Shown: in pieces, positions 1 to 64,000 of the stretch
How positions within the stretch are numbered: the stretch's first letter is position 1
Layout of the letters: each line of letters opens with the position of its first letter
Assembly: GCA_003551665.1 (NCBI GenBank)
Contig: PUNE01000129.1
Location: 1-64,000, forward strand
Source of the DNA: Halobacteroidaceae bacterium
Lineage (GTDB): Bacteria; Bacillota; Halanaerobiia; B1SED10-174
DNA: 64,000 nucleotides
Reading direction: 5' to 3'
Notes under the pieces: model-generated
The model's database searches: none
Seen by the model: only the letters and a program-made list of their open reading frames with translations
Told to the model about the DNA's origin: nothing
Position numbers and translations under genes: made by a program

Positions 1-375
1 AGGGGATGTAAACCAGTGGCAGGGAATAACATGATTGGGATTGCATGTCTTCATAAATGAACTGGTCAGATGAAAAAAACTGGGGAGAGAACCTTTCTTC
101 AATCCACTGGAAAATATTCAGGATAATAACCTCCAATACGTTTTTATCAACCCTGGTTTTCCCGGGGCATCTCGGATTCCAATATTATTGATTTTCGATT
201 TTTGACCACCTTTTCCTTTAAACCCGGAACTGAATTATTAACTTACCGGATTTCAATCCATCCTTTTCCACCCTGTGAAAATGATATATAATTAGCCTAG
301 AAGCTTGTTTTTTAGAATGGTATTAGGAACTGCCAAAATAATTCCATGGAAAACCCGAAAAAGGAGAGGGGATAA
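1..375. other. Non-coding stretch upstream of the patatin gene
   Basis: This stretch holds no convincing complete gene. Bases 1-60 are open in frame 1 on the plus strand and end at a TGA (58-60). They could be the last 19 codons of a gene entering from the left, but the piece is too short to recognise. The rest is A+T-rich and contains the putative promoter listed separately. Confidence 0.4.
265..292 (+). promoter_or_regulatory. Putative sigma-A promoter of the patatin gene
   Basis: A perfect -10 box TATAAT lies at 287-292. A TTTCCA at 265-270 matches the -35 consensus at four of six bases with a 16-base spacer. It sits about 80 bases before the start codon. This is a consensus match only. 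Confidence 0.4.
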
Positions 376-1314
376 ATGGATAGGAGAAGAATATCCTTTT
401 TTCTGCTGCTAATGCTTTTTCTGACAGGTCTTTTTTTAACTTCGGGCTGTGCAACCACTGCTGATGGTATTGTGGAAAGCCCTGCAGAGGAGGAAGAAAA
501 AATTTCTCCTGCCGGGAAAACTTCTGATGAAGAAGAACCCACTATTGGTATTGCTTTGAGTGGAGGAGGGGGGCTGGGTATTGCCCATATTGGTGTCATA
601 GGGGTCCTGGTTGAAAACGAGATCCCCATTGATTTAATAACCGGAACCAGTGCTGGGGCCATAGTTGGAGCTCTTTATGCCGATGGGATTACCCCTGCAG
701 AGATGGAGGAAATAGTTTCCGAAATAAGCTGGGCAGACTTTTTGGTTGCCTCTGTTCCCGAACTTGGTTTTTTTAGTACTGAGGGAATGGTAAAAAAATT
801 GGAAGAGAACCTTAGAAGTGAAACTTTTGAAGATCTGGCCATCCCCCTTGGAGTAATTGCCACCAGCCTTGATGATGGAAAGGAAGTTGTAATTGACAGC
901 GGCAATCTGGCCAGGGGAGTTGCTGCCAGCGGGGCAATCCCGGTGATATTTCAACCGGTAGAATATGGGGACATGCTTCTTGTTGACGGAGGACTGGTCA
1001 ACAATCTGCCTGCTGACCTTGCCCGGAAGATGGGAGCAGATATTGTTATAGCAGTAAATCTTGCGGATAATTTTCGCTTTGAAGGTAGACCGGACGGGCT
1101 GATCGAAACCGGGATCCGGTCCTATAATATTCTCCAGCGGAGTCACAGTGTTGCTGTTGATGCAGATATTGAAATTCACCCTGACCTGGATGGGGTTGCA
1201 GGGACGGACCTGAACCAGTACAGGGAAATAATTGCCCGGGGTCGAGAGGCAGCAGAAAAAGTCCTGCCCGAGATCCTCTCTCTCCTGGAAAAGAAAAAAG
1301 GTGGGCAGGATTGA
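376..1314 (+). CDS. Patatin-like phospholipase lipoprotein (RssA/YchK type)
   Basis: This 312-residue protein is probably an envelope-anchored serine acyl hydrolase. Residues 1-25 form a lipoprotein signal peptide with a lipobox (LTSGC, Cys25). An acidic linker follows, then a patatin domain: glycine-rich oxyanion loop SGGGGLG (62-68), nucleophile elbow GTSAGA with Ser92, and the dyad aspartate in VDGG (Asp204). The start has a good ribosome site (GGAGAGG). The patatin family hydrolyses lipid acyl esters; the substrate here is unknown. It is a single gene facing a convergent regulator, with a shared terminator between them. The call is firm at family level and no gene symbol is justified. Confidence 0.9.
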   Translation: MDRRRISFFLLLMLFLTGLFLTSGCATTADGIVESPAEEEEKISPAGKTSDEEEPTIGIALSGGGGLGIAHIGVIGVLVENEIPIDLITGTSAGAIVGALYADGITPAEMEEIVSEISWADFLVASVPELGFFSTEGMVKKLEENLRSETFEDLAIPLGVIATSLDDGKEVVIDSGNLARGVAASGAIPVIFQPVEYGDMLLVDGGLVNNLPADLARKMGADIVIAVNLADNFRFEGRPDGLIETGIRSYNILQRSHSVAVDADIEIHPDLDGVAGTDLNQYREIIARGREAAEKVLPEILSLLEKKKGGQD

Positions 1315-1330
1315 GCTTTAGAAAAAAGTG

Positions 1331-1358
1331 AAAAACAGGCCGGGTGGCCTGTTTTTTT
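1331..1358. terminator. Bidirectional intrinsic terminator
   Basis: An 11-base stem (AAAAACAGGCC paired with GGCCTGTTTTT) has a short loop and runs of T on both strands. It lies between the convergent patatin and LuxR-family genes and can end transcripts from both. Confidence 0.85.
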
Positions 1359-1391
1359 GTTTGGTTCCGGGAAGAAAGGGAAAAGGGATTA

Positions 1392-4106
1392 TTATTGGGG
1401 GATAAGGTTTAATTCTCTGGCTCTGGCAATAGCGTGGGTTCTCCCATTTACACCAAGCTTCCCATATATATTGCTGGTGTGCCATTTAACTGTTCCCGGT
1501 GACAGGAAAAGAATTTCTGCTACTTCTTTGTTGGAGTTGCCCTCGGCCAGAAGGCAGAGAATTTCAATTTCTCTACTGCTTAATTTTTCCGGTGGGGTAT
1601 GCCCTGGTGTACTGTCTTTAGTAATTTGCTCCGGGGTTTCTTCTGGAGAAGCAATTATTCTCCTGATTAATTCCCGGAAAGATTCCACTGAAGGATGGGA
1701 GGCTTTTTTCCCTTCTTTTTTTTGTAACCTTGTCAGGACGGGAATCAATTCCCTGCGATTATCCAGGAAAATCTGTAGATAACCATCTTTCAGTCCTTCT
1801 TTCAGGGCCAACTCAAGGTTTTCTTCAGCCTTGTTTAGGTGTCCACTCAATTCTTCCAGCCTGGATTTAAGAATAAAGGTTTCCATGATTATCCGCCTGT
1901 TTTCACCCCGGAGGGCCAGTTCCTGGATTTCCTGGAGGATCTTAACTGCTACCTCTTTATTGTTTTCCATTAATTCAGTCAGGACCAAAAACCCCTTTTC
2001 CTGGCCTTCTTGAACTGGACAATCAGGGGAAATCCCCAGCCCGGATAGAGTATTTAAAGCCTGATTTTTCTCGTTGGACCGGAGGAGAAGGAGAGCTTTC
2101 CAGGCATGGGTTGGCTGGAGAATGAAGTTGGGAAGTTTAAACTGGCTGTTCAGGGTTTCAATTTCTTCTACAGTTTTTAAAGCAGGAGAATAATTTCCTT
2201 CAGAAAAGTCTAAAGCAATTTTGAAAAGCAAATTCCAGGCCAGAGAAGGTTTTTCTGGCTGGCTGAGCCGGATCCCCTTTTCAATATATTCCCCGGCGCT
2301 TTTTAGAGAACCCTGTTCTCTTTCCAGTTCACCCAAAAGCGTCCATAAAAGACCGATCCGGGGAACTTTTGCAAAACCCTTGTCCAGGGAAACCTCCAGG
2401 AGCTCCCTGGTCATTTTTTCTGCCTGTTTCAGCCTGCCCAAAAAATACAGGGTGGTGGCCAGCTTAAAGCCGGAACTCATTATCAAATAGAGGTTTTTGG
2501 ATTTTTGGTTCTGGAGGTGAGCCTGGCGGTAAAAACCATATGCCTCCCCCGGATTTCCTGAAAACAAACGGGCATCTCCGGAAATAATTCCCACCTTGGA
2601 GCGCCAGTAAAAATCATCTTCCGGTAAAAGTTCCAGGGCTTTTTCAGCAGCCTCAATGGCCTCGGGGAACTTATGGGCATAAATAAAGAAATAGGCTTTG
2701 ACAACTGCAAGCATACCCCCGATCTCTTTTTCTGTTTTCGGGTTATCCTGGACAAGCTCCTCAGCAATTTCAAGAGGAATCATTGCTTCATCTATCCCTT
2801 TGTGGACCAGGTGAAACCAGCTCCTTTGAACCGCCAGCTGGGGGTATTTTTTCAGGATTGCAGGGGGGAAGTTATCAAGGCAGTTGATTACAACCCCGGG
2901 GCCTTCCTTTTCAATAATTTCTTCCAGATTTTTGTCGAGAATTTCAGCCACCATCTCCTGGTTACCAGCCTTCTGGGCGTGGCGGATTGCCTCTCCCGGC
3001 TCGTTTTTTTCCAGAAACCAGTTAGCTGCTCTGACATGAAGAGTGGGGATAATCCCGGGGGACCTTTCTTTTAGTTTGTGAAATAAGAGATCGGCAAAAA
3101 GGGGATGGTAGCGAAACCATTCTCCCCGGTGGTCCAGAGGATTTAAAAAGATGTTATCTCTTTCCAGGGCAAAAATCATATTTGAACTATCTTCCCTGGA
3201 AGTAACTGCATCGCAGAGAGAAGCCGAAAACCGGCTTAAAATTGAAGTCTGGAGCAGAAAGTTCTGGAGGTTTTCTGGCTGCTGGGTAAAGACTTCTTCA
3301 CTGAGAAAATGGAAAACATGCCGGTGACTGCCGGCAAAGTTTTTAATTAAACTTCCAGGGTCGGGATTTTTGGCCAGGGAAATGGCAGCAAGCTGGAGAC
3401 CGGTTACCCACCCCTCGGTTTTCTGATAAAGGGTATCAACCTGGGTTTTTTGAAGTTTCAGGCCCTCAACCCTGGAAAAAAGTTGGTCGGTTTCTTCAAA
3501 GGAAAACCGCAGGTCTTTCTGCCGTATTTCACCCATTTGCCCCCGCGCCCGCCATCTGGCAATGGGCCAGGGAGGTTCGGAGCGGGTGGTGACAACAAGG
3601 TGCAGATACGGAGGCAGATTCTCCAGGAAAAAGATCATGTCTTCGTGAATATCGGGATTGTTAACCAGGTGATAATCATCAAGAACAAGGAAATGGGGTT
3701 CTGGAAAATTAAAAAGATCATTTAAAAGGGGGGCCAGAAGGGTCTCCCTTTCAGTTATTTCCTCGGAACCAAGGCTTTCAGAGCTCAGAATTTCCAGCGT
3801 TCCCCTGCCGCAATTTTCCTGTAGTGACTGGAGAGAGGATATAAAATAAAGCCAGAAACGGTTTCTCTCATTGTCTCTCTGGTCCAGGGAAAACCATGCT
3901 GATCTACCTTCTTTTTTGGAAATAAATGCTCTGGCGAGGGTTGTTTTGCCAAAGCCAGCCGGGGCAGAAATCAGGGTAAAGGGGCGGGAAAAACCCTGGA
4001 CAGCTTCCAGGTTTTCCTCAACTGCTTTAATAAGGGTTGGGCGGAAAAGAATATGGGAACTGATGGGTGGGATGCTGATTTTACTGTTTAAAATATTTCT
4101 GGCCAA
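1392..4106 (-). CDS. MalT-like LuxR-family ATP-dependent transcriptional regulator
   Basis: This is a large (about 904 residues) STAND-type regulator. An N-terminal NTPase has Walker A (APAGFGKTT, about residues 48-56) and a Walker B-like FLVLDDYH. A winged-helix/TPR-like helical region fills the middle. The C-terminal LuxR helix-turn-helix spans roughly the last 60 residues (LSSREIEILCLLAEG ... SPGTVKWHTSNIYGKLGV). TTG at 4106 is preferred because GGGAGG lies 8 bases upstream on the minus strand. An upstream TTG at 4142 would add 12 residues but has a poor ribosome site. In MalT-type proteins, inducer binding and ATP drive oligomerisation and activation. The inducer and target genes are not evident; the nearest divergent gene is the ketopantoate-reductase homologue. 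Confidence 0.88.
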   Translation of the reverse strand: MARNILNSKISIPPISSHILFRPTLIKAVEENLEAVQGFSRPFTLISAPAGFGKTTLARAFISKKEGRSAWFSLDQRDNERNRFWLYFISSLQSLQENCGRGTLEILSSESLGSEEITERETLLAPLLNDLFNFPEPHFLVLDDYHLVNNPDIHEDMIFFLENLPPYLHLVVTTRSEPPWPIARWRARGQMGEIRQKDLRFSFEETDQLFSRVEGLKLQKTQVDTLYQKTEGWVTGLQLAAISLAKNPDPGSLIKNFAGSHRHVFHFLSEEVFTQQPENLQNFLLQTSILSRFSASLCDAVTSREDSSNMIFALERDNIFLNPLDHRGEWFRYHPLFADLLFHKLKERSPGIIPTLHVRAANWFLEKNEPGEAIRHAQKAGNQEMVAEILDKNLEEIIEKEGPGVVINCLDNFPPAILKKYPQLAVQRSWFHLVHKGIDEAMIPLEIAEELVQDNPKTEKEIGGMLAVVKAYFFIYAHKFPEAIEAAEKALELLPEDDFYWRSKVGIISGDARLFSGNPGEAYGFYRQAHLQNQKSKNLYLIMSSGFKLATTLYFLGRLKQAEKMTRELLEVSLDKGFAKVPRIGLLWTLLGELEREQGSLKSAGEYIEKGIRLSQPEKPSLAWNLLFKIALDFSEGNYSPALKTVEEIETLNSQFKLPNFILQPTHAWKALLLLRSNEKNQALNTLSGLGISPDCPVQEGQEKGFLVLTELMENNKEVAVKILQEIQELALRGENRRIIMETFILKSRLEELSGHLNKAEENLELALKEGLKDGYLQIFLDNRRELIPVLTRLQKKEGKKASHPSVESFRELIRRIIASPEETPEQITKDSTPGHTPPEKLSSREIEILCLLAEGNSNKEVAEILFLSPGTVKWHTSNIYGKLGVNGRTHAIARARELNLIPQ

Positions 4107-4313
4107 GTTGGGCACCTCCCGAATAATAACTTTTTCGGCCAAAGTAAGAACATTCCTTCACAAATTATTTTTATTCACCTTTATGGGAAAAAAAGGAAAA
4201 AGTAATGGTTGGATTACCAACTCTCCGAACCTGACTTTCGGCAGGTCAAAAAAGAACAGGATTGGTCTATGATAACCTTAGAAGTTAACCAAAACCTTAA
4301 GGGAGTTGAAAAA

Positions 4314-5264
4314 ATGAAAAAATTGAAGGTGCTTTTTTTTGGAGCTGGGGTGCTGGGAAGTCTTTACGCTTCAAAATTTAAGGAAGCGGGAATGGATGTG
4401 GCGCTTGTAGCCAGGGGGAAAAGAGTTGAAGAACTGAGAGAAAACGGAATTGTTCTCCAGGATTTTAAAACGGGAGAGCGTACCACAACAAAGATAAGGA
4501 TTCTGGATGGAATGCCGGAGAAAGAGTATTTTGATGTTTGTATTGTAATGATCCAGAGGACCCACCTGACTGAAGCCCTGAAAGACCTTGAAAAAAACAA
4601 AAAAATTCCAACCTTTTTATTTATGCAGAATAAGGTGACAGGACCGGAGGAAATGGTTGAAGCCCTGGGAAGGGACAGAGTAATGATTGGACATTGCAAT
4701 GCAGGTGGTGAAAGACAGGGTCAGGTTGTTCATTACATGATTGCCGAGGAAATGCCCCTGGGCGAACTTAACGGAGAAAAAACAGAGCGCCTGGAAAAGC
4801 TGGCAGAGGCCTTTAAAGTTGCTGGGTTTAAAAATTATTTCAGCAAAAATATTGACTCCTGGAAGCGCTACCACGTTGCCCTTGCAGTTCCCTTCGCCCT
4901 TGCAATGTATAACAATGATAGCTGCAACTATAAAATGGCTGAAAATAGAGAGGATTGCAGGCGGGCCTGGCGGGGCATAAAAGAAGCATTCAGGGTTTTA
5001 CGGGATAGGGGTTTTCCCGTTGAGCCGCCCAAATTCCGTTTGATTTTTGCAATTCCCGAATTCCTTGTTCTGCCATTGTTTCAGAGGATATTAAAAACAA
5101 AAATTGCAGATATTGGAATGGCCAGACATTTAAGGAATGCCCAGGAGGAAATGGACCTTTTAACCGAAGAATTTTTTGAAATAGCTGATGGGTCTAAGGT
5201 ATCAACTCCAGTTCTCGATGAACTTCGTTTCAACCAGAGCTCCCAACAGCAGGCTATTAGCTGA
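4314..5264 (+). CDS. Ketopantoate reductase (ApbA/PanE) family oxidoreductase
   Basis: This 316-residue protein has an N-terminal Rossmann motif (FFGAGVLGS, residues 8-16) typical of NAD(P)-dependent 2-dehydropantoate 2-reductase-like enzymes. The start at 4314 is chosen for GGGAG 8 bases upstream and because the Rossmann strand then begins at the N-terminus. The frame is open back to 4209, but that extension is unlike the family. Asn/Lys motifs of authentic PanE are not all obvious, and no panB or panC is nearby. A role in pantothenate synthesis is therefore not assumed; many paralogues act on other 2-oxo acids. The start lies about 200 bases from the divergent LuxR-type regulator, which may control it (inference). 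Confidence 0.8.
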   Translation: MKKLKVLFFGAGVLGSLYASKFKEAGMDVALVARGKRVEELRENGIVLQDFKTGERTTTKIRILDGMPEKEYFDVCIVMIQRTHLTEALKDLEKNKKIPTFLFMQNKVTGPEEMVEALGRDRVMIGHCNAGGERQGQVVHYMIAEEMPLGELNGEKTERLEKLAEAFKVAGFKNYFSKNIDSWKRYHVALAVPFALAMYNNDSCNYKMAENREDCRRAWRGIKEAFRVLRDRGFPVEPPKFRLIFAIPEFLVLPLFQRILKTKIADIGMARHLRNAQEEMDLLTEEFFEIADGSKVSTPVLDELRFNQSSQQQAIS

Positions 5265-5296
5265 TTATTTGGGAACTAAGTGAGAGGAGGGAAGGG

Positions 5297-5608
5297 ATGG
5301 AAAGAAATGAAAAGGCTGCAAACGAGAATTTTTCCTGGTGGGTCCAGGTTCATTCAGAAACCCATCTTGATGACTGGCTTAAGGACTATTTTTCCGGGCT
5401 GGAGATAAAAAGAAAAAAAAGTGGAATTACCCTTATTACGGGGAAAATGCAGGATTTACCGGAAGTATACGGGTTGATTTTAAAGCTGAGGGATTCGGGT
5501 GTTGTTCTTCTTTCCCTGCATGTTGAACGGGTGCAAAACGAGAAATGCCCAGGGTCCTGTCAGGATAAAGCAAAACCAGAAAAGAGGAGCAAAAATGGGA
5601 ATATTTAA
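5297..5608 (+). CDS. Hypothetical protein, 103 residues
   Basis: I do not recognise this small soluble protein. It is preceded by GGAGGGAAGGG just upstream of the ATG. It begins 32 bases after the reductase and its last codons overlap the start of the following hydrolase by 14 bases, so it probably lies in one transcript with both. The C-terminal tail is Lys/Cys-rich. There is no signal peptide or membrane segment. Confidence 0.6.
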   Translation: MERNEKAANENFSWWVQVHSETHLDDWLKDYFSGLEIKRKKSGITLITGKMQDLPEVYGLILKLRDSGVVLLSLHVERVQNEKCPGSCQDKAKPEKRSKNGNI

Positions 5609-6497
5609 TATCCACGAAATTTTGGATAGGGTTGGTGCTGCGGTGGGAGGATTTGTTTATCGGAAAACCCCTCTTTTTGGGGAATCTCTTGAGGCGGTAC
5701 CCCTGCGAGATGCTTTGGGTAAAACTTCAGCAGAAGTTGAAGATATTAAACCAGGAAGCTGGAAAAAGGTAAAAACCAGTGGACCTGCTGGAGTTTTTTC
5801 CTGTTCCTACCTTGTCTACAGGTGGATTGGCCCTGAAGCCCCCACCCTGATTTATATTCACGGGAGCGGTGAAAGCCCTGATAATTTCGGCCGGCGCAGT
5901 GATAATTCCTTCAAGAAAATCTTTACCCCGGATTTTCCCCTGGATATTAACCTGGTTTTGATAATGGCTCCTTTTCACGAGGGTTCTCAGGCGGAATATA
6001 TTAAAGCCCTGGGGAAATTAAATAATTACGTAGGAATGCTTGCATCTTCTGCCGCAGTTTTGGATTCCCTGGCCCGAAAATTCAGAGAAGAAGGTTGCCC
6101 TGAGGTTTTTGGGGCCGGATTTAGCCTGGGGGGCTGGGTTCTTAACCTCCACAGGGCTTTTATCGGGGAAGGCATTGATCGATACATTCCCATCTGTGCG
6201 GGAACCCGTCCGGAGGAAGTATTTATTTCCTCTCATTATCGGAAACTGGTGGGGAAAAAGGCCAGGGAAAACCCGGAAGTTTTGAAAAATGTCCTGAACT
6301 TTGAAAAGGAATTTAAATCCAACCCCAAACAGGACTGCTTCCCCATGCTTTTCCAGTATGACCTGTTAACTGAAATGAAAACTCAGGCTCCGGCCTTTGC
6401 GGGAATGGATTTAAAGACCTTAAAGAAAGGTCACTTTGCAGGGCAACAGGCAATAAAAGAAATTCGGGATCATATAATTTTTTCTATTAAGCGATAG
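5595..6497 (+). CDS. Alpha/beta hydrolase
   Basis: This 300-residue protein has an alpha/beta hydrolase fold. An oxyanion-type HGSGE motif (LIYIHGSGES) precedes a nucleophile elbow GFSLGG with Ser177. A late histidine lies in LKKGHFAG near the C-terminus. The start at 5595 is chosen for GAGGAG 5 bases upstream, though the frame is open further 5'. It overlaps the preceding small gene and is probably co-transcribed with the reductase homologue. The substrate is unknown (esterase or peptidase-like are both possible). A remnant of a dehydrogenase follows the stop codon. Confidence 0.75.
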   Translation: MGIFNIHEILDRVGAAVGGFVYRKTPLFGESLEAVPLRDALGKTSAEVEDIKPGSWKKVKTSGPAGVFSCSYLVYRWIGPEAPTLIYIHGSGESPDNFGRRSDNSFKKIFTPDFPLDINLVLIMAPFHEGSQAEYIKALGKLNNYVGMLASSAAVLDSLARKFREEGCPEVFGAGFSLGGWVLNLHRAFIGEGIDRYIPICAGTRPEEVFISSHYRKLVGKKARENPEVLKNVLNFEKEFKSNPKQDCFPMLFQYDLLTEMKTQAPAFAGMDLKTLKKGHFAGQQAIKEIRDHIIFSIKR

Positions 6498-6701
6498 GAG
6501 AAAACTCTCGTCACCCCAGAGGTTGTAGCTGGCACAGTATTGAATGCTGTGAAAACGGCTGAGCCCAAGCCCTTGTATCGGGTCGGTTCCCAAGCCCACC
6601 GAACCAATGTGCTACGGCGTCTGTTGCCGAAAAGAACCTATGACGGGCTGTTAGAACGGACATTAAGCGAGTTTGTTCCCGAACCATTGCCTGGTCAATA
6701 A
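6498..6701 (+). pseudogene. C-terminal remnant of a short-chain dehydrogenase
   Basis: Translation from 6510 gives about 63 residues (VTPEVVAGTVLNAVKTAEPK ... RLLPKRTYDGLLERTLSEF) ending at TAA 6699-6701. The pattern of Pro/Val helix, RYxVG-like strand and RLLPxRxxDxLL helix resembles the C-terminus of classical short-chain dehydrogenases/reductases. There is no start codon, Rossmann domain or catalytic YxxxK. The fragment begins right after the stop of the hydrolase and in the same frame. Its codon choice looks different from its neighbours. The best reading is a decayed or recombined gene end; the family call is by pattern recognition only. Confidence 0.6.
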
Positions 6702-6785
6702 CGGCTTTAGTCGCCGGCGTCAGTTTTAATCACCCCCATTGTTGTTACCAGAAGAGATTTTTCCCGGGAATTTATTGACAGACAA

Positions 6786-6906
6786 CAGGTAGGATGGTAA
6801 CCCCTGCCTGGTTTGGCGCGGGGGAGAGGTGCCTATATTGGTAAAGACCTGAGAAGCACGGTTAGTCCAGGAAACAACCACTGATCCTGGGCCCCGTGCT
6901 TTTCTC
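6786..6906 (+). ncRNA. Candidate structured RNA (unknown class)
   Basis: Strong inverted repeats lie in a stretch with no gene. An 8-bp hairpin pairs 6786-6793 with 6803-6810 (loop ATGGTAACC, one G-U pair). An 11-bp hairpin pairs 6851-6861 with 6894-6906 (one bulge) and encloses a second stem (CCAGGA with TCCTGG). The large hairpin ends in TTTTCTC and could act as a terminator. A TTGACA lies at 6775-6780, just before the first hairpin, but no good -10 box accompanies it. I cannot match it to a known riboswitch. It precedes a zinc-ribbon membrane protein and the methyltransferase pair. Confidence 0.3.
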
Positions 6907-7083
6907 CCTGGATTGAAATAAAAAAATTTTTCTTTTGGATTTTTTGGTTGGGAGGCAACAGGCAAAAAAAATCGATATCATATGATTTTTTCTTTTTAGA
7001 GATAGGAGAAAATAAAGAAATGGGTAATTAATTGGAAAGAAGAAATAAACAGGGGAAAATAATTTTTTAAAGGGGGTGCCTCA

Positions 7084-7410
7084 ATGAAGAAGCCCTGGTC
7101 AAAGATCCCTCCGGCTGTGATAACCAGAGAGAAGCCCAGGGCCTTGATTTCAACGGGGCTCGGTTGTTTTGTTCCTTTTGGAATCTTTGTTTTGTTATTT
7201 CTCCCCCCTGCACAGGCTATTAGGATGGGACTTCCTTTGATGTTTTTGGGGGTATCCATTTCCCTGGTGGGCCTGACCCAGTATATGGGAGCAAGAAAAA
7301 ACAGCCTGATCTGTCCAAACTGCCAGAAAAGAGTATACAATGCAAAAAAGTGGAAAAAACCGGTTTGTCACCATTGTTTAAATGATATTCCCGGGGAAGG
7401 TCCTCAATAA
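7084..7410 (+). CDS. Small membrane protein with C-terminal zinc ribbon
   Basis: This 108-residue protein of unknown function has two hydrophobic segments (about residues 23-42 and 48-66) followed by a CPNC ... CHHC pair of cysteine knuckles (about residues 77-98), a probable zinc ribbon. The start is backed by AAAGGGGGTG 8 bases upstream. It stands alone between the hairpin-rich stretch and the methyltransferase promoter. Confidence 0.7.
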   Translation: MKKPWSKIPPAVITREKPRALISTGLGCFVPFGIFVLLFLPPAQAIRMGLPLMFLGVSISLVGLTQYMGARKNSLICPNCQKRVYNAKKWKKPVCHHCLNDIPGEGPQ

Positions 7411-7494
7411 CTGGCTGGTAAGGAAATCCGGGAAGGCTTTCGGAAGTTTTGGACCGGAAACAAATAACAGTTAAAAAAGAAAAATCGGAAATTA
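7411..7494. other. Spacer before the methyltransferase promoter
   Basis: No gene or clear structure is seen here. Together with the promoter and the 170-base leader that follows, it makes up the 290 bases between the zinc-ribbon gene and the first methyltransferase. Confidence 0.4.
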
Positions 7495-7523
7495 TTGACT
7501 GATAATAATTTAACCAATAAAAT
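7495..7523 (+). promoter_or_regulatory. Sigma-A-type promoter of the mttB-like pair
   Basis: TTGACT (7495-7500) and TAAAAT (7518-7523) are separated by 17 bases; each matches its consensus at five of six positions. Transcription would begin near 7530, leaving a leader of about 170 bases before the chosen TTG start of the first methyltransferase. Confidence 0.6.
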
Positions 7524-7700
7524 GGGGGCAGGAAATTTCTTCGGGGAACATTGCCAGGAAAAAATAAAAGGCGGGTTTTCCTGAAAAATGAGTGGGAAAG
7601 TTGGATGGAGGGATGCCGGAGTTTTGCAGCGAAGGAGAAGAATAAAAATCCTGATGGAGAGATTATCCCCAAAGAAAATTATTTGATTGGAGTGTCAAAA

Positions 7701-9149
7701 TTGTTTAAAACGGTAACCGGAGGGAGCTTTAAAGTTCTCAGCCAGGAAGACATCAAAGCCATTCACAAGGAAACACTGAGTATTATGGAAGATACAGGGA
7801 TCAGGGTTCACAACTCCAGGGCAAGGGATATATTTGCCAAAAATGGAGCAAGCGTTAATGAAGAAGCAGGTATAGTCCGTATTCCCAGGTCAATGGCAGA
7901 AGATGCCATTGCCAGTGCTCCGTCTTCAGTTGTTCTTTGCGGACGGGAGGAAAAAAATGACCTGCTGCTGGAAAAGACCAACACCTACCTGGGAACAGGG
8001 GGAACGGTCCTCAACACCCTGGACCTGGAAACAGGAGAAAAAAGGACAACAAAAGCCCGGGATGTGGCAGACTATGCTAGAATCACGGACTGCCTGGATA
8101 ATATCGCATTTTTTGTAATCAACTGCTACCCGGATGATGTAGAAACCGAGAATGTTGATGTAAACAGGTTCTATCATTCCCTGGCCAACACCTCAAAACA
8201 TGTAATGGGTGGAATTTATACCATGCAGGGCTTGAAGGATGTTATTTCCATGGGCGAGGACATCGCCGGCGGCCGGAAAAAACTCCTGGAAAGGCCCTTC
8301 CTTTCTTTTATCACCCTGATGGTAAGCCCCCTGGTAATGGAAAAGCAGTATACTGATTTTCTGATCGAGGTGGCCAATTATGGTTTGCCCATTGCTACCC
8401 CTTCGGAGCCTCTGGCTGGAGCGACTTCACCAGTTACCCTTGCCGGGACAATTACCGTAAATAATATAGAATCTCTTGCCGGCCTGATCCTCGTCCAGTT
8501 AATAAATAGGGGCAATCCTACCCTTTACGGGTCCACCTCCAGCATAATGGATCCCCGGTCGGGAATCTATATTTCCGGATGTATTGAATCAGCCCTGATC
8601 AATGCAGGTTGTGCCCAGATGGCCCAGTTTTACGAGATTCCCATTTATGCAACCGGGGGCATGTCAGATTCCAAGACAGTTGACTGCCAAGCAGGTTATG
8701 AAAAAGCGGCAACGGCAATGACTGTTGCTCTCTCCGGGGCAAACTTCATTCACGATGCTGCTGGCCTTCTGGAGTTCTGCACCACCCTTTCATACGAGCA
8801 GATGGTAATTGATAATGATATCCTGGGTATTTCTCTGCGGGCAACCCGGGGGGTGGAAGTGGATCCGGAAACCATTGCTGCGGATGTAATCCGTTCGGTG
8901 GGACCGGGAGGGCACTTCCTTGGTGAGGAGCATTCTGTTCGCCACGTCCGAAAGGAGTTATATATCCCTTCAATTGCGGACAGGAATACCCGTGATCGGT
9001 GGGAAGAAATGGGTTCTCCCGATACAAAGGTGAGGGCAAAAGATAAAGCCAGGAAACTTCTAGCAGAACATCAGCCCCTTGGTTTCCCAGAGGAACTGGA
9101 CAAAAAATTACTTGAAAAATACAAGGGGATTAAGCAAAGGAGGACCTAG
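7701..9149 (+). CDS. MttB-family (non-pyrrolysine) methyltransferase 1
   Basis: This is a member of the trimethylamine/glycine-betaine methyltransferase family, which passes a methyl group from a quaternary or tertiary amine to a corrinoid protein. TTG at 7701 is chosen because GGAG lies 8 bases upstream, the family N-terminus (LSQEDIKAIHKETLSIMEDTG) follows at once, and the product is then 482 residues, exactly the length of the next paralogue. The frame is open back to 7551, but that start is only about 20 bases past the predicted transcription start. No in-frame amber codon is present, so it is of the MtgB-like, pyrrolysine-free type. No corrinoid protein or reductive activator is nearby. 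The substrate cannot be read from sequence. Confidence 0.88.
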   Translation: MFKTVTGGSFKVLSQEDIKAIHKETLSIMEDTGIRVHNSRARDIFAKNGASVNEEAGIVRIPRSMAEDAIASAPSSVVLCGREEKNDLLLEKTNTYLGTGGTVLNTLDLETGEKRTTKARDVADYARITDCLDNIAFFVINCYPDDVETENVDVNRFYHSLANTSKHVMGGIYTMQGLKDVISMGEDIAGGRKKLLERPFLSFITLMVSPLVMEKQYTDFLIEVANYGLPIATPSEPLAGATSPVTLAGTITVNNIESLAGLILVQLINRGNPTLYGSTSSIMDPRSGIYISGCIESALINAGCAQMAQFYEIPIYATGGMSDSKTVDCQAGYEKAATAMTVALSGANFIHDAAGLLEFCTTLSYEQMVIDNDILGISLRATRGVEVDPETIAADVIRSVGPGGHFLGEEHSVRHVRKELYIPSIADRNTRDRWEEMGSPDTKVRAKDKARKLLAEHQPLGFPEELDKKLLEKYKGIKQRRT

Positions 9150-9152
9150 GGG

Positions 9153-10601
9153 ATGAGCATTTACGGCCACAGCAGCGGTTATTACCGCCCCCTTTCTGTA
9201 AAAGAAGTTGAAAGAATCCACAACACCTCTTTAAAGATCCTGGAAGAAGTTGGTTTCATGGTTGACAACCAGTTTGCCCTGGAACTTTTGCGCGATTTCG
9301 GATGCGAGGTTGATTTTGATAGTAAAATTGTCCGGGTGGATAGAAATCTCCTCCTGAGAACCATAAAAAAAGCTCCTGCCAGAATCGGCCTTTGCGGGCG
9401 GAATGAAGATAACGAGGTTTTTATTGAAGCCAATAAGACATTTTACAGCAACGGGGGCACTGCTGTTAAAATGATGGACCTTGACAGTGGTGAAAGACGG
9501 GATGCAGTCCTGATGGACCTTGCTCAGATCAGCAAGATAATTGATGTTCTTAACAACATTCATGTTGTCCACCTCCCCATTTACCCCCACGATGTTTCTC
9601 ACGAACATGTTGACATCCACCGTTTTTTTAATGCCCTGAATAATAACACCAAGCATATAATGGGCGGTGTTTACACCCTGGAAGGGGCCAGAAATGTAAT
9701 TCGGATTGCGGAAATTATTAATGGGGAGGCTTCTTTAGCCGAAAAACCCCTGGTCAGCTTTATTACCTGTTTGATCAGTCCGCTGAAAATTGAACACAAC
9801 TACGTCCGCATTATGTATGAAGCTGCCCAGGCCGGGGTTCCAGTGGTTACATCTGTCTGCTCTATTGCCGGTCTTACCACCCCCATCACCCTGGCCGGAC
9901 AGATTGCCCAGCTTAATGCAGAAGCTCTGAGTGGGGTTTTTCTGCTGCAGGTATTTAAGGCCGGCACTCCGGTTTTTTACAGTGTTGTGCCTACCATTGC
10001 TGATATGCGTTCAATGCAGTTCCTTTTTGGTGCCGTGGAAAGCGGTTTGATGAATGCAGCTCTTGCCCAGCTTGCCACTTTTTACAATCTCCCCATGTAT
10101 TCCACCGGGGGTGTAACTGATTCTAAAAGCAGCGATATTCAGGCAGGATTTGAAAAGGGAATGGGAAGCCTTATGCCCTCTCTGGCGGGCGCTCAGTTGA
10201 TCCACAATTCTGCAGGGTTATTGGACGGAAGTATGGTCTTCAGCCTGGAAGAACTGATAATAGATGACGAGATAAACGGAATGGCCCTGCGAGCCACACG
10301 GAGCATTGAAATTGATGAGGACACCCTTGCCTTTGAAACCATTAAAGAAGTGGGGCCGGGGGGGAATTTTGTTACCCACCCCCATACCTTCCGCCACATG
10401 CGGACCGAAAACTTTGAACCCCGGGTTGCAGAGAGGAGTTCTTATGCGGGCTGGCTGGAGAAGGGGGGCTGGACTTCTACTGGTAAGGCTAATAAGCTGG
10501 CCAAAGAAATCCTGGAGGCCCACCAGCCAATTCCCATAGAAAAGGAAAAACTGGAAAGAATTGCAGCAGAATTTCCCGGGCTACGCCAGATAAAACTATA
10601 G
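9153..10601 (+). CDS. MttB-family (non-pyrrolysine) methyltransferase 2
   Basis: This 482-residue paralogue of the upstream gene starts 3 bases after its stop, with AAGGAGG upstream. Conserved blocks align along the whole length: NGGTAVKMMDL, KHIMGGVYT, SPLKIE, PITLAGQI, STGGVTDSKSSDIQAGFEKG, EVGPGGNFVTHPHTFRHMR. Like its partner, it has no in-frame stop at the position where archaeal MttB carries pyrrolysine. The two differ at many positions, so this is an old duplication; they may act on different amines or as a heteromer (inference). A terminator follows directly. Confidence 0.88.
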   Translation: MSIYGHSSGYYRPLSVKEVERIHNTSLKILEEVGFMVDNQFALELLRDFGCEVDFDSKIVRVDRNLLLRTIKKAPARIGLCGRNEDNEVFIEANKTFYSNGGTAVKMMDLDSGERRDAVLMDLAQISKIIDVLNNIHVVHLPIYPHDVSHEHVDIHRFFNALNNNTKHIMGGVYTLEGARNVIRIAEIINGEASLAEKPLVSFITCLISPLKIEHNYVRIMYEAAQAGVPVVTSVCSIAGLTTPITLAGQIAQLNAEALSGVFLLQVFKAGTPVFYSVVPTIADMRSMQFLFGAVESGLMNAALAQLATFYNLPMYSTGGVTDSKSSDIQAGFEKGMGSLMPSLAGAQLIHNSAGLLDGSMVFSLEELIIDDEINGMALRATRSIEIDEDTLAFETIKEVGPGGNFVTHPHTFRHMRTENFEPRVAERSSYAGWLEKGGWTSTGKANKLAKEILEAHQPIPIEKEKLERIAAEFPGLRQIKL

Positions 10602-10633
10602 ATCCGCTCCAGTATTTCCCATCTTTTATTGTA

Positions 10634-10672
10634 GCCGCCCTTCCAGCTAGAAGGTAAGGGCGGTATTTTTTT
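10634..10672 (+). terminator. Intrinsic terminator of the methyltransferase operon
   Basis: CCGCCCTT (10635-10642) pairs with AAGGGCGG (10656-10663). TATTTTTTT follows. It lies 33 bases after the second methyltransferase. Confidence 0.85.
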
Positions 10673-10841
10673 GATAAATAATTATTGGATTAAAAAGGGA
10701 AAAACCACCTCAGGGGGAATGGTTTACTTGTGGGTATATCTGCAGAAAAATAAATCCAACTAAAAATTCAAAGGAAGACGGGAGAATTTTTACGGGAGTA
10801 GAAAAGGGGAGTAAAGAGAATTGGAAAGCGGGGACTGAAGG

Positions 10842-11393
10842 ATGGAAGACTGGAAAAAAATTTTCCCAGCCCTGGCTGAAGAAACCGGGTGGGGCAAGGT
10901 AAAAGCAAGATTCAAGCTGTTGTCCTGCTCGGATAGCCTTGAAGAGTCTTTTATCAGCAATGTAAGTATTGTTCCCTATACCCCGGAGGGATACGTTGTT
11001 TTTCAACTGGAAAATGGGGACTGGGAACTTCCAGGAGGAACGCTGGAAAAAAGGGAGTCCTACCGGGAGGCCCTGCAGAGGGAACTCCGGGAAGAGCTCG
11101 GAGCAGAACTGCTGTCCTTTAATATTTTCGGTGCTTATTTCTGTCATTCCCTGGCTTTGAAGCCCTATAAACCTCACCTTCCGCACCCGAATTTTATCAG
11201 GCCGGTGGGTTTTGGAAAAGTCAGAATTATCCGACCTCCCCTGAATCCACCGGGAGGCGAGCCGGTAATCAGGGTGGAGGTTGTCGGAATAGACGAGGCC
11301 TGCAGCCGATTTAAAGAAAATTCAAGGCCGGACCTTGCCCAGCTTTACCGACTGGCTCATTTAATTAGGAAGGGGAAATTCGGTTCCGGATAA
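10842..11393 (+). CDS. Nudix hydrolase
   Basis: This 183-residue protein carries a complete Nudix box at about residues 64-87 (GGTLEKRESYREALQRELRE followed by ELGA), fitting Gx5Ex7REUxEExGU. Nudix enzymes hydrolyse nucleoside diphosphates linked to another moiety, using Mg2+ bound by the REUxEE glutamates. The substrate is not predictable. A C-terminal region of about 90 residues lies beyond the box. It is the first gene of a co-directional run of eight small enzymes. Confidence 0.9.
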   Translation: MEDWKKIFPALAEETGWGKVKARFKLLSCSDSLEESFISNVSIVPYTPEGYVVFQLENGDWELPGGTLEKRESYREALQRELREELGAELLSFNIFGAYFCHSLALKPYKPHLPHPNFIRPVGFGKVRIIRPPLNPPGGEPVIRVEVVGIDEACSRFKENSRPDLAQLYRLAHLIRKGKFGSG

Positions 11394-11457
11394 AAAAACC
11401 GGGGAAAAAATGGCTCCAGGAAGGCAAATGGTTGGGATAATGCGAGGAGGGGTTGCC

Positions 11458-12246
11458 GTGGCTTCTGGAATTGAGTTGATTGACATAACTCCGGATAATG
11501 TAAAGGATTACGGGTTTTGTTTTTGCTCTGATCCTGATAGTGCCAAATTCCAGAATAAACTGGAATGGTTTTTAAAAAACTACCCCCTGGGTTTACGCTA
11601 CCGGGTTCTCTTTTCCAGGCAGGAAAACTCTTTTGTGGGAATGATCGAATATATTCCCGGAAGGCATGCCTGGCGAGGGATCAGGGCGGAAAACTTCATG
11701 GTTATCCACTGCCTGATGATAAAAAAAGAATACTCGGGAAAAGGTCTTGGGAGCGCCCTGATTGAAGGCTGTTTAACCGAGGCAAAGGAGGCTGGCCTGG
11801 CAGGAGTAGCCGCAGTCTGCACGAAAAAAACCTGGTGTACCGACACCAGAATTTACCGGAAAAACGGCTTTGCAGTGGTAGATAAAGTAGCGCCAGGCCT
11901 TGAGCTTGTGGCCCACCAAATTACCCCAGGAGAAAATCCTTCTTTTGGTAACCAGAAGGAAAAAATGGAACCCTACCAGGAAGGGGTTTACATGTTCTTT
12001 TCGGCGCAGTGTCCCTTTATGTCGGGAGGGGAGAAGCTTTTCCAGAGGCAGGAAATGCTGCGAAACAGGTTCGGGGTAGAGGCCCGGGTAATAGAGCTAA
12101 AAAACCCCAGTGAGGCCCAGAACAATCCCTGTGGGTGGGGAACGTATGGAATAATTGCCAGCGGGAAGGTTTTGAACCATGTCCCCGGCGGGGCCAGGGG
12201 CTTTTTGCAGGGCCTGAAAAAACAGAAAATTATTGGTGATTTTTGA
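11458..12246 (+). CDS. GNAT acetyltransferase with C-terminal YoaP-like domain
   Basis: This 262-residue two-domain protein has an N-terminal GNAT domain with the acetyl-CoA loop SGKGLGSAL (about residues 91-99) and a C-terminal segment around SAQCPFMSGG (about 181-190) that resembles the YoaP domain found after some GNAT domains. GTG at 11458 is chosen for GAGGAGG 7 bases upstream; the frame is open to 11410. The acceptor substrate is unknown. Cysteines in the C-terminal part (AQCPFM, NNPCGWG) could be functional. Confidence 0.75.
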   Translation: MASGIELIDITPDNVKDYGFCFCSDPDSAKFQNKLEWFLKNYPLGLRYRVLFSRQENSFVGMIEYIPGRHAWRGIRAENFMVIHCLMIKKEYSGKGLGSALIEGCLTEAKEAGLAGVAAVCTKKTWCTDTRIYRKNGFAVVDKVAPGLELVAHQITPGENPSFGNQKEKMEPYQEGVYMFFSAQCPFMSGGEKLFQRQEMLRNRFGVEARVIELKNPSEAQNNPCGWGTYGIIASGKVLNHVPGGARGFLQGLKKQKIIGDF

Positions 12247-12401
12247 GTAGTTGTTTCCCCTCGAAAGTTATGGCGAGGTCTGATAAGTCCCTGCTGCTCC
12301 AGGCCTGCTTTTTGGATAAACGGGAAAATCCATCTGGAAAGAACTACAAACAATTTCCTCAGATTTACCTCCGGTTGCAGGTTATAAGAGGAGGGATTAT
12401 T

Positions 12402-13190
12402 TTGGATATTAAGCATTATAAAGGAATTTACCAGTTTGGGCCTGCCTATGCGAAAATGCTGGAAAATGATCCTCACCACCAGGGGACTGTTGACCGCATC
12501 CTCCTGGAAAATATGGTCAGGCTTTGCCCGGAAACAGCACATTATCTTTATGGACCCTTTACTCCTCTTGAGGTTTCCTACAGGCCTGGTTCTCGGCCGG
12601 TTTTGGAAAAACACCTTGAACGGGCCACGGGAGGAGCAAAGAAGGAAGAAAAGGTTGTGCGGGCGATAATAAATTTCTTTAATGATATTGCCCTTTCTGC
12701 TGAGGATATACCGCCTGAAAAGGTGGTCACTGGAGGGAAAGAGGAAAACATAATTGAAAGGAAGACTGATTGGTGCACTGACCTGGCCCGGGCTGCCTGT
12801 GCAATTTTCCAGGTAGCCGGGTTTCCGGCCCGCATGGTTTACCTGTTTGACACCGGCCGGGCCTATAGTGGGCACGCCATTATTGAAGTTTTCTGGGGTG
12901 ATCGCTGGGGAGCCCTGGATCCGACTTATGGGCTGATCTACCTTGGTTGGAGAAAAAAACCGGTAAGCGTTTGGGAGTTAAAGCAGCAAGAGGATTTGAT
13001 CAGGATAAATGAACCCAACCCCTACCCGGAACAGTTTAAGGGTGCTGCTCTGGCTAATTATTTTATCTGGGACGCGGGAAAATTTAATTACCGGGAGGCA
13101 AAAGTTAATCAATATTACAGGGCTATCCTGGAAATGGCAGAAAAAGGCTGGCCGGGAGGTTTAAGGTGGCTTTTTAACGAGGATAAGTAA
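12402..13190 (+). CDS. Transglutaminase-like cysteine protease-fold protein
   Basis: This protein of about 262 residues has a transglutaminase core with the triad Cys125 (DWCTDLARAACAIF), His158 (YSGHAIIEVFW) and Asp173 (GALDPTYG). TTG at 12402 is chosen for AGGAGGG 7 bases upstream. An upstream frame overlaps the preceding gene's end but has no ribosome site. There is no signal peptide, so it probably acts in the cytoplasm. Bacterial members of this fold hydrolyse or exchange amide bonds; the target here is unknown. Confidence 0.8.
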   Translation: MDIKHYKGIYQFGPAYAKMLENDPHHQGTVDRILLENMVRLCPETAHYLYGPFTPLEVSYRPGSRPVLEKHLERATGGAKKEEKVVRAIINFFNDIALSAEDIPPEKVVTGGKEENIIERKTDWCTDLARAACAIFQVAGFPARMVYLFDTGRAYSGHAIIEVFWGDRWGALDPTYGLIYLGWRKKPVSVWELKQQEDLIRINEPNPYPEQFKGAALANYFIWDAGKFNYREAKVNQYYRAILEMAEKGWPGGLRWLFNEDK

Positions 13191-13228
13191 ATTCCAGGTG
13201 TTTTGGAGCCCGCCGGGAGAGGATCTTT

Positions 13229-14155
13229 ATGGAACGGGGGGAAATTATAAAGCTTTGTCAGGAGATTTCTTTTCTTCGAAATTATAGCTCCGTCCGGTAT
13301 GTGGATAAAGGATGGTCCGAGGAAAAAAAGTTCTATGTTGAAACCACTGAAGGTGGAAAGTTTATCCTGCGGATCTCGCCCCGGGATTCCCTTGATAGGA
13401 GGGAAAGGGAATTTGAGGTCCTGGCAAAGGTAGCAGGACTGGGAATTAACATGTCTCAACCCGTTGATATTGGAAAGAGCGTGAGCGGAAAGTATACTTA
13501 TGTTATTCTTTCCTGGGTGGAAGGGGATAGCCTGGACGAAGTAATTGGGAAGTTGAACCAGGAAGACCAGTACCGGATCGGGCTTGAAGCAGGAAGGACT
13601 TTGAAAAAGATTCACTCCATTGCTCCTCCCGAAAAACGGGAAAGATGGAGTGAGAAAATGGAAAGAAAAATCAGGTTTCGGCTCGAGAAATACTCCGATT
13701 CCGGACTGGAGATTAAAAATGATCACCTGGCCAGGAAATTTATCGGGGCAAACCTTCACCTTTTAAATAACAGGCCCCAGGTGTTTCAGCACGGGGATTA
13801 CCATACCGGGAATCTGGTCCTGACTCCGGAAAGAAAACTGGGCGTTATTGATTTTAACCGCTGGGATTATGGAGATCCTTTTGAGGATTTCTACAAGATG
13901 GAAATGTTCAGCAGGGAGCTAAGCGTGCCTTTCTGCCGTGGTCAGCTGGACGGTTATTTCCCCGGTGGAATTCCCGAGGAGTTTTTCCCCCTCTTAACCC
14001 TGTACCTGGCAAGCGTGGTTCTATATTCAGCTGTCTGGGCTCAACCCTTTGGAGAAGAAGAAGTGAAATACATGAAAAAAAAGGCGGAAGAAGTAATGGC
14101 TGATTTCCAGAACTTTGAGTCAACCCTTCCCCTCTGGTTGGAGGGAATTGATTAG
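13229..14155 (+). CDS. APH-family phosphotransferase
   Basis: This 308-residue protein-kinase-fold small-molecule kinase has the catalytic loop QHGDYHTGN (His188, Asp190, Asn195) and metal-binding IDFNRWDYGDPFED (Asp208). The family includes aminoglycoside, choline and homoserine kinases. The closing motif resembles the CotS/HSK2-like subgroup, but the substrate is not predictable. It starts 38 bases after the transglutaminase-like gene, with GGAGAGG upstream, and so is probably co-transcribed. Confidence 0.85.
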   Translation: MERGEIIKLCQEISFLRNYSSVRYVDKGWSEEKKFYVETTEGGKFILRISPRDSLDRREREFEVLAKVAGLGINMSQPVDIGKSVSGKYTYVILSWVEGDSLDEVIGKLNQEDQYRIGLEAGRTLKKIHSIAPPEKRERWSEKMERKIRFRLEKYSDSGLEIKNDHLARKFIGANLHLLNNRPQVFQHGDYHTGNLVLTPERKLGVIDFNRWDYGDPFEDFYKMEMFSRELSVPFCRGQLDGYFPGGIPEEFFPLLTLYLASVVLYSAVWAQPFGEEEVKYMKKKAEEVMADFQNFESTLPLWLEGID

Positions 14156-14259
14156 GGGCAAAGAAAAATGGAATTTTGATGAACAAAACGGAAAAACCTC
14201 AATCCATTATTTGCCGGGTTTGGCCTGGACCAAGTTTTTTTATACTAGGAGGGGTTGTT

Positions 14260-14796
14260 TTGCAGAAAAAAGCCCTGCGAAGTATTGTTGCCCTTTTCCC
14301 GCGGGGCACGATTAATGGAATGGAAGCCTTTCGTAAAAAACACATCCAAGATGTGGGGCGGGAAGTTCCCTTCCACGTCACAGTTCTCTATGATTTCCTC
14401 CTTCCTGAACAGATCAACGGAGAGGCAGTGGAAAAACTCAGTGCTATAGCAAGTGAAACGCCCTGTTTTTCTTTCTGGGCCCGACCGATTTCTTCTTTTC
14501 CAACAACCAGAGTTCTTTATCTTTCCCCAACCCCCCTGACCCCAATTGAAAGTTTGAGGGCCAAACTATTGAAAAGCTTTTCTCCAGGGGGAGGGGTCCA
14601 GGAGATTGCTCCCGTTTTTCACATGACTCTTGCCCTGGGGTATTCCCCGGGAGAAGAAGAGGAAATAATCCAGGAGTATTTCTCCAGGTTTGGTAAGAAC
14701 CCTCTCTACCTCTGGGCTGGAAGCCTAGGGATATATATTTTCACCGAGGGCAGGTGGGAAAAATATCTTGATTTTGAACTGGGAGGGAAGGTCTAA
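14260..14796 (+). CDS. 2H phosphoesterase (2'-5' RNA ligase-like)
   Basis: The protein is 178 residues from TTG 14260 (AGGAGG seven bases upstream). The two hallmark HxT motifs are at His39 (FHVTVLYDF) and His121 (FHMTLAL), spaced as in LigT/2'-5' RNA ligase-like 2H enzymes. The family cleaves or joins 2',5'- or cyclic phosphodiesters; biological substrates are often unknown. The neighbouring Nudix and HIT genes also belong to nucleotide-acting families. Confidence 0.8.
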   Translation: MQKKALRSIVALFPRGTINGMEAFRKKHIQDVGREVPFHVTVLYDFLLPEQINGEAVEKLSAIASETPCFSFWARPISSFPTTRVLYLSPTPLTPIESLRAKLLKSFSPGGGVQEIAPVFHMTLALGYSPGEEEEIIQEYFSRFGKNPLYLWAGSLGIYIFTEGRWEKYLDFELGGKV

Positions 14797-14910
14797 ACTC
14801 CAATCCATTGAAGTTTGAATTTTTTTCCGGGGCATGTGATTGATGTAGAACCGGAAAAGGTTGAGGGAGCATTCCCATACAGGAGGATTGTTTAGAGAGG
14901 GGAGGCCGTA

Positions 14911-15939
14911 GTGGAAAAAACGGTGAAATTTTTACTGGAGGAGGGCTGCCCTTCAATTCGGTACAGAGTCAGAAAGGAAATCCTTGGAAAAGGGAAGCCT
15001 TGTGGTCGAGAGGAAATATTAAAGGATGCCAGGGTGAAGAGGTTTTTAAGCCTCCAGGACAGCAAGGGCTGGATACCAGGTGATTTTCACAGTCCAGAAG
15101 GAGTGGAAACTGCCTGCCGCTTTTTTTCCGAAGTGGGCCTGGAACCCGATTTTCCCCCTTTTTCCCGGATGCTGGGAGAACTGGAAGGAAGAGAGGATTC
15201 TTTTTCCAGGGGTTCTTTACAGCGGGTCGGGAGAATCCTTGACCGCAGGGGATTTGGAGGAGCGCAGACAATCAGGGCTTCAATTTTTGCCCGGGCAGGC
15301 CTTGAGGACCGGTCTTTCGTCCGGGAAGAAGTTGAAAAGGCGCTGAAATCCTTTGATTTTGCCCGCCAGGTGGAAAGGATCGAGGATATTACGACGGATT
15401 ACCGGGGAAAAAGAGTTTTTATGGAAGGGGCACTGTGGCCGGGGATTTATCATCTGCGGTTGCTGGCATTTTCTTCCGACTGGAAAACAGAAAAAAACCT
15501 GGAAAAAACCTTTTCTGCCATAAAAAATCTCGCCCGGCTATCTCCCCTGCCTTCGATCAACGTCAGAGAGGGCTCGCAGTTGATTTCCCCTGCATCGTTT
15601 GCAATGCATGATTTTAACCCTGACCTGGACAAAATATCCCCGGGGGAGTGGATGTTCTGGTTTCACCGGATGGAGCTTCTGGCCAGGCTGGGAGCAGGTC
15701 GAAAAATAGGGGAAATTGAACGGCAGGTTGATTTTCTGGGGTCACTTCTCCAGGAGGGAGATGGTCTTTTTCCCCTGATTATGAACCACAGGTATTTCTA
15801 TGATTGGAGCCCCTATACCGGGCTTGCCCTGGAAAAAGACTGGAAATCTCCACGGCGGAGGCTTTCTGATCTAAGTTTTCGAAGCCTTTTAATAATCTTT
15901 TTTTCTGCAGAAAAAACAGGAAAAATGACTGGCAGTTAA
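14911..15939 (+). CDS. Hypothetical protein, possible helical toroid/HEAT-like fold
   Basis: The 342-residue protein starts at GTG 14911 with GGGGAGG upstream. The N-terminal pattern (FLLEEGCPSIRYRVRKEILG, then short helical units with tryptophan/glycine turns such as GWIPGDFHSPEG) recalls uncharacterised bacterial proteins with prenyltransferase/squalene-cyclase-like alpha-toroid repeats. This is a weak resemblance and the catalytic residues of cyclases are not evident. There is no signal peptide. Confidence 0.6.
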   Translation: MEKTVKFLLEEGCPSIRYRVRKEILGKGKPCGREEILKDARVKRFLSLQDSKGWIPGDFHSPEGVETACRFFSEVGLEPDFPPFSRMLGELEGREDSFSRGSLQRVGRILDRRGFGGAQTIRASIFARAGLEDRSFVREEVEKALKSFDFARQVERIEDITTDYRGKRVFMEGALWPGIYHLRLLAFSSDWKTEKNLEKTFSAIKNLARLSPLPSINVREGSQLISPASFAMHDFNPDLDKISPGEWMFWFHRMELLARLGAGRKIGEIERQVDFLGSLLQEGDGLFPLIMNHRYFYDWSPYTGLALEKDWKSPRRRLSDLSFRSLLIIFFSAEKTGKMTGS

Positions 15940-16128
15940 GATAGAATTTGAGGGAAAGAAAGGGGCCCGCTGAAATCAGGTGGGGGAGTTTTTGGAACCA
16001 CCGTGTTGCAATCTGTATTAAAAGGGGATAAGGAGTACCGGCTTATTTTATAGAAAACAGGAGGGCCTCATTAACAGTAAGGGGTTTTCCGGGAAGGAGA
16101 CAAAAAAATTAAAATGGGAGTTAATTCG

Positions 16129-16509
16129 ATGAGAGATTGTCTTTTTTGCAATCCCTGGCAGGACAGGGACCAGGAAATTGTTTTAAGCAATGCAGAATGC
16201 CTGTTTTTGCAAAAACCACACCCGGTCCTGGTTGGATCAGGTATTATCGTTCCCCGGGAACACAGGGAAACAGTTTTTGACCTTACGCCTTCAGAATGGG
16301 AAGCAACGTACAGCCTTTTGCAGGAAGTAAAAATATTCCTGGATAAAAAATATAACCCCCAGGGTTATAACATCGGATGGAACGTGGGAAAGGTTGGAGG
16401 GCAGGAGATTTTCCATGCCCACCTGCATGTTCTGCCCCGCTTTGAAGATGAGCCCCTGGCGGGTAAGGGGATCAGGTACTACTTAAAACAGGATATAAAC
16501 CAGAGGTAA
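16129..16509 (+). CDS. HIT-family nucleotide hydrolase/transferase
   Basis: The protein is 126 residues from ATG 16129 (GGGAG 8 bases upstream; an ATG at 16114 overlaps that ribosome site). The histidine triad HAHLHVLPR lies at residues 96-104 (His96, His98, His100). An N-terminal CLFC pair suggests a zinc site, as in many HINT/Fhit relatives. Such enzymes hydrolyse adenylated or dinucleoside substrates through a nucleotidyl-histidine. Confidence 0.9.
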   Translation: MRDCLFCNPWQDRDQEIVLSNAECLFLQKPHPVLVGSGIIVPREHRETVFDLTPSEWEATYSLLQEVKIFLDKKYNPQGYNIGWNVGKVGGQEIFHAHLHVLPRFEDEPLAGKGIRYYLKQDINQR

Positions 16510-16535
16510 GGAGCTGGATTTATCCACGACTGGAG

Positions 16536-17450
16536 ATGGTAAAAATAAGGGTATTGAAGCTTTCTCCAGAAGAGGAAGGTAAATTTTTTGCCCTTTCTCA
16601 GGGAAATGAGGGTTTCCAAAAATCAGTTCAGGAACTGTGGGCAGAGAAGGTTTCTTTTCCTGACTGGTGTTTTGTGCTGGAAAGCAGTGGGAGATTGATG
16701 GGCCGGGTAGGGTACATGGCAAACCCCGAGAGCCCGCAGGAATTCAGGATGTTTGGCCTGATCCTACCTCCAGGGGAAGAGAACTTATCCAGAGGTGTTT
16801 TTCTTTTAAAGGAGAGTTTTTCCGAAATGCGAATTGCGGGGGGGAGGAGTTTTTTCTATCAACTTCACTCTTCTTCGGGAACCTTTCCTGCAGGTTACTG
16901 CCAGGCCCTGGAAGGGGCAGGAATGAAAATACTGCAGTCCAAAAAGAGGATGATCCTGGAGGGGAGGAACTACAAGAGGCGATCTCAATCCCGATTGGAA
17001 TATAAAACCGTTGCAGAAGTTGGAGTCCCTTTTTTCTTGGAGGCCATTGAGCGGGTAACCAGGGGGACCCTGGACCGGGAAGATCGGGCTTCAGTTTTTA
17101 AAATTGGGGAGAGAAAAGCTGCAGAACACTACTTCAATATTTTGCAAAATCTTGATTCCGACCTGCAAAACTGGTACGCAGGTTTTAAGGAAACCAGTCT
17201 TGTGGGACTGGTGGTTCCCCAGATAATGGGTGAAGGGCAGGGTGTGATCAACTATTTAGGGGTTACTGTTGAGCACCGGGGCTCCGGCTATTCCAGGGAT
17301 CTTCTGGGCCGGGGGATAAAGAATCTTTTGCGGCGGGGAGCAAAGCAAATTACCGCGGATATTGATGAAGAAAATACCCCAATGGGCAGGGCTCTTGTCG
17401 AAGCAGGTTTTGTGGAAAAAGAGAGGATTATTGTTTTTTCCTGTTCTTAA
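16536..17450 (+). CDS. GNAT-family acetyltransferase (two-lobed)
   Basis: This 304-residue protein has a C-terminal GNAT domain with the CoA-binding loop HRGSGYSRDLL (about residues 246-256) and following ADIDEENTPM and EAGF motifs. The N-terminal half has GNAT-like strands but lacks a clean CoA loop, so it may be a degenerate second copy. Start 16536 lies 26 bases after the HIT gene; its ribosome site is weak. It closes the run of small enzymes. Confidence 0.75.
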   Translation: MVKIRVLKLSPEEEGKFFALSQGNEGFQKSVQELWAEKVSFPDWCFVLESSGRLMGRVGYMANPESPQEFRMFGLILPPGEENLSRGVFLLKESFSEMRIAGGRSFFYQLHSSSGTFPAGYCQALEGAGMKILQSKKRMILEGRNYKRRSQSRLEYKTVAEVGVPFFLEAIERVTRGTLDREDRASVFKIGERKAAEHYFNILQNLDSDLQNWYAGFKETSLVGLVVPQIMGEGQGVINYLGVTVEHRGSGYSRDLLGRGIKNLLRRGAKQITADIDEENTPMGRALVEAGFVEKERIIVFSCS

Positions 17451-17582
17451 AAAACCACCACCTGAAAATTTATTATCTGGAAAAAAATGAATAATTTTAT
17501 AGAGGATAAAAAGGAAAAACGTAGAAAAATAGAGAGATAAGGCTTATTTTACCCTTTAAGGATTGCTTCCTTTTAAAGCTCA

Positions 17583-19511
17583 GTGAACAGGAGGGTGATT
17601 GCAATAAATAAGTGTGTATTGGGTTTTTCCATTTTAATTTTTTTTGTCCTGGTTCCGTTCTGTTTGGCCCTGGGCCAAGAATTACCCCGAGAGGAAAATG
17701 GAATAATTGATCTCCGGGGTTTTGACCTGGACCAACAGGTGGTATCCCTTGATGGGGAATGGAAGTTTTTCTGGAACCAGCTCCTCAAGCCAGAAGATTT
17801 TTTGAATGAAAATCAGCCCCCTTACCAGTTGATTGAAGTCCCCCGGGCCTGGAATGATCTTGAAGTTGCGGGTGAATTACTCCCCACAACGGGTTTTGCT
17901 ACATACAGGGCTCTTTTTCTTGTAGATCAAAGGAGCCAGTTAATGGGGATTGAGGTTCCCCGGGTATTAAGTTCTTTCAGACTCTGGGCCAATGGGCAGG
18001 AAATTACGGGGGCGGGAAAAGTTGGAACCGAAGAAAAGGAAACCATACCAGAGGTTGGTCCCCGAACTGCTTTTTTGCCTGTTGAGGGGGAAGAGTTAGA
18101 ACTGATAATTCAGGTTGCCAATTTTAACCATGGGCAGGCAGGTCTGGTTGAAAGCCTAACCCTGGGCCCTGCCGGTGCAATGATTACCAGGGCGGAAATG
18201 GCCCTTGCCTATGACTTTTTATTAATGGGAGGTCTATTAATTGCGGGCCTGTTCCATCTCCTGATTTATTTTTTCCGCCGTCAGAGGGCGTCATTTCTGT
18301 ATTTTGGCATTTTCTGTCTTCTGCTGGGCATCAGGACATTTTTTGCGGGGGAAGGTTTTTTGGTAGCGATGGACCTTGATTTCCCCTGGAACTGGAGTGC
18401 GAAAATCCAGTCCCTGGGCTATTTTCTGGGGGTTGGAGCAGCCGTGTTGTTATTAAAGAATATTTTTCCCAAATTCATGCACCGGATCTGGGTTGTAACC
18501 GGGCTTTTTTCTGTAGGGGTTTTTTCCCTCGCTGCGGTTATCGCTCCTGCAGGTTTTTTTGCAGGCGTAAAACCAGTTTTCCATATAATTGCCCTGGGGC
18601 TGGGAGTTTTTGCCTTCTGGGCTCTTATTAAAGGGGTCAGGCAAAAGGAGGCCGGGGCAATACTTTTGTTTTTTGGTTCCCTGGTCTTGATTGGTTCCGT
18701 CATCCATGATTTCATTATTGCTTGGATTTTTTCGGATCCCGGGTTTTTGTTTTTTGGGCAAAAACTTTTTAATGGTGGCCTGCTTGTTTTTGTCCTGACA
18801 GGTTCTCTTGCCCTGGGTCAAAGGGGTATTAAGGAACTGCGGCAGAAAGAAAAAACTGCCCTGGAAATACAGGGAAAAAACCATGAATTGGAAGCTCAAT
18901 TTATAGACCGGATTAAGGATATTGAGCTGGCAAATGATAAAATTGAACAGCAGGAGGGAGAAATAGAAAGGGCACATCAGGCCCTGCAGAAAATTTCTCT
19001 GCGGGATCCCCTGACAGAGTCCTGGAACCGCCGTTATTTTGAAGAAATTCTGGGTAAGGAATGGGAACGGGCAATGGAAAATAAAACCCACCTTTCTCTG
19101 ATTTTCCTTGATATTGATGATTTTCATTCCTTCAACCAGAAATACGGCCACCGGGTAGGCGATAACCTGTTAATCAGCATTGCTCGAACCTTAAGTGATT
19201 TTTCCAGGCGTCCGGGGGAAATTGCTGCCCGTTACGGGGGAGAAGAATTTGTTTTTCTGCTTCCCGAAACAACGTTGAAAAGAGCACTGGAAATTGGGGA
19301 AAATATCCGGAAAAAGATAGAAAACCTTTATCTTTTCCATGCCAGTTCCCGTGGTTATACTCCTGTTACGGTAAGCATGGGTATTGCCTCTACCATTCCT
19401 GATGAGAGTTCCATTCCTGAATCTCTAATTGCCCAGGCAGAAAATGCCATGTTCAGGGCCAAGGAGGAAGGGAAAAACAGGATAGAGACCGATTTTTCTT
19501 CGGGAGAATAG
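17583..19511 (+). CDS. Diguanylate cyclase with 7TMR-DISM sensor
   Basis: This membrane enzyme of about 642 residues makes c-di-GMP. It has a signal/anchor segment (1-30), a 7TMR-DISMED2-like extracytoplasmic domain (about 40-195), seven hydrophobic helices (about 205-410), a coiled coil (about 415-470) and a GGDEF domain with YGGEEF near residue 551. The inhibitory RxxD site five residues before the motif reads RPGE, so the aspartate is replaced by glutamate. Start choice is uncertain: GTG 17583 or GTG 17595 (AGGAGG directly adjacent). It is the only cyclic-di-GMP synthase in the window; likely effectors are the riboswitch at 36.1 kb and the PilZ protein at 57.7 kb. Confidence 0.9.
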   Translation: MNRRVIAINKCVLGFSILIFFVLVPFCLALGQELPREENGIIDLRGFDLDQQVVSLDGEWKFFWNQLLKPEDFLNENQPPYQLIEVPRAWNDLEVAGELLPTTGFATYRALFLVDQRSQLMGIEVPRVLSSFRLWANGQEITGAGKVGTEEKETIPEVGPRTAFLPVEGEELELIIQVANFNHGQAGLVESLTLGPAGAMITRAEMALAYDFLLMGGLLIAGLFHLLIYFFRRQRASFLYFGIFCLLLGIRTFFAGEGFLVAMDLDFPWNWSAKIQSLGYFLGVGAAVLLLKNIFPKFMHRIWVVTGLFSVGVFSLAAVIAPAGFFAGVKPVFHIIALGLGVFAFWALIKGVRQKEAGAILLFFGSLVLIGSVIHDFIIAWIFSDPGFLFFGQKLFNGGLLVFVLTGSLALGQRGIKELRQKEKTALEIQGKNHELEAQFIDRIKDIELANDKIEQQEGEIERAHQALQKISLRDPLTESWNRRYFEEILGKEWERAMENKTHLSLIFLDIDDFHSFNQKYGHRVGDNLLISIARTLSDFSRRPGEIAARYGGEEFVFLLPETTLKRALEIGENIRKKIENLYLFHASSRGYTPVTVSMGIASTIPDESSIPESLIAQAENAMFRAKEEGKNRIETDFSSGE

Positions 19512-19529
19512 TTCCCTACTCGGTCTTTT
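19486..19529 (+). terminator. Possible terminator at the end of the cyclase gene
   Basis: AGACCGA (19486-19492) pairs with TCGGTCT (19520-19526), enclosing a GGGA/TCCC inner stem and followed by TTT. It overlaps the stop codon. The T-run is short. Confidence 0.4.
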
Positions 19530-19620
19530 CGGGTGTTTTTCTAAAGAAGAAGGGGAAAGAACCGGGTCAATTGTTCTTTTTGTTTTTGGGATGGAGACTT
19601 CCGCTCAAAAGGAGGAGGAA

Positions 19621-21216
19621 ATGAAAAGACTGGAAGAATTTGTGCAGGCAGCAGATGGTTCAAAACTTGCAACAAGTATTTTTTTACCGGGTGAAGGCAA
19701 ATATCCGGTATTGCTGGCTATGACCCCCTATGGGCGGGAACAATTGGCCCAGGTGGCCCAATTAATGTGCTCCCGGGGTTTTGCTATGGTAATACAGGAT
19801 GTTCGCGGTAGATATGATTCAACCGGGACCTTTGAACCGGTCAGACAGGAAAGAGAAGATGCGCCCCTTACTGTTGAATGGGTAGAAAAACAGCCCTGGT
19901 ATGACCGGGATAAAGGGGTTGGAATTATTGGTATATCTTATTTAAGCCTGGTCGGATTTCTGGCCGGGGCAAAGAACCAGGCGGTTAAAACCATGTTCAA
20001 TGCAGGAGGAATGGCAGATAGTTATTCTCTGGTTCATCGGGGCGGGGCAGTTATGCTCCACCATTCTTTACCCTGGAGTATTATTGTGGGCCATTCAAAA
20101 ACACAGCCAGACCTGAAAAAGGCTGATTGGCCAGTTGTTTTCAGGACCAGTCCTATTGATAAAGCAGATGAAGCTGCAGGTTATCCCAGCCAGATGTGGA
20201 AGGAAATTATCCGGCGACCAATCCGGGATGAGTCCTGGGAAGGATTGAGCGTATGGACAGAACTAAGAGAAATTGAAATACCCATTCTCCATTATACTGG
20301 ATGGTACGATATCTGCCTTGGTTCAGCCCTGGAACTATTCTCCTTCTTCCAGGAAAAATCCAGCCGAAAACAACAACTTTTTATTGGCCCCTGGGGCCAC
20401 GGGGGAATTCTGCAGGACTCTTCAGGTCTTGCGGGAGTGGATTTTGGACCAGAGAGCAAGAGCGACCTTTTTTCCCGGGGATTGGAGTGGTTTTCCTGCT
20501 ACCTGAAAGGGGAAGGAAAAACTGAAAACCCTGAAGGAAAGGCAGTAAACCTTTTTATTACCGGGAAAAACCAGTGGCAGAGTTTTGACCGCTGGCCTCC
20601 CGAAAAGGCCAGACCAGCGGAAATTTTTCTTGGGCAGGGGAGCTTGAATTTCCAGGAGGAATCTGAACCGGGAAATGAGAGTTTTATTTTTAACCCTGCC
20701 GACCCCACCCCAACCCTGGGAGGGACTGTTTGGGAATTCCCCGCTGCTGGTCTGGAACCGGGACCATGGGACCAGTCACCTCTATCCCGGAGAAAAGACG
20801 TGATTTCTTTCTCTACCGAAACTCTGGAAGAAGATCTGACCATTGCAGGGCCTGCAGAATGCAGAATTTTTGGTTCCGTTGAAGGGGAAAGTGGAGACTG
20901 GGTGGCAAGGGTTGTAGATATTTCTCCCGATGGAAAAAGACGGTGGGTTGCAGATGGAATTCTCCGTTCCCATTTCCGGGATGGGCCCCGGAAGGTGGTT
21001 ACCATGATTCCGGGGAGGGTAGAATCTTTTAAAATTGACCTCTGGGCAATGGGTCATACCTTTAAGAAGGGGCACCGGCTTGGTTTGGAGATAAGCGGCA
21101 GTTCTTTTCCCAAGTGGGATTTAAACCTGACGGGGTTGGACCGAAATGGAAACAGAAAACAGACAGTTTTTTGGGGTGGAGAGCACCCGTCCTGGATTAA
21201 GGTATATGTTCTTTAG
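19621..21216 (+). CDS. CocE/NonD-family hydrolase (X-Pro dipeptidyl-peptidase S15 type)
   Basis: The protein is 531 residues from ATG 19621 (GGAGGAGG upstream). It has an alpha/beta hydrolase core with Ser106 in GISYLS, Asp230 in GWYDICLG and His260 in GPWGHGG, then a C-terminal jelly-roll domain (about 380-531) typical of the S15/CocE family. It has no signal peptide. Known members hydrolyse esters, amides or X-Pro dipeptides; substrate unknown. The canonical GxSYxG reads GISYLS, with Ser in place of the last Gly. Confidence 0.85.
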   Translation: MKRLEEFVQAADGSKLATSIFLPGEGKYPVLLAMTPYGREQLAQVAQLMCSRGFAMVIQDVRGRYDSTGTFEPVRQEREDAPLTVEWVEKQPWYDRDKGVGIIGISYLSLVGFLAGAKNQAVKTMFNAGGMADSYSLVHRGGAVMLHHSLPWSIIVGHSKTQPDLKKADWPVVFRTSPIDKADEAAGYPSQMWKEIIRRPIRDESWEGLSVWTELREIEIPILHYTGWYDICLGSALELFSFFQEKSSRKQQLFIGPWGHGGILQDSSGLAGVDFGPESKSDLFSRGLEWFSCYLKGEGKTENPEGKAVNLFITGKNQWQSFDRWPPEKARPAEIFLGQGSLNFQEESEPGNESFIFNPADPTPTLGGTVWEFPAAGLEPGPWDQSPLSRRKDVISFSTETLEEDLTIAGPAECRIFGSVEGESGDWVARVVDISPDGKRRWVADGILRSHFRDGPRKVVTMIPGRVESFKIDLWAMGHTFKKGHRLGLEISGSSFPKWDLNLTGLDRNGNRKQTVFWGGEHPSWIKVYVL

Positions 21217-21254
21217 GGGAATTTAATATGGGGGAGATAAGAAGGTGCAAATTC

Positions 21255-21291
21255 AGGGACTGCAGGTGCAAAATGGGCAGTCCCTTTTTTT
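21255..21291 (+). terminator. Intrinsic terminator after the CocE-like gene
   Basis: AGGGACTGC (21255-21263) pairs with GCAGTCCCT (21277-21285), followed directly by seven T. Confidence 0.85.
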
Positions 21292-21871
21292 GCCAAAAAT
21301 TCCTTGCCTTTTTTGGGGGAAAATCCCATGGAGTTATTTAAACTACCGGGTAGGTGGTTTTCATTTTTATGTAAAAAAAAAGTTTTTTATAAAAAGGAGT
21401 TTCGATAATTGCAGTAGAATATTATAAAAACTTAAAGTTTTAAAAGAAAAAAGCAGGGGCATAACCCACCTTATTTCCAGCCGAATCGGTAAAAAGTAAT
21501 TTTTGCCAAAAAACCTCTGGTCCTTACATATTTTACTTTAATTTCCCGGAGGGTTTTTTTTCGGATAAATTTGAAAGAGGATAAGCAAAAAAAATGGAAA
21601 TAGCAGTAGTATTTAGAATATAATTCGTATAAATTGCTTTAAATAGGAGTCATTGTTGATTTGTTGTTGCTGATTACCAGATATAATCAAAGCTGCATCC
21701 AGAATTTACCAGGAAAGAAAAAACATCAATTGAAAGGCCGGCATTTTTTTTCCCTGCATTTTTATAAATGCAAGCTTTTTAAGGAGGGGATGCGAGACAA
21801 CTTAGGATGGGGTGGTTTGAGATAAAATAATTCGAAAGCGGATAGAATAAAAAAACTAAGGAGGATGGAAA
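21292..21871. other. Long A+T-rich leader region before the DUF3798 gene
   Basis: There is no credible gene in these 580 bases. TATAAT occurs at 21619-21624 (with a poor TGGAAA -35, 18-base spacer) and at 21682-21687 (TTGTTG 15 bases before). Either may be the operon promoter. A 7-bp inverted repeat TGCATTT-TTAT-AAATGCA is at 21755-21772. No purine-type or other known riboswitch aptamer was recognised. Confidence 0.4.
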
Positions 21872-22999
21872 ATGCTTAAAAAAAGTTTATTGGTAGTTCT
21901 GGCCCTGGCACTGGTTTTCGGGTTTTCTCTCTTAAATGAAAGCTCCGATGTTACCACTGCCCAGAGCAACAACTGGAAAATTGGGATTATGACCGGAACG
22001 GTAACCCAGAATGAAGAAGAGTATAGAATGGCAGAACAGATGCTGGAAGAATTTGGCCCAGAACACATTATAATCACCACCTATCCTGACCGCTTCATGC
22101 AGGAGCAAGAAACAACAATCAGCAACATGCTGGAAATGGCCCTGGATCCTGATACAAAGGCCATTATCATGGTGCAGGCGGTTCCTGGAACCGTTGCAGC
22201 AGTTGACCGGGTAAAGGAAGTCAGGCCCGACATGCTCTTTATTCTTGGTGCTCCCCAGGAAGATCCTGATGTAATTGCCACCAAGGGTGACATTATTCTT
22301 AATACTGATGACCTCGGTCGTGGCTACCAGATCGCAGAACATGCCCACGAATTAGGTGCAGAAGTAATCGTGCACTATTCCTTCCCCCGCCACATGTCAA
22401 TTGAAATGCTGGCTGAAAGGCGTCGGATGATGAAGGAAAGAGCCGAAGAGCTGGGTATTCTTTTCGTTGATGAAGATGCTCCTGACCCCACCAGTGATGC
22501 CGGTGTTGCCGGAACCCAGATGTTTATCAGTGAGGATGTTCCCCGGAAGATTGCCCAGTACGGTCCCAACACTGCAGTTTTTGGAACCAACTGTGCAATG
22601 ATGGAACCCCTAATCGCCCAGGCCATCGAGGCAGGGGGAATTTACCTCGTTCAATGCTGTCCGAGCCCCTATCATGCGATGCCCGCTGCCCTGGGTATCG
22701 AAGTCCCCGATGACAAAAAGGGAAATGTACCCTGGATTCTGGAAGAAATTCAGAAGAAGGTAGACGAGAAGGGTGCCTCTGGAAGGGTTGCCACCTGGCC
22801 AATTCCCGTCAACATGATGTATATCCAGGCCGGAACCTACTATGCAATTGAATGGATTGAAGGACAATTCGAGGAGCGCAATAACAAGGCAAGGCTTGTT
22901 GAAATCATGGAAGAAATTGCCGGTGGAACTGTTGCTCTGAGTGAATGGCCGGGTACTGATAATTACTACCTCTATCTCTCCGACCACATTGTCTTCTAA
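21872..22999 (+). CDS. DUF3798 periplasmic substrate-binding protein
   Basis: This 375-residue exported protein resembles the DUF3798 family, which has a BMP/type-1 periplasmic-binding fold. The signal peptide (about residues 1-31) ends near TTAQS and has no lipobox cysteine, so the mature protein should be soluble. The mature part begins with NWKIGIMTGTVTQNEEEY, typical of the first strand and loop of the fold. It has a strong ribosome site (AAGGAGG). Its location just ahead of an ATPase and two permeases makes it the likely binding component of that importer. The ligand is unknown. Confidence 0.8.
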   Translation: MLKKSLLVVLALALVFGFSLLNESSDVTTAQSNNWKIGIMTGTVTQNEEEYRMAEQMLEEFGPEHIIITTYPDRFMQEQETTISNMLEMALDPDTKAIIMVQAVPGTVAAVDRVKEVRPDMLFILGAPQEDPDVIATKGDIILNTDDLGRGYQIAEHAHELGAEVIVHYSFPRHMSIEMLAERRRMMKERAEELGILFVDEDAPDPTSDAGVAGTQMFISEDVPRKIAQYGPNTAVFGTNCAMMEPLIAQAIEAGGIYLVQCCPSPYHAMPAALGIEVPDDKKGNVPWILEEIQKKVDEKGASGRVATWPIPVNMMYIQAGTYYAIEWIEGQFEERNNKARLVEIMEEIAGGTVALSEWPGTDNYYLYLSDHIVF

Positions 23000-23015
23000 A
23001 TCACCGATGGAACCT

Positions 23016-23049
23016 AAAGCAAGGTTGCCTTTCGGCAACCTTGCTTTTT
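23016..23049 (+). terminator. Intra-operon hairpin after the binding-protein gene
   Basis: A perfect 14-bp stem (AAAGCAAGGTTGCC with GGCAACCTTGCTTT), a TTTC loop and a short T-run. Placed between the binding protein and its ATPase, it probably ends most transcripts or stabilises the 5' message, giving an excess of binding protein. Confidence 0.8.
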
Positions 23050-23073
23050 AACTATTTCTAGAGGAGGGGGAGA

Positions 23074-24660
23074 ATGGGCGAACCTTATTTGCTGCAGATG
23101 AAAAATATTGGAAAAAGCTATTACGGCACCCAGGTTCTCCAGGATATTAACCTGAGTTTAAAACCGGGGGAAATCCATGCCATAGTGGGTGAGAACGGTG
23201 CCGGAAAGTCCACCCTGATGAATATTCTCTTTGGCATGGAAGTTATTCACTCCACTGGTGGATATGAAGGCGAGATCCATGTCAATGGAAAAAAAGAAGA
23301 AATTGATTCTCCGCAGAAGGCTATGGAAATGGGAATTGGCATGGTCCACCAGGAATTCATGCTATTGCCAAATTTCACCATTACCGAGAATATCAAGCTA
23401 AATCGGGAAAACCTTAAACCCAGTTTTCTCAGCAGGGTTTTTGGGGAAAAGACAAAACGGCTTGATTTTCCCACGATGAATGCGGATGCCCGCAAGGCTT
23501 TAAATAAGCTGGATATTGATATCGAGGAATATGTCATGGTTGCCGGGCTCCCTGTTGGATACATGCAGTTAACGGAAATAGCCCGGGAAATTGATAAAAC
23601 CAATGTAAAAGTGATTGTGTTTGACGAACCAACTGCTGTTCTGGCAGAGAGCGAAGCCGAACGTTTACTGGAAGCAATGAAAATTATTGCTGAAGAAGGA
23701 ATTGCTATTCTTTTTATTACCCACCGCCTGGATGAAGTTATAGCCATCAGCGATAATATTACTGTTCTCCGGGACGGCAAGCTTGTGGCAACGAAAAAAG
23801 CAGAAGAAACAGATGCAAGTCAACTGGCGGAATTAATGGTGGGGCGAAAAATTGAAAAAATGGTCCACGGCGAGGAACGGGACTTTAAGAACGAGATTGC
23901 CCTAAAGACCCAGAACCTGGTCGTGCATATGCCCGGGGAAAAGGTCAAGGGAGTTGACCTGGAAATTAAAAAAGGTGAGTTTTTTGGAATTGGAGGGCTG
24001 GCGGGACAGGGCAAGGTGGGTGTTGCCAACGGGATTATGGGCCTATATCCCGGCACTGGTCAGGTGTGGATTAACGGGAAACCCCTGGGATTAAATTCTC
24101 CTTCCAAGTCCATGGCCAGGGGCCTTGCTTATGTGTCAGAAGACAGGCGGGGAGTTGGCCTTTTACTGGATTCTTCCGTTGAATTAAATATTGTAATCAC
24201 TTCCCTGCAGAATCAGGATAAATTTTTGAAGAATTATGGGCTGCTTCGGCTCATGGATAACAAAGGAATTCACCAACATGCTTTGAAAATGATCAAAGAA
24301 CTGGACATTCGCTGTACCGGGCCAACACAGCTTGTTAAGAGACTTAGCGGGGGAAACCAGCAGAAGGTATGTATCGCCCGGGCCCTGACAATGCAACCGG
24401 ATATCCTGTTTGTATCCGAACCAACCCGTGGAATTGATGTGGGAGCAAAACGACTGGTGCTGGAAACCCTGGTTAGGTTAAATGATGAACTGGGAATGAC
24501 TATTATAATGACCTCCAGTGAGCTTGGGGAATTAAGGAGTGTCTGTGATCGAATTGCCATTGTAAGCGAGGGGGCAATTGCCGGAATTCTCAGGCCGGGA
24601 GATCCTGATGCTGACTATGGCCTCCTTATGGGTGGCAAAAGGAAAAGGAGGGGAGCCTAG
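23074..24660 (+). CDS. ABC importer ATPase, two-domain (RbsA/NupO type)
   Basis: The 528-residue ATPase has two tandem ABC domains. Domain 1 has Walker A GENGAGKS (residues 39-46) and Walker B VFDEPTA (about 182-188), but a degenerate signature (MQLTE). Domain 2 has a degenerate Walker A (GGLAGQGKVG) and an intact signature LSGGNQQK (about 422-429). This asymmetry is normal for sugar and nucleoside importers of this class. It is co-transcribed with the permeases; its stop overlaps the next start (TAGTG). Confidence 0.92.
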   Translation: MGEPYLLQMKNIGKSYYGTQVLQDINLSLKPGEIHAIVGENGAGKSTLMNILFGMEVIHSTGGYEGEIHVNGKKEEIDSPQKAMEMGIGMVHQEFMLLPNFTITENIKLNRENLKPSFLSRVFGEKTKRLDFPTMNADARKALNKLDIDIEEYVMVAGLPVGYMQLTEIAREIDKTNVKVIVFDEPTAVLAESEAERLLEAMKIIAEEGIAILFITHRLDEVIAISDNITVLRDGKLVATKKAEETDASQLAELMVGRKIEKMVHGEERDFKNEIALKTQNLVVHMPGEKVKGVDLEIKKGEFFGIGGLAGQGKVGVANGIMGLYPGTGQVWINGKPLGLNSPSKSMARGLAYVSEDRRGVGLLLDSSVELNIVITSLQNQDKFLKNYGLLRLMDNKGIHQHALKMIKELDIRCTGPTQLVKRLSGGNQQKVCIARALTMQPDILFVSEPTRGIDVGAKRLVLETLVRLNDELGMTIIMTSSELGELRSVCDRIAIVSEGAIAGILRPGDPDADYGLLMGGKRKRRGA

Positions 24661-25739
24661 TGAAATTTGACCTTCTATCAATTGGCAAGGCCTTCCTGGC
24701 TAACTTTGGGCTGGCCCGGATAATTATTCTCGCATTTTTTATTTTTCTCTGCATTATGGCAGTGGTTTTTCAGCTTGATGTAGCAGAACTGCTGACCTCC
24801 TCCCTGGTGCGAATTGGAATGTGGGGTGTTCTGGTTCTTGCCATGCTCCCCGCGATTAGATCCGGGATTGGCCCTAACTTTGGGGTTTCTCTGGGGATCC
24901 TGTGTGGACTGATTGGAGCCCTCACGGCTCTGGAAATGGCATTTCGCCTGCGTGAAACGGTTCAGTTCAGCGGAGGAGTCCTTTTTCTTCTGGCCATTTT
25001 GATTTCCATTCCTTTTGCTGTTATAACAGGAGTTTTCTACGGCTGGCTTTTAAACAGGGTTAAGGGTTCAGAGATGATGATTGCAACCTACGTGGGTTTT
25101 TCCATGGTATCCATCATGAAAATTGCCTGGTTGTTCCTGCCCTATACCAGCCCTGAAATGGCCTGGCCCATCGGGCGGGGGGTTCGGGTTCAGATTTCCC
25201 TTGCGGGGAGGGGCATTACCAGGCTTTTGAATAATTTTCTGTCTTTTAATATTGGTGATGTTGTAGTTCCTACCGGTCTTCTTTTATTCTTTGCCCTCAT
25301 GTGTTTTCTGGTCTGGCTTTTCATGCGGAGCAAAACTGGTGTTGCAATGCATGCAGCTGGTGATAATCCACGGTTTTCTGAAGCGGCAGGAATAAATGTG
25401 AACCGCAGTAGAATGATCGGGACGACTCTTTCTACTGTCCTGGGAGCCATCGGGATTCTCGTCTACGCCCAGAGCTATGGTTTTGTCCAGTTGTACGAGG
25501 GACCGATGTTTATGCCCTTCGTTGCTGTTGCCGCCGTTCTGATCGGAGGGGCTTCAGTGAAAAAAGCTACGATTACCCATGTAGTTATTGGAACTGCCCT
25601 TTTCCTGGGGATCCAGGTGGTTGCTATCCCTGTAGCCAACGCTTTTACAACGGAATGGGCCAGCATGGGAGAAATCAGCCGCAAGATAATCCAGAACGGG
25701 GTCATTCTGTACGCTCTGACCCAGGCGGGAGGGGAATAA
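24660..25739 (+). CDS. ABC importer permease 1 (branched-chain/ribose/nucleoside type)
   Basis: This 359-residue, highly hydrophobic protein has about eight to ten helices. It carries the family loop GDNPRFSEAAGINVNRSR that contacts the ATPase. GTG start overlaps the ATPase stop by one base, implying coupled translation. It pairs with the next permease as a heterodimer, as in the NupP/NupQ type of nucleoside importer (family knowledge). The substrate is not established. Confidence 0.9.
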   Translation: MKFDLLSIGKAFLANFGLARIIILAFFIFLCIMAVVFQLDVAELLTSSLVRIGMWGVLVLAMLPAIRSGIGPNFGVSLGILCGLIGALTALEMAFRLRETVQFSGGVLFLLAILISIPFAVITGVFYGWLLNRVKGSEMMIATYVGFSMVSIMKIAWLFLPYTSPEMAWPIGRGVRVQISLAGRGITRLLNNFLSFNIGDVVVPTGLLLFFALMCFLVWLFMRSKTGVAMHAAGDNPRFSEAAGINVNRSRMIGTTLSTVLGAIGILVYAQSYGFVQLYEGPMFMPFVAVAAVLIGGASVKKATITHVVIGTALFLGIQVVAIPVANAFTTEWASMGEISRKIIQNGVILYALTQAGGE

Positions 25740-25740
25740 C

Positions 25741-27054
25741 ATGCTTACACCAAACTCGATCCCGGAAGAAAAAGTGAAACTCAGCAATAAACAAATAATT
25801 ATTAAATTTTTAACCAACAACATGGTCACCATCATGTTTATTGTCCTGGGGCTTGCCGGTTTTTTTATTGCAGGGATGAATCCCTTTTTATTCCTGTTTG
25901 ATATTGTTGCCCGCATGTCGCGAAACTCATTTTTGGTTCTATCCCTGATTATCCCTGTTGTGGCAGGAATGGGGTTGAACTTTTCCATTGTCCTGGGGGC
26001 AATGGCCGGGCAGGCCCTGCTTATTTTTGTTACCCACTGGGGTATTACAGGGCTTCCAGGGATACTCCTCTGTATTGTCCTGGTTACTCCGCTCTCGATG
26101 TTTCTGGGGTATCTAACCGGTAAACTTTTTAATAAAGCCAAGGGGCAGGAAATGATTGCAGGATTGATCCTGGCCTTTTTTGCCCAGGGAATTTACGAGC
26201 TGATTTTTCTGCAGCTTGTAGGGGGAATTATCCCGATGGAAAACCGGGTTCTGATCATGGGCCAGGGAATAGGGGTCAGAACTACCGTTGACCTTACTGA
26301 TGGCCTCAAATATGGTCTGGACTGGCCCGGCCTTTCCTGGGGTATGCCCAACCTGCTTCGCCCGACCCTACCCTGGACCATAATTGTTGGGGTTATTGTC
26401 CTCCTTGTGGGGTACCTTGCTTATATCCTGTTTTTTAAGGGTAAAAGGGCTTCAATGCCCAAACTAATATCCGCCGCTGCCGTTGGGGGATTCCTGGTTT
26501 ACTGGAGTGTTAACCAGATCCAGACGGCTTCAATGATCAACATGGTCAGAATTCCTCTTTTAACCTGGTTTGTAATCCTGGCGCTGTGTCTTTTCATAGT
26601 CTTCTTTTCCAAAACCAAACTTGGCCAGGATATGCGTTCTGTAGGCCAGGACCGGCATGTTGCAGCGGTTTCAGGTATCCAGGTGGACCGGGTTCGGGTT
26701 ATTGCCATAATGATGTCAATGGTTATGGCCTCCTGGGGGCACATCATATTCCTGCAGAACATGGGTGCTTTCAGCACGTACGGTAGCCACGAACAAATCG
26801 GGTTATATTCTGTTGCTGCCCTTTTGATCGGTGGGGCTACGGTAACCAAGGCCACCATAGGGCAGGCGCTTTTAGGAGTATTTTTGTTCCACACCCTGTT
26901 TATTGTTTCGCCCTCGGCCGGCCGACAGCTCTTTGGTGATGCCCAGGTAGGTGAGTATTTCCGGGTTTTTGTTGCCTACGGGGTTATCGGTGCTACTCTG
27001 GCCATGCACGCCTGGCGGAAATTGCTTCAACGCAAGGGTGAACTGGGGGTTTAA
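25741..27054 (+). CDS. ABC importer permease 2
   Basis: This 437-residue permease has about ten hydrophobic segments and the coupling loop GQDRHVAAVSGIQVDRVR, matching the first permease. It begins 1 base after the stop of permease 1. An insertion between helices (about residues 180-270) makes it longer than its partner. The operon ends at the hairpin that follows. Confidence 0.9.
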   Translation: MLTPNSIPEEKVKLSNKQIIIKFLTNNMVTIMFIVLGLAGFFIAGMNPFLFLFDIVARMSRNSFLVLSLIIPVVAGMGLNFSIVLGAMAGQALLIFVTHWGITGLPGILLCIVLVTPLSMFLGYLTGKLFNKAKGQEMIAGLILAFFAQGIYELIFLQLVGGIIPMENRVLIMGQGIGVRTTVDLTDGLKYGLDWPGLSWGMPNLLRPTLPWTIIVGVIVLLVGYLAYILFFKGKRASMPKLISAAAVGGFLVYWSVNQIQTASMINMVRIPLLTWFVILALCLFIVFFSKTKLGQDMRSVGQDRHVAAVSGIQVDRVRVIAIMMSMVMASWGHIIFLQNMGAFSTYGSHEQIGLYSVAALLIGGATVTKATIGQALLGVFLFHTLFIVSPSAGRQLFGDAQVGEYFRVFVAYGVIGATLAMHAWRKLLQRKGELGV

Positions 27055-27086
27055 AACTCCATTATTCAGGAAGATTAATTGATGTT

Positions 27087-27116
27087 AAAGGCAAGCCCCA
27101 CCGGGGGCTTGCCTTT
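27087..27116 (+). terminator. Stem-loop ending the importer operon
   Basis: AAAGGCAAGCCCC pairs with GGGGCTTGCCTTT around an ACCG loop. The T-run is only three bases, all inside the stem, so termination may be partial. Confidence 0.7.
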
Positions 27117-27226
27117 GATGATTCGAGGGGAAGGAATTGGGAAAAACCTGACGAAATAAAAGGAAAGACACCTAAAAACCGCCGGAGATGCGGTTGATTT
27201 AAAAAGAAAAAACTGGAGGGAAAAAA

Positions 27227-27391
27227 ATGGGTCAACTGGTTGGAACTGTTGTTGGGATGATTATTTTCGGCTTTCTCTGGTACTATATTAATGTTACCAA
27301 GAAAGAAGGCAGGGGAAGGCTGGTGGAAACATTCTTTGTAACAATTCTTTTCGGGGTTTTGTTCCAGTTTTTTGCCAGGCTTTTCCAGTGA
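27227..27391 (+). CDS. Small membrane protein, 54 residues
   Basis: A short gene begins at ATG 27227 with CTGGAGGG 6 bases upstream and ends at TGA 27389-27391. The product has two hydrophobic helices (about residues 3-20 and 35-52) separated by a charged TKKEGRGR loop. It is unrecognised. Good ribosome site and membrane-protein pattern support it as real. Confidence 0.6.
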   Translation: MGQLVGTVVGMIIFGFLWYYINVTKKEGRGRLVETFFVTILFGVLFQFFARLFQ

Positions 27392-27435
27392 GAAAATAAG
27401 CGGCCGACCTTCTTTTTAGGGGAGGAGGCAATTTG

Positions 27436-27918
27436 GTGCTGATTTCGATAATTGTTGCCGTTGCAAGAAATAATGTTATTGGTGCCGGGGGAAAACTTCC
27501 CTGGAAAATACCCGGGGAGCAAAAAAGGTTTCGGGAGCTTTCCCTGGGTAAGACGGTTTTTATGGGCAGAAGGACTTTTGAAGAAATTGGAAAGCCCCTT
27601 CCCGGCCGCTTTACAGTTGTCATATCCAGGACAAAAAATTTTGAGTTTTCCAACTGTACAACGATGCCGTCCCTCCAGGGGGCCCTGGAAAGGTTCAGGG
27701 ATGAAGAGGAAATTATTATTGCCGGGGGAGCCCGGCTTTACCGGGAAGCCCTTCCCCTTGCCAACAGGATTTATTTAACCTGCATCCACAGGGATTTTCC
27801 CGGGGATGTTTTTTTCCCCGAGTGGGATCGGGAGGCTTTTAATTTAACTTATGTCCAGAAGGTGGAAGGAGCAATCCCCTATACCTATTATACCTTTGTC
27901 CGGAAGTGCCGGAAATGA
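27436..27918 (+). CDS. folA: Dihydrofolate reductase
   Basis: This protein of about 160 residues reduces dihydrofolate to tetrahydrofolate with NADPH. Motifs are the N-terminal ISIIVAVARNNVIG strand, LPWKIPGEQKRF (substrate site, with Glu in place of the usual Asp), GKTVFMGRRTFEEIG (NADPH phosphate site), LPGR and IIIAGGARLY. The start is GTG 27436 or the adjacent TTG 27433; GGGGAGGAGG lies 5-8 bases upstream. No thymidylate synthase is next to it. Confidence 0.92.
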   Translation: MLISIIVAVARNNVIGAGGKLPWKIPGEQKRFRELSLGKTVFMGRRTFEEIGKPLPGRFTVVISRTKNFEFSNCTTMPSLQGALERFRDEEEIIIAGGARLYREALPLANRIYLTCIHRDFPGDVFFPEWDREAFNLTYVQKVEGAIPYTYYTFVRKCRK

Positions 27919-27922
27919 TTAG

Positions 27923-27952
27923 CCTGCCTCTTTTAAGGGTGCAGGGTTTTTT
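27923..27952 (+). terminator. Probable terminator after folA
   Basis: CCTGC pairs with GCAGG across an A/T-rich loop, followed by GTTTTTT. The stem is short but well placed, 4 bases after the stop codon. Confidence 0.5.
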
Positions 27953-28038
27953 ATCGACAGAGGCTTCTCCAAAAAGGGTTGGTGCAAGGCCCGGGCCCCG
28001 GGGTTCCAATTAAAGGGAGATGGAAAAAGGAGGAAGTT

Positions 28039-28683
28039 ATGAAATTACTTTTAACAGGGTTCGATCCTTTTGCCGGGGAGAAGGTTAACCCTTCCTGGGA
28101 AGCAGTACGCGAACTGGAGAAAGAAGGAATAGACGGGGTGGAAATCCAGGCCATATGCCTGCCCACGGTATTTGGACAGGCTATTGAAATTGCAGTGCAG
28201 GCCATAGAGGAGAAAAAACCAGATCTGGTGATCTGTGTGGGTCAGGCCGGAGGGCGCAGTGAGATTTCTCTGGAGAGAGTGGCAATTAATATTAATGATG
28301 CCCAGATTAAGGACAACAAAGGCCAGCAGCCCGTCGACGAGCCGGTAATTCCCGGTGGTCCTGTTGGATACTGGTCAACTCTTCCTATAAAAGCAATGGT
28401 TCGGGCAATAAGAGAGACTGGCATTCCGGCGGGGGTTTCTAATACAGCAGGGACCTTTGTCTGTAACAATATTATGTTTGGAATCCTCCACCATATTGCC
28501 CAGAAAAAGCTTGGGACCAGGGCAGGGTTTATTCATATTCCTTTTTTACCCGAACAGGCTGTAAACCACCCCGGCAGGCCATCCATGACCCTGGATGCAG
28601 TTGTCCGGGGCCTGAAAACAGCAATTATGGCGGCAGTAAACTGTGAGGAAGACGAAAAAAACCCGGAGGGAAAAACCCATTAA
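28039..28683 (+). CDS. pcp: Pyroglutamyl-peptidase I
   Basis: This 214-residue cysteine peptidase of family C15 removes N-terminal pyroglutamate. The triad is visible: Glu79 (SLERVAIN), Cys142 (GTFVCNNIMFG) and His166 (FIHIPFLP). Length equals the family norm (about 215). ATG 28039 is chosen for AAAGGAGG 5 bases upstream and for the family start MKLLLTGFDPF. Confidence 0.95.
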   Translation: MKLLLTGFDPFAGEKVNPSWEAVRELEKEGIDGVEIQAICLPTVFGQAIEIAVQAIEEKKPDLVICVGQAGGRSEISLERVAININDAQIKDNKGQQPVDEPVIPGGPVGYWSTLPIKAMVRAIRETGIPAGVSNTAGTFVCNNIMFGILHHIAQKKLGTRAGFIHIPFLPEQAVNHPGRPSMTLDAVVRGLKTAIMAAVNCEEDEKNPEGKTH

Positions 28684-28763
28684 TGGGAGTAGTTTATAGG
28701 GTTGGACCACCTTTTTGAAGGAAAAATCTGTCAGACGGAGAAAAATAATAGGAGGTGAAAAGT

Positions 28764-29012
28764 GTGATTAAAATCATTTTTTACGGACTCCTTCTTGGAG
28801 GCGCAGGCCTGGTTATAGGTTACCTGATTTTTGGCCATGTTGGGGGAGAATTCATTCCCCTGGATAACCTGCTCAATCCTCCACAGGATTTCCTGGACGA
28901 AATCCAGGAGACTATAACAGGGATACGCCAGATCCGGGAAAGGATACTGATTAGCGGCGCAATCGGGCTGGGTTTTGGAATTCTTCTGGGCGCAATTCTT
29001 AGGAAGAAATAA
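28764..29012 (+). CDS. Small membrane protein, 82 residues
   Basis: Start GTG 28764 has TAGGAGG 8 bases upstream. The protein has two hydrophobic helices (about residues 1-23 and 60-78) flanking a soluble, acidic middle. Its stop overlaps the first base of the glycerate kinase start (TAATG), so the two are coupled. Function unknown. Confidence 0.65.
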   Translation: MIKIIFYGLLLGGAGLVIGYLIFGHVGGEFIPLDNLLNPPQDFLDEIQETITGIRQIRERILISGAIGLGFGILLGAILRKK

Positions 29013-30142
29013 TGACAAAAGTAGTCTGTGCGCCGGATTCTTTTAAGGGAAGCCTGGCTGCCAGCGAGGTAGCCCGGGCAATGGAAAGAGGCATAAGAAA
29101 ATTTTCCCCCGATATTGAAGTGCTTAGACTGCCCCTCTCTGATGGGGGAGAGGGGCTGGTTGATTCCCTTGTGGCTGCAACAGGGGGGCAGAAAAAAAAG
29201 ATTGTTGTAACCGGACCCCTGGGCAGGAGTGTTGAAGCTGAGTACGGCATTCTCCCCGACGGACGGGGGGTGATGGAGATGGCTTCAGCCTCGGGTATTA
29301 CTCTGCTCCCACGGGAAAAATTAAATCCCCTGAAGACCTCAACCCGGGGAACCGGAGAGCTTTTTAAGGCTCTTCTCCAGGAAGGCTGTCCGGAAATTAT
29401 CGTGGGTATAGGTGGAAGTGCTACCAATGATGGGGGCATTGGGATGCTCCAGGCCCTGGGTGGGAAATTTTTTGATTCCCGGGGCAGGGAAATAGGCCCG
29501 GGGGGAGGAGAATTGAAGAGACTCGCAGGTTACAGTCTTGATTGCCTTGACCCGCTGGTGAGGAGGGTGAAGATCAGGGTTGCATGTGATGTGGATAATC
29601 CCCTGACAGGAGAACGTGGTGCAGCCATGGTTTATGGTCCCCAGAAAGGGGCAACACCAGAAATGGTTGCTGAACTGGACCGGGGTTTAGCCCATCTTGC
29701 CAAACTGGTCCGGGAAAAAGAGGGACTGGATATTGAAAAAGTTCCCGGAGCAGGTGCTGCGGGGGGCCTGGGTGCAGGGATGATGGTTTTTTTAGGGGGA
29801 GAACTCCAGCCAGGAGTTGAACTGGTTCTGGATACAGTTGGTTTTGAGGAAAAAATTGCCGGGGCAGAATTAATTTTAACCGGGGAAGGTCGGCTTGATC
29901 AGCAGACTGTTTACGGTAAAACGCCCCTGGGGGTGGTTCGCAGAAGCGGAAAAATTCCTGTTGTGGCCATCGGGGGATGGCTTGAACCCGAATTTTCTTC
30001 CCTGCGCGGGGAAGGGCTAACTGCTTTTTTTTCCATCCTGGACCGGCCCAGGACCCTTGAAGATGCTATGCAGATGGCAGCCAGGCTTGTAGAAGAAACC
30101 TGTGAAGAAATAATTCGATTATTTTTTGCAGGCAGGAAATGA
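29012..30142 (+). CDS. Glycerate kinase (GlxK/GarK family)
   Basis: The 376-residue protein has the family N-terminus CAPDSFKGSLAASEVARAM, then SDGGEG, GIGGSATNDGG and TGEGRLDQQT motifs. The family phosphorylates D-glycerate, feeding photorespiration-like or sugar-acid catabolism into glycolysis. Length is normal (about 375-380). It is translationally coupled to the small membrane protein upstream. Confidence 0.9.
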   Translation: MTKVVCAPDSFKGSLAASEVARAMERGIRKFSPDIEVLRLPLSDGGEGLVDSLVAATGGQKKKIVVTGPLGRSVEAEYGILPDGRGVMEMASASGITLLPREKLNPLKTSTRGTGELFKALLQEGCPEIIVGIGGSATNDGGIGMLQALGGKFFDSRGREIGPGGGELKRLAGYSLDCLDPLVRRVKIRVACDVDNPLTGERGAAMVYGPQKGATPEMVAELDRGLAHLAKLVREKEGLDIEKVPGAGAAGGLGAGMMVFLGGELQPGVELVLDTVGFEEKIAGAELILTGEGRLDQQTVYGKTPLGVVRRSGKIPVVAIGGWLEPEFSSLRGEGLTAFFSILDRPRTLEDAMQMAARLVEETCEEIIRLFFAGRK

Positions 30143-30159
30143 TGATTTTGTGTAGAAAT

Positions 30160-30180
30160 TATAATACCATTATTGTGGTA
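30160..30180 (+). promoter_or_regulatory. Candidate operator/-10 region of the Rrf2 gene
   Basis: A TATAAT (30160-30165) runs into an inverted repeat TACCA-N6-TGGTA (30165-30180), 30 bases before the Rrf2-family start. The position suits autoregulation by steric block. No good -35 box is seen, so this is an inference. Confidence 0.35.
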
Positions 30181-30210
30181 GTAAAATAGGGTTTTAAGGG
30201 AGGTTCGCGA

Positions 30211-30612
30211 ATGAAGTTGTCAACAAAGGCGCGTTATGCAACCCGGGCACTAATCGAACTGACCCGGCATTATGAAAAAGGACCTGTTCGGCTCAAGGAT
30301 ATTGCTGAGAAGCAGGGAATTTCGGCCAAGTACCTGGAGCAGGTGCTTTTTCCTCTTAACATCCAGGGGTTGGTAAGAACCCGCAAGGGTAGTGGAGGGG
30401 GGCATTTTCTGGGCAGAGATCCCGAAGAAATCAACCTGGCCGAAATTATTAATATCGTGGAAGGGTCTCTTGCTCCAGTTGAGTGTGTGGATGATCCCAA
30501 GCGTTGTACCAGGTATGAAACCTGTGAGGCGCGGAAAATCTGGTGTCGCCTGAAGGACGTAATTGTCCAGGAGCTGGAATCCATTAATTTGAAGGAACTT
30601 TCGAAAATTTGA
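30211..30612 (+). CDS. Rrf2-family (IscR-like) transcriptional regulator
   Basis: This 133-residue protein has the Rrf2 winged helix (MKLSTKARYATRALIELT; KYLEQVLFPLNIQGLVRTRKG) and a C-terminal cysteine cluster Cys92, Cys99, Cys105 and Cys112. IscR uses three such cysteines to bind a [2Fe-2S] cluster, so this is probably an Fe-S or redox sensor. No isc or suf genes are adjacent. A terminator follows immediately, so it is probably monocistronic. Confidence 0.9.
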   Translation: MKLSTKARYATRALIELTRHYEKGPVRLKDIAEKQGISAKYLEQVLFPLNIQGLVRTRKGSGGGHFLGRDPEEINLAEIINIVEGSLAPVECVDDPKRCTRYETCEARKIWCRLKDVIVQELESINLKELSKI

Positions 30613-30616
30613 TTAG

Positions 30617-30662
30617 AAAACTCCGGGTTGGAATTAAAAATCTTTCCCGGAGTTTTGCTTTT
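30617..30662 (+). terminator. Terminator of the Rrf2 gene
   Basis: AAAACTCCGGG (30617-30627) pairs with CCCGGAGTTTT (30646-30656), followed by GCTTTT. Confidence 0.8.
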
Positions 30663-30720
30663 GGGCCCGAAAACGGCATTTGGGAAAAGGATATGAACTT
30701 AAGAGGATGAGGAGGGGAAA

Positions 30721-31644
30721 ATGGGGAAAAGTGGAGGAAAAGGAGTTGTAATCGGGGGATCCAATGTGGATATTAGAGGAAGGGTGAAAGGGGAAGTGGA
30801 GTGGAATACCTCTAATCCCGCCGTTATAAGTACCAGCCAGGGAGGGGTTGGCAGGAATATCGCAGAAAACCTGGCCCGGCTGGGTTTAAAAACCTCTTTC
30901 ATCAGTGCAGTGGGAGATGATTTTTCTGGCCGGCAGATCCTGGAGAACACAGGAGAAGCGGGGGTAGATGTAAGCAGGGTCCACACCTGCAGTTCCCACA
31001 ATACCGGAACCTACCTGGCTTTTCTTGAAGTCTCGGGAGATATGCTTTTGGGCATGTCGGACATGGATGTCCTTGAAACTATTGGACCTGAATATATTGA
31101 AAGCCAATTAGATATTTTGCAGAATGCTGATTTTGTTGTTGCTGACACCAACCTATCCCCCGGGGTTCTCGAGGCAATAGGAGGGCTCAGGGCAAGACTC
31201 GGGTTTGCTCTGATTTTGGAAACGGTTTCAGTTGCCAAGGCTCCTCGAGCCGCTCCACATCTTCGTGGTTTAAAGGTTCTTGCAACCAACAGGGAAGAAC
31301 TTAGGGCAATCAAACCCTTATCCCTGGAAACACCTTCGGATTTGAATCAGGCCGGCCGAGCTATAATAGATATGGGTTGTGAGATTTTACTTCTGAAAAT
31401 GGGACCTGCCGGGCTTTATGTTCACCAGGGGCAAGGGGGAATTCACCTTAAGCCCGAGAGGGTGGAAATAAAGGATGCAACTGGGGCGGGAGATAGCCTG
31501 GTGGCGGCTTTCGTGGCCGGCCTGCAATTGGGCTGGGATCTGGAGAAATGTTCCCGCCTGGCTCTCAAGGTTGCCCGCTTAACCCTGGAATGGCCGGGAA
31601 GTGTTAGTCCCAGGGTCAATCCGGCGCTAATGGAGGAGGAATGA
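30721..31644 (+). CDS. psuK: Pseudouridine kinase (PfkB family)
   Basis: The 307-residue PfkB-family sugar/nucleoside kinase shows GGVGRNIAENLARLG near the N-terminus and the anion-hole motif DATGAGDS with catalytic Asp258. PfkB kinases are diverse; the pseudouridine assignment rests on the overlapping downstream psuG. It would make pseudouridine 5'-phosphate for PsuG. The stop codon overlaps the psuG start (ATGA). Confidence 0.88.
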   Translation: MGKSGGKGVVIGGSNVDIRGRVKGEVEWNTSNPAVISTSQGGVGRNIAENLARLGLKTSFISAVGDDFSGRQILENTGEAGVDVSRVHTCSSHNTGTYLAFLEVSGDMLLGMSDMDVLETIGPEYIESQLDILQNADFVVADTNLSPGVLEAIGGLRARLGFALILETVSVAKAPRAAPHLRGLKVLATNREELRAIKPLSLETPSDLNQAGRAIIDMGCEILLLKMGPAGLYVHQGQGGIHLKPERVEIKDATGAGDSLVAAFVAGLQLGWDLEKCSRLALKVARLTLEWPGSVSPRVNPALMEEE

Positions 31645-32546
31645 AGATGAATCTGCATGTTAAAGGAGAGGTAAAAGCGGCCCTGAAAGAGGGGCGGGGA
31701 GTTGTGGCTCTGGAATCAACAATAATAACCCATGGAATGCCCTGGCCGGAAAACTGGGAAACGGCACTGGCGGTAGAAGAAATTGTCAGAGAAGAGGGTG
31801 CGATACCTGCAACCATAGCAGTAATTGAGGGTAAGCCAAGAATAGGCCTGGAAGAGGATGAACTAAAAAACCTGGCCGGGATTTCCTCTCCCCAAAAAAT
31901 CAGCAGGCAGGACCTTGCTTTTGTTTCCAGTAAAGGGCTTTCAGGAGGAACAACTGTTGCGGCAACAATGTTTCTGGCCAGGCGAGCCGGTATTGATATT
32001 TTCGCTACGGGGGGCATCGGAGGTGTCCACAGGGGAGCAGAAAGGACCTTCGATATTTCTGCGGACCTGGAAGAACTTGCCCGGACGGAAATTGCGGTTT
32101 TTTGCGCAGGGGTAAAGTCAATCCTTGATATTGGCAGGACCCTGGAGTACCTCGAAACCCGGGGGGTGCCGGTAATTGGGTTCGGGACAGATGAATTCCC
32201 TGCCTTTTTCAGTGACAAGAGCGGCTTTCTCGCCCCCCTGCGCCTGGATAGCCCGGAGGAAGTTGCTTCTTTGCTTAAGCACAAAAAAGACCTTGGGCTG
32301 GAGGGAGGTGCAGTTATTGCCTGTCCGGTTCCGGAAGGGCAGGGTGTTTCCCGGCGGGAAATGGAAAAAGCCCTTGAATTATCCTTAAAAGATGCCGAAA
32401 AAGAAGGTGTGACCGGAAAGGGAGTAACCCCCTTTCTTCTGCAGAGAATGAGTGAGCATACCAGGGGCCGGACTCTGGAGGCCAATCAGGCCCTGATCAG
32501 AAACAATGCTTCCATTGCTGCAAGGGTATGCCAGAAATTGAAATAA
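31641..32546 (+). CDS. psuG: Pseudouridine-5'-phosphate glycosidase
   Basis: This 301-residue enzyme cleaves pseudouridine 5'-phosphate to uracil and ribose 5-phosphate. Family signatures are LESTIITHGMPWPEN (Glu25), SSKGLSGGTT (Lys98) and GGIGGVHRGAE ... CAGVKSILDIG (Lys159, the expected Schiff-base lysine). The start may be ATG 31641 or ATG 31647, both served by GGAGGAGGA. With psuK it forms the known pseudouridine degradation pair. Confidence 0.95.
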   Translation: MKMNLHVKGEVKAALKEGRGVVALESTIITHGMPWPENWETALAVEEIVREEGAIPATIAVIEGKPRIGLEEDELKNLAGISSPQKISRQDLAFVSSKGLSGGTTVAATMFLARRAGIDIFATGGIGGVHRGAERTFDISADLEELARTEIAVFCAGVKSILDIGRTLEYLETRGVPVIGFGTDEFPAFFSDKSGFLAPLRLDSPEEVASLLKHKKDLGLEGGAVIACPVPEGQGVSRREMEKALELSLKDAEKEGVTGKGVTPFLLQRMSEHTRGRTLEANQALIRNNASIAARVCQKLK

Positions 32547-32561
32547 ACCGGGAGGCAAGAA

Positions 32562-34637
32562 ATGCTTAAAAGTTTTAACCCTGTAATATTTTTGGTTTTC
32601 CTTTTACTGGTTAACCTTTTTTCCTTGCCAGCTTCTGGAGAAAAAGGGCTGGAAAAAATTATCCTGTTACACACCAATGACGAACATGGGAATATAGAAG
32701 GTTTCGGGCGAATTGCCTGGAAAAAAGAAAGGCTAATGGAAAAATTTGATAACGTTTTCCTGGTAAGCGGCGGAGATATTTTCAGCGGGAACCCCGTCGT
32801 GGATAGATATATAGATCCAGAAGGAAAAGAAATTCCCGGTAAACCCATGGTGAAAATAATGGATGCTGCCGGGTATGATGCCATGGTAATCGGAAACCAC
32901 GATTTTGATTATGGGCAAAAACAGCTCCAAAAAATGGAGGGAATTGCGGGTTTTTCCTTCCTGCTGGCCAATGTTGAGGTTGAACAGGAAGCCATCCTGG
33001 AAAGGCCTGCTCCTTTTTGGATAACGGAAAGCTCCCGGGGAACGAGCCTGGCTTTCCTTGGTTTAATTGAAGTAGGAAGAGGAGGGCTTCCTTCTACTCA
33101 TCCCTCCAACCTGGAAGGGCTTGCCTTTGTGCCTCCGGTGCATACAGCCAGAGAATTTAGTTTTCTGGAGGAAGCTCAGGACATTGTAATCGCATTAACC
33201 CACCTGGGGTTGGAGCAGGACAAAAAACTTGCCCGGGAAATTCCTTACCTGGACATTATAATTGGGGGACACTCGCATACTGTCCTGGAGGATCCCCTGG
33301 AAATAAGGGGCACGCCTGTAGCCCAGGCCGGGTCCAATACTCGCTACCTGGGCAGGATTGACCTTAGTTATTGTTTGGAGCAGGAAGAAATTGCAGACTA
33401 CGAGGGAACTCTCCTCCTGGTAGAAGAGATAGAGGGGACCTGTCCGGAAGTGGAGGGGTTGATAGAAAGATTCCAGGAAGAGATGGCCTGCCTTCAGGAA
33501 GTGATCGGGTATTGCCCCGGAGGCATCCAGGGTAGGGAAAGGCTTGGGTCGCTGCTGGCCCGGGCCATGGTTGAGAGATTTGGTCTTGATTTTGCTTTTC
33601 AGAATATGGGTGGAGTTCGCCAGTCCTATCTTCCCCCTCAGATCAGCAGATCCGAGATTCACCGCCTTGCTCCTTTTGATAATCCTATTGTTCTGGTTGA
33701 AATGAAAGGCCGGGAGTTGGAGTCTTTCATTGCTCACTCCTTCCGGCGCCGCGGGGGGATTGACCTGCTGCCTGCGGGAGGGGTATATGAAGTTGTGGTC
33801 AATGAGATTGGTGAACCCTTAAGGGTCATAATCAGGGACGGAAGGGGACAAGAAATAGATGATGAAAAGACCTACTTTGTCGGGCTCAATAGTTACGTTG
33901 CCCGGACCTACTTCCCCCTCCCCCCAAAAGAAGAGCAGGAGGAAATGATTGAAACTACAGGGGCAGCCCTGATTAAATATATTGTTGAGCAGGAAAAAAT
34001 CTCTCCTCCGCAATCCGGCAAGGCTGCTTTCCGGATGGAAAGAAGTGGGGCGGAGGGAACTACTCTCGCGGAATCGCCGGTTCCTTTTTCCACTGCAGGC
34101 AAAAAAGAAAGGACGGTGAGTGCGGGTACCGTTGCTGGGGAGGCACTGCGGAATTCGGCAGGCGCACAGATAGGACTGTTTCCCACCAGAGAGATGGGGA
34201 AGGGACTCCATCTGGAAAAAGGGTCGGTAAATAAAGAGATCCTGGAATTATTTTTCCCAGGATTAAGATACGATAATGAAGCTGTGGTTCTGGAAATAGA
34301 AGGCAGAAAACTGGAACAGATTCTCCTGGGGGAGATTAAAAGAGGGGGGGTTGGTGTTCCCTTCCAGGTGTCGTTAGGTTTTGGTTACCGGGTAAAGTCT
34401 GATAAAGAGGGTGTTTCCGGAATCAGGGCCTGGTACGGGGAAGGGCCCCTGGAACCGGAAAAAACATATGAGGTAGCTCTTAACAGCTACATTCTCGGTT
34501 TATGGGAGCAGAGATATGGAGCGATAAAAATAAAAAGCCGAACAGGTCTTCGGGAAAAAGAAGCCCTTGTAAAATACCTGGAGAAGGTTGAGGTTTTGCC
34601 CCCGGGTATCGCCAGGAATAGAATAAAGAAAAAGTAG
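32562..34637 (+). CDS. Exported 5'-nucleotidase/metallophosphatase with duplicated C-terminal domain
   Basis: This 691-residue secreted protein has a signal peptide (about 1-26) and a calcineurin-like metallophosphatase domain with HTNDEHG, SGGDIFSG, GNHDFDYG, THLG and GGHSH. A 5'-nucleotidase C-terminal (substrate-binding) domain follows at about residues 315-480. A second, similar segment (about 520-680; EALRNSAGAQIGLF ... KTYEVALNSYILG) appears to repeat that domain. Family members dephosphorylate extracellular nucleotides. It starts 16 bases after psuG and so may supply nucleosides to the same salvage route. Substrate inferred from family only. Confidence 0.85.
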   Translation: MLKSFNPVIFLVFLLLVNLFSLPASGEKGLEKIILLHTNDEHGNIEGFGRIAWKKERLMEKFDNVFLVSGGDIFSGNPVVDRYIDPEGKEIPGKPMVKIMDAAGYDAMVIGNHDFDYGQKQLQKMEGIAGFSFLLANVEVEQEAILERPAPFWITESSRGTSLAFLGLIEVGRGGLPSTHPSNLEGLAFVPPVHTAREFSFLEEAQDIVIALTHLGLEQDKKLAREIPYLDIIIGGHSHTVLEDPLEIRGTPVAQAGSNTRYLGRIDLSYCLEQEEIADYEGTLLLVEEIEGTCPEVEGLIERFQEEMACLQEVIGYCPGGIQGRERLGSLLARAMVERFGLDFAFQNMGGVRQSYLPPQISRSEIHRLAPFDNPIVLVEMKGRELESFIAHSFRRRGGIDLLPAGGVYEVVVNEIGEPLRVIIRDGRGQEIDDEKTYFVGLNSYVARTYFPLPPKEEQEEMIETTGAALIKYIVEQEKISPPQSGKAAFRMERSGAEGTTLAESPVPFSTAGKKERTVSAGTVAGEALRNSAGAQIGLFPTREMGKGLHLEKGSVNKEILELFFPGLRYDNEAVVLEIEGRKLEQILLGEIKRGGVGVPFQVSLGFGYRVKSDKEGVSGIRAWYGEGPLEPEKTYEVALNSYILGLWEQRYGAIKIKSRTGLREKEALVKYLEKVEVLPPGIARNRIKKK

Positions 34638-34638
34638 G

Positions 34639-34661
34639 CCCCGGTTTACCCGGGGTTTTTT
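34639..34661. terminator. Terminator between convergent nucleotidase and yjbQ genes
   Basis: CCCCGG pairs with CCGGGG around TTTAC, followed by six T on the plus strand. It may serve both directions, although the T-run on the minus strand is weaker. Confidence 0.8.
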
Positions 34662-35076
34662 ATTCGCCAATTATTTTTATTAAAACCCTTTTTGGTCTCT
34701 TACCGTCAAATTCCCCGTAAAAAATTTGTTCCCACGGCCCGAAATCAAGTCGTCCTTCTGTTATTGCTACAACTACCTCCCGCCCCATTATTGTTCTTTT
34801 CAGGTGTGCATCGGCATTGTCCTCAACAGTATTATGCCGATAACGGGAGTGAGGTTTTTCTGGGGCAATTCCCTCCAGCCATTCTTCAAAATCTTCATGC
34901 AGCCCCGGCTCATCATCGTTGATAAAAACACTTGCAGTAATGTGCATGGCGTTGCAAAGAACAAAACCTTCTTTAATACCACTCTCTTCCAGGGCTTTAT
35001 CCACCTGGGGTGTGATATTGAAAAGCTCCCGCCTTTTTTCAGCATGGAATACAAGTTCTTTTCGATAACTTTTCAT
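34660..35076 (-). CDS. YjbQ family protein (UPF0047)
   Basis: This 138-residue protein belongs to the widespread YjbQ/UPF0047 family, annotated as a secondary thiamine-phosphate synthase. It has conserved histidines in [19 protein letters not shown] and DNADAHLKR, and a closing [13 protein letters not shown] motif. ATG at 35076 is chosen for AGGAGGTGG just upstream on the minus strand; the frame is open to 35103. No thiamine genes are nearby, so the physiological role is unresolved. Confidence 0.9.
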
Positions 35077-35391
35077 TCTTCCACCTCCTGACCTAAGGTT
35101 CATTTTCAGGGGGTTTTTTCCCTGCCTTTTCTGGGAAAAATACGACTAATTCAAAAGAGTTCTTTGGGATCTACGTTTATATTCCAGGGTATTTTCGAGA
35201 GAAATAAGGTTTAAATAATTTTTAAAAAGGTCGATAATAATAAATAGATAGGGAAAATTGCTGATGGTCTGGTAAATTTTTCGCCAGGGGAGGGAGAAGG
35301 AAAGGAGCTCTTATTTGGGATGGGGGTGAATTGAGTTTAATTTTTGAATTTTTTTGGAAAGTTATAATTAACCAGGACAGGAGGAATTAAA
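35077..35391. other. Divergent intergenic region
   Basis: The A+T-rich region separates yjbQ from a small lipoprotein gene. A TATAAT occurs at 35363-35368, about 25 bases before the lipoprotein start, but no -35 box lies at a proper distance. Nothing else is recognised. Confidence 0.4.
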
Positions 35392-35724
35392 ATGGACAGG
35401 AAAAGTTTGTTTTTGATCGGTTTTATGCTTTTTATTCTGGTTTTAGGTGGTTGCACCGTTGATGCTCCTCTGCAGTCAAGGCCAACTCTGAACCTTTCAG
35501 TAGATGGAGATGGCGAAGGGGTAATTCTTGTTAATGAGGATCAAGTGGAGCCAGGAGAAGCCCTGATTTGTCAACCTGGTGTGGAAGTTACCCTGAAAGC
35601 AGTTCCCGCTGATGATTCTGTTTTTTCCGGATGGAACAATGGCGTTGAGGAAAAGGAGTTAGAGGTTATTATGGATGGGGACGTCTGGCTGACTGCAGAA
35701 TTTGCCAGCAACCCCCAGAAATAA
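35392..35724 (+). CDS. Small lipoprotein with InlB-type beta repeat
   Basis: The 110-residue protein has a lipobox VLGGC (Cys21), then one copy of a bacterial surface beta repeat (about residues 40-105; VTLKAVPADDSVFSGWNNG ... VWLTAEFA), the F-x-G-W pattern found in Listeria/Bacteroides-type repeats. It is probably displayed on the envelope; function unknown. The ribosome site is AGGAGG. Confidence 0.75.
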   Translation: MDRKSLFLIGFMLFILVLGGCTVDAPLQSRPTLNLSVDGDGEGVILVNEDQVEPGEALICQPGVEVTLKAVPADDSVFSGWNNGVEEKELEVIMDGDVWLTAEFASNPQK

Positions 35725-36057
35725 AGGGAACAGGCCCGGAGGAAGTTAGCAAAAAGGTAGGAAAAAGTGGATTTTTCCATCCGGTGCAAAGAAAAATTGG
35801 CTCGGGGAAATTAAAGGTTAAGAAGATCAGCGCAATTATTTCCGAAACCAAAAAAACAATTATTTTTACCCTTTGATACGGAGCATCCCGGGAGAAAAAT
35901 TTATCGGAAATAATAAAATGAGATAAAATCAAAATTAATTAAAGGTAAATAAATTTGGACAGAGAAATTTTATAATGCAAGGCCAAGTGGGAAGATAATC
36001 AAAAAAATGGGAAATAAAGGTATTTCGAAAAGTGATGTTGGGGTAAAAAACCTTGGG
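35725..36057. other. Intergenic stretch upstream of the flagellar promoter
   Basis: No gene is seen. A TATAAT at 35971-35976 lacks a spaced -35 box. The stretch leads into the promoter and riboswitch of the flagellar operon. Confidence 0.4.
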
Positions 36058-36086
36058 TTGCCAATAATTTATTAACCTTTTTTAAT
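36058..36086 (+). promoter_or_regulatory. Sigma-A-type promoter of the flagellar operon
   Basis: TTGCCA (36058-36063) and TTTAAT (36081-36086) are separated by exactly 17 bases. Transcription would begin near 36093, about 50 bases before the riboswitch aptamer, so the leader RNA would contain the complete sensor. Confidence 0.55.
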
Positions 36087-36139
36087 CCGCCTTTCTTTTT
36101 TGGAATAGGAACAATTGAATACTGGTTTTTAAGAACCTC

Positions 36140-36226
36140 TACCGATAATGGCAAACCTGTCGAAAGGCAGGGACGCAAAATCACAGGCCTAAACCGTTTT
36201 TACGGCACGGTTGCTGTGTTCCCGAA
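36140..36226 (+). promoter_or_regulatory. c-di-GMP-I (GEMM-I) riboswitch aptamer
   Basis: The conserved core is plain: GGCAAACC (36150-36157), the CGAAAG tetraloop-like element (36161-36166), GGGACGCAAAA (36170-36180), GGCCTAAACC (36186-36195) and a closing CGGTTGCTGTG (36208-36218). CACAG pairs with CTGTG to close the second helix. The match to the Vc2-type consensus is near complete. GEMM-I RNAs bind cyclic di-GMP. It lies in the leader of flgB with a terminator hairpin downstream, as in Clostridioides difficile, where ligand binding turns flagellar genes off. Confidence 0.93.
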
Positions 36227-36257
36227 GGGAGGAGTTTTCTATTTCGTGTATCCTTCC

Positions 36258-36290
36258 AAAAGGCATTTGCGGTAGCAAATGCCTTTTAAA
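36258..36290 (+). terminator. Riboswitch-controlled terminator
   Basis: A perfect 13-bp stem (AAAAGGCATTTGC with GCAAATGCCTTTT) with a GGTA loop lies 32 bases after the aptamer and about 42 bases before flgB. Its T-run is inside the stem. It is the likely expression platform; which sequence forms the competing antiterminator is not clear. Confidence 0.8.
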
Positions 36291-36332
36291 ATGACCAGAA
36301 ATGTCTACTAATGTCCTGAAAGGGGTGGTTGA

Positions 36333-36740
36333 ATGTGGGGTAAAATTGATCCGCAGATCGGTCTGCTTACCCGGGGCCTCGATGTTTCCCATTTCCGCCA
36401 GGGGTTAATTTCCGATAACATTGCCAATGCGGATACCCCAAATTACAAGAGGAAAGATATTGACTTTTCCCAGGCCATGGGTGCGGCAGTGGCAAGGCAA
36501 AAAGAAGCGGGGCTGGTAAAAACTGACCCCCGTCACCTGGGTTCTACTACCGAAACGGGAAGTGAATTAAAAGCAGTTGAAGAAGGAGGAACAAGGACTC
36601 GCCTGGATGGAAACAATGTTGATATCGAAGTGGAAATGGCCAAACTTGCAGGTAACGGACTCTACTATCAAACCGCAGGTCGTCTCCTTTCGGGCAGGTA
36701 TGGAATTCTGGAAAAAATTATTAATACAGGGAGGCCCTGA
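36333..36740 (+). CDS. flgB: Flagellar basal-body rod protein FlgB
   Basis: This 135-residue proximal rod subunit has the family N-terminal DNIANADTPNYKRKDIDF block and a C-terminal helix (LYYQTAGRLLSGRYGILEKII). It is the first gene of the operon, with GGGGTGG upstream, and is translated only if the riboswitch leader is read through. Confidence 0.95.
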   Translation: MWGKIDPQIGLLTRGLDVSHFRQGLISDNIANADTPNYKRKDIDFSQAMGAAVARQKEAGLVKTDPRHLGSTTETGSELKAVEEGGTRTRLDGNNVDIEVEMAKLAGNGLYYQTAGRLLSGRYGILEKIINTGRP

Positions 36741-36742
36741 TT

Positions 36743-37159
36743 ATGAGTATTTTCAGTAATTTTGGGATCAGCGCATCCGGGTTAACAGCCCAGCGGCTTC
36801 GCATGGACACAATTGCCAACAACATTGCAAACATAGAAACCACGAGGACCCCTGAGGGGGGGCCATACCAGCGCCAGGTTCCATTGTTTGCCTCCCGGGA
36901 GCCCCAGGAAACAGGGCAGCCTGGAGGCGGGGTCAGGGTTCAGGCTCTTCTAAGAGACCAGAGCCCTTTCAAGCGAGTATATGAGCCCGGGCACCCGGAT
37001 GCCGACGAGGAAGGGTATGTCTTGATGCCCAACGTTGAACTGGTCAAGGAGATGGTAGATATGATTGATGCCAGTAGGGCCTATGAAGCAAACGTTACCG
37101 CCCTCAATACTGCCAAAGAGATGGCCCAGCGGGCTCTTGAAATTGGCCGGCGGGGATAA
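36743..37159 (+). CDS. flgC: Flagellar basal-body rod protein FlgC
   Basis: This 138-residue rod subunit has NNIANIETTRTPEGGPYQRQ near the N-terminus and the C-terminal EMVDMIDASRAYEANVTALN motif of the family. It starts 2 bases after flgB. Confidence 0.95.
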   Translation: MSIFSNFGISASGLTAQRLRMDTIANNIANIETTRTPEGGPYQRQVPLFASREPQETGQPGGGVRVQALLRDQSPFKRVYEPGHPDADEEGYVLMPNVELVKEMVDMIDASRAYEANVTALNTAKEMAQRALEIGRRG

Positions 37160-37172
37160 AGGAGGTTCTTAA

Positions 37173-37469
37173 TTGAAAGTCAATGATATTCAATTCCAAC
37201 AAATCGGGAACCTGGTTCCTCAGAATGCGGAAACAAAAAACCAAGCAATACCTGATTTTGCAAAAATGCTTACCAGTTCCCTGGATAGGGTTAATGAAAT
37301 CCAAAAAGAGGCAGACCGGGTTGGACAGGATTTTCTTCTGGGAAAAACGGATAGCGTGCACAAGGTTACAATTGCCCTGGAAGAGGCCCAATTAGCCTAC
37401 GATCTGACTTTGAGTATTCGCGATCGGATTCTGGAAGGATATAGAGAATTAATGCGGATGCAGTTCTAG
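37173..37469 (+). CDS. fliE: Flagellar hook-basal body complex protein FliE
   Basis: This 98-residue protein joins the MS ring to the rod. It starts at TTG 37173 with GGAGG upstream. C-terminal motif VTIALEEAQLAYDLTLSIRDRILEGY is diagnostic. Confidence 0.93.
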   Translation: MKVNDIQFQQIGNLVPQNAETKNQAIPDFAKMLTSSLDRVNEIQKEADRVGQDFLLGKTDSVHKVTIALEEAQLAYDLTLSIRDRILEGYRELMRMQF

Positions 37470-37490
37470 AAGAGGCCGGGAGGGATTGGC

Positions 37491-39035
37491 TTGGATTTTT
37501 TTAAGGACGCGGGCAGGAAAATCGCCGCCAGATGGAATGAGCTGGATAATAACAGGAAAATATTGTTGCTTGCTGTGGCAGGAACGGCTTTTTTCGCCCT
37601 TATTATTTCCATAATTTTTATGGGCAGGGTTACATATGTTCCTCTTTTTACCGACCTGGATTCCCGGGATGCCCAGCGGGTGGTGGAATTCCTGGAAACC
37701 CAGGGTGTTTCTTACCAGATTGGTGATGATGGGAATTCTATTCTGGTAGGCCGGGACAGGGTACACCAGCTTCGCCTGCAGATGGCGGGTGAAGGGGTTC
37801 CTTCCGGCGGAGTTGTGGGTTTTGAGGTTTTTGATTCTACCCGCCTGGGAACCACAGAATTTGAAAGGCAGATCAATTTTTACCGGGCTTTAAGCGGTGA
37901 ACTGGCCCGGACCATTTCTGCCATGGAAGCTGTAGAAAATGCCCGGGTTCAAATAACAACTCCCCGGGACAGGCTGTTTGCCCAGGACGAAGAACCCGTC
38001 GAGGCTTCTATCCTGCTGCAGGTTGCCCCCGGTCGCCGTCTGGATTCAGGGCAGGTAAATTCAATTATGTACCTTGTGGCGGGAAGCGTTGATGGTCTCA
38101 GGGCAGAGCATGTCACCGTTGTTGATTCCAGCGGGCAGCTTCTCTCGGGAGACCTGGGTTTTTCCGAAAATGACCAGTTTCCCCGCGAAGCCACCCGGAC
38201 GAACATGGAAATGCAGAGGCTTTTTGAAAAACAGCTCCAGCAGGACCTGGAGAGGATGCTGATCCCGGTTTTAGGGTATGATAATTTTGTGGTAAATGTA
38301 AATGCGGTCCTGGACTTTGACCTGCGGGAAGAACAGATGATCAGGTATGAACCCGTTATTGACGAAAGGGGAATAATTCGTTCTGAGCAGATTACCGAGG
38401 AAAGCTATTCCGGAACCGGGAGCGACCAGGAAGGAGTACCTGGAACTGACCCCAATATTCCTCTTTATGAGGCTCCTGATTTTTCCCGCGATGAAAACAG
38501 GGACTTTTTTGAGTCGGTTACCAACTACGAAATTAATGAAGTTGTCAGCAGTCATATATTTGCACCCGGTTCACTGGAACGTCTTTCGGTTGGTGTGATT
38601 ATCAACCGGTCCCTTGAACAGGCTCAGCTGGAGGGGATTGAAGAGACAGTTGCTGCTGCGATTGGGTTTAACGAAGGACGTGGGGATAGCCTGAATATTG
38701 CCCAGGTAGCATTTGATGATTCTCTTGCACAGGAGATGGAGATCATGGCTGCTTCTGAAGCTGCTGCCCGCAGACAGGAAGTGTACATTTACCTGGGTGC
38801 AATACTGGCAATGGCCCTTGTCCTTTTTTACATAATTAGGCGGGTTAGTTCAACCGGGAAAAAACCATCAAGGGACAAAACTGAAACTGTCTCTGAAGAA
38901 AAAGAAGATAAAACAATTGAATTAACTCCAGAAGAAAAGGAACGGCAGGAAATAAAACGGGAAGTCAGCAGGTTAATTAATGAAAAACCCGAAGAAGCAG
39001 CCGGTCTGCTCAAAGCCTGGCTGGTTGAAGATTAA
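37491..39035 (+). CDS. fliF: Flagellar MS-ring protein FliF
   Basis: The 514-residue membrane ring protein starts at TTG 37491 (GGGAGGG upstream). It has an N-terminal transmembrane helix (about residues 25-45), YscJ/FliF domain (VPLFTDLDSRDAQRVVEFLE ...), an extended periplasmic part and a second helix (about 428-445), followed by a charged tail that ends with the FliG-binding segment (EAAGLLKAWLVED). Confidence 0.95.
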   Translation: MDFFKDAGRKIAARWNELDNNRKILLLAVAGTAFFALIISIIFMGRVTYVPLFTDLDSRDAQRVVEFLETQGVSYQIGDDGNSILVGRDRVHQLRLQMAGEGVPSGGVVGFEVFDSTRLGTTEFERQINFYRALSGELARTISAMEAVENARVQITTPRDRLFAQDEEPVEASILLQVAPGRRLDSGQVNSIMYLVAGSVDGLRAEHVTVVDSSGQLLSGDLGFSENDQFPREATRTNMEMQRLFEKQLQQDLERMLIPVLGYDNFVVNVNAVLDFDLREEQMIRYEPVIDERGIIRSEQITEESYSGTGSDQEGVPGTDPNIPLYEAPDFSRDENRDFFESVTNYEINEVVSSHIFAPGSLERLSVGVIINRSLEQAQLEGIEETVAAAIGFNEGRGDSLNIAQVAFDDSLAQEMEIMAASEAAARRQEVYIYLGAILAMALVLFYIIRRVSSTGKKPSRDKTETVSEEKEDKTIELTPEEKERQEIKREVSRLINEKPEEAAGLLKAWLVED

Positions 39036-39049
39036 GGGGGAAGGGTTTA

Positions 39050-40057
39050 ATGGCCAGAAGCAAACTATCCGGAAGAGAAAAAGCAGCAATTCTTCTCGTT
39101 TCACTGGGAACGGAGAACGCCTCCCATATTTTTAAACATCTCAGCGATGAGGAAATTGAACAGATTACCCTGGAAATTGCCAATATGAGGAAAGTTGGCA
39201 GCCAGGAGAGGGAGGTAGTTCTCGATGAGTTTCATCAGATGGCCCTGGCCCAGGATTACATAAGCAGGGGTGGGATTCACTACGCCCAGGAAGTCCTGGA
39301 AAAAGCCCTGGGGGATCAGAAAGCCCAGGGAATTATCAACAGGCTCACTGCCTCCCTGCAGTCACGTCCTTTCGACGCCCTTCGCAAAACAGAACCTGCT
39401 CAGCTACTCAATTTTATTCAGAACGAACATCCCCAGACCATTTCCCTGATCCTGGCCTATATTGAACCGGATAAAGCAGCTGCAATCCTCGCAGCTCTCC
39501 CGGGTGAGCTACAGGCCGAGGTTTCCAAGCGGATCGCAATTATGGACAGGACTTCTCCGGAAATAATTAAGCAGGTGGAGGCTGTCCTGGAGAAAAAACT
39601 TTCCACCATTCTGCAGAACGAATATACCGATGCCGGTGGTATTGAAGCCATTGTTCAGGTTCTCAATAATGTTGATCGGGGAACAGAAAAACAAATCCTG
39701 GATACCCTGGAAGAAGAGGATTCGGAACTGGCCGAGGAAATCAAAAAGCGGATGTTCGTCTTTGAAGACATTGTTAATCTTGACAACCGCGCTGTTCAGC
39801 GACTGCTCCGAGAAATTGAGAATAAGGATCTTTCCCTGGCCCTGAAAACTGCTTCCCAGGAAGTTGCGGAAAAGATTTACAACAACATGTCCAAGCGGGC
39901 CGCGGAAATGCTCAAGGAGGATATAGAATTTATGGGGCCTGTCCGCCTGCGGGAGGTAGAAGAGGCCCAGACCAACATAGTAAATGAAATCAGGCGTCTT
40001 GAGGAAGCAGGGGAAATTGTAATTGCCCGCGGCGGAGAAGGTGATGTAATTGTCTAA
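39050..40057 (+). CDS. fliG: Flagellar motor switch protein FliG
   Basis: This 335-residue C-ring protein has an N-terminal MS-ring-binding domain, the middle EHPQTISLILAYIEPDKAA segment and the C-terminal torque helix region with charged residues (FEDIVNLDNRAVQRLLREIENKDL). It transmits torque from the MotAB stator. Its end overlaps the fliH start by 8 bases. Confidence 0.96.
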   Translation: MARSKLSGREKAAILLVSLGTENASHIFKHLSDEEIEQITLEIANMRKVGSQEREVVLDEFHQMALAQDYISRGGIHYAQEVLEKALGDQKAQGIINRLTASLQSRPFDALRKTEPAQLLNFIQNEHPQTISLILAYIEPDKAAAILAALPGELQAEVSKRIAIMDRTSPEIIKQVEAVLEKKLSTILQNEYTDAGGIEAIVQVLNNVDRGTEKQILDTLEEEDSELAEEIKKRMFVFEDIVNLDNRAVQRLLREIENKDLSLALKTASQEVAEKIYNNMSKRAAEMLKEDIEFMGPVRLREVEEAQTNIVNEIRRLEEAGEIVIARGGEGDVIV

Positions 40058-40856
40058 AATTATTAAGTCCCGCCTGGTGCGTTTTGATGGGGAAAAATAT
40101 CTTCTTCCCCGTCCCCCGGGGTTTGTGGAAGAAGAGGAAACCGGACTTATAAATGAGGAAGATATTCCGATTAAGTACATAGAAGAACCGGCAGATGAAG
40201 AGCAGCCAGAAATAAGGCCTACGGCAGAAGAAATTCGTGAAGAGGCAAAAAAAGAAGCCCGGAATATCCTGGAAAAAGCCCAAAAACAGGCAGAGGAAAT
40301 CCGGCAAAAGGCTGAAAAAGAGTCAGAGGTAATTTCCCAGGAGGCTCGTAAAGAGGCCAGGGAAAAAGGTTATGAGGAAGGCCTGGCCGTGGGAAAAGAA
40401 GAGGTTCTTGCCACCTGGAAGGATATTTTGCAGAAAGCCCAGGGGAGATTTTCCGAACTTGAGCAAAAAGCGGATAACTGGGAAAAAGATTTCCCCGCAC
40501 AGGTCATTGATTTAAGCGTTGAGGTTGCCCGGAGAATAATTGGAGAAGAACTGGATAGAGAACCAGAAATTATAGTTTCACGGGTCAGAGAGGCCCTTAA
40601 AGAAATGGCCCAGGTAGGAGAGGTTTTAATAAAGGTTTGTCCCGGGGATTATCCCCTGGTTGAAGCGGCAAGAGAAAAACTGGCCGAGGAAAACGGGGGC
40701 CTGAAGAAAATTTCCCTGATGTCAACTGAAGAGCTGGAAAAAGGAGACTTCCTTGTCGAAACTCAATTTGGCGGAGTCGATGGAAGAGTCAGGACCCAAC
40801 TGGAATTGCTTTCCCAGGAACTCAAGAAAAGGTGGAGTAAAAATGGAAAGAGTTGA
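40050..40856 (+). CDS. fliH: Flagellar assembly protein FliH
   Basis: The 268-residue stator-like regulator of the FliI ATPase starts at TTG 40050 inside the fliG end. It has a long Glu/Lys-rich coiled coil (about residues 60-125; repeated EEIREEAKKEA, AEEIRQKAEKE units) and a C-terminal globular part (VIDLSVEVARRIIGEELDREPE). Its end overlaps fliI by 14 bases. Confidence 0.9.
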   Translation: MSKIIKSRLVRFDGEKYLLPRPPGFVEEEETGLINEEDIPIKYIEEPADEEQPEIRPTAEEIREEAKKEARNILEKAQKQAEEIRQKAEKESEVISQEARKEAREKGYEEGLAVGKEEVLATWKDILQKAQGRFSELEQKADNWEKDFPAQVIDLSVEVARRIIGEELDREPEIIVSRVREALKEMAQVGEVLIKVCPGDYPLVEAAREKLAEENGGLKKISLMSTEELEKGDFLVETQFGGVDGRVRTQLELLSQELKKRWSKNGKS

Positions 40857-42162
40857 CCTGCGTTCCCTGACAAAAGACCTGGAAAAAAGAGCTCCCGTTC
40901 GGGGTTATGGCAGGGTCACCCGGGTTATTGGCCTGACCATTGAAAGCGAGGGACCCAATGCTCACCTTGGTGAGCTGTGTCATATTCGTGGAGGGCGCGG
41001 GGCAGAACCTCTGCCCGCGGAGGTTGTCGGGTTCCGGGAGAACAGGATATTATTGATGCCCCTTGGTCCCCTTTCCGGCCTTGCTCCGGGAGCTGAAGTG
41101 GTAGGGACCGGGCAGACCATGAGCGTTTCCTTGGGAGAAGACCTCCTGGGCAGGGTAATAGATGGGTTGGGCAAACCCATTGATGGCAAAGGGGTTTTTA
41201 AGGGTGAAGAACTCTATCCGGTGCACAATCAACCACCCGATCCCATGACCCGCCTCCGGATTAAGGAACCGCTTTCCCTGGGAGTCAGGTCTATTGATAG
41301 TCTAATAACCTGCGGCAGAGGGCAGCGGGTTGGGATTTTTTCCGGGAGTGGAGTGGGGAAAAGTTCGCTTCTGGCCATGTGTGCACGCTACACCTCGGCT
41401 GATGTTACTGTAATCGGTCTCATCGGAGAAAGGGGACGTGAAGTCAGGGATTTCATTGAAAAAGATCTTGGCCCCGAGGGTTTAAAAAGGGCAGTTGTAG
41501 TCGTTTCCACCTCAGATCAGCCGGCATTGGTTCGAGTTAAAGGTGCCCTCATGGCTACCGCCGTTGCGGAGTACTTCCGGGACCAGGGCAAAAACGTTCT
41601 CCTGATAATGGACTCTCTCACCAGGGTGGCCATGGCCTTAAGGGAAGTGGGCCTGGCCATCGGGGAGCCACCCGCAACCCGGGGTTATCCCCCTTCAGTG
41701 TTTGCCTTTATGCCCGGTTTGCTCGAACGGTCCGGTGCCAACGAAGTGGGGACCATAACCGGCCTGTATTCGGTTCTTGTGGAAGGCGACGATCTGCAGG
41801 AACCAGTTACCGATACAGTTCGGGGGATCCTCGACGGTCACATTGTTTTGAGTCGTAGGCTAGCCGGGGAAGGACATTACCCACCGGTAGATATCCTGCA
41901 GAGTGTTAGCCGGTTAATGCCTGAAGTGGTTGCTCCCGATGCTCTCCAGGCAGCGGGCAAGTTAAGACGCCTCCTTGCAGCCCATGATAGAACCCGGGAC
42001 CTCATTTCCATTGGGGCCTATGAGAACGGAAGCGACCCGGATGTTGATAAAGCCCTGGAAAGGATGGAAGCGATAAAAGGTTTTCTCCAGCAGGATTTTC
42101 AGGAACAGTCTTCCTTGGAAGAGGCACTGAACGGGCTGCAAAATCTGGTTGAGGGGGTATAA
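40843..42162 (+). CDS. fliI: Flagellum-specific ATPase FliI
   Basis: The 439-residue F1-like export ATPase has Walker A SGSGVGKSSL (about residues 167-176), Walker B VLLIMDSLTR and the LLERSGAN motif. ATG 40843 is chosen for GGTGGAG 5 bases upstream and for the family N-terminus; an open extension to 40753 overlaps fliH. Confidence 0.96.
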   Translation: MERVDLRSLTKDLEKRAPVRGYGRVTRVIGLTIESEGPNAHLGELCHIRGGRGAEPLPAEVVGFRENRILLMPLGPLSGLAPGAEVVGTGQTMSVSLGEDLLGRVIDGLGKPIDGKGVFKGEELYPVHNQPPDPMTRLRIKEPLSLGVRSIDSLITCGRGQRVGIFSGSGVGKSSLLAMCARYTSADVTVIGLIGERGREVRDFIEKDLGPEGLKRAVVVVSTSDQPALVRVKGALMATAVAEYFRDQGKNVLLIMDSLTRVAMALREVGLAIGEPPATRGYPPSVFAFMPGLLERSGANEVGTITGLYSVLVEGDDLQEPVTDTVRGILDGHIVLSRRLAGEGHYPPVDILQSVSRLMPEVVAPDALQAAGKLRRLLAAHDRTRDLISIGAYENGSDPDVDKALERMEAIKGFLQQDFQEQSSLEEALNGLQNLVEGV

Positions 42163-42165
42163 GAT

Positions 42166-42624
42166 ATGAAGGCCTTTAAATTCCGTTTACAGCCGGTCCT
42201 TGATTTAAAAGAACAGGAAAAAGAAACACTCCAGCAGAGGTACCAGCGGGCCCGGGAGAACTGTAGAAAGAGAAGAGAAGACCTCCTCAAGCTGGAAGAT
42301 CTAAAAAGATCATGCCTGGAAGGGGCCGAAGTGGATGGAGAAAAGGAGATAAAACCCAGAGAACTGGAAATGCAATGGTCATTTATTGAACTTCTCAACC
42401 TGGAAATAGAAAAAGTAATCGAGGATATTAAGCGACTGGAAGAGATTGCCAGGCGGAGATACCTCGAACTGGTGGAAAAACTGCGGGAGGAAAAGAGTCT
42501 GGAAAAACTTAAAACCAGGCTTTCCCGGGACCACATGATTGAACAGGAACGAGCCCAGCAAAAAATCATCGATGAAGTTGGCCAACAGCTCTTCCACCTG
42601 AGGCAGGAGGAGGGGGTTAGATGA
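42166..42624 (+). CDS. fliJ: Flagellar export chaperone FliJ
   Basis: This 152-residue, nearly all coiled-coil protein begins FKFRLQPVLDLKEQEKE, typical of FliJ. It works with FliH and FliI at the export gate. Stop overlaps the next ATG (ATGA). Confidence 0.88.
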   Translation: MKAFKFRLQPVLDLKEQEKETLQQRYQRARENCRKRREDLLKLEDLKRSCLEGAEVDGEKEIKPRELEMQWSFIELLNLEIEKVIEDIKRLEEIARRRYLELVEKLREEKSLEKLKTRLSRDHMIEQERAQQKIIDEVGQQLFHLRQEEGVR

Positions 42625-43154
42625 AAAAAATCATCGTAATCCTGGTAATCCTCTTTGTGTTCATTGGGTTGACTATTGCTCTTTTAGATTTCTTTAAAAT
42701 ATGGAGCATCACCGGAGCAGTCAGGGAAGCTGTGGAAAACCATCCCCGTATTCAACCCTACCTTCTTTCCGCAGAAGAGCGTGCTGCAATGGAAAAAGAA
42801 ATAACCCTCCTGCAGGAAGAGCTGCAGGAGACAAAGGGAGAGAAGAATGAACTGGGAAGAATAAATGCCAGCCTGGAAGATTTGGTTGAAAGGTACCAGG
42901 ATCGAATTGATGAACTGGAGGCGGCCCTGGAAGGGCAGGTAAAAGAGGCCGAAGATAGGGAAGATAGGATTCGCCAGCTGGCAGGAGTATACAGCCAGAT
43001 GAAACCAAACGAGGCTGCAGTGGTTCTGGAGGGCCTCGAGGATGATCTGGTAATCGACCTGTTTTTGCGCTGGGAGGACAGATTTGCGGCGCGGGTTTTA
43101 GCTGAAATGGAACCGGCAAGATCTGCACGACTGACTGAAATCCTCTCAGAGTGA
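42621..43154 (+). CDS. MgtE_N-domain flagellar operon protein (YlxF-like)
   Basis: The 177-residue protein has one N-terminal transmembrane helix (about residues 4-24), a coiled coil (about 55-115) and a C-terminal MgtE-N-like domain (SQMKPNEAAVVLEGLEDDLVIDLFLRW). Proteins of this layout commonly sit between fliJ and fliK in Firmicutes, where the exact role is unclear. Confidence 0.8.
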   Translation: MKKIIVILVILFVFIGLTIALLDFFKIWSITGAVREAVENHPRIQPYLLSAEERAAMEKEITLLQEELQETKGEKNELGRINASLEDLVERYQDRIDELEAALEGQVKEAEDREDRIRQLAGVYSQMKPNEAAVVLEGLEDDLVIDLFLRWEDRFAARVLAEMEPARSARLTEILSE

Positions 43155-43185
43155 AATAAAAAATCTCAAGAAAGGAGGTGAATAA

Positions 43186-44808
43186 ATGCAGGCAATTATA
43201 GCAAGCCTTCTTATGGGAATGGAACAGGACTTCAAAGAAGGGGTAAAACTACCTCCAGGGGAAAGCAGAGAACCCTCTCCCTTTTTCCAACTTCTCCTAA
43301 AAGAGCAGGGCAAAGTGGAAAAGGAAGAAAAAATGGTTTTGCTTTCCCCAGGGGCCGACGGGGAAAAAGCAGTCGAACTTTTCCTGGAAGAACTTCTCGG
43401 GGAATTACTGGGAGAGATCGAGGAGCTGGTCCTGGAAATTTCCGGAGCAACGGTACCCGAATTAAAGGCATTCGTGCTTGGGGATGAAGGGACCATGGAC
43501 CTGTTGAAAGACCTTTTACTGTCTGGGGAAAAGGATAAGGCCCGGGAAGTAGTAGTTGATTTTCTGCAGAAGAATGAAAATCCAAACCCCGGTCCGGGAA
43601 GCTACCGAAGATCCAGAGAAATTAGCAACCATCCAGGAGAGCTGCCCAAAAAAATACCAGGGAAAGAAAAGAAGGAAAATCCGATCCCCGGATCCAGAAT
43701 TTTCCGAAGGGCAAGGGGAATTAGCTCTAATTTAGAGGAAAAGGGCCACAGGTTGCCCGGAAAAGAAAAAGGTAAAAAACCCGATGCCCGTCCAGTAAAA
43801 AACGAAGCTGATCCCGAGCCAAAAAATCCGGCAAAAGAAATACTAAAAGCCCGGGGCAAATTGCCAGAAAAAGAAAACCAAAAACCTCTTTTAAAAGCAG
43901 CAGAAAGGTCCCAGCCCCAGAAACCAGAACCGCCTGGGTACTCGTTGCTAAGGAAGGAAAAGGTGGGAGAAACAATTCTTGCCGCAAAGGAAACTTCTGC
44001 AAAAAACAGCGCTTTCCACCTTTTTAGTGGTGAGAGAGATGGTGAAGGGAAGCCTGTTCTTCTGCAAAAGGAAGCCGAATTGCTTATGCAGGGAGACCGG
44101 GGCAAATCAACGGGAGGGATTGGAAAACCAAAAAGTCCCTATCCCGACCAGGAAAATACGGGGCCAAGCGAAAAAAGTTCTTTCCCAATGGGAAAAAGGC
44201 CGTCGGTTTTAAATTCCCGGGAGATGGGAGAAAGCCGTTTTGACCTTTTCTCTGGCTCCCAGCGAGGGAACCAGGGACCGAAAAATGGTTTTCAGAGTCA
44301 GGGTGAAAGGCCTGATTTTAACCTGGAAATCCTGGAAAATCCTCAGCGGATGGAGGCCCGGGCAACCGGGACAGGGTCTGCCCGGACTTTGACAGGAGAA
44401 AACCGGCCCCAGGAAGTTTTCCAGCAGATAGTAGATCAGGCACGCCTTACCCTGCGGAACAGGGAAGAGGGAACAATGGAAATCAAACTACGTCCCGAAT
44501 ACCTGGGGGGCCTTCGAATGAGGGTGGCCCTTGAGGATGGGCAGCTAAGAGCCCATTTCCAGGTGGAAAACCACCTGGCCCGGGATATCCTGGAAAACAA
44601 CCTAACCAATCTTCGGGATACTCTTTCCCGGGAAGGCTTTACCTTTGATGATGTTGATGTAAACGTCCAGGGAGAGGGAAGTGAAGGCTCCGGCAGGGAA
44701 GAAGGGGAGCCCGAAGAGTCGGACCTTGAAAGAGATGAAAAACAGGAACCCCTGAATGAAAGCCTCTACAGTGTTCTTGAACGCAATCAAGTGGATTATC
44801 GGGTTTAG
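43186..44808 (+). CDS. fliK: Flagellar hook-length control protein FliK
   Basis: The 540-residue protein has a conserved C-terminal substrate-switch domain (about residues 415-515; EEGTMEIKLRPEYLGGLRMR ... EGFTFDDVDVNVQ). The middle is Pro/Lys/Glu-rich low complexity and includes two imperfect copies of a roughly 33-residue unit at about 134-199. The variable ruler region fits the role of FliK in measuring hook length. AAGGAGG precedes the start. Confidence 0.88.
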   Translation: MQAIIASLLMGMEQDFKEGVKLPPGESREPSPFFQLLLKEQGKVEKEEKMVLLSPGADGEKAVELFLEELLGELLGEIEELVLEISGATVPELKAFVLGDEGTMDLLKDLLLSGEKDKAREVVVDFLQKNENPNPGPGSYRRSREISNHPGELPKKIPGKEKKENPIPGSRIFRRARGISSNLEEKGHRLPGKEKGKKPDARPVKNEADPEPKNPAKEILKARGKLPEKENQKPLLKAAERSQPQKPEPPGYSLLRKEKVGETILAAKETSAKNSAFHLFSGERDGEGKPVLLQKEAELLMQGDRGKSTGGIGKPKSPYPDQENTGPSEKSSFPMGKRPSVLNSREMGESRFDLFSGSQRGNQGPKNGFQSQGERPDFNLEILENPQRMEARATGTGSARTLTGENRPQEVFQQIVDQARLTLRNREEGTMEIKLRPEYLGGLRMRVALEDGQLRAHFQVENHLARDILENNLTNLRDTLSREGFTFDDVDVNVQGEGSEGSGREEGEPEESDLERDEKQEPLNESLYSVLERNQVDYRV

Positions 44809-44819
44809 GAGGTGAGAAA

Positions 44820-45299
44820 ATGTTCATTCATACAACAAGCCACACCACATCTGCTGATATCATGCAGGAGTCGAAACAAACTGAAAAGGCACCAAAAACT
44901 GATACGAGTCCCCTGGCAACGTCGGAAGAAATGGATCTGGATCGGGATGCTTTTTTGAAAATCCTGATCACCCAGCTGCGTTACCAGGATCCCATGAACC
45001 CTATGGAGGACAAGGAATTTATTGCCCAGATGGCCCAGTTCAGTTCCCTGGAGCAAATGCAGCAGATGAACCAGAGCCTGAATACATTCCTGGAAGGTAA
45101 TTTTATTTACCAGGCCAGCGCCCTGATTGGCAAGGAAGTTGCTGTAAAGGCCGGTGAAGGAGAGGAAACTCTTGGCGTGGTAAAGGAAATAAGCTTTACG
45201 GAAGAGGGTCCAATGGTCATCCTTGATGATGGAAAGGAATACCCCATGCAGGATATTGTTGGAATAAGTGCTGTTAGGAGTGAGGGCGATGACGGATAA
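44820..45299 (+). CDS. flgD: Flagellar hook cap protein FlgD
   Basis: This 159-residue hook-capping protein has the diagnostic LDRDAFLKILITQLRYQDPM and DKEFIAQMAQFSSLEQM segments. It is short because the C-terminal Ig-like part is reduced. It overlaps the next gene. Confidence 0.94.
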   Translation: MFIHTTSHTTSADIMQESKQTEKAPKTDTSPLATSEEMDLDRDAFLKILITQLRYQDPMNPMEDKEFIAQMAQFSSLEQMQQMNQSLNTFLEGNFIYQASALIGKEVAVKAGEGEETLGVVKEISFTEEGPMVILDDGKEYPMQDIVGISAVRSEGDDG

Positions 45300-45678
45300 A
45301 ATTCTCCCCGGAGGCAGAATAATTCAGCCCCTGACTACACCCAAAACCAGTCCCGGGACAGATGCTCCGGACAAAAAGGGTGATAGCTTTCAAAAAGTCC
45401 TAGACCAGAAGATAAAGGACAAAAAGGTCCAGTTTTCAAAGCATGCCGCCGAAAGAATGGTGAGCAGGTCAATAGAACTTGACGGTAAGGACCTGCAGCG
45501 CCTGGATGATGCGGTCCAGAAGGCTGCCGCAAAGGGAGCAAAGGAGTCTCTGGTTGTTTTGGGTGATAACGCCTACGTTGTGAGTGTAAAAAACAACACT
45601 GTTATTACTGCCCTGGACGGGGATAGTATGCGGGAGAATGTCTTTACCAACATTGATAGTGCAATAATAATGGATTGA
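45289..45678 (+). CDS. TIGR02530-type flagellar operon protein
   Basis: The 129-residue protein starts at ATG 45289 (TAGGAG 8 bases upstream), within the end of flgD. The core VQFSKHAAERMVSRSIELDGKDLQRLDDAVQKA matches the conserved flagellar-operon family found between flgD and flgE in Firmicutes. Role unknown. Confidence 0.85.
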   Translation: MTDKILPGGRIIQPLTTPKTSPGTDAPDKKGDSFQKVLDQKIKDKKVQFSKHAAERMVSRSIELDGKDLQRLDDAVQKAAAKGAKESLVVLGDNAYVVSVKNNTVITALDGDSMRENVFTNIDSAIIMD

Positions 45679-45759
45679 GGCTGGACCTCATTTGGGAGGA
45701 GGCCGCCGTTGCTGATGGAGTGAGGCAACGGGTCCATAATCTGAGGAGGTTGTTAAAAA

Positions 45760-47007
45760 ATGATGCGTTCACTTTATTCCGGCGTAGCCGGATTAAATGC
45801 CCACCAGACCAGAATGGACGTAATTGGAAACAATATTGCCAATGTTAATACTGTTGGGTTTAAAAAAGAAAGAGCGACATTCCAGGAAATGTTGAGCCAG
45901 ATGATCCAGGGGCCTTCGGGGCCAACCGGAGAAAAAGGTGGGGTAAACCCCATGCAGGTGGGGTTGGGTGTCCAGGTAGGCAGCATAGATACCAGTCACC
46001 AGCAGGGAAGCCTGGAATCAACAGGACAGAGCACTGACCTGGCAATAGACGGCAACGGGTTTTTCATCCTGAGAGAGGGAGATGAGCGATACTATACCCG
46101 GGCAGGAAACCTGTCCATGGACAGCGAGGGCTTCCTGGTTAATTCCGGAAACGGACTGCGGATGCAGGGCTGGCGGGCTGACAGAACAACGGGCTCCATT
46201 GATACGGACCAGAATATTGATGATATTCGAATTCCCATTGGAGATGTTATGGGAGCCCAGCCCAGCAGCTATATTGATTTTGCCGGGAACCTTAATTCTG
46301 ACGGCGAGATTGGGACTATCCACCAGACCTCCGTTTCCATATACGATGAATTCGGGTCAAGGCACGAATTGATCCTGGAATTTGAAAAAACTGCTAATAA
46401 TGAATGGGAACTAAACATATCCAATGATGGCTCCTTTGATATTGAGGGTGGAAATGCCATCCCCCTGGAATTTGAAGAAGGTCGGCTGAGTTCTGTCCTT
46501 GAAGGAGAAGACCTATTTGCAAATATCCAGCTAAACAATTTTGCCAATGGAGCCAATGATATCGAGCAGCTTCAGCTGCGCCTTGAAGAAGTAACCCAGT
46601 TTTCAGGGGAGTATTCCGCTGAAGCCAATAATCTTGACGGGAACCGTATGGGTTCGCTGCAGTCTTTTACAATTGATGACAGCGGCGTGGTTGTTGGTAC
46701 CTACACCAACGGGGTAACCCGCAACCTGGGACAGGTAGCAGTTGCCAGCTTCAATAACCCCGACGGGCTGATTAAGGAGGGAGATACAATGTTCTCCGAA
46801 TCAGTTAACTCGGGCATTTCCCAGATTGGGCAGCCGGGTACCGGTGGCCGGGGTGTAATGCGCACCGCAGCCCTGGAGATGAGCAATGTTGACCTTGCCG
46901 AGGAATTTTCCAGCATGATAGTAACCCAGCGGGGTTACCAGGTTAATTCCCGTATTATTTCAACCGTGGACCAGATGCTGCAGGAACTGGCAAATATGGC
47001 CCGGTAA
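45760..47007 (+). CDS. flgE: Flagellar hook protein FlgE
   Basis: This 415-residue hook subunit begins MMRSLYSGVAGLNAHQTRMDVIGNNIANVNTVGFK (family N-terminus; read as several blocks) and ends with the FlgE/FlgG helix EEFSSMIVTQRGYQVNSRII. A long central D1/D2 part suits hook assembly. GAGGAGG precedes the start. Confidence 0.94.
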   Translation: MMRSLYSGVAGLNAHQTRMDVIGNNIANVNTVGFKKERATFQEMLSQMIQGPSGPTGEKGGVNPMQVGLGVQVGSIDTSHQQGSLESTGQSTDLAIDGNGFFILREGDERYYTRAGNLSMDSEGFLVNSGNGLRMQGWRADRTTGSIDTDQNIDDIRIPIGDVMGAQPSSYIDFAGNLNSDGEIGTIHQTSVSIYDEFGSRHELILEFEKTANNEWELNISNDGSFDIEGGNAIPLEFEEGRLSSVLEGEDLFANIQLNNFANGANDIEQLQLRLEEVTQFSGEYSAEANNLDGNRMGSLQSFTIDDSGVVVGTYTNGVTRNLGQVAVASFNNPDGLIKEGDTMFSESVNSGISQIGQPGTGGRGVMRTAALEMSNVDLAEEFSSMIVTQRGYQVNSRIISTVDQMLQELANMAR

Positions 47008-47031
47008 AAAACAGGGGAGGGCTGGGGGTAG

Positions 47032-47229
47032 ATGTTAAAGCTAACCCGCTTTGATGGAACTCGGATTGTGGTCAATTGTGACCTGATTGAGTTTGTGGAA
47101 AAAACTCCGGATACGGTAATTTCCCTTACCACCAACCGGAAAATACTTGTTCAGGAAAGTGTTGATGAGGTTATCCAGAAGGCCATTGAATTCAAGAAGG
47201 CGATTTTTTCGGGGGAGAGGTGGCAATAA
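47032..47229 (+). CDS. FlbD/SwrD-family flagellar protein
   Basis: This 65-residue protein begins MLKLTRFDGTRIVVNCDLIEF, characteristic of the FlbD family; in Bacillus the homologue SwrD raises motor power. Its stop overlaps the motA start (TAATG). Confidence 0.9.
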   Translation: MLKLTRFDGTRIVVNCDLIEFVEKTPDTVISLTTNRKILVQESVDEVIQKAIEFKKAIFSGERWQ

Positions 47230-48032
47230 TGGATTTAGCGACAATAATAGGGCTTTTAATTGGAATAGTGCTGGTAGTCGGTGCTATTCTCCTGGAAGGC
47301 GAGGCCATAATTTATATCAGCCTAAACTCGGTGATGATTGTCCTGGGTGGAACACTGGCTGCAACCATGATTAGTTTTACCATGACCGAAGTAGCCAATG
47401 TTTTTAAACTCCTCGGGGTGGCCTTTGTCGGTAAAAAGACCGATACCGATGAGGTTACAGAAACCCTGGTTGGCTTTGCCGAAAAAGCCCGCCGGGAAGG
47501 ACTGCTGGCCCTGGAGGAAGAGGTTGAAACCCTGGACAATGACTTCCTAAAAAAAGGTGTTCAGCTGGTTGTGGACGGCACGGATCCCCAGCTCGTCCGC
47601 AATATCCTGGAAACCAAAATTACCTTTGTGGAAGAAAGGCACCGCAAGGGCCAGGAAGTTTTCACCAACATGGGCACTTTCTCCCCTGCCTTTGGAATGA
47701 TCGGAACCCTTATCGGTTTGATCCGCATGCTCAGTGCACTTGAAGATCCCGAAAGTATTGGAAGCGGGTTAGCTACTGCCCTCCTGACAACACTGTATGG
47801 AACTCTTTTTGCCAACTTAATTTTCCTGCCCATTGCGGGGAAATTGAAGGTTAAAAGTGAAGGTGAAATCCTGATTAAAGAAGTTATGATTGAGGGGATC
47901 CTCTCGATCCAGGCCGGGGAGAACCCCAGAATAGTTGAAGAAAAGCTCCAGGCTTTCCTTTCCGCCGGACCCAGTGAAGAAGAGCGAGAAGAAGAGGAAG
48001 AAATGGAGATGGTGGTTGATTCCAATGTTTAA
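47229..48032 (+). CDS. motA: Flagellar stator protein MotA
   Basis: The 267-residue protein begins MDLATIIGLLIGIVLVVGAI. It has four hydrophobic helices and the cytoplasmic loop with family motif VRNILETKITFVEERHRKGQ. ATG 47229 is chosen over GTG 47220 for its overlap with the preceding stop and for family length. It forms the ion channel with MotB. Confidence 0.93.
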   Translation: MDLATIIGLLIGIVLVVGAILLEGEAIIYISLNSVMIVLGGTLAATMISFTMTEVANVFKLLGVAFVGKKTDTDEVTETLVGFAEKARREGLLALEEEVETLDNDFLKKGVQLVVDGTDPQLVRNILETKITFVEERHRKGQEVFTNMGTFSPAFGMIGTLIGLIRMLSALEDPESIGSGLATALLTTLYGTLFANLIFLPIAGKLKVKSEGEILIKEVMIEGILSIQAGENPRIVEEKLQAFLSAGPSEEEREEEEEMEMVVDSNV

Positions 48033-48789
48033 AAACAGGGGGAACAAAGCGCCCAAAAAAGCAGGAGCACCTTCCTGGATGGTTACATACGGTGATATGA
48101 TGACTCTCCTCCTGTGTTTTTTCGTCCTCCTGTTTTCAATGTCTACAATCGACCTGGAGAAATTTTCTCTGATAATTTCTCAGCTGCAGCAGCAGCTTGG
48201 AGTTCTTGATGGTGGCCGGACGATTTCCCCTGAAGAGATGATTGATTCGGGACAGCGAGATGAATTGATCGGGCAGATTGAAAGGTCCCGGATGGAGTTC
48301 GAGCAGTTATATATGGAGATCCGGGCTTACCTTGAAGAAAAGGGACTGGAAGAAGAAGTGGAAGTTGCATTTGTAGACGAGGGGCTTTTGATCCGCTTTC
48401 CCGGACAGATATTGTTTGAACTTGGACGGGCGGAATTACTGCCTGAAGCCCGGGAAATCCTGGGGGAGCTGGCCAGCCTTTTCGATGCACTGGAAAATGA
48501 GGTAACTGTGGAAGGGCATACCGATGACTGGCCCATAAGTACCCCGGAATTTCCCTCGAACTGGGAACTCTCAACCACCAGGGCTACAAACGTTATCCGG
48601 TATTTAATCGAAGGTAAGGGGCTCCCTCCCGAACAGTTTTCGGCAGCAGGGTACGGGGAATTCCAGCCCATTCGCCCCAATGACTCCCCGGAGAACAGAG
48701 CTTTAAACAGGCGCGTAGATATCCTGATCAGGCGCAGCGTTGAATTTGACCTTTTGTGGAGAAAGGAGGGGCTCAATGAGGAAGGGTAA
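48025..48789 (+). CDS. motB: Flagellar stator protein MotB
   Basis: The 254-residue protein has one membrane helix carrying the ion-binding Asp24 (VTYGDMMTLLLCFFVLLFS), then an OmpA-like peptidoglycan-binding domain (about 130-245; VEGHTDDWP, NWELSTTRATNVIRYLIEG). ATG 48025 lies inside the end of motA and suits the family N-terminus. Confidence 0.93.
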   Translation: MFKNRGNKAPKKAGAPSWMVTYGDMMTLLLCFFVLLFSMSTIDLEKFSLIISQLQQQLGVLDGGRTISPEEMIDSGQRDELIGQIERSRMEFEQLYMEIRAYLEEKGLEEEVEVAFVDEGLLIRFPGQILFELGRAELLPEAREILGELASLFDALENEVTVEGHTDDWPISTPEFPSNWELSTTRATNVIRYLIEGKGLPPEQFSAAGYGEFQPIRPNDSPENRALNRRVDILIRRSVEFDLLWRKEGLNEEG

Positions 48790-49195
48790 GATTTTGGTAA
48801 TTGTCCTGGCCCTGCTCCTGGTAATATTAATTGGCGCAGGAACAGCTTTTTTTCTCCTCTTCTGGCCTACTGCTCCAATTGACCCTTCAGAACAGCGGGG
48901 GGAAATAACCCCGCTGGGGGAATTTGTGGTAAATGTCCAGCACCAGAGGTCCCTGCGTATTGTCAGAACGGAAATTTCCCTGGAAATGGTGGGTGGCGAT
49001 CCTGTTGAAACTTTGGAAAGGAACAGGCCAAAGATTCGGGACGCTATTATCAGTGTCCTGCGGGGATCGGGGGAAGAGGCTATAGAGGACCCCACTGCTT
49101 CTGACCTAAAAGAGCAGATAGCAGGGGAAGTAAATAGAATTCTGGGTGAAGAAAAGGTCCGGAATGTATTTTTTACAGAATTTGTTGTCCAGTAA
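48776..49195 (+). CDS. fliL: Flagellar basal body-associated protein FliL
   Basis: The 139-residue single-pass protein has an N-terminal helix (about residues 4-30) and a FliL domain (EFVVNVQHQRSLRIVRTEISLEM ... VFFTEFVVQ). ATG 48776 is chosen for AAAGGAGG upstream; it overlaps motB by 14 bases. FliL supports the stator. Confidence 0.88.
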   Translation: MRKGKILVIVLALLLVILIGAGTAFFLLFWPTAPIDPSEQRGEITPLGEFVVNVQHQRSLRIVRTEISLEMVGGDPVETLERNRPKIRDAIISVLRGSGEEAIEDPTASDLKEQIAGEVNRILGEEKVRNVFFTEFVVQ

Positions 49196-49207
49196 GGGGG
49201 TGGAAAA

Positions 49208-50212
49208 GTGTCAGAAGTATTGAGCCAGAAGGAAATTGACCAGCTCCTGAGTGAACTGTCTTCGGGGGAAAAATCCCCCGAAGAACTGGGGAAGGAAGAA
49301 GAAAAGGATAAAGTAAAAACCTATAATTTCCGCCATCCAAAAAAGCTGGCCAGGGATCAACTGAGAACCCTGGAGATGATTTATGAAAACTATGCCCGCT
49401 ACGTGTCCACCGCCCTTTCTGCCCAGCTCCGGACCTTTGTTGACATGAAGGTTGCCTCTGTAGAGGCCCTTAGCTACGAGGAATTTACCCGTTCCCTGCC
49501 AGCACCAACGGTAATCGGGATTGGGGAACTTAGACCGCTTAAAGGACAGTGCCTGCTGGAAATTAATCCCAATGTTGCCTTTTCCATTGTTGACAGGCTA
49601 TTTGGTGGCTGGGGCACTTCCAAGCAATTGGAAAGCAGGGTTTTTACAGATATTGAAGGTATGGCGCTCCGCCAGGTGATGAACTGGATGTTCCGGGAAT
49701 TACCCGAAGCCTGGCAGAACGTGGTTTCTGGGATGGAACCCGAGTTGAAGGAACTGGAGTCCAATCCCCTATTTACCCAGATTGTCCATCATAATGACAT
49801 GATTATCCTGGTAACCTTTGAAGTTGTGGTCAATGAGGTGGAGGGGCTGGTTAACTTCTGCATGCCTCACCTGATGCTGGAGCCCGTTGTGGGAAGGCTT
49901 ACCGCCCAGCACTGGTTTTCCAGCATGCAGGAAAAGAAAATTCAATTCCAGGATGGGATAAAAAAACGCCTTTCCACCAGCTTTTTGGAAATTTCCGCCG
50001 AGTTTCCTCCTTCAATAATCAGTGTTCAGGATCTTTTGAATCTCCAGGAAGGGGATGTGCTTCTCCTGGAAGCCTCCGTGGAAGATAACCTCCGGGTAAA
50101 GGTAGGAAGCAAGGCAAAATTTTCCGGTAAACCAGGTAAAATTAAGGATCGCCTGGCTATCAGGGTCACCGGTGAAGCGGAGAATATAAAGGAGGAAGAG
50201 GACGATGAATAA
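49208..50212 (+). CDS. fliM: Flagellar motor switch protein FliM
   Basis: This 334-residue C-ring protein starts at GTG 49208 with an N-terminal CheY-P-binding peptide-like VLSQKEIDQLLSELSSGE. It then has the CheC-like middle domain (YARYVSTALSAQLRTFVDM) and a C-terminal FliN-like segment. Overlaps fliY. Confidence 0.95.
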   Translation: MSEVLSQKEIDQLLSELSSGEKSPEELGKEEEKDKVKTYNFRHPKKLARDQLRTLEMIYENYARYVSTALSAQLRTFVDMKVASVEALSYEEFTRSLPAPTVIGIGELRPLKGQCLLEINPNVAFSIVDRLFGGWGTSKQLESRVFTDIEGMALRQVMNWMFRELPEAWQNVVSGMEPELKELESNPLFTQIVHHNDMIILVTFEVVVNEVEGLVNFCMPHLMLEPVVGRLTAQHWFSSMQEKKIQFQDGIKKRLSTSFLEISAEFPPSIISVQDLLNLQEGDVLLLEASVEDNLRVKVGSKAKFSGKPGKIKDRLAIRVTGEAENIKEEEDDE

Positions 50213-51314
50213 TGAGATACTTTCCCAGGAAGAAATTGATTCTCTCCTGGAATCAGAATCCCGGGAAAAAGAGGACCTGACTCCCGATGAAAAAGATGTA
50301 ATCGGCGAGGTTGGAAATATATCCATGGGGGCTGCAGCAACTGCTCTCCATAATATTCTGGAAAAACCGGTCCAGATTACCACACCCCAGGTTTCTATAA
50401 CCAGCCTGAGCAAGGTTATTAGGGAACAGCAGAAACCCTTGGTTTTGGTTGAGGTTGGTTACGTTTCCGGGCTGGAAGGGGTAAGCCTCCTGGTAGTCGA
50501 GGAAAGGGATGCAGCGGTAATTGCTGATTTGATGCTGGGTGGAGAGGGAGAGGATCTGGTTGAAGAAATAGGAGAAATGCAGCTCAGTGCCCTTTCCGAG
50601 GCAATGAACCAGATGATTGGTTCGGCCTCAACTTCAATGTCCCAGATTTTTAACCGGGAAATTGAAATATCCCCGCCAAGAACGGAATACATTACCCTGG
50701 AAGACAAGGTTGAAAGCTCCAGCAAATTTTCCAGTGATGAAGAAATTGTCCAGATTTCTTTCCGGATTTCTATTGGGGAACTTGTTGACAGCACAATAGT
50801 CCAGCTTGCTCCCAAAAACTTCCTGAAAGATATGGTCAAGAAGCTTGTAGCCGGGCAGCTCTCCCTGATTGAGGGAGCGGAAGTGAAAAACGAAAAAGAA
50901 TCAAAATCACCTCCCCCGGAAAGCGAGGAAACCCGGGAAGAGTTGAAGAGTCCTGGAAAAAGCGAGAAAAAAGAAGTTGAAGAAACCAATACGGTAAAGG
51001 CTCAGAAAATGGATTTTGAAGAACTGGAACCCCAGCCAAAGGGGGGAGAGGGAAGATCCATCGAGCTCATCAGGGATATTCCCCTCCAGCTAACGGTAAG
51101 GCTGGGGCGGGCAAAGATGACGATCAAGGAAATCCTGGAACTGGGCAAAGGCTCAATTATCGAACTGGACAGGCTGGCCGGGGAAGACGTTGATCTGCTT
51201 GTAAATGGCAAGCTGATAGCCAAGGGTGAGGTAGTTGTTATTGAGGAGAACTTTGCCTTCCGGATTAAAAAAATTATCAGCCCCATGGAAAGAATACAGG
51301 ATATAGAAACGTAG
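50205..51314 (+). CDS. fliY: Flagellar motor switch phosphatase/FliN-type protein FliY
   Basis: The 369-residue protein begins with a second copy of the LSQEEIDSLLES peptide. Two CheC-like motifs follow (DEKDVIGEVGNISMGAAATAL; GEMQLSALSEAMNQMIGSAS), both typical of CheY-P phosphatases. The FliN/SpoA domain is at about 285-369 (IPLQLTVRLGRAKMTIKEIL). The fused form is usual in Firmicutes. Confidence 0.94.
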   Translation: MNNEILSQEEIDSLLESESREKEDLTPDEKDVIGEVGNISMGAAATALHNILEKPVQITTPQVSITSLSKVIREQQKPLVLVEVGYVSGLEGVSLLVVEERDAAVIADLMLGGEGEDLVEEIGEMQLSALSEAMNQMIGSASTSMSQIFNREIEISPPRTEYITLEDKVESSSKFSSDEEIVQISFRISIGELVDSTIVQLAPKNFLKDMVKKLVAGQLSLIEGAEVKNEKESKSPPPESEETREELKSPGKSEKKEVEETNTVKAQKMDFEELEPQPKGGEGRSIELIRDIPLQLTVRLGRAKMTIKEILELGKGSIIELDRLAGEDVDLLVNGKLIAKGEVVVIEENFAFRIKKIISPMERIQDIET

Positions 51315-51339
51315 AAAGATTTGACTGGGGGAAAGTACG

Positions 51340-51672
51340 ATGAATGGAGTGGAGACAGGTAGTTATATCTGGGAACTGATCAGGGTTTTGTTTGCCCTGG
51401 GTGCAGTAATAGTCCTGATATTCCTGGTCCGTCGTTATGGAGAAAAATTCCTGATGGGGAAAGGAAACCTTAAAGACCAGGGCAGCGGTGAACTCCAGGT
51501 TAAACAGAGGATACCCATGGGAGTTAAAAAGCAAATCGTGGTTGCCAGAATGCGGGACGAGGTTTTGCTCCTGGCGGTCAATGAAGGGAATATAACCCTG
51601 CTCAGGAGTTTCCCGGCCGGGAAAAGTGACCTTTCTGGCTGGAGCGGGGAGGGGGCAGATTATGAGGATTAG
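51340..51672 (+). CDS. fliO: Flagellar biosynthesis protein FliO
   Basis: The 110-residue protein has one membrane helix (about residues 9-30) and the FliO core (LQVKQRIPMGVKKQIVVARM ... EVLLLAVNEGNITLLRSF). It helps assemble the export gate. It overlaps fliP by 11 bases. Confidence 0.85.
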   Translation: MNGVETGSYIWELIRVLFALGAVIVLIFLVRRYGEKFLMGKGNLKDQGSGELQVKQRIPMGVKKQIVVARMRDEVLLLAVNEGNITLLRSFPAGKSDLSGWSGEGADYED

Positions 51673-52414
51673 CCCCCTGGTATTGGGTCCTGTTTTTCTG
51701 GGAATAATATTAATATTTAGCGGTACGGTTGACGCCCAACCCATGGAACTGCCTCCCATAGAAATTTCTCTTGGAGAGGAAGGGGCAAGCAACTGGGGGG
51801 TGGGTTTACAATTAATTTTATTGTTGACCGTTCTCTCCCTGGCACCTTCAATTGTAATCATGCTTACCTCTTTTACCCGGATTGTTGTAGTGCTTTCTCT
51901 GCTTCGGAATGCCCTGGCAACCCAGAGAATGCCCCCCAACCAGATTATTGTTGGACTGGCCCTTTTCTTAACGTTATTCATCATGTCCCCCGTTTTTGGA
52001 CAGATTAACGAGGAGGCATTTCAGCCTTATCTTGCTGAAGAAATTGGAGAAGAAGAAGCACTGGACCTGGCTTTGCAGCCTTTGCGGGAGTTTATGTTTG
52101 ACCAGGTGTCCGACCGGGACCTGGCTCTCTTTATCGAGATAGCAGGAGAGGAACGTCCTTCAAATCAGGAGGAAGTCCCCACCCTGGTCCTTGTTCCGGC
52201 TTTCATTATCAGTGAACTGAAGACGGCCTTCCAGATTGGATTCCTTTTATATATCCCTTTTATTATTATCGATATGATTGTAGCCAGCACCTTAATGTCC
52301 ATGGGGATGCTGATGCTGCCGCCGGTCATGATTTCTCTGCCCTTTAAAATCCTTTTATTCGTTCTTGTGGACGGCTGGTATTTGGTAATCAGGTCCCTGG
52401 TAACTACTTTCTGA
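51662..52414 (+). CDS. fliP: Flagellar export protein FliP
   Basis: This 250-residue protein has a signal peptide (about residues 1-24) and four membrane helices, with the family blocks ILLLTVLSLAPSIVIMLTSFTR and VPAFIISELKTAFQIGFLLY. ATG 51662 is chosen for GGGGAGGGGG upstream and correct signal-peptide length. Confidence 0.95.
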   Translation: MRISPLVLGPVFLGIILIFSGTVDAQPMELPPIEISLGEEGASNWGVGLQLILLLTVLSLAPSIVIMLTSFTRIVVVLSLLRNALATQRMPPNQIIVGLALFLTLFIMSPVFGQINEEAFQPYLAEEIGEEEALDLALQPLREFMFDQVSDRDLALFIEIAGEERPSNQEEVPTLVLVPAFIISELKTAFQIGFLLYIPFIIIDMIVASTLMSMGMLMLPPVMISLPFKILLFVLVDGWYLVIRSLVTTF

Positions 52415-52425
52415 GGGGGAAAAAA

Positions 52426-52698
52426 ATGAGCTACGAACTGGTTATTTTTCTGGGAAGAGAAGCGCTCCAGACAATTCTCCTTGTAACTGCCCCGGTTCTG
52501 GGTCTTGGCCTTTTGACTGGCCTTCTGGTCAGTATTTTCCAGGCTACGACCCAGATTCAGGAACAAACCCTGGCCTTTATCCCCAAGATTGTGGTTGTCC
52601 TTGTTTCCATTGTTGTCTTTGGTCCCTGGATTCTGCGGGTGCTGGTAGATTTTGTAGAAACTCTCTACATTAATATTCCCCACTACCTGGCGGGGTGA
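52426..52698 (+). CDS. fliQ: Flagellar export protein FliQ
   Basis: The 90-residue protein has two membrane helices with GREALQTILLVTAPVLGLGL and ATTQIQEQTLAFIPKI, diagnostic for FliQ. Confidence 0.94.
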   Translation: MSYELVIFLGREALQTILLVTAPVLGLGLLTGLLVSIFQATTQIQEQTLAFIPKIVVVLVSIVVFGPWILRVLVDFVETLYINIPHYLAG

Positions 52699-52704
52699 TG
52701 GGTA

Positions 52705-53481
52705 ATGGAAGAGCAAATAATTCTAATGGTCCTGAACTTTGGGTTGATTATGACCAGGTTAATAGGTTTCTTCCTTGTTGTTCCGTTTTACGGGAGCGTT
52801 CAGATCCCTCCCCGGGTCAAGGTTGGGCTTTTACTCTTTTTGACTCTTCTGGTTTTCCCTGTGGTGAGCCAGGGAGGCCCTTCTAGCCTGCCCCCGCCGC
52901 TTGAATTCAGTGTGCTTCTTCTGAACGAGGTGCTTGCTGGTTTTCTGATGGGGTTCGTGGTGTTTATAACCTTTTCCACCGTCCAGCTTGCGGGCCAGTT
53001 TATAGACCTGAGAATGGGTTTTGCCCTGGTAAATGTTCTGGACCCCCAGAGCGGTGAACAGATACCCCTGGCCGGCCAGCTTAAAACCATAATTGCCACC
53101 CTTTTGTTTTTAAGTCTGCAGGGCCACCACCTTCTACTGCGGGGGATTTTCCAGAGTTTTGAGGTCCTGGAACTGGGGCAGGCCTTCCCCATTCTAATCA
53201 GCGGAGATTACATTATCCGGATTGTAGGCAACCTGTTTTATATAAGTTTTATGATGGCCCTCCCAGTAATAGCAATCCTTTTTATCAGCGACATTGTATT
53301 CGGTTTTCTTGCCAGGACCATTCCCCAGATCAATATGTTTAGCGTGGGTATCCCCACCAAGATTCTCCTCGGCATAATGGTCTTATTCCTTTCTTTACCG
53401 ACCTTCGGAAACTATTTCCGAGAAGTATTTCAGGGAATGTTTGGCCAGTTGAATAATCTCATCCAGGGAATAGGGGGGTAA
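52705..53481 (+). CDS. fliR: Flagellar export protein FliR
   Basis: The 258-residue membrane protein has about six helices and the motif FGFLARTIPQINMFSVGIPTKI found in all FliR. It completes the FliPQR pore and is 3 bases from flhB. Confidence 0.94.
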   Translation: MEEQIILMVLNFGLIMTRLIGFFLVVPFYGSVQIPPRVKVGLLLFLTLLVFPVVSQGGPSSLPPPLEFSVLLLNEVLAGFLMGFVVFITFSTVQLAGQFIDLRMGFALVNVLDPQSGEQIPLAGQLKTIIATLLFLSLQGHHLLLRGIFQSFEVLELGQAFPILISGDYIIRIVGNLFYISFMMALPVIAILFISDIVFGFLARTIPQINMFSVGIPTKILLGIMVLFLSLPTFGNYFREVFQGMFGQLNNLIQGIGG

Positions 53482-53484
53482 ACC

Positions 53485-54549
53485 GTGTCTCAGGGAACCC
53501 AGGAAAAAACGGAAAAGGCGACGCCAAGGCGAAGAAAGAAGGCCCGCGAAGAGGGACAGGTGGCCAAGAGCAGAGAGCTAACCATGGCCCTGAGCCTCCT
53601 GCTGATTTTATTGTTTTTTCTGGGGATGGTTCCCCTGGGGATTAATTACTTCCAGCAGTTTATGTACCACTCCCTGACGGCGGACGTCACCCTGGAATTA
53701 ACCCCGGCCAATCTGCACCGCAGGGTCATGGAAACAGCCCAGGTGGCAGCATTAATTATCATTCCCATGCTTTCAGCCGCTGCTTTTTTTGGACTGGCAG
53801 GGGAATTAACGCAGGTTGGCTTCCTCTTTACAACCAAGGTGCTCAAACCAAAGCCAGAACGGCTCAACCCAATCAAGGGTTTGCAGAGAATATTTTCCAA
53901 GCGGGCAGTTGTAGAACTTTTGAAAGCAATTTTAAAGGCTGTAATGTTCATGGGAGTCGCAGTATCCGTTCTGCAGGGCTTCATCCCGGTTTTACTTAAA
54001 CTCCCCCATATGGCCATTCATGATGCTCTGGGTGAGGTGGGAATGGTAATCTTCCGGATAGGAATTATTATTGCTATATTTCACCTGATAATAAGTGCCA
54101 TGGACTATGCCTACCAGCGATGGGAGCATGAAAAAAATATCCGGATGAGCAAAAAGGAAGTCCGGGATGAACACAAAGATACTGAGGGGGACCCCCTGAT
54201 TCAGAGCAAGGTAAAAGAAAGACAGCGTTTTATGGCCCAGCAGAGAATGATGCAGGAGGTTCCCAGTGCCGATGTTATCATAACCAACCCGACTCACCTG
54301 GCAATTGCCCTGCGCTACGATGGTGAAGAGATGGCTGCTCCCCAGGTTGTTGCCAAAGGAAGCGGTGAAGTAGCCTTAAAAATAGTTGAAATTGGGCGGG
54401 CCAATAATGTTGAAGTAATGGAGGAAAAAGCACTGGCCCAGGCCCTTTACCACTCAACAGAGGTTGGTGAAGAGATACCACCCGAACTGTACCAGGCTGT
54501 TGCGGAAATTCTGGCTTTTGTTTTCCGCCTCCAGAAGTATTATTCCTAG
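53485..54549 (+). CDS. flhB: Flagellar export switch protein FlhB
   Basis: This 354-residue protein starts at GTG 53485. Four N-terminal helices precede a cytoplasmic domain with the self-cleavage site NPTH (Asn268-Pro269). Family motif EKTEKATPRRRKKAREEGQVAKSREL is at the N-terminus. It switches export from hook to filament subunits with FliK. Confidence 0.96.
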   Translation: MSQGTQEKTEKATPRRRKKAREEGQVAKSRELTMALSLLLILLFFLGMVPLGINYFQQFMYHSLTADVTLELTPANLHRRVMETAQVAALIIIPMLSAAAFFGLAGELTQVGFLFTTKVLKPKPERLNPIKGLQRIFSKRAVVELLKAILKAVMFMGVAVSVLQGFIPVLLKLPHMAIHDALGEVGMVIFRIGIIIAIFHLIISAMDYAYQRWEHEKNIRMSKKEVRDEHKDTEGDPLIQSKVKERQRFMAQQRMMQEVPSADVIITNPTHLAIALRYDGEEMAAPQVVAKGSGEVALKIVEIGRANNVEVMEEKALAQALYHSTEVGEEIPPELYQAVAEILAFVFRLQKYYS

Positions 54550-54564
54550 GTAGGAGGTTTCCAG

Positions 54565-56655
54565 ATGGCTCTATCAGCAAAAGAAATGCCCATTCACTGG
54601 ATACAGCGATATAGCGATATTTTATTTGCTTTCATCCTTGTTACCGTAGTGGTAATGTTCATTATTCCCCTGCCAACAGTGGTGCTGGATATTTTTATAA
54701 CCTGCAATATTGCTTTTGCTTTGACTGTTCTCCTGGTCAGTATTTACACGGGGGAGCCCCTGGAATTTTCGGTTTTTCCAAGCCTGCTGCTTTTTGCAAC
54801 CCTTTTTCGCCTGGCTCTGAATGTTTCCACAACCCGGCTAATCCTTGGCCAGGCCGATGCAGGTCAGATGATTTTTGCCTTTGGGGATTTCGTTGTTGGC
54901 GGAAACTATGTGGTTGGTTTTATTATCTTCCTGATTCTTGTGGTAATCCAGTTTATCGTAATTACCAAGGGAGCAGAAAGGGTTGCCGAGGTTGCAGCTC
55001 GTTTTACCCTGGATGCAATGCCTGGAAAACAAATGAGTATTGACGCCGATCTAAATTCCGGATTGATTAATGAAGAAGAAGCCCGGCAGGAAAGAAAGAA
55101 AATCCGCCAGGAAGCGGATTTTTACGGGGCAATGGATGGAGCCAGCAAGTTTGTCAAGGGGGATGCAATAGCGGGAATTGTAATAACGCTGATTAATATT
55201 GTTGCGGGACTTGTAATCGGGGTTATTCAGCAGGGAATGGCGTTGGAAGAAGCCCTGCAAACCTACGCCCTGCTTACAGTTGGAGACGGTCTGGTATCCC
55301 AGATTCCCGCTCTTTTAATTGCAACTTCAACGGGAATGGTTGTTACCAGGGCTGCGGGAGAAGCCAACCTGGGCCAGGATCTTTCCCTGCAGATGCTCAG
55401 CCAGCCCAAGGCCCTGCTGGTCGTGGCCAGCATTTTATTCCTCCTGGGATTGAGCCGGGGACTGCCAACCATGCCCCTGTTTATCCTTGCAGCAGTTGTT
55501 GGGGGTCTATACTTTTTCTTCAAGGCGGAAAAAACCAAAAAAGAAGAAGTAGAGGAGGTGGAAGAGGGAGATCTGGAACCGCCCTCCAGGCCCACCCTGC
55601 AAAAAGAAGATTACAAGGAATTAATCCGGGTTGACCCTGTTGAGATGGAATTTGGTTACAACCTCTTACCCCTGGTTTTACCCGAACAGGGAGGGGATTT
55701 CCTGGAAAGGATAACCCTCATCCGCAGGCAGGTGGCTACCGAACTGGGAATGATCATCCCGCCGGTAAGGGTTCTGGATAACATGCAGATGGATCCCAAC
55801 ACTTACAGCATCAAGCTAAAAGGGATGGAAGTTGCCAGGTTTCAGATTCGGCCCAACCATTTCCTGGCAATGGATTCGGGCAGTGTTGAACAGGAGATGA
55901 AGGGGGTTGAAGTAAAAGAGCCTGCCTTTGGGCTGCCTGCCCTCTGGATACCCGAGGACAGGCAGGAAGAAGCGGAAATAGCCGGGTACACCGTTGTAGA
56001 TCCTCCTTCAATAATGTCCACCCACCTGACCGAGGTCTTGAAAGAACATGCGGCTGAGCTTCTCGGACGCCGGGAGGTAAAAGAGATTGTGGAAACTCTG
56101 AAAGAGGATTACAGTGCTGTGGTAAACGAATTGATCCCGGACCAGATGACGCTGGGAGAAATCCAGAAAGTGCTTCAGTTCCTTCTGGAGGAAGAAGTAT
56201 CCATAAGGGATCAGGTAACCATCCTGGAAACTATGGCGGACTGGGCTGGCCAGACCAAGGATCCGGCTGTCCTCACGGAATATGTCCGCCAGGCCCTGCA
56301 GAGGCACATCTCCCGACAGCACCAGGAGGATGGTTTGATCCAGGCCCTTACCCTGGCTCCGGAGCTGGAAGCGGAACTGGGAGAAAGTCTGCAGCAGAGC
56401 GAGAACGGGTCGTTTTTAAACCTGGATCCAGTAAAGGCCAGGCAGGTAATTGATGCCGTGATTACCAAGTTCAGCGAGGTCAGAAACCAGGGGAAACAGC
56501 CCGTAATCCTGACTAATCCCATTCTTCGCTTTCACCTGAAGCGCCTTCTGGACCGGGGACAGAGTAAAAACCAGATACCGGTTTTATCCTACAACGAGAT
56601 TGATCCCGGAATTGAAGTTCGCTCCGTGGGGGTGATCAGAGTTGAAACAGGTTAA
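54565..56655 (+). CDS. flhA: Flagellar export protein FlhA
   Basis: This 696-residue protein has about eight membrane helices (residues 20-320) with the FHIPEP motif region (RFTLDAMPGKQMSIDADLNSG). A large cytoplasmic ring domain follows. It forms the proton-coupled export gate. Its last codons overlap the flhF start by 14 bases. Confidence 0.96.
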   Translation: MALSAKEMPIHWIQRYSDILFAFILVTVVVMFIIPLPTVVLDIFITCNIAFALTVLLVSIYTGEPLEFSVFPSLLLFATLFRLALNVSTTRLILGQADAGQMIFAFGDFVVGGNYVVGFIIFLILVVIQFIVITKGAERVAEVAARFTLDAMPGKQMSIDADLNSGLINEEEARQERKKIRQEADFYGAMDGASKFVKGDAIAGIVITLINIVAGLVIGVIQQGMALEEALQTYALLTVGDGLVSQIPALLIATSTGMVVTRAAGEANLGQDLSLQMLSQPKALLVVASILFLLGLSRGLPTMPLFILAAVVGGLYFFFKAEKTKKEEVEEVEEGDLEPPSRPTLQKEDYKELIRVDPVEMEFGYNLLPLVLPEQGGDFLERITLIRRQVATELGMIIPPVRVLDNMQMDPNTYSIKLKGMEVARFQIRPNHFLAMDSGSVEQEMKGVEVKEPAFGLPALWIPEDRQEEAEIAGYTVVDPPSIMSTHLTEVLKEHAAELLGRREVKEIVETLKEDYSAVVNELIPDQMTLGEIQKVLQFLLEEEVSIRDQVTILETMADWAGQTKDPAVLTEYVRQALQRHISRQHQEDGLIQALTLAPELEAELGESLQQSENGSFLNLDPVKARQVIDAVITKFSEVRNQGKQPVILTNPILRFHLKRLLDRGQSKNQIPVLSYNEIDPGIEVRSVGVIRVETG

Positions 56656-57664
56656 GCGTTTTAAAGGATCAAGCATGCAGGAGGCTATTCAACAGGTTCG
56701 GGAAGAACTTGGTCCCGAGGCTATTATTTACCAGACCCGCCGGCTTAAAAAGAGAGGTTTCTGGTGGATGGAAAACCAGGGCGGAGTGGAAATAATGGCT
56801 GGAGTAGAGGAGAAAAAACCGGAGTTTTCCAGCCTGATTAAAGAGGCTGCAAAAAAAGAGGTTCCTTTTCCCGATATCCAGGAAGAAATCCGGCTTAAGC
56901 CAGCCCAGAAAATTTCCAACCTGCCTCCCAACCTGGAAAAAAAGCTCCTGCAGAGGGGGGTTAAAAGGGAAATCCTCCTGGAAATGGGAGCGGGGCTCGC
57001 GGCTGTGGATAATTATGGGCTGATCAAGGAAAAAATCCAGACCAAACTTCCCCGGGAAAAGCAAATCCATCCGGGGGAAGGCTTTCCCAGGGTTGTTGCC
57101 CTGTTCGGACCCACAGGAACCGGGAAAACAACTGCAGTAGCCAAGCTTGCAGGAAATTTTGGGAGAAAACGGGGATTGAGAGTTGTTTTGCTGAACCAGG
57201 ACACCAAAAGGCTGGGGGCCGAGGAGCATTTTGATATGCTCGCCCGGGAACTGGGGGTTGAATCAGAAACGATATTTTCCTCCGGAGAATTAACCAGGGC
57301 CATTGAAAAGTATTTTGATGCCGACCTGATTTTTCTTGATACTGCGGGTTGTAATCCCCTGCAGAGAGAAGAATTATTGCAGATGAAAACAATAATTCGC
57401 CACGATTTTATTGACGAAAGGCTGCTGGTTTTGAGTATAAACACCAGGATTGAAGATCTAACAGACTACCGGGAAAGGTTCGGTGAAATCGGGTTTTCAG
57501 GGTTTGTTTTTACCAGGCTTGATGAAACCCAGGCCCTGGGAAATATTTTTAATTTGGTCTGGGGGAGAGAAGAAAGTCTGTGTTATTTAACCAGTGGGCA
57601 GGGTGTTACAGACGACATCCAGGCCCTGCAGCCAGGGAAACTGGTTGACGAGATTTTCCAGTAA
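56642..57664 (+). CDS. flhF: SRP-type GTPase FlhF
   Basis: The 340-residue protein starts at TTG 56642, inside the end of flhA. After a variable N-terminus it has the SRP GTPase G domain: G1 GPTGTGKTTAVAKLA (about 157-171), a divergent G2 (NQDTKRLGAEEHF in place of DTYRIGA), G3 DTAGCN, where the usual Arg is Cys, and TRLDET. It places the flagellum at the cell pole with FlhG. The usual flhG (ylxH) does not follow; a PilZ gene does. Confidence 0.9.
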   Translation: MKQVKRFKGSSMQEAIQQVREELGPEAIIYQTRRLKKRGFWWMENQGGVEIMAGVEEKKPEFSSLIKEAAKKEVPFPDIQEEIRLKPAQKISNLPPNLEKKLLQRGVKREILLEMGAGLAAVDNYGLIKEKIQTKLPREKQIHPGEGFPRVVALFGPTGTGKTTAVAKLAGNFGRKRGLRVVLLNQDTKRLGAEEHFDMLARELGVESETIFSSGELTRAIEKYFDADLIFLDTAGCNPLQREELLQMKTIIRHDFIDERLLVLSINTRIEDLTDYRERFGEIGFSGFVFTRLDETQALGNIFNLVWGREESLCYLTSGQGVTDDIQALQPGKLVDEIFQ

Positions 57665-57736
57665 TTGGGGTTAATATTACCTGCTGGCATGGAAACAGAA
57701 TAATCTTGTTTTTTCTTAGCAGGGGAGTTGAGGGTT

Positions 57737-58381
57737 GTGAAAAAGACAGGTTTGCAGGAAGACCAGGAAATTTTCGTGGAAATAAAGGGCTCTCATTCGG
57801 GGGTTTATGCCACAAAGGTCCTCGATATCCAGGGAGGACAGTTCAAAATGGCTGCTCCCCAGATTAAGGGAGCAACTGTACCCCTGAACAGCGGTGACAA
57901 TGTTTCAATCTCATATACAACAGAACGGGGAAAATTCATCTTTATGACCCGGGTCCAGGACAGGAACCGGGAACCCCTTCCCCACTATATCCTGGAGCTA
58001 CCGGAGAAAATATACCGGGTCCAGAGACGCAAGTATGTCCGGGTAGAAGTGGAAGGGCGGGTTGATTACCGCCTGCGGCCGGTGGACGGGAAAGAGGTGA
58101 ATGAATTTACCCGGGGCAGGATTTTAGATTTAAGCGGAGGCGGGGTGGGGATTAAGGGATCCCTCAGGATCGAAGAAGGTGAAGAGATTGAAATGGAGAT
58201 TCCCATTCTCGAGCTGGATTATCCGCTCTGGGGTGTTGTCCGCCGACTGAAGGAAGACAAAAAAGGGGAAGATCACAGGATGGGAGTGGCATTTGTTGAT
58301 ATTGATTCGGGAATCAGGGAAAGAATAATCAAGTGGCTTTTTGAGTACCAGCGGAACCTGCGGGGAGCAGGTGAAGAATAA
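57737..58381 (+). CDS. PilZ-domain c-di-GMP receptor (YcgR/DgrA type)
   Basis: The 214-residue protein has an N-terminal YcgR-like beta domain (about 1-95) and a C-terminal PilZ domain with the ligand motifs QRRKYVR (RxxxR, about residue 96) and DLSGGGVG (D/NxSxxG, about 133). GTG 57737 is preferred over TTG 57728 since GGGGAG lies 10 bases upstream. YcgR-type proteins brake the motor on binding c-di-GMP. Its stop overlaps the next start. Confidence 0.9.
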   Translation: MKKTGLQEDQEIFVEIKGSHSGVYATKVLDIQGGQFKMAAPQIKGATVPLNSGDNVSISYTTERGKFIFMTRVQDRNREPLPHYILELPEKIYRVQRRKYVRVEVEGRVDYRLRPVDGKEVNEFTRGRILDLSGGGVGIKGSLRIEEGEEIEMEIPILELDYPLWGVVRRLKEDKKGEDHRMGVAFVDIDSGIRERIIKWLFEYQRNLRGAGEE

Positions 58382-58650
58382 TGCAGGGTCGGGCAGGGGA
58401 ACAAAAAATCATTCTTTCTGGTCTTAGTCTGGGCCCGCTCAGTGGTTTGGTTTTTCTATTGACAGGTCTCTATCAGGGAGAAGACGTTGTTAGTTCTCTC
58501 CAGAAGACACTCAACTGCCTGCTGGTTTTTACCGCTTTAAGCCTGTTAACTTCTTTCATTATGGGGGTTAATCGCAAAAAACACAATGGGAAGCAGGGTT
58601 GGGAAAATCAAAACTGTAGGGCTGGCACCCAGAAACAGGGCAATGGTTAA
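58381..58650 (+). CDS. Small membrane protein between pilZ and sigD genes
   Basis: The 89-residue protein overlaps the pilZ-gene stop (TAATG). It has two hydrophobic helices (about residues 10-30 and 40-61) and a hydrophilic, Gly/Gln/Asn-rich tail. Unrecognised. Confidence 0.6.
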   Translation: MQGRAGEQKIILSGLSLGPLSGLVFLLTGLYQGEDVVSSLQKTLNCLLVFTALSLLTSFIMGVNRKKHNGKQGWENQNCRAGTQKQGNG

Positions 58651-58690
58651 GCTGGAAAGGAAAAGACTGATTTAGCGGGGGGGTGAGCCA

Positions 58691-59491
58691 ATGGGTAAGG
58701 CGGAGATGCCGCAGATGGCTCAGAAAAGTGACGAAGAACTGAAGGATTTATGGGATCTTTACCGACAGGAAAGGGATCCAGAGGCCCGCAGAAAACTTAT
58801 CCTGAATTACTCCTATCTGGTCAAGTATGTTGCGGGCCGGGTAATGATTCATCTGCCTTCCTACGTGGAACTGGACGACCTGGTTTCCTACGGGACTATT
58901 GGATTGATTGACGCAGTTCAGGGTTTTAATCCGGATCACGGGGTTAAATTCAGTACATACGCAGTAGCCAGAATCAGGGGGGCAATTTATGATGCCCTTC
59001 GAGCGATGGACTGGGTCCCGCGGTCGGTCCGGGAAAAAGCAAAAATGATCAGTACTGCAATGGCCGAACTGGAACAGGAACATAAAAGGCCCCCTTCTGA
59101 CGAGGAATTGGCCTCGCATCTGGAAATTTCCCAGGAAAAGCTGGAAAAAATCCTGTCCCAGGTAACCATACCACAGGTAATGTCTCTTGAAGGGCTGGGA
59201 GGTAACGGGGACGAAGAGGAAAAACCTTCCCTGGAAATTCCAGGCCCCCGGGATGAGGATCCCCTGAATATTGTCCAGGACAGGGATATGAAAGAGAGTC
59301 TTGGTCGGGCCATTGAAAGACTCCCGGAGAAAGAGCAGCTGGTTGTTTCCCTTTATTATTACGAGGGGCTAACCCTGAGAGAAATCGGAGAAGTTCTGGA
59401 TTTATCTGCTGCCAGGATTTCCCAGCTGCATAGCAAGGCAATACTTCGCCTGCGGGGAATGTTGGGTCGTGATAAAAGCAGTTTCCTTTGA
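58691..59491 (+). CDS. sigD: Flagellar sigma factor SigD/FliA
   Basis: This 266-residue sigma-28 factor has region 2 (DDLVSYGTIGLIDAVQGFNPDHGVKFSTYA read in parts; ARIRGAIYDALR), region 3 (RPPSDEELASHLEIS) and region 4 (LPEKEQLVVSLYYYEGLTLREIGE) including its recognition helix. It directs late flagellar and chemotaxis genes. No flgM anti-sigma gene is in the window. GGGGGGTG precedes the start. Confidence 0.95.
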   Translation: MGKAEMPQMAQKSDEELKDLWDLYRQERDPEARRKLILNYSYLVKYVAGRVMIHLPSYVELDDLVSYGTIGLIDAVQGFNPDHGVKFSTYAVARIRGAIYDALRAMDWVPRSVREKAKMISTAMAELEQEHKRPPSDEELASHLEISQEKLEKILSQVTIPQVMSLEGLGGNGDEEEKPSLEIPGPRDEDPLNIVQDRDMKESLGRAIERLPEKEQLVVSLYYYEGLTLREIGEVLDLSAARISQLHSKAILRLRGMLGRDKSSFL

Positions 59492-59509
59492 TTTGGAGGA
59501 GTGAAAGCA

Positions 59510-61327
59510 ATGGAAGGAAAGTGGATTACCATTAAAAGCAAAGGGGAAAAAGAAGCCCGTCAGGAGGCAATAAAAAAGCTGACCGATTCCCTCGGGACAA
59601 GAATAGAGCCGGGAGAACTTGTAGTCCAAAGGAAAAAACCAACTTTTCGCGACCGACTAAAGGGACTGGAAGTTTTCCGGATTGGGTTAAAAGCAATGGA
59701 GCCCGGGGATGTGGAAATAAACCTGGACGGTTATTATAAAATTTCTTTTTCCACAGAGGGAGTTTTCCTTAAAATTTTTCCTCCCCAGGGAAACGGCAGG
59801 CCTGTTGACATTAACGCCGTCAAAAAAGAAGTTGAAAGGCAGGAAATACAGGACGTTGACTGGGAAAGGGTGGCAGAAGAACTTCAGGAAAATAACCGGG
59901 AAGGGAAAGAGGCCAGAATATTCCTGGCCGAAAGAAGGCCTGAACTGGACAAGGATGCAGAGATACAGGTAAGAATTTCCAGCGATGGAATGGAAGCCTT
60001 CCTGGAGTATTTTCCTCCCAGGGGAGGTGAATATTTATCCCCCGAAAAGATTCAACAGGAATTGACAGAAGCCGGCGTGGTTTTTGGCCTCATGGATGAA
60101 AAACTGGACGAGATAGCAAAAAGCAATACGCACCATAAGGAAATTTTAATTGCCAGGGGAGAAGCGCCTGTTCCGGGCAAGGATGGTTACCTGGAGTACC
60201 ATTTTAAAAATGAAATTGAAGAGCGGGCAGGAAAACTGCGGGAGGATGGAAGTGTTGATCATTTTAACCTGGACCTCATCCAAAATGTTAAAAAAGGTGA
60301 ACCATTGGTTTCTGTAAAACCACCTGTTCCCGGAGAACCGGGCAGGAAAGTTACCGGGAAAGAGATTAAGCTGGAAAAACCAAAAGAAGCAAAGCTACCG
60401 GCTGGAAAAAATGTTGAACAGGATGAGAATGGGAAGGTGCTTCTGGCCGGTATTGAAGGGCAGGCAGTTCAGGAAAGCAATGGAAAAGTAAGTGTTTTCC
60501 CCGTGCACCATGTCCGGGGAGATGTTGACCTTTCGACTGGCCATATTGATTTCCTGGGGACGGTTATCGTTGACGGGAACGTTACAGAAGGTTTTAAGGT
60601 AGAAGCAACAGGTGATGTAGAGGTAAATGGTAACGTTTCGGCTGCTACAATTATCAGTGGAGGGAACGTAAAAATTCGCAAGGGGTACCTGGGAAAGCAA
60701 AAAAGCAGAGTTGAATGCAGGGAAAACTTCGAAGCCAAATTTATTGAAAACGGTAACGTAAAGGCCGGTGGGGATGTCCTGGTAGGTGAGGCAATTCTTC
60801 ACAGCGATATATCTGCTGCTGGGAAAATTGTTGTGCAGGGAAAAGGGTTGATTGCCGGGGGCCGGATTCAGGCCGGGCAGGAAGTTGAAGTCAATGTTCT
60901 GGGGTCATCCCTGGCAACAAAGACCAGGGTAGAAGTCGGTGTTGCTCCGGAAGTTAGAACAGACCTGGAAGAAAAATTAAAAATTTCTGGGGAACTTTCC
61001 GATAACCTGAGTAAGGTGGAAAAAGCAATTCGGCTCCTGGAAAAACAAAAGGAAAAAGGAATTCTGGGAGAGGACAGAATTGCCCAGTTGAAAAAACTTG
61101 CAGAAACCTGGGAACAGCTTAAGAAAAGGAAGAATGAACTGGAAGCAGAAGTCCAGCAAATCCAGGAAAAAATCTATTCCTCGGAGGAGGGCCAGGTCAA
61201 GATCAATAAAGTCCTTTTTCCTGGAGTTACCGTGGTTATTGCTGGAGGGCAACATACTGTAAAGGACAGGAGGAGCAGAACAAGGCTGGTTTGCAGTAGA
61301 GGGGAGATCGCCTATACAACCCTTTAA
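59510..61327 (+). CDS. FapA/DUF342 family protein with N-terminal Jag-N-like domain
   Basis: This 605-residue protein starts at ATG 59510 (TTGGAGGA upstream). The first 50 residues (ITIKSKGEKEARQEAIKKLTD) look like a Jag-N domain. A central glycine-rich beta-helical FapA domain follows (about 275-470; GDVDLSTGHIDFLGTVIVDG, then ATGDVEVNGNVS), and then a coiled coil. DUF342/FapA proteins often accompany flagellar operons in clostridia; function is not settled. Confidence 0.82.
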   Translation: MEGKWITIKSKGEKEARQEAIKKLTDSLGTRIEPGELVVQRKKPTFRDRLKGLEVFRIGLKAMEPGDVEINLDGYYKISFSTEGVFLKIFPPQGNGRPVDINAVKKEVERQEIQDVDWERVAEELQENNREGKEARIFLAERRPELDKDAEIQVRISSDGMEAFLEYFPPRGGEYLSPEKIQQELTEAGVVFGLMDEKLDEIAKSNTHHKEILIARGEAPVPGKDGYLEYHFKNEIEERAGKLREDGSVDHFNLDLIQNVKKGEPLVSVKPPVPGEPGRKVTGKEIKLEKPKEAKLPAGKNVEQDENGKVLLAGIEGQAVQESNGKVSVFPVHHVRGDVDLSTGHIDFLGTVIVDGNVTEGFKVEATGDVEVNGNVSAATIISGGNVKIRKGYLGKQKSRVECRENFEAKFIENGNVKAGGDVLVGEAILHSDISAAGKIVVQGKGLIAGGRIQAGQEVEVNVLGSSLATKTRVEVGVAPEVRTDLEEKLKISGELSDNLSKVEKAIRLLEKQKEKGILGEDRIAQLKKLAETWEQLKKRKNELEAEVQQIQEKIYSSEEGQVKINKVLFPGVTVVIAGGQHTVKDRRSRTRLVCSRGEIAYTTL

Positions 61328-61340
61328 GGGGTGAGATGCA

Positions 61341-61619
61341 ATGAGCGGGCCGGTTGACAACTGGAATATTGTCCAGGCTTCCCTGGAGGCCAATCGGATC
61401 AAGGGGGTCCAGCACGCTGAGTTCCAGAATATTCAGGGCTTCCTCTGGATCCGCCTGAACAGGGAGGAAGCAAGGAAAAGAGCTCGGGTGGGTAAAACTG
61501 AAAGCCCGGAAACCAAAACAGCGGCAGAAGATTCTACGGGGAAAACTGGAAAACCATTGGGTAGAAGAAAGGTTGACCCAGAAGATCCCCGTGGAGGAAT
61601 ACTGGATACCGAGGCCTGA
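61341..61619 (+). CDS. Hypothetical flagellar-operon protein, 92 residues
   Basis: The small soluble protein has a hydrophilic, Lys/Thr-rich middle and a C-terminal DPRGGILDTEA. It starts 13 bases after the FapA gene with GGGGTG upstream. Unrecognised. The closing motif resembles small proteins found near sigD in other Firmicutes (weak). Confidence 0.55.
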   Translation: MSGPVDNWNIVQASLEANRIKGVQHAEFQNIQGFLWIRLNREEARKRARVGKTESPETKTAAEDSTGKTGKPLGRRKVDPEDPRGGILDTEA

Positions 61620-61754
61620 ACTTTTCAGGGAGAAAATCAGCCCGGGATTTTAGGGTAACAAGACACAAAAATGTCGGCATAAGTATTCTTATGTTTTTGG
61701 GAAATGATCAAAAGTTTAAGGTGAAATAGGTTATTTCCAGAAGGAGGTGAAGAC

Positions 61755-62459
61755 TTGATTAGAGGTTTATTTGCATCTGCAAGCGGTTTAATAGCTGCCC
61801 AGGATCTGCAGGACGTTGTTGCCAATAACCTTGCAAACCTTGAAACGGCGGGATTTAAAAAAGGCCGGGTGGTCACGGAATCCTTTTCCAACATGTATAT
61901 GACCCGCCTTGAACAGGGGGAACGGCACCCAACAGGGCATCTCGGCCCGGGAGTAAGGGCCAGTCACAGCCATACGGTTTTCCAGGCAGGTCCTATTCAG
62001 CATACGGAAAACCCTTTTGATTTTGCCATTGATGGAGAGGGATTCTTCGTTCTGGAGACTCCTGCTGGCCTCAGATATTCCAGGGATGGAGCTTTTACTC
62101 TGGATGAAGGAGGGTTCCTGGTGAACCAGTCAGGTTACCGGGTCCTTGACCAGAATGGAGAACATATTTATGTTGATGAACAGGTCAGGCCAGAACAGCT
62201 ACTGGTTGCCGGTTTCGATAATCCCCAGGAACTTACCAGAGAAGGGAATAATCTTTTTGTTGCCCCTCCCGAAGCAGGGGAATCGGAAGCGGGGAACGGG
62301 ATGGTTCGCAGGGGTTACATTGAAAGGTCCAATGTAAATGCAGTTTCAGAAATGACCAGGATGATCAGTGCTGTGAGGTTATTTGAAGCGGGACAGAGTG
62401 CAATCCAGGCCCAGGACGAGACCCTGGAAAAAGCAGTTAATCATGTAGGAAGAACCTGA
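61755..62459 (+). CDS. flgF: Flagellar basal-body rod protein FlgF
   Basis: This 234-residue distal-rod/hook-family protein starts at TTG 61755 (AGAAGGAGG upstream). The N-terminal QDVVANNLANLETAGFKKGR and central NPFDFAIDGEGFFVLETPAG blocks match FlgF/FlgG. It is called FlgF because the longer, canonical FlgG is next. Confidence 0.9.
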   Translation: MIRGLFASASGLIAAQDLQDVVANNLANLETAGFKKGRVVTESFSNMYMTRLEQGERHPTGHLGPGVRASHSHTVFQAGPIQHTENPFDFAIDGEGFFVLETPAGLRYSRDGAFTLDEGGFLVNQSGYRVLDQNGEHIYVDEQVRPEQLLVAGFDNPQELTREGNNLFVAPPEAGESEAGNGMVRRGYIERSNVNAVSEMTRMISAVRLFEAGQSAIQAQDETLEKAVNHVGRT

Positions 62460-62548
62460 GCTTTTTAAGACTAAGGGCCCGACCCGGATGGGAGGCCCGG
62501 CCTGTGGAATGATAGAAGCAGGCCCAACGAAAAAAGGAGGCTTTCCCA

Positions 62549-63337
62549 ATGCTAAGAGGATTATGGACTGCAGCTTCAGGGATGGAAGCCCAGCAGCTGC
62601 AAATTGACAATATTTCCAATAACCTGGCCAATGTTAACACGACGGGTTTTAAAAAAAGCAGGGTAAATTTTCAGGACCTCATGTATCAAACCCTTCGCCA
62701 GGCAGGAACCCCAACCGCTCTGGGCTCAGAGGTCCCAACAGGGATTGAGATAGGGCATGGTGTTCGGCCGGCTGCCACCCAGAAACTTTTTACCCAGGGT
62801 AGCATGCAGAGTACGGACAACCCTCTGGATCTGGTTATTGAAGGGGATGGATTCTTCCAGGTCTTGCGCCCTGACGGTTCCGTCGCTTATACCAGAGATG
62901 GTTCATTCAAAATTGATCGGGATGGCCGGGTAGTTACTTCAGACGGCCTTCCCCTGCTTCCAGAAATTTATGTGCCAGAAGACACTACAAGCATCTCTAT
63001 TTCAGGGGACGGTATTGTTGCCGTGCAGATGGCGGGTGATACCGAAATGATGGAAATCGGGCAGATTGAACTGGCCCGTTTCTCCAATCCCAGCGGTCTG
63101 CATAGCACCGGGCGTAATCTTTATGAGCCAACTGTCGCTTCGGGCGAGCCAATAATAAGCTATCCTGGGCTGGACGGCCTGGGAACGGTGGGACAGGGTT
63201 ATCTGGAGATGTCCAATGTAAAAGTTGTTGAAGAAATGGTTGATATGATAAGCGCCCAGAGGGCCTATGAGGTAAATTCCAAGAGTATTCAGGCTGCAGA
63301 TGAAATTCTCCGCCTGGCTGCCCAGTTAAGGAGATAA
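62549..63337 (+). CDS. flgG: Flagellar distal rod protein FlgG
   Basis: The 262-residue protein has the exact family length. Motifs are LWTAASGMEAQQLQIDNISN, NPLDLVIEGDGFFQVLRPDG and QGYLEMSNVKVVEEMVDMI. AAAGGAGG precedes the start. It leads directly into flgA. Confidence 0.95.
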   Translation: MLRGLWTAASGMEAQQLQIDNISNNLANVNTTGFKKSRVNFQDLMYQTLRQAGTPTALGSEVPTGIEIGHGVRPAATQKLFTQGSMQSTDNPLDLVIEGDGFFQVLRPDGSVAYTRDGSFKIDRDGRVVTSDGLPLLPEIYVPEDTTSISISGDGIVAVQMAGDTEMMEIGQIELARFSNPSGLHSTGRNLYEPTVASGEPIISYPGLDGLGTVGQGYLEMSNVKVVEEMVDMISAQRAYEVNSKSIQAADEILRLAAQLRR

Positions 63338-63342
63338 GTAAA

Positions 63343-64000
63343 ATGAGGATAGGAGCTGTAATACTGTTAATTTTGGTATTATTCTGTCCTGCCGGATTTG
63401 CCGCGTACACCCTGGAGGAAAGTATTACAGTTGCAGTAGCCCGGATTTCTTTTGTCGACCTTGTGCAGGTGGAGATGGATGAAGAAATGCGGGAAAAATT
63501 AGCTGGTATCGACCTGGGTCCTGCGCCGGGAAAAGAGGAGAACAGGCAGTTTTCCCGCCAGTACCTGGAATACCTTTTGCGGCGAGAAAAAGTCGAGGTT
63601 CAGGAGTGGGAAATACCCGGTCGGGTTACGGTCAAAACAGAGTTGGAGAAAATCCGGGGAGAGGACCTGCAGGAAAAAATCCAGCATCTCCTGATAAAAG
63701 AAATCCCGGGGGTAATTGTAGAATTCCCCAGAGGAGTTGACAGTATTTTTCATCCCCGGGGGGAAATACACCTGGATCTAGTTTTACCACGCCACATGCG
63801 GGTGCCTGGCAATAATTCCCTGACGGTCGGTTTTTCCGTAGGCGATGAAGAGTGGGAAAAGAAGAGGATTTCCGTTTTTCTTGACCGTGAGGTTCAGGTG
63901 TACCGTGTGGTGCAGGACCTGGAAAGTGGCGAGGAAATAACAACCCACTTCCTGGAAAAAGAATATGTCAGGGAAAGTGACCTGCCCCGCGGTTTTTTAA
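63343..64000 (+). CDS. flgA: P-ring assembly protein FlgA (partial, runs off the window)
   Basis: From ATG 63343 the frame stays open to the last base, giving at least 219 residues with no stop. A signal peptide (about residues 1-19, ending GFAA) is followed by a variable region. A SAF-like segment starts near residue 184 (VQVYRVVQDLESGEEITTHF ... LPRGF). This is the layout of the FlgA chaperone that helps form the P-ring in the periplasm of diderm bacteria. It begins 5 bases after flgG, so flgH and flgI are expected just beyond the window (inference). Confidence 0.75.
   Translation, partial: MRIGAVILLILVLFCPAGFAAYTLEESITVAVARISFVDLVQVEMDEEMREKLAGIDLGPAPGKEENRQFSRQYLEYLLRREKVEVQEWEIPGRVTVKTELEKIRGEDLQEKIQHLLIKEIPGVIVEFPRGVDSIFHPRGEIHLDLVLPRHMRVPGNNSLTVGFSVGDEEWEKKRISVFLDREVQVYRVVQDLESGEEITTHFLEKEYVRESDLPRGFL

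Follow-up and report, generated by a model that had tools for sequence, protein, structure and literature searches.

The leader of flgB, the first gene of a flagellar gene run, carries a c-di-GMP-I riboswitch that, with a probability of roughly 0.6, is a transcriptional OFF switch of the flgB operon in which the 5′ strand of the aptamer itself would form the antiterminator. An OFF switch acting by premature termination had been proposed in the original prediction and is the best reading of the present analysis, from which we infer both termination and polarity. The window analysed is a stretch of 64,000 nucleotides from the genome of a Halobacteroidaceae bacterium (G000; 2.87 Mb in 156 contigs, with four GEMM-I elements). 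Three of five close genomes (G003, G004 and G005) have a flgB orthologue, these orthologues being 76, 77 and 63% identical, and in 3/3 a GEMM-I aptamer lies ∼105–108 nt upstream. The features of the window used below are as follows.

36058 to 36086, forward strand: possible sigma-A promoter TTGCCA-17-TTTAAT, read from the sequence, with 5/6 and 5/6 consensus matches
36124 to 36137, forward strand: small hairpin GGUUUUUAAGAACC, with fold probabilities of 0.71–0.99 in G000, G004 and G005
36136 to 36140, forward strand: P1 5′ strand CCUCU, pairing with 36228–36232 in all four species
36139 to 36150, forward strand: aptamer 5′ strand CUACCGAUAAUG, overlapping the binding pocket and complementary to 36264–36275; 12/12 positions identical in G000, G004 and G005
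36140 to 36226, forward strand: c-di-GMP-I (GEMM-I) aptamer
36227 to 36233, forward strand: P1 3′ strand (GGGAGGA), where the anti-P1 helix also begins, from folding and shuffle tests
36251 to 36257, forward strand: anti-P1 strand UCCUUCC, directly abutting the terminator; its sequence varies, but G004 and G005 keep a partner for the pairing
36258 to 36287, forward strand: intrinsic-terminator-like hairpin of 13 bp with loop GGUA and a T4 tail, from folding, T-tail score and window scan
36264 to 36275, forward strand: terminator 5′ arm and loop, the predicted antiterminator partner, pairing with 36139–36150 on folding
36290 to 36311, forward strand: conserved block AATGACCAGAAATGTCTACTAA between the hairpin and the ribosome-binding site, with 21/22 and 20/22 identical columns
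36319 to 36328, forward strand: Shine-Dalgarno region of flgB, from the sequence
36333 to 36740, forward strand: flgB, first gene of the run (Pfam PF00460)
36333 to 63337, forward strand: flagellar run from flgB to flgG (Pfam)

An Rfam scan of the window gave one c-di-GMP-I aptamer, a match to RF01051 with 77.2 bits (E 1.9e-13) against a gathering score of 35, covering model positions 1–87 of 87. A GEMM-I aptamer had been predicted here, with a covariance-model search as the check and the lack of a match as the outcome that would count against it; the match obtained is clear. The alignment contains the GNRA tetraloop (GAAA) as well as GGC, GCAAA and CCG, among which are residues that we take to be the equivalents of Vc2 G20, A47 and C92. 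On that assumption, the G at the G20 equivalent is expected for sensing of c-di-GMP and not of cGAMP. Judged by sequence, the element is confirmed as a c-di-GMP-I class riboswitch, which would bind this ligand. Its P1 stem (CCUCU with GGAGG) falls largely beyond the Rfam model, and without ligand the GGUUUUUAAGAACC hairpin could sequester some of the P1 5′ strand. Signalling by c-di-GMP is likely in G000, as its genome yields 15 GGDEF matches and 1 EAL match.

The start of flgB (36333) is 106 nt 3′ of the aptamer end. From there, flgB, flgC, fliE, fliF, fliG, fliH, fliI, fliJ, a gene with an MgtE_N domain, fliK, flgD and flgE are followed by motA, motB, fliL, fliM, a fliY-like gene, fliO, fliP, fliQ, fliR, flhB, flhA and flhF, and then by a PilZ/YcgR gene (at 57728), a flagellar-type sigma factor gene (at 58691), a FapA gene and two flgF/G-type genes. 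All lie on one strand over ∼27 kb. The whole 28-kb operon of the original prediction is thereby supported as a gene run, and its transcription as a single unit is presumed. Because a PilZ/YcgR gene sits in the run, c-di-GMP probably acts on motility at two points, through this protein and through the riboswitch. Elsewhere in the window, a match of 44.3 bits to PYLIS_3, the mttB pyrrolysine insertion sequence, at 8661–8760 falls inside an ORF (7551–9149) that has no in-frame stop, which is probably an MttB-family gene without pyrrolysine.

The hairpin downstream of the aptamer (AAAAGGCATTTGC-GGTA-GCAAATGCCTTTT) has 13 perfect pairs and, with its T4, an energy of –18.2 kcal/mol; flgB starts 45 nt beyond it. 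A scan of the window for perfect hairpins found one other site that is longer and one that is equal, and shuffled windows gave just 1–5 register counts with at least 9 pairs. The perfect 13-bp hairpin noted earlier between aptamer and flgB is thus real. Its supposed oddity, a T-run lying inside the stem, is ordinary, since hairpins at 1331–1356 and 23016–23047 of the window also pair a T-run with an A-run. The run of T residues after the hairpin is T4 in G000, T5 in G005 and T6 in G004, and the equivalent hairpin of G003 has none. What sets the window's hairpin apart is only that its T-run is short. Tail strength, expressed as a d'Aubenton-Carafa type T-tail score, is 3.17 (G000), 3.80 (G005), 4.39 (G004) and 0.05 (G003), compared to 4.2–5.6 for sister riboswitches.

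The hairpin core, loop included, is identical at 22/22 positions in G000, G004 and G005, and third codon positions of flgB are just 50, 51 and 72% identical among the same genomes. As termination requires pairing alone, identity of both stem and loop calls for a further reason. A dispersed repeat was considered and rejected, as each of the three genomes with the core has just one copy. An antiterminator predicted from folding, built from the aptamer 5′ strand plus the loop and 5′ arm of the terminator, would account for the conservation of hairpin and loop alike. The two strands, CUACCG-AU-AAUG (36139–36150) and CAUU-UG-CGGUAG (36264–36275), are complementary, and their pairing uses the AAUG that precedes GCAAA, so that it excludes both the ligand pocket and the terminator. 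When folding was computed along the growing transcript, this pairing reached a probability of 0.98–0.99 in all three species once CGG (36272) was made, and was lost only upon completion of the terminator 3′ arm. With the terminator stem forbidden, emergence of the arm improved the best fold by 13–15 kcal/mol (13.3 in G000 and 13.0 in G005). In G004, the best terminator-free fold has other partners, although at intermediate transcript lengths no fold was better than the one with the 5′ strand paired.

Compared with random hairpins, the complementarity is unusual both for the 5′ strand (P = 0.00075) and for the whole aptamer (P = 0.019), and shuffling of the arm and loop gave P values of 0.002 for G000 and 0.010 for G004; as the shuffle tests were devised after the pairing had been seen, they are supportive rather than conclusive. 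One caveat is that this 5′ strand version is known from three sequences only (G000, G004 and G005), two of which are fairly close. Another concerns kinetics. The terminator-free fold lies above the terminator fold by 6.4 kcal/mol in G000, 4.6 in G005 and 3.2 in the third species, and since the terminator fold wins at equilibrium in all three, the antiterminator must last kinetically. If RNA polymerase shields ∼14 nt of the transcript, then the CGG needed to complete the antiterminator would emerge just as polymerase reaches the T-run, a tight timing that is a real uncertainty.

A second helix is predicted between 36227–36233 and 36251–36257, ending exactly at the start of the terminator. The linker of G000 has only 2/13 and 1/14 identical columns with those of G005 and G004, respectively, and each of these relatives could pair different sequences at the same place: GGAG..AUUUUCU with AGAAAAUCUCC in G005, and GAGAG..GUUUU with AAAACUCUC in G004, both flush with the terminator. 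Shuffle tests were marginal in each of the three species (P = 0.085, 0.043 and 0.079), and in G003 the helix was not found (P = 0.56). Recurrence of the helix at one place in three species suggests that it is functional.

Together, these pairings would give the following switch, every step of which is computed. At low c-di-GMP, the aptamer 5′ strand would bind the hairpin's 5′ arm and loop, and the P1 3′ strand would be held by the anti-P1 strand; with the terminator blocked, RNA polymerase would transcribe on into flgB. With c-di-GMP bound, P1 and the pocket would occupy both aptamer strands, allowing the hairpin to close, so that transcription would end at ∼36287 and the operon would be off. 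Aptamer and terminator are compatible in this scheme, in that folds with P1 imposed retain the hairpin, and the antiterminator competes with both.

A more classical OFF switch would form its antiterminator from the P1 3′ strand and the terminator 5′ arm. This is how C. difficile Cd1 works (PMC9262584). A scan of 35 GEMM-I elements, with two tests each, covered both designs. In five sister elements (C88a, C79a, C79b, C210a and C159), strong pairing of the Cd1 type joins the terminator 5′ arm to the aptamer 3′ side (P = 0.00–0.02), the energies being –21.7 kcal/mol for G000:C88a and –22.1 for G005:C79a (both P = 0.00). At the flgB leaders, however, 3′ strand pairing is weak and does not exceed that of shuffles, with –8.6 kcal/mol (P = 0.71) for the leader in the window and –7.8 (P = 0.61) and –11.1 (P = 0.34) for the other two, and the P1 3′ strand has another partner, flush with the terminator stem but outside it. 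These data argue against the Cd1 scheme for flgB, and we regard it as unlikely here. Pairing of the 5′ strand is strong at the flgB leaders of the three species (P = 0.01), and two elements with unrelated terminator sequences follow the same design (G001:C270, –22.3 kcal/mol, P = 0.001; G003:C105, –19.7 kcal/mol, P = 0.014). For many of the 35 elements neither design is clear, and for the four C30-type elements the hairpin finder took a later terminator, making those rows irrelevant to the question. As two tests on 35 elements will give a few low P values by chance, the argument lies in the strength of the best cases and not in their number. We would give even odds to a GEMM-I platform whose antiterminator forms when the aptamer 5′ strand, pocket nucleotides included, is captured by the loop and 5′ arm of the terminator, and where a second helix disables the P1 3′ strand, a design that may have arisen several times in the family (flgB leaders, G001:C270 and G003:C105).

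Alternatively, the hairpin might not serve ligand-controlled termination: it might attenuate weakly and constitutively, take part in RNA processing or stability, or be a palindrome bound by a protein, while the aptamer would control translation by exchanging strands with the ribosome-binding site of flgB. The hairpin does form thermodynamically with or without P1, G003 retains a 10-bp stem without the T-run, and conservation is strong in the block separating the hairpin from the ribosome-binding site. That site, AAAGGGG, could be a partner for the pyrimidine-rich anti-P1 strand. Strand exchange at the ribosome-binding site was nonetheless rejected: across the four species, imposing P1 produced no consistent change in predicted accessibility of the site. 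T-runs of 4–6 follow the hairpin in three species, and the antiterminator already explains why hairpin and loop are conserved. Overall, we consider this alternative improbable.

The conserved block at 36290–36311, retained in part by G003, admits two readings, an RNA element and a 6-codon ORF (36291–36311, encoding MT(R/K)NVY-stop). A pseudoknot between the GGUA loop and a downstream UACU was discarded, as G003 does not keep the pairing. The G003 leader (G003:C31:9-200) keeps the aptamer and the stem GGGCATTTTT/AAAAATGCCC, with A7 in place of the T-run; just upstream of this stem lies an alternative hairpin followed by T7, for which 5′ strand pairing does not reach significance (P = 0.21). To go by these sequences, G003 shows a platform that has been rebuilt within the genus.

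The opposite polarity, with c-di-GMP preventing termination, has precedents: pilM, a cGAMP ON switch, is a close GEMM relative (PMC9262584), and in C. difficile c-di-GMP induces one of the c-di-GMP-I targets (PMC3649979). In the flgB leader, however, aptamer and terminator can coexist, and the alternative pairing takes pocket nucleotides and excludes the aptamer. Repression of motility at high c-di-GMP is also the usual logic. An ON switch is thus very unlikely.

The promoter of the original prediction (36058–36086), possibly of sigma-A type, is a candidate only, because the region 36058–36119 is not conserved in relatives (just 27/67 and 22/68 columns identical) and a promoter scan, which demands A at base 2 of the –10 hexamer, did not list it. 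A SigD-type promoter at CCGATAA, within the aptamer, was rejected; the string resembles a –10 element, but TAAA is missing at the correct spacing and the string is aptamer consensus.

The arrangement extends well beyond the genus. GEMM-I and flgB are same-strand neighbours in at least 13 more genomes of the class (G017, G019, G021, G022, G023, G025, G026, G027, G030, G046, G047, G050 and G056), and in 13/13 of these a terminator-like hairpin lies within 150 nt past the aptamer. GEMM-I before flgB is therefore common in the class, as well as being known in C. difficile.

Several other GEMM-I elements were noticed in the family. One in G000 (C30:101165-101400) has its own TTGAC/TATAAT promoter and is followed by a terminator, then by a strongly conserved stretch in which two motifs (ATTCCTCCTTATCAATCCTCCTTTCTA) resemble an anti-Shine-Dalgarno sequence, and finally by another terminator. 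We saw no flanking gene on the same strand, the nearest long downstream ORF being on the opposite strand, and no further Rfam family matched this locus at gathering threshold. With its orthologues (G005:C4, G004:C37, G003:C105, G002:C80 and G001:C159), the element is single-copy in 6/6 family genomes and missing from the other 53 genomes of the class. Its features suggest a small RNA under c-di-GMP control that resembles the 3′ end of 16S rRNA. Two GEMM-I elements lie 0.6 kb apart at G000:C88:5226-6812, the first preceding a small predicted secreted peptide of ∼60 residues and the second immediately preceding an ORF that matches GGDEF weakly, which suggests feedback in c-di-GMP signalling. A tandem pair of near-identical GEMM-I elements, separated by 220 nt, occurs in G004 (C18:4258-4561).

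Control of the flgB operon by c-di-GMP through a leader riboswitch has hitherto been studied mainly in C. difficile, and the occurrence of GEMM-I at flgB throughout this Bacillota class suggests that the arrangement is widespread and not one pathogen's peculiarity. The C. difficile riboswitch before flgB (Cd1, or Cdi1_3) is a proven OFF switch (PMC9262584, PMC5386303, PMC3649979), in which a metastable antiterminator later yields to the terminator (PMC9262584). It shares with the leader described here the aptamer class, a target operon that includes a sigma factor gene, and a terminator, here a predicted one, downstream of the aptamer; in both, aptamer and terminator are mutually compatible and the terminator is favoured in the long term. 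In Cd1, a 338-nt region with an invertible DNA switch lies past the terminator, whereas here flgB begins 45 nt past the hairpin and we saw no such switch. Bc1 of the Bacillus cereus group likewise has a c-di-GMP-I aptamer and intrinsic terminators in its leader, but it has two of them and targets mcpE, and no response to c-di-GMP was found for it in vitro, as against one predicted terminator and flgB here (PMC11218506). The sister elements (G000:C88a, G005:C79a, G004:C210a and others) match the flgB leader in aptamer class and downstream terminator, and differ in pairing the P1 3′ side with the terminator 5′ arm. This is, then, a genuine riboswitch of known class and known target, on what is probably a variant of the studied platform. 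That the platform may act differently had been part of the original prediction, and this holds in so far as the predicted antiterminator departs from that of C. difficile, the position of the T-run playing no part. The Cd1 antiterminator is described as pairing the aptamer-stabilising 3′ strand A with T, whereas here the 5′ strand is predicted to pair with the terminator arm and loop, alongside the anti-P1 helix. If true, capture of the 5′ strand by the terminator loop would be a switching route unlike that of Cd1, and one that can be tested by mutation.
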